This document shows positions 1-22,571 of a DNA stretch of 22,571 nucleotides, one piece after another (positions within the stretch are counted from its first letter, which is position 1; each line of letters opens with the position of its first letter). The translations under genes and the position numbers were made by a program. This stretch comes from a virus. The stretch covers positions 1 to 22,571 of IMG/VR virus record IMGVR_UViG_3300021959_000431. The stretch is one strand, 5' to 3'. Under the pieces are notes generated by a model that was not told where the DNA came from, searched no databases, and saw nothing but the letters and a program-made list of their open reading frames with translations.

Positions 1-2
1 AA

Positions 3-2498
3 AAATTTTTTAAACAAGTTGTAGAACGTGACATCAATGGTCAAAAGATGAGTCAAGTTGTTGGTGAAGGAAGTAAAGTATTTAGAGAATTATTTGGTAA
101 AATGGAAGATCCAAGATTTTCTGTTTACAATGGTATGGCAAGACTATCTAGTGTTGCTAGAAGAAATGAATTACTAGAAAATTTAGCAAAGAACGATGAA
201 AAAGTTAAGAGAGATGTTGTTGGTGGTTTAAAACAAGGTGGACCTGGAGAAGAAGGTTTCTTTTTTACGTTAGATGATGTTAAAAATTTAAAAGCTGAAA
301 GAGCTTTACCTAACCAAGAGATAGTAAAACTTGATGATTATCTAGCACCATTCTTTAAAGATGAATTTGCAGTCAATCCATTGCAAGGTTTATATACTTC
401 TAAAGCTATTGCTGAAGGACTTGGAGATTCATCTAAAGCATTTAAAGGTTTATTCGAGCCACGAGAAGGAGCAACGGGTGTCGAGGAGCTAGGAACTTGG
501 ATATATAGAAATTTAATATTAGCACCAAAAGGAATAGCTCAGGTTGCTAAAACTATTTTATCACCGGTTACACACTTTAGAAACTTATTTTCTGCTACAG
601 GGTTTTCTGCTGCTAATGGTATTATGTTTGAAGATCCAAGAGTTGTAGGTAGAGCATTTAAAGAAGCTTTTGGTAATTTACAAGTTGGTAAATCAACTGA
701 AGAACAAGCGAAAGCTTATCAAAAATTATTAAGATTAGGTGTAGTAAACTCTCAAGTTCAATTAGGAGATATTAAAAACTTATTAAAAGATGTTAGATTT
801 GGTGAAAATTTAAACATAGATAAACCTTTAGAATCTATGGGTAAAAAACTTTTTGGTCTTGGTAAACGAGGCGCACAAAAAGGAATGAAATTTGCAGAAG
901 ATTTATATACTGCAGAAGATGATTTATTTAAGATTGCAAACTTTGCAGTAGAAAGATCAAGATTAAAAAATGCATATGTGAAAGCAGGTAGAGAATTTAC
1001 AGAAGATTTTTTAGATGAAGAAGCAGCTAACATTGTAAGAAATACTGTACCTAATTATGCTTACGTATCTGATACTGTAAGAGCATTAAGACGTTTACCA
1101 CTTGGTACGTTTATGTCTTTCCCATCTGAAATATTAAGAACAACAACTAATATTGCACACAGAGCAATAAAAGAAATTAATGATCCCGCTTTAAGATCTA
1201 TTGGTATTAAAAGATTGATGGGACTATCAACAGTATTAGCTGTTGCTCCATATGGAATACAAAAAGGTTTCCAAGGTTTATATGATGTAACTAATGAAGA
1301 GATGGAAGCAATGAGAAGATATTTACCTGAGTGGTCAAAAAATTCTACAATACTTCCAATACGAGATGAGAATACAGGTGAATTAAAATATATAGATTTT
1401 AGTCATGGTAATGCATATGACACAGCTATCAGACCTATTAATACAGTATTAAATAATATTCAAAATGGAATTACAGATGAACAAGCTTTGATGCCAGGAT
1501 TATTAAATGGAATGTATCAAGCTGCAGGTGAACTTGCATCACCATTTATATCTGAAGCAATTTATACTCAAGCTTTATTAGATTTAACTGTTAGAGGTGG
1601 AAGAAGTAAAGATGGTAGACAGATTTGGACTGAAACACAATTAGAAACTGAACCAGGTCAAGTTGTATCAAACTCTATTAATCATATTGCAGAAGCAATG
1701 ATGCCTTTCTCATATCCACAAATAAGAAGAATTTATCAAGCAGCTTTAGATAAACCAAGTGAGCGAGGAGAGTTCTTTGAATTACCAGATGAGTTATTAG
1801 GATTTGCAGGATTCCGTGCAGTTAAACTAGATCCAATTAAATCTATGGGATTTAAATTGGCGGACTATCAAAGAGGTTTAAGGGAAGCTAGAAGATTATT
1901 TACAGGTGGTGAAGAAGGATTATTAAGAGGTGGACCTAAAACACCTGAACAAGTTTTAGATAGATTTATTAAAGCAAACAAAGGTAGATTTTTAGTTCAA
2001 AAACAAATGAGAAATGATTTATTAGCAGCAGAAATATTAGGTGCTAATGATTTAGATATTAGAAGAGAGTTTGTTGATAGACAACTAAGCAATGATTATA
2101 TCAGACTATTAAGAGGAAAATTTGCTCCTTATGAAGTATCTGACAACATCAGAAGACAGTTTAAAGAAATAGAAGATACAATTGGTGAGCCGGACCCATA
2201 TAGAGAAGCATTTAGTACATTAAGAGATGTAACTTTAGATTTAAGAAGTCTATCATTAGATGATAATTTTGATGAATTTATAGATTATAATTTCTATAAA
2301 GAATTTTTACCTGGATTTGAAGGAGAACCTGTAACTCAAGTTCCTCCATTACCACCACAACCTATGCCAAATAATAGTGTTATTGGTCAAGTTCAGCCTC
2401 AACAACAAACTACAGCTCAGGGATTGACACCTACAGAACTTGCTTTATTATCACCTGAAGAACAACAAATTAGATTACGACAAAGAGGACTAGCATAA
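3..2498 (+). CDS. Very large phage virion-type protein, 5' partial
   Basis: The reading frame is open to the left edge of the window; the ATG at 48 is internal, because the codons before it continue in frame without a stop. The gene is therefore cut by the window and at least 831 residues are visible. I do not recognise a catalytic domain. The protein is rich in charged, probably helical segments, has a hydrophobic stretch around codons 420-440 (LSTVLAVAPYG), and ends in a low-complexity Pro/Gln tail (VPPLPPQPMP, then QPQQQTT) followed by an LSPEEQQIRLRQRG segment. Size, absence of enzyme motifs and position before other structural-looking genes suggest an internal virion or ejected protein, as in podophage-like genomes; this is inference. 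The stop overlaps the next start by one base (TAATG). Codon use is strongly AT-biased, as in the rest of the block. Confidence 0.85.
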   Translation, partial: KFFKQVVERDINGQKMSQVVGEGSKVFRELFGKMEDPRFSVYNGMARLSSVARRNELLENLAKNDEKVKRDVVGGLKQGGPGEEGFFFTLDDVKNLKAERALPNQEIVKLDDYLAPFFKDEFAVNPLQGLYTSKAIAEGLGDSSKAFKGLFEPREGATGVEELGTWIYRNLILAPKGIAQVAKTILSPVTHFRNLFSATGFSAANGIMFEDPRVVGRAFKEAFGNLQVGKSTEEQAKAYQKLLRLGVVNSQVQLGDIKNLLKDVRFGENLNIDKPLESMGKKLFGLGKRGAQKGMKFAEDLYTAEDDLFKIANFAVERSRLKNAYVKAGREFTEDFLDEEAANIVRNTVPNYAYVSDTVRALRRLPLGTFMSFPSEILRTTTNIAHRAIKEINDPALRSIGIKRLMGLSTVLAVAPYGIQKGFQGLYDVTNEEMEAMRRYLPEWSKNSTILPIRDENTGELKYIDFSHGNAYDTAIRPINTVLNNIQNGITDEQALMPGLLNGMYQAAGELASPFISEAIYTQALLDLTVRGGRSKDGRQIWTETQLETEPGQVVSNSINHIAEAMMPFSYPQIRRIYQAALDKPSERGEFFELPDELLGFAGFRAVKLDPIKSMGFKLADYQRGLREARRLFTGGEEGLLRGGPKTPEQVLDRFIKANKGRFLVQKQMRNDLLAAEILGANDLDIRREFVDRQLSNDYIRLLRGKFAPYEVSDNIRRQFKEIEDTIGEPDPYREAFSTLRDVTLDLRSLSLDDNFDEFIDYNFYKEFLPGFEGEPVTQVPPLPPQPMPNNSVIGQVQPQQQTTAQGLTPTELALLSPEEQQIRLRQRGLA

Positions 2499-3268
2499 TG
2501 CCGGGAATAATGGATTTAAGAGAAAATTTTCAATTTGGTGGTGGCGCTGATATGGGTCAAGAAAGAGGCCCTGAAACAGGAAGAGCTCCGGGACCAGGGC
2601 CAGGAGCGGCACCTGGTAAAGATGATGGACCTATTGATAGGTCTATACGTATGGAAAACATAAGTGTTCCAGGGATAGAAAATATTATGAGAGGTAATTT
2701 TGCTCAGTTTGGCCCTGTAACATATAGAGGAGCTCCACAAGTTTTTAATGCTTTTGATCAATCAAGTTATACTGATAGAATTATGGATATTGCTGAAAGG
2801 CAACAAAGACAAGAGTTAAGAGATATTGTAGAAGCTTCAGCTCAATACCCTGATCCGTATGAAGGATTTAGAAACAAACAAATGGAAGACATTCCTTTTA
2901 CAGGAGCACTGTCTATAATGGCTGAGATGATTAAACCAGAGTTACAAAAAGGAATGACATATACTAGAAATTTCTTTCTAGATAAAGTTTTACCTTCTCA
3001 AAGAGGTATGTTGGAAGGTGTAGATTTTTCTGATTTAAAACGTTCTCAACAAGAAGATTTGTATAAAGAATATATGAGTCAAAGATTAACTAATCAAATA
3101 GATGCATATGGTAATCCTCTGATAACGGGTGAACCAGTCAACTCTGAAGGTAATCCATTAATACCTTTATTAGCAGCTCAACAACAAGAAAATTTACAAG
3201 GTGGTGTTGCTCAACTTTATAATCAATATATGCAAAATATAGAACGTGGGGAGCTCTATAATGGCTAA
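2498..3268 (+). CDS. Conserved-looking phage structural-block protein with Gly/Pro-rich N-terminus
   Basis: Family not recognised. The 256-residue protein begins with a disordered Gly/Pro/Ala-rich segment (residues about 14-42, including GAAPGKDDGP), followed by an acidic and glutamine-rich, probably helical body. There is no signal peptide and no clear membrane segment. Its ATG shares one base with the stop of the large upstream protein, so the two are likely translated together and belong to the same structural module. The last codons overlap the start of the following membrane protein by 8 bases. A virion or assembly role is inferred only from context. Frame length, AT-rich codon use matching the neighbours and tight packing make it a real gene. 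Confidence 0.8.
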   Translation: MPGIMDLRENFQFGGGADMGQERGPETGRAPGPGPGAAPGKDDGPIDRSIRMENISVPGIENIMRGNFAQFGPVTYRGAPQVFNAFDQSSYTDRIMDIAERQQRQELRDIVEASAQYPDPYEGFRNKQMEDIPFTGALSIMAEMIKPELQKGMTYTRNFFLDKVLPSQRGMLEGVDFSDLKRSQQEDLYKEYMSQRLTNQIDAYGNPLITGEPVNSEGNPLIPLLAAQQQENLQGGVAQLYNQYMQNIERGELYNG

Positions 3269-3473
3269 AGAACCTAAAACAACAGGGGAACATTTAATTT
3301 ATTTATATGGCCACATTAAAGGTTTAAAGAAAGACATACATACTATTAAAAACAATCATTTAAAACATATGCATGAAGACATAGATAAAACTTCTAGAAA
3401 AATAGATTATGTTCTAGGATTGATTGTTGCAGCACTTGGTGCTATAGCCGGAAAATATTTCGGAATATACTAA
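3261..3473 (+). CDS. Small coiled-coil protein with C-terminal membrane segment (XhlA/holin-like topology)
   Basis: Starting at ATG 3261 this gives 70 residues. An upstream GTG at 3246 is in frame but lies deep in the previous gene; the GGGGAG just before ATG 3261 fits a ribosome binding site. Residues about 10-48 are charged and heptad-like (histidine- and lysine-rich), and residues about 50-64 (VLGLIVAALGAIAG) form one membrane helix near the C-terminus. The order of a cytoplasmic coiled coil followed by a single membrane span resembles XhlA-type haemolysin/holin accessory proteins. That is a topology match, not a family identification. The endolysin lies 11 kb away, so a lysis role is not supported by immediate neighbours. 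It is the last gene before speD. Confidence 0.75.
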   Translation: MAKEPKTTGEHLIYLYGHIKGLKKDIHTIKNNHLKHMHEDIDKTSRKIDYVLGLIVAALGAIAGKYFGIY

Positions 3474-3487
3474 TAGAAGGAAGATAT

Positions 3488-3865
3488 ATGGAAAATAGCT
3501 TATTGGTACATAAGCATCTTATTGTCAGAGCAGAAATAAATAACCCTCCAGTAGATGAAAATTATTTAAAAAGTTGGTTATATAATTTTATTTTAGAAAT
3601 AAATATGAAAGTATTTATGGGTCCATATGTTAAATATTGTAATATGCCAGGTAATAGAGGAATTACAGCTGTTGCAATTATTGAAACATCACATATTGCA
3701 ATGCATGTTTGGGATGAAGTTAAACCAGCTCTAATGCAGTTTGATGTTTATAGTTGTGGTGAGTTTGATCATGAGCAAATTTGTAAAAAAATACAAAACG
3801 ATTTTAATACTTCTAAAATTGAATATAAGTATTTAAACCGAGAAACTGGACTAGTTGACCTTTAA
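3488..3865 (+). CDS. speD: S-adenosylmethionine decarboxylase-like pyruvoyl enzyme (SpeD family)
   Basis: This 125-residue protein carries the signature of the short bacterial AdoMet decarboxylase class. The segment around residues 64-77 (IIETSHIAMHVWDE) aligns with the canonical ESHxxxHTWPE block: Ser68 would be the self-cleavage serine that becomes the pyruvoyl group, His73 the processing histidine, and Trp75 and Glu77 match conserved active-site residues. Cys90 in DVYSCGEF matches the catalytic cysteine. The residue before Ser68 is Thr, where bacterial enzymes usually have Glu. Known role of the family: decarboxylation of S-adenosylmethionine for spermidine synthesis; some homologues have shifted to arginine or ornithine decarboxylation. 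No spermidine synthase gene is visible, so any product would feed host metabolism. The start has a good AGAAGGAAG ribosome binding site. It sits directly before hsp20, a typical place for accessory genes. Confidence 0.88.
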   Translation: MENSLLVHKHLIVRAEINNPPVDENYLKSWLYNFILEINMKVFMGPYVKYCNMPGNRGITAVAIIETSHIAMHVWDEVKPALMQFDVYSCGEFDHEQICKKIQNDFNTSKIEYKYLNRETGLVDL

Positions 3866-3904
3866 AAAGTCTTCCTGAGAGCTTCATATTTTGACGAAAC
3901 AGCC

Positions 3905-3935
3905 TTGACATGACCTGTAGTACCTCTTATATATT
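3905..3935 (+). promoter_or_regulatory. Sigma70-type promoter before hsp20
   Basis: A perfect TTGACA (3905-3910) is followed by TATATT (3930-3935) with a 19-base spacer; TATATA at 3928-3933 would give a 17-base spacer. It lies in the 131-base gap between speD and hsp20, which holds no other convincing gene. The same TATATTAG string follows the promoter at 6423-6450. The downstream start has a full AAGGAGG (3985-3991) five bases from ATG 3997. Confidence 0.6.
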
Positions 3936-3996
3936 AGGCAGGTGCAGCAATTGGGCTGGCCACTAAACTTTGCTTAACATTAACAAGGAGGTTTAT

Positions 3997-4419
3997 ATGA
4001 CAGGTTTAGATTTAATTAACAGATTCCAAAAAGATCTTTGGGACAATTCAAATAAAATGTTTGGTGATTCTTTTGATAGTATCTTTGATAACTTATCTAA
4101 AGTTCAATCTTTTCCATTTTACAATGTAGTAAAATATGGACAAGGCGAATATGGTATTGAGTTAGGTCTTGCTGGATTCAATAAAAAAAATGTTAAAGTT
4201 CAATACAAAGACGGTGTATTAACTGTTTCTGGTCAAGTAGATGACAAAGAAAAAGAATACATTGAAAAAGGTTTAGCATTCAGAAAATTCTTTAAACAGT
4301 TTCAATTAAGAAATGATGTTACTATTGGAGAAGCTGAAATGAAAGACGGTGTATTGACTGTTAAACTTGGTGTAGAAGAACCAGGATTAACTGACCCTCA
4401 AGACATAGAAGTTAAATAA
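3997..4419 (+). CDS. hsp20: Small heat-shock protein, Hsp20/IbpA-type alpha-crystallin domain
   Basis: The true start is ATG 3997 (140 residues), placed five bases after AAGGAGG; an upstream in-frame TTG at 3970 lacks such a site. After a short helical N-terminal arm, residues about 39-130 form an alpha-crystallin domain: FPFYNVVK, the YGIELGLAGFNKKNVKV strand pair, DGVLTVSGQ, AFRKFFKQFQL and a second DGVLTVKLG. This is the usual IbpA layout, and the length is normal for the family. Hsp20 proteins are ATP-independent holdases that keep unfolding proteins soluble; phage copies are common in marine myoviruses and podoviruses and may protect assembly or host proteins during infection (inference). 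The gene has its own promoter and is followed by a perfect GC-rich hairpin, so it is probably a monocistronic unit expressed separately from the structural block. Confidence 0.93.
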   Translation: MTGLDLINRFQKDLWDNSNKMFGDSFDSIFDNLSKVQSFPFYNVVKYGQGEYGIELGLAGFNKKNVKVQYKDGVLTVSGQVDDKEKEYIEKGLAFRKFFKQFQLRNDVTIGEAEMKDGVLTVKLGVEEPGLTDPQDIEVK

Positions 4420-4602
4420 TTATTGTGGGGCTTCGGCCCCACATATACAACCCATAAATTTTTGTTTAAAATTAAAATTTTCTCTTATAATTTCACAAAG
4501 ATCAATACAATCTACACCTTTAGGTATTTCTAAATTAACCAACATTTCTTTAGTTACAGGAACTAAATGATATAAACCGTCTGAAAGAATAATTAAATCC
4601 AT
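4420..4602 (-). CDS. Small unknown protein downstream of the SNF2 helicase
   Basis: Sixty residues, family not recognised. Its ATG at 4602 lies inside the last codons of the SNF2 gene (10-base overlap), the same kind of packing seen elsewhere in the window. The body is an ordinary mix of hydrophobic and acidic residues (LVPVTKEMLVNLEIP), and the C-terminal part carries two cysteines in the segment MGCICGAEAPQ. The last codons are formed by the GC-rich hairpin at 4425-4442, so the C-terminal sequence is partly dictated by that element. Codon use matches the neighbours. The stop lies one base after the hsp20 stop on the other strand. Real gene status is likely but not certain. Confidence 0.6.
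   Translation of the reverse strand: MDLIILSDGLYHLVPVTKEMLVNLEIPKGVDCIDLCEIIRENFNFKQKFMGCICGAEAPQ
4425..4442. terminator. Perfect 7-bp hairpin between convergent genes
   Basis: GTGGGGC (4425-4431), loop TTCG, GCCCCAC (4436-4442). The stem is perfect and closed by the very stable UUCG tetraloop. It follows the hsp20 stop by five bases. The bases after it on the plus strand (ATATACAACC) are not T-rich, so it is an imperfect intrinsic terminator; on the minus strand the following bases are AATAATTATT. It also encodes the last codons of the minus-strand gene, so it could serve transcripts from both sides. Confidence 0.65.
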
Positions 4603-6014
4603 TCTTTTAATTCTTCTCCCATAATTTCAGTGGCTATATTAACTTTATTACGTAAAGCTTTAACAATTTTTTCATCAATAGTTCCTTCAGCAATTATATC
4701 AACATAAGTCATAGGTTTTTCTTGGCCTATTCTATCAATCCTTGCTTCTGACTGTTGACGTTTTTCTAAATCATATCCATTAGAATAATAAATCATAGTT
4801 GATGCACCAGTAAGAGTAATACCATAACCACCTGTTTGTGGTGTACCAACAATAAATCTAACTTTAGATTCTGGGTTTTGAATTTCCTTAATTGCTTTTT
4901 GTCTATCTTCAGTTGTAGTATCACCAAAATAAGTTACAGTTGAACCAGGATATTTTTTTTCTAATGCATCAACAATACTTTTAATATCATGTCTATAGTG
5001 AGCCCAAATAACTGCTTTACCTTCAACCTCTTCAATAATATTCATTAACTCATTAAGTCTATTACTTTTAACTTCTTGAACAGAATCATCATCAGCTTTA
5101 AAATGACCACAAGTAATTTGATGTAATCTCATTAATTGAGTAATAACAGTTGCAGTAGTTGTCATTTTACCATTCAACATAGCAAGAGCCTGTTCTTTCA
5201 TTTGTTTATATAATTTTTTCTGTTCATCAGTTAATTGTATAATTCTTTTCATAAAAGTTTTTTTAGGTAAATCCAAACAATCATCTTTTAAACATCTATA
5301 TGAAAATGGTTTTAGTTTTTCTGATAACTCACCTAAATTTCTATAACCAACTACGATTTCAACTTGTCTTCCTGATACATTTATTTTTCTGCAAATAGCA
5401 TATCTAGTTCTAAATGAATAATAAGATTGTTGATCTAATAACCACGGATCTAAAAATTGACATTGACTAAATAAATCTAAAGGTGATTTAGTTACAGGAG
5501 AACCTGTAAGTATTCTTCTATACTTACCATATTTAGATAAATCTAAAATAGCTTTAGTTCTTTTTGCACTAGGATTTTTTATTGTAGTAGACTCATCAAT
5601 ACCTATCAATGCTCTATGTGAATTTAAAAATTTCCATGCGTATTGTAATCCTTTTTTAGTTGAGAATGCTTCAACATTCATAATACAAATATGTAAATCT
5701 TCATCAGCTTCAAACATAGATTTCATATCAGGAGCATCTGGTTTAGTTTGCCAAAAACCAATTTTATTTTCTATGTGGTCAGGTAAATGATTTGGAATTT
5801 CAGAAGAAAACCAGTTTTTATATACACCTTTAGGTGCAATAATTAGTGCTCCATTAATTTTACCTTTATCATAAAGCATAGCAATATTATCAATAAGAAC
5901 CTTTGATTTACCGGTACCCATTTCCATAAAGTACGCAAATACTTCTTTATTCCAAGACATTTCTAATGCTTTGAGCTGATGCTCAAAAGGTTTACTTTTG
6001 AATTTATAGTTCAT
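4593..6014 (-). CDS. SNF2-type DEAD-like helicase/translocase (SF2)
   Basis: A 473-residue SF2 enzyme with all diagnostic motifs: PFEHQLKAL (Q-like motif, residues 9-17), Walker A MGTGKSK with Lys36, IIAPKGVYKNW (Ia), Walker B-type DEST with Asp140-Glu141, ILTGSPVTKSPLDLFSQ (III), a second RecA fold with VIWAHYRHDI (IV), GYGITLTGAST (V) and QSEARIDRIGQ (VI). This is the minimal SNF2 core without extra domains, as often found in phages, where such proteins are thought to remodel DNA-protein complexes or act in recombination and repair; the exact role here is unknown. It is read against the surrounding plus-strand genes, with a 64-base divergent gap (6015-6078) before it. That gap shows only a weak TTGACT on the minus strand (6071-6066) and no convincing -10 at the right distance. 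Confidence 0.95.
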   Translation of the reverse strand: MNYKFKSKPFEHQLKALEMSWNKEVFAYFMEMGTGKSKVLIDNIAMLYDKGKINGALIIAPKGVYKNWFSSEIPNHLPDHIENKIGFWQTKPDAPDMKSMFEADEDLHICIMNVEAFSTKKGLQYAWKFLNSHRALIGIDESTTIKNPSAKRTKAILDLSKYGKYRRILTGSPVTKSPLDLFSQCQFLDPWLLDQQSYYSFRTRYAICRKINVSGRQVEIVVGYRNLGELSEKLKPFSYRCLKDDCLDLPKKTFMKRIIQLTDEQKKLYKQMKEQALAMLNGKMTTTATVITQLMRLHQITCGHFKADDDSVQEVKSNRLNELMNIIEEVEGKAVIWAHYRHDIKSIVDALEKKYPGSTVTYFGDTTTEDRQKAIKEIQNPESKVRFIVGTPQTGGYGITLTGASTMIYYSNGYDLEKRQQSEARIDRIGQEKPMTYVDIIAEGTIDEKIVKALRNKVNIATEIMGEELKEWI

Positions 6015-6078
6015 AATTTTTATTAGTTCTTTCTATTGTAATGCGTTACCAAATAATGTATTAAGAGTCAATAGAAAT

Positions 6079-6426
6079 ATGAAAAATAAAGTTTACGTGA
6101 TCCAGGACATCCCTGGTACTAGAGAAGGTCGTCCCAAAATAAATATTATTGGTGCGTCTGAATTTGGTGAATTAAAAGTTTTACTACCAGAAAATGCACA
6201 AATTATTTTAAGTGCAGGTCCTTTAGTTTTTAAATTAAGAAAAGCATTAAAAGAATATACAGCAGAAGATTATTTACTACTTACAGGTGATCCTGCAATA
6301 ATTGGTGTTGCATGTTCTATAGTTTCTGATATTACAAATGGAAAATATAAATTATTAAAATGGGACAAACAAGAAAGAAGATATTATCCAATTGAAATTG
6401 ATTTATACCAAAAAGAATCCTCTTGA
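6079..6426 (+). CDS. Conserved-looking phage protein of unknown function
   Basis: This 115-residue protein has no motif I can name. It has a regular alternation of strands and helices: VYVIQDIPGTREGRPKINI at the start, then a central helix (VFKLRKALKEYTAEDYLLL), a TGDPAIIGVACSIVSDIT segment and a basic, tyrosine-rich end. It has no signal peptide, and the hydrophobic patch around residues 70-85 is too short and mixed to be a clear membrane span. It is the first plus-strand gene after the SNF2 island and ends on the promoter that drives the replication block, since the TTGACA of that promoter overlaps its last codons. The upstream ribosome binding site is weak. Position suggests an early gene, but no function can be assigned. 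Confidence 0.75.
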   Translation: MKNKVYVIQDIPGTREGRPKINIIGASEFGELKVLLPENAQIILSAGPLVFKLRKALKEYTAEDYLLLTGDPAIIGVACSIVSDITNGKYKLLKWDKQERRYYPIEIDLYQKESS

Positions 6427-6450
6427 CAATTTAGTTTGTAGGATTATATT
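6423..6450 (+). promoter_or_regulatory. Promoter of the replication block
   Basis: TTGACA (6423-6428), 16-base spacer, TATATT (6445-6450), then a 24-base leader to ATG 6475 with an AAAGG site. Both boxes are 5/6 or better to sigma70 consensus. The -35 box overlaps the 3' end of the previous gene. The architecture is the same as at 15716-15743. Confidence 0.65.
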
Positions 6451-6474
6451 AGAAAGAAATAGAAAGGTTATAAA

Positions 6475-7017
6475 ATGAGTGAAATTAATTATAGAGATGA
6501 TAAGCAAGATCAAATAAGTTCTGTTGCTAATCCAAATGAATTAGCTAATAAAGTACAGGAACTAAAAAATTTAGAAGATGAAATTAAAAATGCTGAAGAT
6601 GGTATTAAAAAATTAAAAGAAAAAGCAAATATAATTTCACAGTTTGAAATTCCTCAAATGATGGAGGAAATGAATATTAAAAAATTAAAGCTAAAAGATG
6701 GAGAGACAGTTGAAGTCTCCAACTTTTATAGTGCATCTATCTTAGATGAAGATGCAGCTTTTAACTGGCTTCGTGATAACGGTCGAGGTGATATTATTAA
6801 AAATGATATTACCGTTACCTTTGGTCGTGGCGAAGATAACAAGGCAGCAGAATATGCTGTCCTTGCAAAAGGTCAAGGATACGAACCTGTCCAGAAAGTG
6901 GGAGTACATCCTCAGACCTTAAAAGGAGTAGTTAGGGAGTGTCACGAGTCTGGAATCGAACTCCCTGATTGCTTCAAAACTTACGTAGGTAACCGTACAA
7001 ATATAAAAAGGAGTTAA
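6475..7017 (+). CDS. Phage replication-block protein, coiled coil plus conserved C-terminal domain (DUF7173-like)
   Basis: A 180-residue protein. Residues about 20-65 form a lysine/glutamate-rich coiled coil (ANKVQELKNLEDEIKNAEDG), followed by the segment EIPQMMEEMNIKKLKLKDGE and a conserved-looking C-terminal part with AFNWLRDNGRGDIIKND, VTFGRGED and HPQTLKGVVRE. This order (coiled coil, IPxxMxExxI, WLRxNGxGDIIK, PxTLKxxVRE) is what I remember from phage proteins grouped as DUF7173, which usually sit next to single-strand binding or replication genes; I cannot check the family. The second half (from about nt 6770) uses more GC-rich codons than the first half. It lies three bases before the next gene and is the first gene after the promoter at 6423-6450. 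The biochemical role is unknown. Confidence 0.8.
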   Translation: MSEINYRDDKQDQISSVANPNELANKVQELKNLEDEIKNAEDGIKKLKEKANIISQFEIPQMMEEMNIKKLKLKDGETVEVSNFYSASILDEDAAFNWLRDNGRGDIIKNDITVTFGRGEDNKAAEYAVLAKGQGYEPVQKVGVHPQTLKGVVRECHESGIELPDCFKTYVGNRTNIKRS

Positions 7018-7020
7018 ACT

Positions 7021-7737
7021 ATGAGTACAGAAGTACAAACAAAAAAGGCACAAACACCTTCTACTATTTTATATAGAGAAGATGCCGGAACAGGTTTTGA
7101 GAATGTAAGACAAGAATCTCTTGCTTTACCTATCTTAAAACTTTTACAGAATGGATCTGGAGAAGCACAGAAGCGTAATCAAAATTACGTTGAAGGTGCA
7201 GAACCAGGTATGTTCTTAAATATAGTTACTAAAAAACTATATGATGGTGATAAAGGATTTAGAGCAATCCCTTGTTACTATAAAATGGAGTTCCAAGAAT
7301 GGGCAGAATTTGGTACTGGTTCAGGTAGACCAGAACAAATTTATCCTGCTGATTCAGATATTCTATCAAAAACTACTAAGGATGGTGGTAAAGATAGATT
7401 ACAAAATGGTAACTACATTTTAACAGTGCACCAAAACTATGTTATTGTAGTTGGTGAGAATGGAGCTGAGAAAGCTTTGATGTCAATGTCCGCATCTCAA
7501 GGTAAGATTGCAAGAAAATGGATATCATTGCAAAAATCTCAAACACTAAAAGATGCTGAAGGTGTATATACACCTGCTCCATATGCTTTTAGTTATCACA
7601 TAACATCAGTATTAAACTCTGGAAAAGGTAATCAATGGTATGGTTTTTCTGTTGGTGCACCTGAACAAGTGAAAGATTCTAGTATGTATCAAGCAGCTAA
7701 AGACTTTCATGTTTCCATGAGAAATTACGACAAGTAA
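7021..7737 (+). CDS. Replication-block protein, possible single-strand DNA-binding protein
   Basis: This 238-residue protein starts with a flexible N-terminus and then has a beta-rich, globular pattern: LALPILKLLQNGSGEAQK, EPGMFLNIVTKKLYDG, GFRAIPCYYKMEFQEW, GNYILTVHQNYVIVV, SASQGKIARKW and PYAFSYHITSVLNSG. The pattern of LPxLKLLQxxS followed by PGMF and aromatic-rich strands resembles phage proteins often placed next to exonuclease, primase or polymerase genes and suspected to bind single-stranded DNA. I infer that role from position (between the DUF7173-like gene and the primase) and aromatic, basic strand content; I see no decisive motif. It has a good AAAGGAG site before its ATG. It is followed by a strong hairpin, so transcription may be attenuated after it. 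Confidence 0.75.
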   Translation: MSTEVQTKKAQTPSTILYREDAGTGFENVRQESLALPILKLLQNGSGEAQKRNQNYVEGAEPGMFLNIVTKKLYDGDKGFRAIPCYYKMEFQEWAEFGTGSGRPEQIYPADSDILSKTTKDGGKDRLQNGNYILTVHQNYVIVVGENGAEKALMSMSASQGKIARKWISLQKSQTLKDAEGVYTPAPYAFSYHITSVLNSGKGNQWYGFSVGAPEQVKDSSMYQAAKDFHVSMRNYDK

Positions 7738-7745
7738 TTGCCACA

Positions 7746-7773
7746 ATCAGGCGGTACAGATGTGCCGCCTGAT
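7746..7773 (+). terminator. Strong 12-bp hairpin between the putative SSB and primase genes
   Basis: ATCAGGCGGTAC (7746-7757), loop AGAT, GTGCCGCCTGAT (7762-7773): twelve pairs including one T-G wobble. It begins nine bases after the stop codon. The following sequence (ACAAATTTATCAG) is only modestly T-rich, so it may act as a partial terminator, an mRNA-stabilising 3' end or an RNase site that lets the upstream genes be expressed more than the primase. Confidence 0.55.
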
Positions 7774-7793
7774 ACAAATTTATCAGAGGGAAA

Positions 7794-9368
7794 ATGATAG
7801 AAAGATTAAAAGATATATTTAAAGGTTTAGAAAGTGCACATGGTATCACTAGAAAAACTGAAGAAATAAGACACGACGGTAAAAACGAAGTTAGATCAAA
7901 AACTATAAGAGAACCTGTAACTAATGAGTTGTGGGAAAAACATTTAAAAGGTGAAGAACCTGGTCTTGGTATTATACCAATTAATGAAGATAATAAATGT
8001 AAATGGGGTGCAATAGATATTGATACCTATCCTTTTGATCATTTAAAATTAATTAAAAAAATAAGAGAAAAGAAATTACCATTAATTGTATTTAGATCTA
8101 AATCAGGTGGTGCACATGTTTATTGTTTTACAAAACAATTTGTACCTGCATCTTTGATGAGACAAAAATTACAACTAATGGCATCATCATTAGGTTATGC
8201 TAAAGCAGAAATATTTCCTAAACAATCTAAAATTATGGCTGATAGAGGAGATGTTGGTAGTTTTTTAAACATGCCTTATCACGGTGGAGATAGAACAGTT
8301 AAATATGCAATTGATGATAATGGTAATTCTTTAACTATAGACAGTTTTATAAAATCATATGATTTAATTGCTTTAGAAGATATTGAGTTAGAAAATTTAT
8401 TTGTAAATAAAACAAAAGAAAAAGAAAAAGAAGCATTTCCTGATGGTCCACCATGTTTAAATACCATTATTAAAAATGGTCCTATTGTAGAAGGTAATGG
8501 TGATGTTGCAGCATCGGGTAGAGATAATGGGTTATTTAATATTGGAGTTTATTTAAAAAAATTTAATCCAACAGGATGGAAAAAAGATTTAGATAATTAT
8601 AATGATGAAAAATATATCAAACCTAAATTATCTTCTGAAGATGTTATCAGAATTAAAGAACAAGTAGAAAAGAAAGACTATGATTATAGATGTAAAGATA
8701 AACCTATTTGTAATTTTTGTAATGAAAAACTTTGTTATACAAAACAATATGGAAAAGGTGGTGATGTTAGAATGCCATCAATTGAATCAATAAGAAAATA
8801 TGAATCTGATCCACCAATATTTTTTGTAGATATAGATGAAGATTCAATAGAAGTTGATGCAGCAACATTACATGATCATGAAAAATTTAGTATTGCATGT
8901 ATGACTGAACTTGGAAGACCATTAATTCCAGTTGCTAAATTAGTATGGAGAAAACAACTAGCATCTTTAATGAAAAACATGTCAACATTAGATGCTCCAG
9001 ATGATTCTAAGATAGATATACAGTTAAAAGAATTAATAACTGAATTTATAAGTCGTGATGGAAAAGATATATCGGCAGTATTACAAAGTAAACCTTATAC
9101 AGAAAATGGTGTTAGTTATTTTAAATTTAAAGATTTTTGGAGATTTATTATTAGAAGTAAAAGTTGGCCTGAAAAAACTTATTCAAAAAATAAAACTATC
9201 AGATTAGTAGAAAATTTATTTAATGGTAAGGTAGCGACCAGAGATATTACAGTAAAAATTAAAGGAAAAGAAGAAAAGAAAACAGTCAAATTATGGACTG
9301 TAGAAAAAATTGAAGTGCAACAGTATACACCAAAAAGATTAGAAAAGAAAGCGGCACCATTTGAATGA
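7794..9368 (+). CDS. Archaeo-eukaryotic-type DNA primase (TOTE-type primase domain) with Cys4 cluster
   Basis: A 524-residue primase. The N-terminal AEP domain shows the three catalytic blocks: DID at residues 75-77 in KWGAIDIDTY (metal-binding Asp75/Asp77), FRSKSGGAHVY (Ser104, His108; nucleotide binding) and AEIFPKQ with Glu139 as likely third acidic residue. Residues 300-314 hold four cysteines (C300, C306, C309, C314) in YRCKDKPICNFCNEKLC, a metal or Fe-S cluster motif common in phage primases. The C-terminal 200 residues look like a helical/winged region and contain no Walker A, so no helicase is fused. The layout matches proteins annotated as TOTE conflict system primases, a label from domain similarity and not proof of a conflict role. 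The stop overlaps the UvrD start by four bases (ATGA), so both are likely translated together as part of the replisome. Confidence 0.9.
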   Translation: MIERLKDIFKGLESAHGITRKTEEIRHDGKNEVRSKTIREPVTNELWEKHLKGEEPGLGIIPINEDNKCKWGAIDIDTYPFDHLKLIKKIREKKLPLIVFRSKSGGAHVYCFTKQFVPASLMRQKLQLMASSLGYAKAEIFPKQSKIMADRGDVGSFLNMPYHGGDRTVKYAIDDNGNSLTIDSFIKSYDLIALEDIELENLFVNKTKEKEKEAFPDGPPCLNTIIKNGPIVEGNGDVAASGRDNGLFNIGVYLKKFNPTGWKKDLDNYNDEKYIKPKLSSEDVIRIKEQVEKKDYDYRCKDKPICNFCNEKLCYTKQYGKGGDVRMPSIESIRKYESDPPIFFVDIDEDSIEVDAATLHDHEKFSIACMTELGRPLIPVAKLVWRKQLASLMKNMSTLDAPDDSKIDIQLKELITEFISRDGKDISAVLQSKPYTENGVSYFKFKDFWRFIIRSKSWPEKTYSKNKTIRLVENLFNGKVATRDITVKIKGKEEKKTVKLWTVEKIEVQQYTPKRLEKKAAPFE

Positions 9369-10879
9369 GAACAGTTATAGCAGGACCACCTGGAACAGGT
9401 AAAACACATACCTTAATTCATAAACATTTACATAATGAATTAATTGTAAATAAAACTGATCCTAAAAAAATTTGTTACATTACATTTAGTAATGCTGCAG
9501 CTGATGAAGCAAGAGACAGGATACAAAAAGAATATCCAACATTTGAATTTGATTGGATATGTACCATGCATTCAATGGGAACTAAATTATTAAATATAGA
9601 TACAAAATCTCAATTATTAAAAGATGAAAACTGGAATCCATTTAAAAATAAATATGGACATACTGATATGCATTTTGAAACGATACAAAAAGAAAATGGT
9701 TATCATGAATATAAAAATCAATACATGAAAATTATAGAATATTCTCGTTGTACTAAAATGAGTTTGCAAGATGCAGCAATCAAATTAGATTTAATAGATT
9801 TTATTAGTGAACCTTTACTTGAACAATTAAATCAAGATATTATTGATTACAAAAAAGATTATAACATGTTTGAATTTTCAGACATGATTTCCGATTTTGT
9901 TGAGAAGAAACTTTGCCCCTCCCTCGGCGCCGTTTTTCTCGATGAAGCTCAGGATCTGAATCCTCTGCAATGGGATATGTTTTTTTATATTGAGTCTCAA
10001 TGTAAAAGATCTTACGTTGCAGGGGACGACGATCAAGCTATCTATGCTTTTCAAGGAGCTGATCCTAAGATATTTATTAATTTACAAGGAACTCCAGATC
10101 ATCAAACTGTATCAAGAAGGGTGCCTAAAGAAATACATAGAACTGCTTTATCTATATTAAATAATATAGATGAAAGAAGAGAGAAAGTTTGGAAACCTAG
10201 AGAAGCAGAAGGGCATGTTATAGAAGATTTAGAACTAGAGGATATTGATTTTAGTAAAGGTCAATGGATGATTTTAACTAGAACTAATGATCAAATGAAA
10301 AATTTAGTACCAATCCTGCAACAAACGGGATACAGATTTGACTGTAAATTCAATGACTTACTGCCTTTAGATGTCATTAAAGCTATTAATGATTGGGACC
10401 GGTTAAATAAAGGTGCAAGTATCTCCGGAGAAGAAGCTCAAAACATTTATGAATATTTAAAATACGATAAAGGGGATGTTGCTTATGGATTTTCTGGAGG
10501 CAAGTCTCTAGCAAATGTAGACTCGATTGATATGGATGAATTGAGAATGGATCATGGTTTGATTGCTCATGGTGACTGGAGTGCATTACGATTTAAAGAT
10601 TACCAACATCAATATATCCAGGAGCTAGTAGCGAGCGGCGAGGATCTAGGTAAATCTGCAAGAATAAAATTATCTACTATACATTCTGTTAAAGGAGAAG
10701 AATCCGAAAATGTAATTTTGTTTACAGATTTAGAAAGAATTATTTACGAAGCAGCACAGGTAAATAAAGACACAGAACATAGATTATTTTTTGTTGGTGT
10801 CACAAGAGCAAAAGAAAATTTATTCATAATGAATCAAGGTTATGAATATCAATATAACATAGGAGAAGAAATAATATGA
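9365..10879 (+). CDS. UvrD/Rep/PcrA-like superfamily 1 DNA helicase
   Basis: This 504-residue enzyme has the SF1A helicase motifs in order: Walker A AGPPGTGKT with Lys13, TFSNAAADEARDR (Ia), CTMHSMG (Ic), Walker B FLDEAQDLNP with Asp193-Glu194, VAGDDDQAIYAFQGADP (III), ILTRTND (IV), TIHSVKGEESENVILFTD (V) and FFVGVTRAKENLFIM (VI). It is shorter than cellular UvrD (about 700 residues), with reduced 1B/2B regions, as usual in phages. It should unwind or translocate 3' to 5' on single-stranded DNA and is the likely replicative or recombination helicase, since no DnaB-type gene is seen. It is coupled to the primase upstream and to the DUF3310 gene downstream by ATGA overlaps. Stretches around Walker B and motif III use clearly GC-richer codons than the rest of the gene. 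Confidence 0.96.
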   Translation: MRTVIAGPPGTGKTHTLIHKHLHNELIVNKTDPKKICYITFSNAAADEARDRIQKEYPTFEFDWICTMHSMGTKLLNIDTKSQLLKDENWNPFKNKYGHTDMHFETIQKENGYHEYKNQYMKIIEYSRCTKMSLQDAAIKLDLIDFISEPLLEQLNQDIIDYKKDYNMFEFSDMISDFVEKKLCPSLGAVFLDEAQDLNPLQWDMFFYIESQCKRSYVAGDDDQAIYAFQGADPKIFINLQGTPDHQTVSRRVPKEIHRTALSILNNIDERREKVWKPREAEGHVIEDLELEDIDFSKGQWMILTRTNDQMKNLVPILQQTGYRFDCKFNDLLPLDVIKAINDWDRLNKGASISGEEAQNIYEYLKYDKGDVAYGFSGGKSLANVDSIDMDELRMDHGLIAHGDWSALRFKDYQHQYIQELVASGEDLGKSARIKLSTIHSVKGEESENVILFTDLERIIYEAAQVNKDTEHRLFFVGVTRAKENLFIMNQGYEYQYNIGEEII

Positions 10880-11115
10880 CAAATAAAGGTATCTTTGATG
10901 AAGCATTTCCACAAGATAAGCAGATAGGCGGGAATCATTACAAAAACTTTCACATTCAACCGTATGAATTTATATCAAAAAATGATCTTTCATTTTTTCA
11001 AGGGAATGTAATTAAATATGTGTGTCGATACTTGAATAAGAACGGAATACAAGATATAGAGAAGATAATTCATTATTGTGAATTAGAAATTAAAAAGTTG
11101 AAAGATACAAAATGA
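10876..11115 (+). CDS. DUF3310 phage protein
   Basis: Seventy-nine residues with the DUF3310 pattern: IGGNHYKNFHIQPYEFISKN, then LSFFQGNVIKYVCRYLNKNG and DIEKIIHYCELEIKK. DUF3310 proteins are widespread in tailed phages and sometimes annotated as nucleotide-kinase-like, without firm biochemistry that I know. The length is that of the bare domain. It starts inside the stop codon of the UvrD gene (ATGA) and its own stop overlaps the start of a 27-residue peptide, so it lies in a coupled string between helicase and PolA, which points to nucleotide supply or replication (inference). Confidence 0.9.
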   Translation: MTNKGIFDEAFPQDKQIGGNHYKNFHIQPYEFISKNDLSFFQGNVIKYVCRYLNKNGIQDIEKIIHYCELEIKKLKDTK

Positions 11116-11195
11116 TTAATTATGAAAAAACAGCGGCCTATGATTTAGGTTTACTTACTTGTCTTTGTATTTTTTATTTTATGTTAGGAGTATAA
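11112..11195 (+). CDS. 27-residue membrane peptide
   Basis: ATG 11112 overlaps the DUF3310 stop (ATGA) and the frame ends with TAA at 11193-11195, one base before the polA ATG. The peptide begins with a short polar part (MINYEKTAAYD) followed by a hydrophobic helix-like segment LGLLTCLCIFYFMLGV. It exactly fills the gap between two coupled genes, which is the main support. The TAGGAG at its end also serves as the polA ribosome binding site. It could be merely a translational linker. Confidence 0.5.
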   Translation: MINYEKTAAYDLGLLTCLCIFYFMLGV

Positions 11196-11196
11196 T

Positions 11197-13056
11197 ATGA
11201 TGTTTAATGCAGCAACAGAATGGACATGTCCAGAAACTTTTCCTGATTTATCAAAATACGATTACGTAGCAATTGACTTAGAAACAAAAGATCCTAATTT
11301 AAAATCAAGAGGATCTGGAGCAGTTATAGGTGAAGGAGAAATTATTGGTGTCGCTTTAGCAGTTGATGGCTGGTCTGGTTATTATCCAATAGGACATAGA
11401 GAAGGTAATTTAGATAAAAGAATTGTATTAGATTATGTAAAAGATGTTTGTAAAGCACCAAACACAAAAATATTTCACAATGCAATGTATGATGTTTGTT
11501 GGTTAAGATCGTATGGAATTCAAATCAATTTTTTTATTATTGATACAATGGTAATGGCATCATTGATTGATGAAAATAGATTATCTTACACATTAAATAG
11601 TATTGCCTATGAATATTTAAGAGAAGTTAAAGATGAAAAAGGATTAAAAGAAGCAGCAGAAGCTGCGGGTGTAGATGCTAAATCTGAAATGTATAAACTT
11701 CCTGCAATGTATGTTGGAGCTTATGCAGAAAAAGATGCTGAGTTAACTTTGGAATTATTTAAATCTTTATCTAGAGAAATACAAAAACAAAATTTGTCAG
11801 AGATATTTGACCTGGAGACACAACTGTTTCCATGTTTAATTGATATGAAGTTTAAAGGAGTCAGAGTAGACGTAGAAGCTGCACACAAATTAAAACAAAA
11901 CATGTTAAAAGAAGAAGAGGCACTACTATTAGAAGTAAAAAAGCAAACAGGAATTGAACCACAAATATGGGCAGCGAGGTCCATTGCGAAAGTTTTTGAC
12001 AAGCTCGATTTACATTACGAAAGAACTTTGAAGTCACAGGCGCCATCCTTTACTAAAAATTTTTTATCTGAACACAAACATCCTTTAATACAAAAGATTG
12101 CTAAAGCAAGAGAAATTAATAAAGCACATACAACTTTTATTGATACAATTTTAAAACATGAACATAAAGGTAGAATTCATGCAGATATAAATCCAATACG
12201 ATCTGATCAAGGTGGAACTGTAACTGGTCGATTTAGTTATTCTAATCCTAACCTGCAACAGATTCCTGCAAGAAATAAAAATTTAGGACCAAAGATAAGA
12301 TCATTATTTATACCAGAACAAAATCATACTTGGGGTTGTTTTGACTATTCACAACAAGAACCAAGATTAGTAGTTCACTATGCAGCAACTACAGATCCAA
12401 TTATGTATGATGATTCAGTAACTTCTATTGTAGAAAAATTTAAAAATGATTCAGTGGACTTTCACCAAACTGTAGCAGATATGGCCGGTATATCTAGAAG
12501 TAATGCTAAAACAATTAATTTAGGATTGTTCTATGGTATGGGTAAAGCAAAACTTCAAGCAGAACTTGGTTTATCTACTAAAGCAGAAGCTGAAAATTTA
12601 TTTAATCAATATCATGAAAATGTACCTTTTGTTAGAGAACTAATGAACAGAACATCTCAACAAGCTCAATTGTCTGGATCTATTGGAACATTACTTGGAC
12701 GTAGATGTAGATTTAATAAATGGGAACCAAATACTTTTGGCATGCATACTCCTATGACTTTAGAAGAAGCTGAAAGAACTTATGGAAGAGGAAGAATAAA
12801 AAGAGCTTTTACATACAAAGCTTTAAATAAATTAATACAGGGTAGTGCGGCTGACATGACTAAGAAAGCTATGTTAGATTTATATAATGAAGGTATTATA
12901 CCGCATATTCAAATTCATGATGAATTAGATATTTCAATTGAATCTGATAAACAAGCAAAAAAGATTATTGAGATTATGGAAAATGCTGTTACACTAGCGG
13001 TTCCAAATAAAGTTGACTATGAACATGGTAAAACATGGGGAGAGATAAATGGATGA
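11197..13056 (+). CDS. polA: DNA polymerase I, family A, with 3'-5' exonuclease; Leu at the 762 position
   Basis: A 619-residue replicative polymerase without a 5'-3' exonuclease domain. The proofreading domain shows Exo I AIDLETKD (Asp27, Glu29), Exo II IFHNAMYDVCWL and Exo III YAEKDAELT. The polymerase domain has TVTGRFSYSNPNLQQIP, motif A FDYSQQEPRLV (Asp near residue 382), motif B RSNAKTINLGLFYGMG (Arg434 to Gly449, with Lys438) and motif C IQIHDELDIS (His574, Asp575, Glu576). The residue equivalent to E. coli Phe762 is Leu442. In viral ecology work this position (Phe, Tyr or Leu) has been linked to phage life style, Leu being associated with slower or more faithful copying. Two ATGs occur at 11197 and 11200; TAGGAG fits either. 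It is the last coupled gene of the replication string. Confidence 0.97.
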   Translation: MMFNAATEWTCPETFPDLSKYDYVAIDLETKDPNLKSRGSGAVIGEGEIIGVALAVDGWSGYYPIGHREGNLDKRIVLDYVKDVCKAPNTKIFHNAMYDVCWLRSYGIQINFFIIDTMVMASLIDENRLSYTLNSIAYEYLREVKDEKGLKEAAEAAGVDAKSEMYKLPAMYVGAYAEKDAELTLELFKSLSREIQKQNLSEIFDLETQLFPCLIDMKFKGVRVDVEAAHKLKQNMLKEEEALLLEVKKQTGIEPQIWAARSIAKVFDKLDLHYERTLKSQAPSFTKNFLSEHKHPLIQKIAKAREINKAHTTFIDTILKHEHKGRIHADINPIRSDQGGTVTGRFSYSNPNLQQIPARNKNLGPKIRSLFIPEQNHTWGCFDYSQQEPRLVVHYAATTDPIMYDDSVTSIVEKFKNDSVDFHQTVADMAGISRSNAKTINLGLFYGMGKAKLQAELGLSTKAEAENLFNQYHENVPFVRELMNRTSQQAQLSGSIGTLLGRRCRFNKWEPNTFGMHTPMTLEEAERTYGRGRIKRAFTYKALNKLIQGSAADMTKKAMLDLYNEGIIPHIQIHDELDISIESDKQAKKIIEIMENAVTLAVPNKVDYEHGKTWGEING

Positions 13057-13077
13057 CGATAACATAAGGATTAAAGT

Positions 13078-13731
13078 ATGGCCTATCTTAACGCGAATAT
13101 ACCGCCTATATACTGTAAAATTAAAACCGAGTATCTTTACGATATGGACATGGATAAAAGAGGCGAGCTTGACTGCGTTGTCTTCGGTCTTTGCTCTATT
13201 TCAGGTCGTGCTCTCCTTTTTCATGCGCTGCTTCCCAACGGTGCAGTCTATTATAGATTGCCTATCTCAGCGTTTTTCCAAAAACGTTTTTCTAGATCCG
13301 AAGTGCCAGATATGTCGGTCGACCAGTTACAATTGTGGAACTGTTTTAGTTATTGGCCTAGTGTGCATGTCTTTGATTTTCTTGCTGGTGTAGATGGTAA
13401 GTATCGTGGAAAGGATAAAAACTTTTATCCAGGAAATTATTTATTTACTGTTGACTGGGCTCATCCTGAACCCAATATTTTGGATGTGGAACATTCTCAA
13501 ATACCTCAAGAACATAAGTGTGCACATATATTGGCTCTTGATAACGGTAATTTTGCAGCTCAGCCTAATAATCGCATTTTGTGGCATGTTAATAACTACA
13601 CTACTGATAACAGCTGGCCTGACTATAAAGTACAAAATACAGTCTGGGATGTCGAAGGTGCTGACTGGATTACGGAAGATTCTGACAAAATGTTCTATGA
13701 GATAGAATCAAATAACACTTCTAAAAAATAA
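13078..13731 (+). CDS. Conserved-looking phage protein of unknown function after polA
   Basis: This 217-residue protein follows polA by 21 bases, with AAGGA before its ATG. No family is recognised. It is globular, rich in aromatic residues and Asp (LWNCFSYWPSVHVFDF, GNYLFTVDWAHPEPN, ILWHVNNYTTDNSWPDY), with several His and Cys residues but no arranged zinc motif, no signal peptide and no membrane span. The first third (to about nt 13330) is GC-richer than its neighbours, including GTCGACC and GCGAGC strings. Overlapping frames at 13049-13393 and 13394-13705 are shadows with membrane-like composition. Position suggests a replication or nucleotide-related role, but nothing in the sequence proves it. 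Confidence 0.8.
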   Translation: MAYLNANIPPIYCKIKTEYLYDMDMDKRGELDCVVFGLCSISGRALLFHALLPNGAVYYRLPISAFFQKRFSRSEVPDMSVDQLQLWNCFSYWPSVHVFDFLAGVDGKYRGKDKNFYPGNYLFTVDWAHPEPNILDVEHSQIPQEHKCAHILALDNGNFAAQPNNRILWHVNNYTTDNSWPDYKVQNTVWDVEGADWITEDSDKMFYEIESNNTSKK

Positions 13732-13774
13732 AAATAAGTATATAATAGTAGGTTCACCTAATTAAGGAGGATTT

Positions 13775-13972
13775 ATGATTGATAGATTTACACATTTGTT
13801 TAGAAAAAGAAACAAAGAACAAATTCTAGTTTCTAAAAACAAAACTTTATTAAAATCAAGAAGTGAAGTAGATATCAATGCTAATGGTACATCAGGATAT
13901 GTAGTAAAATATGGACCAAACAAAGGAAAAGTATTAGCTCATAAAACTACAAAATCTACTAATAATTGGTAG
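13775..13972 (+). CDS. Small basic protein, unknown
   Basis: Sixty-five residues, strongly basic (FRKRNKEQ, LLKSRSE, and a Lys-rich end), with a Gly/Tyr core GTSGYVVKYGPNKGKVLAHK. It has the best ribosome binding site of the region, AAGGAGG at 13764-13770 with a four-base spacing, and TATAAT at 13741-13746 lies 29 bases upstream, without a clear -35 box. This suggests a well-expressed, separately promoted small protein. A nucleic-acid-binding role is plausible from charge only. Confidence 0.75.
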   Translation: MIDRFTHLFRKRNKEQILVSKNKTLLKSRSEVDINANGTSGYVVKYGPNKGKVLAHKTTKSTNNW

Positions 13973-14007
13973 TTGATCCTACATTATAATTATTCTAAAC
14001 AACATTT

Positions 14008-14382
14008 ATGAAAATAAGTGATAATACAAATGTGGGTTTACCACTAAGAAATTTAATTGGCCTAATTGCAGCTATTGTTGTTGGTGCATGGTTTGCATTT
14101 GGTGTTATTGAAAGACTTAATCAATTAGAAACTAAAAACCAGTTATTTGAAAAAGATTTACTAGAGGCGAGCGTCCAGAAGCCTATTGACCAGGAGCAGT
14201 TTATGATCCTGGAATGGCAAGCAAAACAAATTGAAAAGATGCAAAAACAATTAGAAGACAATGTACACACAGGGGTAATGTTAAAACAACACACAGATTC
14301 AATTGAAAAATTAAAAAAAGATATTGAAAAATTAAAAGATGCTACAAGAGATATTAAATTTGCTAATGGAAACGGACATTAA
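14008..14382 (+). CDS. Membrane-anchored coiled-coil protein, spanin-like candidate
   Basis: A 124-residue protein with an N-terminal membrane helix at about residues 12-32 (NLIGLIAAIVVGAWFAFGVI) followed by a long charged coiled coil (IEKMQKQLEDN, then HTDSIEKLKKDIEKLKDATRDIKF). A single N-terminal anchor with a helical periplasmic rod is the topology of inner-membrane spanins, and the M15 endolysin begins 272 bases downstream, so a lysis role is a reasonable inference; it could also be a holin-like or unknown membrane protein. There is no lipobox. The ribosome binding site is weak. Codons around nt 14165-14210 are GC-richer than the rest. Confidence 0.78.
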   Translation: MKISDNTNVGLPLRNLIGLIAAIVVGAWFAFGVIERLNQLETKNQLFEKDLLEASVQKPIDQEQFMILEWQAKQIEKMQKQLEDNVHTGVMLKQHTDSIEKLKKDIEKLKDATRDIKFANGNGH

Positions 14383-14433
14383 CGCCGGTAGTTTTCAAGA
14401 ATACGATTATAATAATGAATATAAGGAGTGTGA

Positions 14434-14655
14434 ATGGCGAAATTAGTTATAGCACTATGCTTGTTTTTAAATGGTGAACTGGTAGAACATAGAGTACAAG
14501 AATCTATGTCTACATGTTTAAAAATGAAACGTGAAGCAACACGTAATATGAATATGGAAAATAAACAATTAATGTGTGGTGAAGTAAAAGCTATTATAAC
14601 TAAAAATATTGACGGCAGTAATAGTATAGATAAAATTATCATTGAATCAAAATAA
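14434..14655 (+). CDS. Small probably exported protein in the lysis region
   Basis: Seventy-three residues starting after a good AAGGAG (14423-14428). The N-terminus (MAKLVIALCLFLNGE) looks like a short signal or membrane segment; Cys9 is not preceded by a proper lipobox. Two further cysteines, in MSTCLKMKREA and KQLMCGEVKAI, could form a disulphide after export. Its stop shares one base with the endolysin start (TAATG). Together with the upstream membrane protein it probably belongs to the lysis cassette, but I cannot assign a role. A reverse-strand frame over the same region (14379-14642) is a shadow. Confidence 0.72.
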   Translation: MAKLVIALCLFLNGELVEHRVQESMSTCLKMKREATRNMNMENKQLMCGEVKAIITKNIDGSNSIDKIIIESK

Positions 14656-15131
14656 TGAACCTTTCTCGTAACTTTACTCTTTTAGAATTAATTAAATCAG
14701 ACACTGCTGTTAGAAAAGGAATTAACAATAATCCTAATGCAGGTCAAATAGAAAAATTAAAATTATTTTGTGAAAATATTCTTCAACCAGTTCGAGACCA
14801 TTTTGGCAGAGTGAAGGTGACCTCAGGTTTCAGGTCCCCGGAATTATGTGTGGCTATAGGCAGCTCAATAAACAGTCAGCATGCGAAAGCTGAAGCAGCA
14901 GATTTCGAATGTGTTGGTGTAGATAATGCTGAAGTTGCGGATTGGATTAAAAAGAATCTTGAAACAGATCAGCTGATTTTAGAATTTTATACTCCAGGCG
15001 AACCCAATTCCGGATGGATTCATTGTAGTTGGGTCCCGGAAAATAGACGAGAACAGTTTATGCATGCATATAAATCAGAAGGTAAAACAAAATATAAACC
15101 CATAATAGGAAAGGCAGTAGATTTAGTATGA
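14655..15131 (+). CDS. Endolysin, M15 family zinc peptidase (Peptidase_M15_3 type)
   Basis: A 158-residue single-domain peptidase. Motifs: VTSGFRSPEL (residues 55-64), IGSSINSQHAKAEAADFE with zinc ligands His76 and Asp83, and WIHCSW with zinc ligand His123; Glu110 in LILEF sits in the conserved acidic position. Family members are L-alanyl-D-glutamate or D-Ala-D-Ala type carboxypeptidases that cut peptidoglycan stem peptides. There is no signal sequence or wall-binding domain, so release to the periplasm would need a holin. It starts with a one-base overlap to the exported small protein and its stop overlaps the next gene (ATGA). The mid-part (nt 14800-14890) is GC-richer than the flanks. Confidence 0.92.
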   Translation: MNLSRNFTLLELIKSDTAVRKGINNNPNAGQIEKLKLFCENILQPVRDHFGRVKVTSGFRSPELCVAIGSSINSQHAKAEAADFECVGVDNAEVADWIKKNLETDQLILEFYTPGEPNSGWIHCSWVPENRREQFMHAYKSEGKTKYKPIIGKAVDLV

Positions 15132-15358
15132 GTAATTTCAAATCAATAAGATTATTTAACAACATAGATACGGTAAATGGACACTGTGAATATTGCGATG
15201 AAGAATCAATATTAGTTGCCATCGTTCCTGAATATTACAGATGTACTAATTGTGGTGAAGACACCAAACAACATATAAATGGTAGTATTAGATATTTAAA
15301 GTTGTCAGATTCTGATAAAACGTTTATAAAAGATCATGGCAAAACAGAAATTTACTAA
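15128..15358 (+). CDS. Small zinc-ribbon protein
   Basis: Seventy-six residues coupled to the endolysin by ATGA. Two CxxC pairs, CEYC (about residues 20-23) and CTNC (about 38-41), lie 15 residues apart, a zinc-ribbon or rubredoxin-like knuckle. The rest (NGSIRYLKLSDSDKTFIKDHG) has no recognisable motif. The last 23 bases overlap the start of the next small gene. A DNA- or protein-binding role is possible. Confidence 0.75.
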   Translation: MSNFKSIRLFNNIDTVNGHCEYCDEESILVAIVPEYYRCTNCGEDTKQHINGSIRYLKLSDSDKTFIKDHGKTEIY

Positions 15359-15464
15359 CTACGTACCTAGACCAAAACCTCCTAAACGTCCAGGAGTTCA
15401 CAAAAAATCTATGAATAAATCAGAAAAAAGAAGTTATAAAAAATACAATGGTCAAGGCCGTTAA
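15336..15464 (+). CDS. 42-residue basic, proline-rich protein
   Basis: ATG 15336 to TAA 15462-15464, 42 residues, starting inside the zinc-ribbon gene. The sequence is basic and Pro-rich (YVPRPKPPKRPGVHKK, then KSEKRSYKKYNGQGR). The shape recalls very small basic proteins seen repeatedly in marine phage genomes. It ends four bases into the stop region of the convergent minus-strand gene. Function unknown; a nucleic-acid-binding role is inferred from charge alone. Confidence 0.65.
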   Translation: MAKQKFTNYVPRPKPPKRPGVHKKSMNKSEKRSYKKYNGQGR

Positions 15465-15706
15465 ACAAGGTCGCCTTCTACTTCAATTTCATCGCAAGTA
15501 AATTTAGGATATAATTTATATTGATTAATATTGTCTTTATCGAAAAATTTTTCGGCGTATAATATCTCATATGACTCAGAAAGTCCAGCTCTTACACATT
15601 CATAGTGTGTATCAAATGTTTTTGGATATATATAAGGCTCATTATTGGGGATAATACATCTTCCATCAATTGCTGAACAAATAAAAATTGTTAAAAAGAA
15701 TTCCAT
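15461..15706 (-). CDS. Small exported Cys-containing protein on the minus strand
   Basis: Eighty-one residues read against the neighbours. The start MEFFLTIFICSAIDG is a short hydrophobic, signal-like segment; four cysteines (positions 10, 17, 37 and near 70) and segments YPKTFDTHYECVRAGL and YPKFTCDEIEVEG suggest a small disulphide-bonded periplasmic protein. It is arranged head to head with the regulator at 15775, across a 68-base divergent region, and has no clear ribosome binding site. Its acidic, aromatic composition and regular reading make chance unlikely, but it is less certain than the coupled plus-strand genes. Confidence 0.6.
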   Translation of the reverse strand: MEFFLTIFICSAIDGRCIIPNNEPYIYPKTFDTHYECVRAGLSESYEILYAEKFFDKDNINQYKLYPKFTCDEIEVEGDLV

Positions 15707-15715
15707 TGACTTGAC

Positions 15716-15743
15716 TTGACTTTTTATTTTAATATCCTATATT
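15716..15743 (+). promoter_or_regulatory. Promoter of the small-gene operon, preceded by triple TTGAC repeat
   Basis: TTGACT (15716-15721), 16-base spacer, TATATT (15738-15743). The -35 box is the third copy of a perfect TTGAC direct repeat (15706-15710, 15711-15715, 15716-15720). The spacing and both boxes match the promoter at 6423-6450. GGAG precedes the regulator ATG at 15775. The repeats reach into the start codon region of the minus-strand gene at 15706. Confidence 0.65.
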
Positions 15744-15774
15744 GTATGTTAAATAATAAAGGAGAATATAAACA

Positions 15775-15948
15775 ATGACTGACTTTAGCAAGTATAAAAA
15801 CGTTACTGTCGATAATAAAACTTATGAGACAATAACAAAGCTGCAGACTAAAATGACACCTGATGTTAGATTAAGTCGTAGTCAAGTAGTAAAAACATTA
15901 GTGGCAGAGAAAGCGAGAAAAATGAATGGCAAACTCTCATCAAAATAA
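15775..15948 (+). CDS. Ribbon-helix-helix-like small regulator
   Basis: A 57-residue protein starting at ATG 15775 after AAAGGAG. The N-terminal part YKNVTVDNKTYETITKLQ can form the beta strand and first helix, and VRLSRSQVVKTLVAEKARK the second helix, as in CopG/Arc/MetJ ribbon-helix-helix repressors, whose members bind DNA as dimers over direct or inverted repeats. The assignment is from pattern only. It is the first gene after the promoter at 15716-15743 and may control it; the triple TTGAC repeat would be a natural operator. Its end overlaps the next gene by 23 bases. Confidence 0.7.
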   Translation: MTDFSKYKNVTVDNKTYETITKLQTKMTPDVRLSRSQVVKTLVAEKARKMNGKLSSK

Positions 15949-16321
15949 AACACATGTCTTCTATGGTCAAGCTATGGTAGAATATGATAACGCACCTTCA
16001 GAACAAAAACTTTGGAGAGCAGTATTAAATCAAGCATTAGAAGATGCCTTTGGTATAAATACTATTTATATTTGTGATAAAGATAAACAAGAAGTAAATG
16101 AGTATTTTAGAAAAAGAACTCCGGAGTTTGATCGACTATGTGAAGATGCAGGTTTAGATCCCACTAGACTTTGGAGAAAGGTGCAAAGATTAAAAGGTGT
16201 ACAAGCAGGGTTTTTAACGCCTTTAAAAAAAGAAAAAAATGTATTAAAGATGTTTGAATCTTTTAAAGAAAGAAGAGAGCAATATAGAAAAACACATTGG
16301 AGGAATAATTATGTCGGGTAA
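15926..16321 (+). CDS. Phage protein of unknown function
   Basis: A 131-residue protein, family not recognised. The body is helical, with QKLWRAVLNQALEDAFG, VNEYFRKRTPEFDRLCEDAG and LDPTRLWRKVQRLKG; the end is strongly basic. The repeated WR and Arg/Lys-rich helices suggest contact with DNA or RNA, without a defined helix-turn-helix. It starts within the regulator gene and ends 11 bases inside the DnaJ-type zinc-finger gene, so it is part of the same translation-coupled string. Confidence 0.75.
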   Translation: MANSHQNKTHVFYGQAMVEYDNAPSEQKLWRAVLNQALEDAFGINTIYICDKDKQEVNEYFRKRTPEFDRLCEDAGLDPTRLWRKVQRLKGVQAGFLTPLKKEKNVLKMFESFKERREQYRKTHWRNNYVG

Positions 16322-16484
16322 AATGATATGTCCAGACTGTAATGGTAATGGTTATATTGGTTCTACAAAAGAACCAGACTTGGTTAAAGATTGTAAAAAA
16401 TGTAATAATCAAGGAGAAATAGAAATTACTGAGGAATCTATTAATGAATTATTAGATAAAGTTCAATCAGCGAGGTTACAATGA
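16311..16484 (+). CDS. DnaJ-type zinc-finger small protein
   Basis: Start at ATG 16311 after GGAGGA, 57 residues. It has CPDCNGNGYIG and CKKCNNQGE, i.e. two halves of the CxxCxGxG zinc module of DnaJ, followed by a short acidic helix (EITEESINELLDKV). No J domain is present. Such stand-alone zinc fingers are common in phages and may bind unfolded protein or assist folding, but no client is known. The stop overlaps the next start (ATGA). Confidence 0.8.
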   Translation: MSGKMICPDCNGNGYIGSTKEPDLVKDCKKCNNQGEIEITEESINELLDKVQSARLQ

Positions 16485-16645
16485 GTACGGAACGATTAAT
16501 GTTAGAAAGTAAATTAGTTAAAGAATTAAATGGAGTCATTAAAAAATTAAATGATGAAGTTGATATGTTAACTAAACAAAAAGAATATCTTCAATCTAAA
16601 CTAAGGGAAAAAAATGTCAAAGAAGGAAAAAAAGAAGAAGCCTAA
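16481..16645 (+). CDS. 54-residue coiled-coil protein
   Basis: ATG 16481 overlaps the previous stop (ATGA). Nearly the whole chain is a heptad coiled coil (LESKLVKELNGVIKKLNDEV, then LTKQKEYLQSKLREK) ending in a Lys/Glu-rich tail. The last 32 bases overlap the start of the next small gene in another frame. Probably dimeric; function unknown. Confidence 0.65.
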   Translation: MSTERLMLESKLVKELNGVIKKLNDEVDMLTKQKEYLQSKLREKNVKEGKKEEA

Positions 16646-16757
16646 AAAGAAACCCTATACCGTTGAAGGTTATTATTATGACGGTAAAGATACTTATACT
16701 ATGGTAAGAGATAAAAATGATTTTAGAAAAGAGAAAAAAATAAAAGGAGTTTTATGA
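16614..16757 (+). CDS. 47-residue very basic protein
   Basis: ATG 16614, TGA 16755-16757. The N-terminus is a lysine run (MSKKEKKKKPKKKPY), followed by a Tyr/Asp-rich middle (VEGYYYDGKDTYTM) and a basic end. AAGGGA lies upstream of the ATG. It starts 32 bases inside the coiled-coil gene and its stop overlaps the next start (ATGA). Nucleic-acid binding is possible from charge. Confidence 0.6.
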   Translation: MSKKEKKKKPKKKPYTVEGYYYDGKDTYTMVRDKNDFRKEKKIKGVL

Positions 16758-16888
16758 CACCTAAACAAAAAAGATTAAGGATTAGAATTAAAAATGAAAG
16801 AATTAATAAAATTAAAAAATATGTTTTAGGAATTATATTACTTGCAGGTTTTTTAAAATTATTATCAGAAGGATTGAGGTTAATATGA
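16754..16888 (+). CDS. 44-residue basic membrane protein
   Basis: ATG 16754 follows AAAGGAG and overlaps the preceding stop; its TGA (16886-16888) overlaps the methyltransferase start. The N-terminal 22 residues are strongly basic (KQKRLRIRIKNER), then YVLGIILLAGFLKLL forms a single membrane helix; the positive-inside rule puts the N-terminus in the cytoplasm. Function unknown. Confidence 0.65.
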   Translation: MTPKQKRLRIRIKNERINKIKKYVLGIILLAGFLKLLSEGLRLI

Positions 16889-17442
16889 TAAGAGGAGATA
16901 GTACAGATTATGAATTACTTGAAAAATGGACTAAAGGATTTGATTGTCAAGGTTATAAAACATGTGAGATTGGTGTTCGAGAGGGACTGGGATCTAAAAT
17001 TATTATGGATAATGTTCGCAATAACTATATTCACGTGGGTGTCGATCCTTACGCCAATTTAAAATATCAACATTATGATGATACAGGGGCCTACACCTGT
17101 GATTATACTGACGAGATGCGAGATACCATGCTAAATGATTTTAAAGAATATCGTAATCAAGGCCAATTTACTTTATGCAACATGACTGACACTAAATTTA
17201 TGAATGATACTGAACATAAAAATTCTACGTTTGCGTTTGTACATTTTGATGGGCCACATATGACTAAAGATGTCATTACCGAAACAGTATGGTTTGCAAA
17301 TAGATCAGCACCACATACTCGATTTGTATTTGATGATCATGGTAAATATGGAATGAATACTGTTATCAATCTTTTACAATATTATAATTTTAAAACTATA
17401 GAAATGGGTTCTAATAAATGTCTGTTAGAGAAAAACAAATAA
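16885..17442 (+). CDS. Class I SAM-dependent methyltransferase (Methyltransf_24-like)
   Basis: A 185-residue protein with a Rossmann methyltransferase outline: motif I CEIGVREGLGSK (residues 27-38), the acidic end of strand 2 in VGVDPY, then FVHFDGPH (Asp122, His125) and FVFDDHG (Asp150, Asp151, His152), which match the DG.H and FDD positions of Methyltransf_24/FkbM-like enzymes. The substrate cannot be read from the sequence; sugars, peptides or surface glycans are options for this family. The start is coupled to the membrane peptide by ATGA. The 3' end overlaps the HNH gene by 25 bases. Codons from nt 17000 to 17110 are GC-richer than the flanks. Confidence 0.82.
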   Translation: MIRGDSTDYELLEKWTKGFDCQGYKTCEIGVREGLGSKIIMDNVRNNYIHVGVDPYANLKYQHYDDTGAYTCDYTDEMRDTMLNDFKEYRNQGQFTLCNMTDTKFMNDTEHKNSTFAFVHFDGPHMTKDVITETVWFANRSAPHTRFVFDDHGKYGMNTVINLLQYYNFKTIEMGSNKCLLEKNK

Positions 17443-18059
17443 GTCTTTTTCCGGAAAAACAAATAAGTATAAGTGTTAACGGTGTTCGTGCTGTTAACAC
17501 TGTTGATCTTTATGAATTAAAAGTTCCTTTTGATTCTACACCAGGGGAATATATTTACATGAAAGATTATGTGAACAAAGGGGAATATAAACTTCATTCA
17601 TCAGGTGCGTTTCATTATTTTCATAAAACTAAAGTTACATTGTTAAGACCTGGATTATTACCTAATTATTTTAATGAACCTGTTTTTCCATGGATACAAA
17701 GTGTTCACAATAAATCAGGGGATATTAGAGTTCCTCGTGTGCCACAAACGAGATCACCTTATCCTGCAATTTCAATTGGTAAACATAATAAAAAATTACA
17801 AATGCATGTTATATGTGCAGCTGCTTTTATACCTCAACCTAAAGATATAAATTATTGTTTGGTTAGTCATAAAAATCATATGAAGTGGGATTACAGTTTA
17901 AGAAATTTAGAGTGGAATACTCATAAAGGAAATTCTGATGGTTTTAAAAAAGAAAGACGTATGAATCCATTAGAAGTATTTGATAAATGGTGGGATGAAT
18001 ACACGAGAGGAGTTGATTACGATGTCGATGACTGGCAAAAAGAAGAAGACCAATTCTAA
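17418..18059 (+). CDS. HNH endonuclease (HNH_3-like)
   Basis: A 213-residue protein whose C-terminal half has an HNH fold of the homing-endonuclease type: HVICAAAFIPQP (His130), SHKNHMKWD (His151, Asn153, Asp158) and SLRNLEWNTH (Asn163, then Trp166). The first 110 residues form a separate beta-rich region with no known motif (YIYMKDYVNKGEYKLHSSG). Enzymes of this type nick or cut DNA, either as selfish homing nucleases or for phage recombination and packaging; no intron or inserted gene is visible here, and it lies in a coupled operon, so a phage-borne function is as likely as mobility. It overlaps the methyltransferase by 25 bases and the next gene by 38 bases. Confidence 0.82.
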   Translation: MSVREKQISLFPEKQISISVNGVRAVNTVDLYELKVPFDSTPGEYIYMKDYVNKGEYKLHSSGAFHYFHKTKVTLLRPGLLPNYFNEPVFPWIQSVHNKSGDIRVPRVPQTRSPYPAISIGKHNKKLQMHVICAAAFIPQPKDINYCLVSHKNHMKWDYSLRNLEWNTHKGNSDGFKKERRMNPLEVFDKWWDEYTRGVDYDVDDWQKEEDQF

Positions 18060-18177
18060 TCCAATTGCTAAAGATTTAAGAACACCAAAATATAAAAAAC
18101 GTGTGATTGAAGATAAAAAGAAAAAAGAAGAATTAAAAAGATATAAAAATTTTTATAGATTGGAATATTTAAAATAA
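18022..18177 (+). CDS. 51-residue highly basic protein
   Basis: I choose ATG 18022 because AGAGGAG (18006-18012) lies nine bases upstream; ATG 18028 is possible, and an in-frame TTG at 17980 is not supported. The chain is almost entirely Lys/Arg/Glu (NPIAKDLRTPKYKKRVIEDK), resembling short basic proteins annotated as DUF7230 in marine phages, which I recall without being able to check. The stop TAA shares a base with the next ATG. Confidence 0.65.
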   Translation: MSMTGKKKKTNSNPIAKDLRTPKYKKRVIEDKKKKEELKRYKNFYRLEYLK

Positions 18178-18353
18178 TGGTACCAAAATGTTTTAGTTGT
18201 GGTGAAGATTTAATTTGGCAAAATGATTATGATACAGAAGATATTGGTCAAGAAGATTCAGAATATTTAATTGTTTCTATGTATCAGTGTCCGAATGAAG
18301 AGTGTGAGGCATGGTATGAAGTGTATCACACAAAAGAAAAGGAGATACATTAG
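18177..18353 (+). CDS. 58-residue zinc-ribbon protein
   Basis: ATG 18177 (one-base overlap with the previous stop), TAG 18351-18353. Two zinc pairs, CFSCGED at residues 5-8 and CPNEEC at about 38-43, with an acidic loop between them. The pairs are CxxC and CxxxxC, so the fold is a plausible ribbon, but the second knuckle is slightly long. It lies one base before the exonuclease ATG and contains its GGAG ribosome binding site. Confidence 0.7.
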   Translation: MVPKCFSCGEDLIWQNDYDTEDIGQEDSEYLIVSMYQCPNEECEAWYEVYHTKEKEIH

Positions 18354-18354
18354 A

Positions 18355-19080
18355 ATGGTTTTAAAGTGGAATAAACAATTTGAATATCCAAAATCAGTGC
18401 GTGAATTGATTAATGAAAAAAGACATTATGTTATTGGTGAAGAAAAATTACCTTCTGTTACTACCATATTATCTAATACACAATCCCAAGAGAAACAGGA
18501 TTCTTTGGCTAAATGGAAAGCTAAAGTTGGCGAAAAAGAGGCAGAACGTGTTAAAAATACGGCAGGAGCAAGAGGTACTAAAATGCACTCAATATTAGAG
18601 GGTTATATAGAGGGAGAAAACGTCTTAGATCTTACAGAGACGGGCGGAGAGGCGCATAGAATGGCTAATACGATTATCGACCAGGGTTTTAAAGATTTGG
18701 ATGAAATATGGGCTTCTGAGGCGACTTTAGCCTATCCTGGATTGTATGCAGGTGCTACGGATTTAGTTGGTATTTATCAAGGGCGCGAAAGTATAATTGA
18801 CTTTAAACAATCGAACAAGCCTAAAAAAGCTGAATGGATTGAGGACTACAAGCTTCAAGGTGCAGCATATGCCACTGCGCATGATGACATGTTTGGAACA
18901 CAGATAGAACAAACTGTAATTCTAATGTGTACTCCTGATTGTTTCTTTCAAAGATTTATTATCAATGGAAAGGAATTTAGGGAATATAAATGGAAATGGC
19001 TAGAAAGGGTAAATCAATACTATGAACAAAAGAAATATGAATTTAGACAGGAATGTGACACAAATGACACAGGAATGTGA
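18355..19080 (+). CDS. PD-(D/E)XK exonuclease, RecB/Cas4-like phage nuclease
   Basis: From ATG 18355 the protein has 241 residues; a longer reading back to 18271 would run through the zinc-ribbon gene in another frame and is not favoured. Nuclease motifs: GARGTKMHSILEGYI (His78), SEATLAY (Glu122), YAGATDLVG (Asp136), IIDFKQS (Asp149, Lys151) and DYKLQGAAYATA (the Q/Y motif of RecB-type nucleases). This is the core of phage exonucleases that resect DNA ends for recombination or packaging-linked repair. It may work with the UvrD-like helicase and the possible SSB at 7021 (inference). It closes the plus-strand string of coupled genes; the 3' end overlaps a possible 50-residue gene. Confidence 0.9.
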   Translation: MVLKWNKQFEYPKSVRELINEKRHYVIGEEKLPSVTTILSNTQSQEKQDSLAKWKAKVGEKEAERVKNTAGARGTKMHSILEGYIEGENVLDLTETGGEAHRMANTIIDQGFKDLDEIWASEATLAYPGLYAGATDLVGIYQGRESIIDFKQSNKPKKAEWIEDYKLQGAAYATAHDDMFGTQIEQTVILMCTPDCFFQRFIINGKEFREYKWKWLERVNQYYEQKKYEFRQECDTNDTGM

Positions 19081-19216
19081 TAAACTTGCCACACGCTACT
19101 GGCGGAGAGAGGCGAGCAGCAGGGAGCAAGGGTATGAATTGTGGTTAAAAGAAGTTAAAAAAGTCAGCCATTTTATTGATGTTTTTAAGAAAAAGGACAG
19201 TAATATTGACTTATAA
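19064..19216 (+). CDS. Possible 50-residue charged protein
   Basis: ATG 19064 overlaps the end of the exonuclease by 17 bases and has AGGA upstream. The chain (ATRYWRREASSREQGYELWL, then KKVSHFIDVFKKKD) is amphipathic and charged. GC-rich bases at 19103-19130 form degenerate 7-bp units like those at the right end of the window. A longer start at 19022 is open too. No family recognised; the gene may be real but support is mainly packing. Confidence 0.42.
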   Translation: MTQECDKLATRYWRREASSREQGYELWLKEVKKVSHFIDVFKKKDSNIDL

Positions 19217-19289
19217 TTTAGAATTAAAATCCACCAACTTTTTTGTGATCGTTTGGAAGTGGCTTGTATCAACAATTCTAGCGGCGAGG

Positions 19290-19398
19290 GGCAAAAAAAA
19301 GTTAGAAAAGTTGGTAAAAAGTTGGGACCAAAATGCTCTAGAATCCTTGTTATATAGGGACTATTTAACTTTTCCAACTTTCCTACTTTTTTTTTGCC
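19290..19398. repeat. Iterated inverted repeat in a 258-base non-coding gap (19217-19474)
   Basis: The left arm (19290-19323) runs from GGCAAAAAAAAG to AAAAAGTT; the right arm (19367-19398) runs from AACTTTTCC to TTTTTTTGCC and is its imperfect reverse complement. Inside the arms the unit AAAAGTTGG and variants recur (AAAAGTTGG at 19306, AAAAAGTTGG at 19316, CCAACTTTCC near 19374), and another CCAACTTTTTT lies at 19234-19244. The 43-base loop contains two GGGAC copies (19324, 19357) and a TCTAGA. Open frames on both strands across this gap (plus 19176-19448, minus 19096-19377) are Phe/Lys-rich products of the A/T runs, not genes. The gap could be an origin, a regulator-binding cluster or a large terminator-like RNA hairpin. 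Confidence 0.7.
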
Positions 19399-19474
19399 GA
19401 ATTTTGAAGGTAATTATATTTAAAAAATATTTTAGACCCTATAAGTAGGTGTAGTTGGGTGATATAAACTGAAT

Positions 19475-19759
19475 ATGGTATATAAAAAATCTAAATATAA
19501 ATCAGTTGTTATTAATAAAAAGCGTTATTATTTCTATAAAATAACTTGGTTGGATATTTTAGGTGACAGCGGGCATGCAGACAATGATGAATTTAATCAA
19601 ATGAAACCTGCAGAAATGATTACTCATGCATATGTTTTTTCAAAGGATAATAAGATGCTGAAAACGTTTTCGTCATATGATAATTCTCATGAATCCTTTT
19701 CAGATCGTAATGTGTTTCCAATTGGATGCATTAAGAAATTAGAAAAGATTAACATTTAG
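19475..19759 (+). CDS. Conserved-looking small phage protein
   Basis: Ninety-four residues, family not recognised. It has a basic N-terminus (YKKSKYKSVVINKKRYYFYK), then the compact, aromatic segment TWLDILGDSGHADNDEFNQM, AYVFSKDNKMLKTFSSYDNS and a C-terminal DRNVFPIGCIKKLEKI. The pattern looks like a small beta-rich fold. There is no strong ribosome binding site; the upstream gap is the inverted-repeat element. Its stop lies just before the AGGAGG of the following zinc protein. Confidence 0.7.
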   Translation: MVYKKSKYKSVVINKKRYYFYKITWLDILGDSGHADNDEFNQMKPAEMITHAYVFSKDNKMLKTFSSYDNSHESFSDRNVFPIGCIKKLEKINI

Positions 19760-19767
19760 GAGGATAT

Positions 19768-19905
19768 ATGAGAAAACAATGTCAACAGTGTAAAGAAGCA
19801 TTTGATGCAAAAGATGAGTTAGACAACTTTTGTAGTGATGATTGTAAACAAGAAGCTTTAGCAGCGTTAGATTCTAATTCTGATGAGTGTCTTTCTTGTC
19901 AGTAA
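19768..19905 (+). CDS. 45-residue Cys-rich, probably zinc-binding protein
   Basis: ATG 19768 after TAGGAGG, TAA 19903-19905. Six cysteines are arranged as CQQC, CSDDC and CLSC in an acidic chain, able to bind one or two zinc ions. It is the last plus-strand gene before terS; the two genes overlap tail to tail by 32 bases (19874-19905), which is a modest caution. Confidence 0.62.
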   Translation: MRKQCQQCKEAFDAKDELDNFCSDDCKQEALAALDSNSDECLSCQ

Positions 19906-20410
19906 ATTCAAATTGATCATTAGGAATTGATTTAACTTTATCTTTCAATTCTTCAACTTCAACACCTTCTAGGATCGGTGAGTATTCATTGATGATTGTC
20001 TTCAGACGATTTTCTAATTGTTCTGCTGATAAGTCTTCAAGCTTACCGGTCCTAATTATTTTTTGTTCAACATATAATCCGGCAGCTTTACCACGTGCAA
20101 CTTCAGCATTAATTGCAGCTGACCATGCACCTTTTTTTCTAGACTCTTCTCTAAGTTTTGCTAACTCAGTTATATGTCTTTCATAAGTGACTTCGTATTT
20201 TTTTTGATATTCTTCTCTTAATTCTCCAATGTATTGTACTACCATTGGATATTTCTGCGGATTAGTTAGTTCTGATCCTGTAATTCTAGCTCTGTCTTTT
20301 GCATAACCGGCGTCAATGGCACATTCGTATTTAGTTTTACGACCTTCATTTGCAACTAACTCTAGTGCAAATTTTTTCTGCATTTCTGTTAATTCTTTTT
20401 GTCTTCCCAT
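19874..20410 (-). CDS. terS: Terminase small subunit
   Basis: A 178-residue protein with the N-terminal DNA-binding pattern of small terminases: LTEMQKKFALELVANEG, TKYECAIDAGYAKDRARITG and SELTNPQKYPMVVQYI (helix-turn-helix with the AGY motif), followed by a Lys/Glu coiled coil (ITELAKLREESRKKGAWSAA) and an acidic C-terminus. TerS oligomers recognise the packaging site and hand the DNA to the large subunit, which is not in this window. It is on the minus strand while most genes are on the plus strand. The 36-base divergent gap before it (20411-20446) has no strong ribosome binding site; a TTGACT on the plus strand (20413) overlaps TATAAC and is not a clear promoter. Confidence 0.88.
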   Translation of the reverse strand: MGRQKELTEMQKKFALELVANEGRKTKYECAIDAGYAKDRARITGSELTNPQKYPMVVQYIGELREEYQKKYEVTYERHITELAKLREESRKKGAWSAAINAEVARGKAAGLYVEQKIIRTGKLEDLSAEQLENRLKTIINEYSPILEGVEVEELKDKVKSIPNDQFEFTDKKDTHQN

Positions 20411-20446
20411 AGTTGACTTATAACGTAATTTTGAGTAAAAGCAATT

Positions 20447-20671
20447 GTGATTAGTGGAAAGTTATTTAGACAGGCATTAGATAAGTTTTTAAAATCTCCT
20501 GTAGCTCAGGATGCAAGAGTACAAGTTGTACTTCCTAACGGAGAATTTTTTGACATTAGAGAAATTAATTTACTTGAAAATAAATTAATTGGTGTTAGAG
20601 AAAGTCATAGACTTGTAATCACAATTGAACCAGAAAGAGCTAACATGGGTAAAGTTTTGAAGAAGGTCTAG
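20447..20671 (+). CDS. Small conserved-looking phage protein with GTG start
   Basis: Seventy-four residues, family not recognised. The only upstream start is GTG 20447, since the sole internal ATG is near the C-terminus. The protein has a helix LFRQALDKFLKSPVAQDA followed by strands VQVVLPNGEFFDIREINLLE and HRLVITIEPE, a compact alpha/beta fold. It stands between terS (divergent) and a nuclease gene that follows after six bases, so it may be part of a packaging or processing pair, which is inference only. Confidence 0.7.
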   Translation: MISGKLFRQALDKFLKSPVAQDARVQVVLPNGEFFDIREINLLENKLIGVRESHRLVITIEPERANMGKVLKKV

Positions 20672-20676
20672 TTACT

Positions 20677-21045
20677 TTGAAACCGGAGTCAAAATTTTAT
20701 GCAGAAATTAAAAAATATTTTAAAGAATTTAGTCTCATTCGACTTGAAAATCTTAGTCTTGCCGGTACTCCTGATCTATTGGTCTATAATAATAATCGGC
20801 ACTTTTTCACTATAGAGCTGAAAGTAACAACTGGTAACAAAATAAGGTTTTCACCACACCAAATTGCCTTTCATATGAGGCATCCTCTGAATACATTTAT
20901 CCTAGTTAAGCACCTCGCTTCTAGTTCCTATAAACTTTATGAAGGAAAGAAAATTCAGGAGCTTGTCGCTCGTGGCTTGTCGCTTGATGCTTGCTGCTCG
21001 GGGCTTGAAGCTTGTCGCTTGAGACTTTCAGAGCTTGGCGCTTGA
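20677..21045 (+). CDS. VRR-NUC-like PD-(D/E)XK nuclease with TTG start
   Basis: A 122-residue protein. The only usable start is TTG 20677 (AGAAGG upstream). Motifs of the VRR-NUC/Holliday-resolvase-like fold: Glu4 in PESKFYAEI, GTPDLLV (Asp33), IELKV (Glu47, Lys49) and SPHQIAFHM. Family members cut branched or flap DNA; phage copies are thought to resolve recombination intermediates. From about residue 95 the chain is encoded by 7-bp tandem repeats (20961 onward), giving an unusual tail (ELVARGLSLDACCSGLEACR), and the TGA stop at 21043-21045 is itself made by a GCTTGAC repeat unit. The natural protein may have ended soon after residue 94 before the repeat array arrived (inference). Confidence 0.8.
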   Translation: MKPESKFYAEIKKYFKEFSLIRLENLSLAGTPDLLVYNNNRHFFTIELKVTTGNKIRFSPHQIAFHMRHPLNTFILVKHLASSSYKLYEGKKIQELVARGLSLDACCSGLEACRLRLSELGA

Positions 21046-21152
21046 CGCTCGTCGCTTGAAGCTTGTTGCTTGCTGCTTGAAGCTTCCTTCTCTTCTCTCG
21101 CTCTCCTCCTGAGCTCTTCGTAATACTTCGGATGTCGGAAGACGTGGCCCAT
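20955..21152 (-). CDS. 65-residue basic protein with repeat-encoded tail
   Basis: The ATG at 21152 comes two bases after the stop of the Gp88-type gene, so it is the last gene of that minus-strand operon. The first 24 residues (MGHVFRHPKYYEELRRRARE) look like a genuine small basic protein. The remainder is a Ser/Ala/Gln-rich tail with a seven-residue period (QASSDE, then QASSPE and QASSDK), the direct consequence of 7-bp units read in 21-base blocks. The final 91 bases are antisense to the nuclease gene. Function unknown. Confidence 0.5.
   Translation of the reverse strand: MGHVFRHPKYYEELRRRAREEKEASSSKQQASSDERQAPSSESLKRQASSPEQQASSDKPRATSS
20961..21087 (+). repeat. Tandem 7-bp repeat array, GCT(T/C)GNN
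   Basis: Sixteen full 7-base units of the form GCTTGNN or GCTCGNN run head to tail from 20961 to 21081: nine units (20961-21023), a degenerate nine-base break (21024-21032), seven units (21033-21081) and a partial GCTTCC (21082-21087). The last two bases vary (TC, TG, AT, CT, GG, AA, AG, GC, AC, TT). The array codes for the C-terminus of the VRR-NUC protein on the plus strand and of a 65-residue protein on the minus strand. Confidence 0.9.
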
Positions 21153-21154
21153 CT

Positions 21155-21760
21155 TTAGTGTGCAAGATAGGCAACGTTTTTAACAGAAGGATCCCAGCAC
21201 GCTCTACAATCTAAACACTTGTTATCTTGCTTCGATGCTGGACATGTAGCCTGAGCCGGCTCTGTTACAACCGTTGACGTGTTGTTCCAGTTTCCAGCTG
21301 CTGGCTGGTTCACCATTGGCATGGAGAATCTTAGAGTCAAGTTACTAGGCGCTCGGTCCTGGTATTTTTGCGTCCACGCTTCACGTGTTGGCAACCAGTG
21401 CTTCACCCCTGGCGTGAGCTTTGCAACTTTATAAATTTTTGCTAGATGCTTCAAGCTCTGCAGGTCTCCGGAGTCGTGCCATCTAAAATATTTTGCTTTC
21501 TTTGAATTGATCAGGGCCGCCATAGCTCGAACCCATAGCGGGTTATCAATTGCTTTTAGTCTTCGATATTGTGCTGCTTGAACAACCGGAAAAACGTAAC
21601 AACCTTTTGTTGCGTAACATCCTTCACACGTTGACCCAATAATATCCTGCAGCTTCTTCCCAGTCTTGCATTCTGCCGCGGGTATACCATAGGCCCAGCC
21701 CGGCATTTTAGAAGGCTTGCTCAGGCCTCCCACTAATTTTAAAGCTTCATTTGTTTTCAT
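21155..21760 (-). CDS. Gp88-family phage protein
   Basis: I place the start at ATG 21760 (201 residues), after AGAAAGG and one base after the stop of the upstream gene; a GTG at 21793 would overlap that gene. The sequence matches the Gp88 pattern of mycobacteriophages and other phages: GLSKPSKMPGWAYGIPAAEC, then CEGCYATKGCYVF, YRRLKA, FRWHDSGDLQS, HWLPTREAW and NLTLRFSMPM, with a C-terminal Cys cluster (ATCPASK, NKCLDCRACW). Function of the family is not established to my knowledge; the cysteines could bind zinc or an iron-sulphur cluster. Codon use is clearly GC-richer than in the left 20 kb, suggesting separate acquisition. It is the third gene of a four-gene minus-strand operon. Confidence 0.85.
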   Translation of the reverse strand: MKTNEALKLVGGLSKPSKMPGWAYGIPAAECKTGKKLQDIIGSTCEGCYATKGCYVFPVVQAAQYRRLKAIDNPLWVRAMAALINSKKAKYFRWHDSGDLQSLKHLAKIYKVAKLTPGVKHWLPTREAWTQKYQDRAPSNLTLRFSMPMVNQPAAGNWNNTSTVVTEPAQATCPASKQDNKCLDCRACWDPSVKNVAYLAH

Positions 21761-21761
21761 A

Positions 21762-21974
21762 TTATACCTTTCTGTTAAATCTGTTTTTAACACGCTTGCC
21801 CGGTGTGTGCAATAATTTTTTACAGCTTGCCGCTTGTAGCTTGACGCTTGCCGCTTGCTGCTTGGCGCTTAGATCTTTAAAAAATTTCTTACAGCTGGCC
21901 AGGTAGGACCGGGGCAGCTGGTGATGCGGTTCAATAAAATAGCGCAGCAGGTTATTGTGTGATTTATAATTCAT
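21762..21974 (-). CDS. 70-residue protein with repeat-encoded middle
   Basis: ATG 21974 overlaps the stop of the upstream 58-residue gene (ATGA), and its TAA is one base before the Gp88-type ATG, so it sits in frame of an operon on both sides. The N-terminal half (LLRYFIEPHHQLPRSYLASC) looks like a true protein; residues about 35-51 (SAKQQAASVKLQAASCK) are encoded by the 7-bp array at 21825-21873; the end is basic. No family recognised. A frame kept open by repeats is possible, but tight packing on both sides favours a gene. Confidence 0.52.
   Translation of the reverse strand: MNYKSHNNLLRYFIEPHHQLPRSYLASCKKFFKDLSAKQQAASVKLQAASCKKLLHTPGKRVKNRFNRKV
21825..21873 (+). repeat. Second 7-bp repeat array
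   Basis: Seven units in perfect 7-base register: GCTTGCC, GCTTGTA, GCTTGAC, GCTTGCC, GCTTGCT, GCTTGGC, GCTTAGA. A lone GCTTGCC also occurs at 21794-21800. Same orientation on the plus strand as the array at 20961, and inside a minus-strand gene. Confidence 0.9.
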
Positions 21975-22147
21975 AGTTCCTCCGGTTTAGTTTTAACTTT
22001 GTAACCCAGCAACTTCAGGATCCTGATATCATCCAGGCTAAAAGTTTTAGTTGGCATTAAACGCGACAGAAGCGTCGACGTCTCACAATCTGGATACAGC
22101 AATTCATTGCCGTAAACATTTTTCTTTTTTACATATATATCTTTCAT
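21971..22147 (-). CDS. 58-residue first gene of the minus-strand operon
   Basis: ATG 22147, TGA 21973-21971. The protein begins with a basic strand (MKDIYVKKKNVYGNELLYPD) and continues with ETSTLLSRLMPTKTFSLDD and a helix IRILKLLGYKVKTKPEEL. It is too short for the usual length filter, but the four-base ATGA overlap with the next gene, a promoter just upstream and normal composition support it. Function unknown; it could be a small regulator. Confidence 0.62.
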   Translation of the reverse strand: MKDIYVKKKNVYGNELLYPDCETSTLLSRLMPTKTFSLDDIRILKLLGYKVKTKPEEL

Positions 22148-22156
22148 AATTTAAAT

Positions 22157-22183
22157 CCTATATCATCCTACAACAATTGTCAA
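22157..22183 (-). promoter_or_regulatory. Candidate promoter of the minus-strand operon
   Basis: On the minus strand TTGACA (22183-22178) is followed by ATTGTTGTAGGATGATATAG, with TATAGG (22162-22157) at a 15-base spacing or TAGGAT (22160-22155) at 17 bases. The -35 box is perfect, the -10 box imperfect. The string TTGACAATT and the GTAGGAT in the spacer also occur at the promoter 6423-6450. The 7-bp array begins immediately behind the -35 box. Confidence 0.5.
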
Positions 22184-22211
22184 GCTTGACGCTTGACGCT
22201 CGTGGCTCGGA
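22184..22211 (+). repeat. Third 7-bp repeat array
   Basis: Four units, GCTTGAC, GCTTGAC, GCTCGTG, GCTCGGA, directly abutting the -35 box of the minus-strand promoter and followed by TCTGCC. Same orientation as the two other arrays; here it is not inside a gene. Confidence 0.8.
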
Positions 22212-22224
22212 TCTGCCTATTTAT

Positions 22225-22258
22225 CCAGGTGAGTGGGCCTGCGCCACTCTTCACCTGG
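22225..22258. other. Stem-loop at the left end of the right-hand non-coding region
   Basis: CCAGGTGA (22225-22232) pairs with TCACCTGG (22251-22258), eight perfect pairs; inside, GTGG (22233-22236) pairs with CCAC (22244-22247) around a GCCTGCG loop, leaving a three-base bulge. No T run follows on either strand, so a terminator is unlikely; a structured RNA or protein-binding site fits better. Confidence 0.65.
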
Positions 22259-22507
22259 ACCATCAGTAATGTGCGCCGGGAGAGGTCAACGCAGTCGCGT
22301 TACAGTTGACATTCGGGGTACCCTTATGCACTCATCCTGGTATAGTGTTTAAACTCACCGCTATCCATTACTGATACCAGATCCTATTTGGCAGTCGCAA
22401 TTGCACTAATTAGTCCAGAGTATCCTCCGGCATCCTAATAGGATCAGGCATCAGTCCCTCTCATAATCCGATACCTAAAAGGTTCGATCAGCAAGGGACC
22501 AATCGAC

Positions 22508-22536
22508 TTGGGGTGATGATTATGATGACACCCCAA
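22508..22536 (+). terminator. 8-bp hairpin near the right edge, possible terminator
   Basis: TTGGGGTG (22508-22515) pairs perfectly with CACCCCAA (22529-22536) around a 13-base loop; ATCTAATTATTTATCTT follows on the plus strand and is T-rich but interrupted. It could end a plus-strand transcript of the non-coding region or be the last element of its structure. Confidence 0.45.
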
Positions 22537-22571
22537 ATCTAATTATTTATCTTAACATAACCAAATAAATA

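Follow-up and report, generated by a model that had tools for sequence, protein, structure and literature searches.

Activators of the PhoB/OmpR type use tandem direct-repeat sites at the -35 box, and in phage P1 the protein PacA binds the hexamer repeats of pac to start packaging. In the omega (ParB)/parS system of pSM19035, contiguous non-palindromic 7-bp units form arrays of 7-10 copies, and several such arrays lie at promoters (PMC9499535). SARP sites consist of two to three copies of a direct heptamer adjoining or touching the -35 box, with 4-bp spacers and an 11-bp period that keeps the copies on the same DNA face (PMC3367932). Here, we compare these systems with arrays of a GCTTGNN heptamer that recur at fixed positions throughout a large family of phages infecting marine SAR11 bacteria. 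Several of these arrays directly precede promoters, and they are probably landing sites of a regulatory protein and not random repeats.

The stretch of DNA analyzed (the window) comprises the 22,571 nucleotides of the IMG/VR record IMGVR_UViG_3300021959_000431. Its DNA polymerase shares 58% identity with the enzyme of Pelagibacter phage HTVC027P and 60% with the 023Pt_psg01 enzyme; for the VRR-NUC-like proteins of the window and HTVC027P, the identity is 61%. Therefore, we regard the window as part of the genome of an HTVC027P-type pelagiphage. The three arrays (A, B and C) lie among the following features:

19874..20410, minus strand: gene for the terminase small subunit (terS), given as context
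20677..21045, plus strand: VRR-NUC-like nuclease-fold ORF, assigned from sequence appearance and matches to PHROG 2165/93; array A forms its last ~28 codons
20955..21152, minus strand: small ORF, HTVC027P gp32-like; array A encodes its C-terminal tail
20961..21087, plus strand: array A; its 16 GCTYGNN units fall into two registers (9 + 7), and no promoter adjoins it
21155..21760, minus strand: GP88-family gene, homologue of HTVC027P gp33 (Pfam PF17338, E 2e-29)
21762..21974, minus strand: 70-aa ORF with a C-terminal tail from array B; relatives recognisable in 14 loci of the first sample
21825..21873, plus strand: array B, six exact units and one degenerate unit (GCTTA), upstream of the GP88-family gene
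21971..22147, minus strand: 58-aa ORF downstream of promoter C, with its ATG at 22147
22155..22183, minus strand: sigma70-type promoter at array C, TTGACA-17-TAGGAT
22184..22211, plus strand: array C, four units, two of them GCTCG; intergenic, its minus-strand reading entering the -35 box

The positions and the common orientation of the three arrays, which had been predicted from the letters of the window, were confirmed, with GCTYG on the plus strand throughout. The predicted unit counts of 16, 7 and 4 held for A and C, whereas B contains six exact units and a seventh that reads GCTTA. The perfect 7-base register that had been described is broken in array A by a 2-base slip: nine units (20961-21023) are followed by ACTTTCA and GA, and then by seven units (21033-21081) in the shifted register, the final element being a degenerate GCTTC. 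The arrays had also been placed inside genes. This is partly true: A covers the 3' ends of two opposed genes, the VRR-NUC-like ORF and the small minus-strand ORF, where these converge, and B covers 3' sequence of another ORF on the minus strand, but C is intergenic and adjoins a promoter. Dinucleotide shuffles did not match the density of the arrays (21 three-unit matches observed in the window versus 0.07 expected). The GC content does climb at the right end of the window, from 31-36% to 42-46%, yet the proposed arrival of the arrays together with a GC-rich segment holds only loosely; the block is an accessory-gene region, which is also present between terS and terL in relatives.

Searches of the window for Rfam families and tRNAs found none. 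The region to the right of array C (22212-22571) is GC-rich and without an ORF or Rfam match; it is patchily conserved (77% over 316 bp to locus L340, with shorter matches to HTVC027P) and may be a structured non-coding RNA. Elsewhere in the window, a perfect TTGAC tandem of 3.4 copies beside divergent genes (15706-15722) looks like repeated -35 boxes. The GP88-family protein carries the invariant cysteine motifs CxxCYA and CRxCW, which are suggestive of a metal or Fe-S site.

Omega heptads resemble the phage arrays in being contiguous 7-bp units at promoters with variable end positions, and in the control of several genes, which is putative in the phage. However, the omega unit is 5'-WATCACW-3' (core ATCAC) and the phage unit NNCAAGC, omega uses direct and inverted units whereas the phage arrays are direct only, and omega arrays overlap promoter regions whereas the phage array ends exactly before the -35 box. 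The omega system also works with an RHH protein and ParA, neither of which was found among the hypothetical proteins of HTVC027P with Pfam and PHROGs (best 25 families). SARP sites share with the phage arrays the tandem direct heptamers at the -35 box, and the heptamer of the SARP PimR, CGGCAAG, fits the phage NNCAAG(C). In contrast to SARP sites, the phage arrays have no spacer and a 7-bp period; promoters have three to seven copies, and array A reaches 16. Among the hypothetical proteins of HTVC027P, the comparison with Pfam and PHROGs showed no cognate winged-helix regulator of the SARP/PhoB type. The hexamer arrays of P1 pac are likewise short repeats near a small terminase gene, but those of the pelagiphages are linked to promoters and not to TerS. 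Omega heptads (PMC9499535) and SARP direct-repeat sites (PMC3367932) are the closest systems in their workings, and the phage arrays fall outside both definitions. Omega has another word and another protein, and SARP sites repeat every 11 bp instead of every 7 bp; we therefore classify the arrays as a variant of the tandem operator at a promoter.

The bare DNA pattern was scanned against 2.9 million viral contigs, and a second sample was picked by protein similarity alone, blind to the arrays. Most contigs among the matches listed share the gene order exonuclease, terS (minus strand), VRR-NUC-like gene (plus strand), array A, GP88 (minus strand), B and C. The expectation that related phages carry such arrays was borne out in the protein-selected sample, in which array A is present at its position in 120 of 131 loci, the samples being nearest relatives and the contigs related and partly redundant. 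Some relatives are without the array block. Downstream of the VRR-NUC-like gene, 334 arrays were counted over 264 kb, all in one orientation with none reversed, and only four arrays were found in 1.03 Mb outside the block. When all 1024 cores X were compared in the pattern XNNXNNX, GCTTG alone recurred (119 of 144 loci; runner-up 16). In complete contigs of up to 63 kb the arrays are confined to a single block, a restriction that speaks against the spreading short element considered in the original prediction.

Additional repeats were observed in the same neighborhood. A hairpin, GCTTGYGGGCGGGTCCCACCC, is repeated downstream of the VRR-NUC-like gene in L294, L072, L126 and L248; its core has 50 matches on both strands in 11 loci, 45 of them within 4.5 kb of the block, and it looks like a small mobile palindrome. 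Just after array A, inside the gp32-like minus-strand ORF, a stem of the form GGACCAGG...CCTGRTCC is conserved, while the sequence in its middle varies; 55 copies are spread over 52 loci, e.g., L026, L024 and L064. In a comparison of L015, L114 and L052 with L026 and L040, array DNA appears to have overwritten the C-terminus of the VRR-NUC-like protein in most lineages, whereas relatives without arrays retain a W..IQ..L tail.

Read on the minus strand, the B and C arrays are (NNCAAGC)n running into a sigma70 -35 box. TTGAC stands exactly +5 after the last CAAGC in 88 of 194 B/C arrays, about half of them being off this exact phase, and in 0 of 173 A arrays. The word before TTGACA is CAAGC in 127 instances on the module's minus strand, and CAAGC is not among the top words elsewhere. 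For 111 promoters chosen by the first unit alone, the further CAAGC offsets were scored; the frequency at -7, -14, -21 and -28 was 0.87, 0.84, 0.62 and 0.41, versus a mean of 0.005 at other offsets, and the units extend upstream with falling frequency over about seven units. The -10 box follows at 17 nt, with TA there in ~86% of 104 promoters. At least three units lie upstream of 74 of 137 TTGACA-N16-18-TAnnnT promoters on the minus strand of the module; none with such units was found on the plus strand or elsewhere. A sigma70 promoter with an upstream array is thus recognizable from its -35 and -10 boxes, a spacer of ~17 nt and a fixed distance to the array. The genes behind these promoters belong to GP88 (96 cases), to the gp34-like family (39) and to more than 30 other small families, unrelated to one another. 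In the window, promoter C is perfect (CGTCAAGC followed by TTGACA-17-TAGGAT), while the -35 box at array B is degraded and without TTGACA; many relatives have array B directly adjoining TTGACA.

In the 57.6 kb of HTVC027P, CAAGCTTGAC is found at two sites only, before gp33 (GP88) and before gp34, and the TAGGAT boxes of these promoters lie at about 17.36 and 17.69 kb of the record. An RNA-seq study of HTVC027P infection assigns gp33 and gp34, and no other gene, to an additional temporal cluster that peaks at 6-9 h; it also states that no early gene has a known function and that the phage lacks its own RNA polymerase. Promoters and repeats are not mentioned by the authors in the text searched (PMC12753301). 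The shared temporal class of gp33 and gp34 supports, but does not prove, that array promoters define a regulon, and as the genes are neighbors, their joint expression could have another cause.

Substitutions were counted in disjoint close pairs with ungapped arrays. Differing sites amounted to 3 of 330 in the core (0.9%), 19 of 100 in NN (19%) and 330 of 5802 in the flanks (5.7%), and the next divergence bin gave 2.6%, 29% and 12%, respectively; a conserved core with variable NN is seen separately in A and in the B/C arrays. Since the core changes far less than the flanks and NN, the alignments indicate that GCTTG is under purifying selection and NN is free. Selection for a spaced core, one of the original suggestions, thus gained support from this conservation, from the fixed positions and single orientation in diverged phages, and from the phase-locking to the -35 box.

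The GCTTG-type runs mentioned for other microbes do exist, but they are of a different nature. In Pseudomonas, Halomonas and other bacteria, GCTTGNN repeats have the same word and period as the phage arrays; unlike these, they consist mostly of identical units (one NN throughout in 98 of 125 arrays), never stand at TTGAC (0 of 125) and include some inverted pairs. Among the bacterial arrays of at least five units, 18 of 125 have an inverted partner within 200 bp (e.g., L150, L168, L196 and L217). That such runs are common in bacterial genomes would suit a mutational origin of the phage arrays, as a slippage-type minisatellite or a functionless spreading short repeat. Neighboring NN are identical at a frequency of 0.88 in the bacterial runs, however, and of 0.077 in the phage promoter arrays, where chance gives 0.079; array A reaches 0.015, with a codon-phase effect (lag-3 excess). 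With bacterial runs ~88% identical from unit to unit and mostly of a single NN, and phage NN varying, we conclude that the phage arrays are not slippage products. The low core substitution in close relatives and the single block in a single orientation also oppose a mutational origin, to which we give next to no credence. A slippage minisatellite was rejected because neighboring units are not near-identical and one part, the core, is constrained.

Repeats near terS are typical of pac sites, and complete genomes have the arrays in the terS-terL interval, so TerS, encoded close by, might bind the heptads to start packaging. Yet L261, whose TerS is 75% identical to that of the window, has no arrays, terL following its VRR-NUC-like gene after just 393 bp, and L262 (TerS 73%) and L300 (68%) are likewise without strong arrays. 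As the arrays do not track TerS type and coevolution with TerS was not found, pac was rejected as the main reading; the exact phase-lock to -35 boxes would also have no reason there, and we judge a packaging site decidedly unlikely. The same exact position relative to the -35 box points to DNA and away from an RNA-level element, in which (NNCAAGC)n or (GCUUGNN)n in transcripts would form Rho-entry sites or sites for a TRAP-like ring protein that end or regulate upstream transcripts. Such a role would fit the constant single-strand orientation and the location of A and B at the 3' ends of minus-strand ORFs, and therefore at transcript ends. But array C need not be transcribed, since no minus-strand gene is annotated upstream of it in HTVC027P, and the free NN leave no constant YC pattern for Rho; overall, an RNA-level role seems unlikely.

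The selected target could instead be the encoded seven-residue periodic tails (LxACxLx on the plus strand, QASSxK on the minus strand), in line with the codon-phase effects in array A and with a VRR-NUC-like tail that can be aligned. We find this highly improbable, given that the tails differ in array-less relatives, 935 of 2465 array-A units lie past the stop, array C is not in a gene and the core is equally conserved in B/C. Promoter-overlapping heptads in several arrays per genome recall omega/parS of pSM19035 (PMC9499535), and iteron- or centromere-like arrays whose binding protein also touches promoters might serve replication or partition. Against this, the phage is described as lytic (PMC12753301), the HTVC027P hypothetical proteins yielded neither ParA nor an RHH protein in comparisons with Pfam and PHROGs, and the block is missing from some relatives. 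The cumulative GC skew of HTVC027P runs flat where the arrays are and does not turn sharply, which gives an origin no support, and a replication or partition site appears very unlikely. Finally, the segments between arrays differ between phages, as expected of cassette linkers or recombination sites; because each segment brings its own promoter, the array reads better as part of an expression unit, and a linker role is conceivable as a side effect.

We consider it likely that HTVC027P-type pelagiphages have in these arrays a cis-regulatory element specific to their family, with the units serving as putative tandem operators or activator sites for a regulon of accessory genes. Tandem NNCAAGC sites on the minus strand, usually three to seven, would lead straight into the -35 box of promoters that are predicted to drive small minus-strand accessory genes in the terS-terL block. 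A phage or host protein probably binds one unit per 7 bp, cooperatively. Since 21 bp make two turns, every third unit would face the same side of the DNA, and the bound protein would determine the timing of accessory-gene expression. The array is located entirely upstream of the -35 box and leaves the -10 box and start site uncovered, so activation by recruitment of host RNA polymerase seems somewhat likelier than repression. Activators typically use 10-11 bp spacing, and the 7-bp spacing, which turns each site by ~240 degrees, is unusual for them. Array A, usually the longest, is without a promoter, which we count against the regulon, as we do the missing TTGACA at array B of the window and the B/C arrays that are off the exact phase. 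Array A could be a second site for the same protein, for example a roadblock for converging transcripts or a remote or looping site; action on some further, unseen target is another candidate role.

Pfam and PHROGs comparisons (best 25 families) revealed no HTH or RHH transcription factor among the hypothetical proteins of HTVC027P. Presence and absence were compared in ten long genomes and then in 79 loci, and gp36, a protein of 63 residues encoded between the arrays and terL, is a weak lead for the binder. It is present in 59 of 61 loci with at least five units and absent from 17 of 18 with at most four (Fisher P = 4e-14, relatedness ignored). Some members of its family reach the Pfam WYL_2 cut-off, and its AlphaFold2 model (pLDDT 91) is all-beta and resembles the WYL domains of PafBC, BrxR and CapW. 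However, the TerL tree holds only about six array changes, with three supported independent pairs, and with so few independent changes linkage in one accessory block explains the association equally well. It is doubtful, though conceivable, that a stand-alone WYL-fold gp36 forms a filament on the 7-bp units and brings host RNA polymerase to the array promoters. GP88 was rejected as a candidate binder: although at least five units are present in 59 of its 65 loci, the other six fall short of that number, and comparison of its AlphaFold2 model (pLDDT 87) with the PDB gave no confident match.

HTVC023P-type phages are described as widespread and abundant on SAR11 (PMC9599517). In the literature searched, nothing was published on gene control in these phages, and no paper was found on seven-nucleotide repeats in connection with terminase, on tandem repeats at pelagiphage promoters or on WYL_2 proteins of phages. 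If the candidate binder proves right, gp36 would be a one-domain, HTH-less activator with heptad operators for a regulon of exchangeable genes. The array itself would be a testable promoter code that marks a small accessory-gene regulon across hundreds of contigs, could account for an unexplained expression class and may serve as bait for its regulator.
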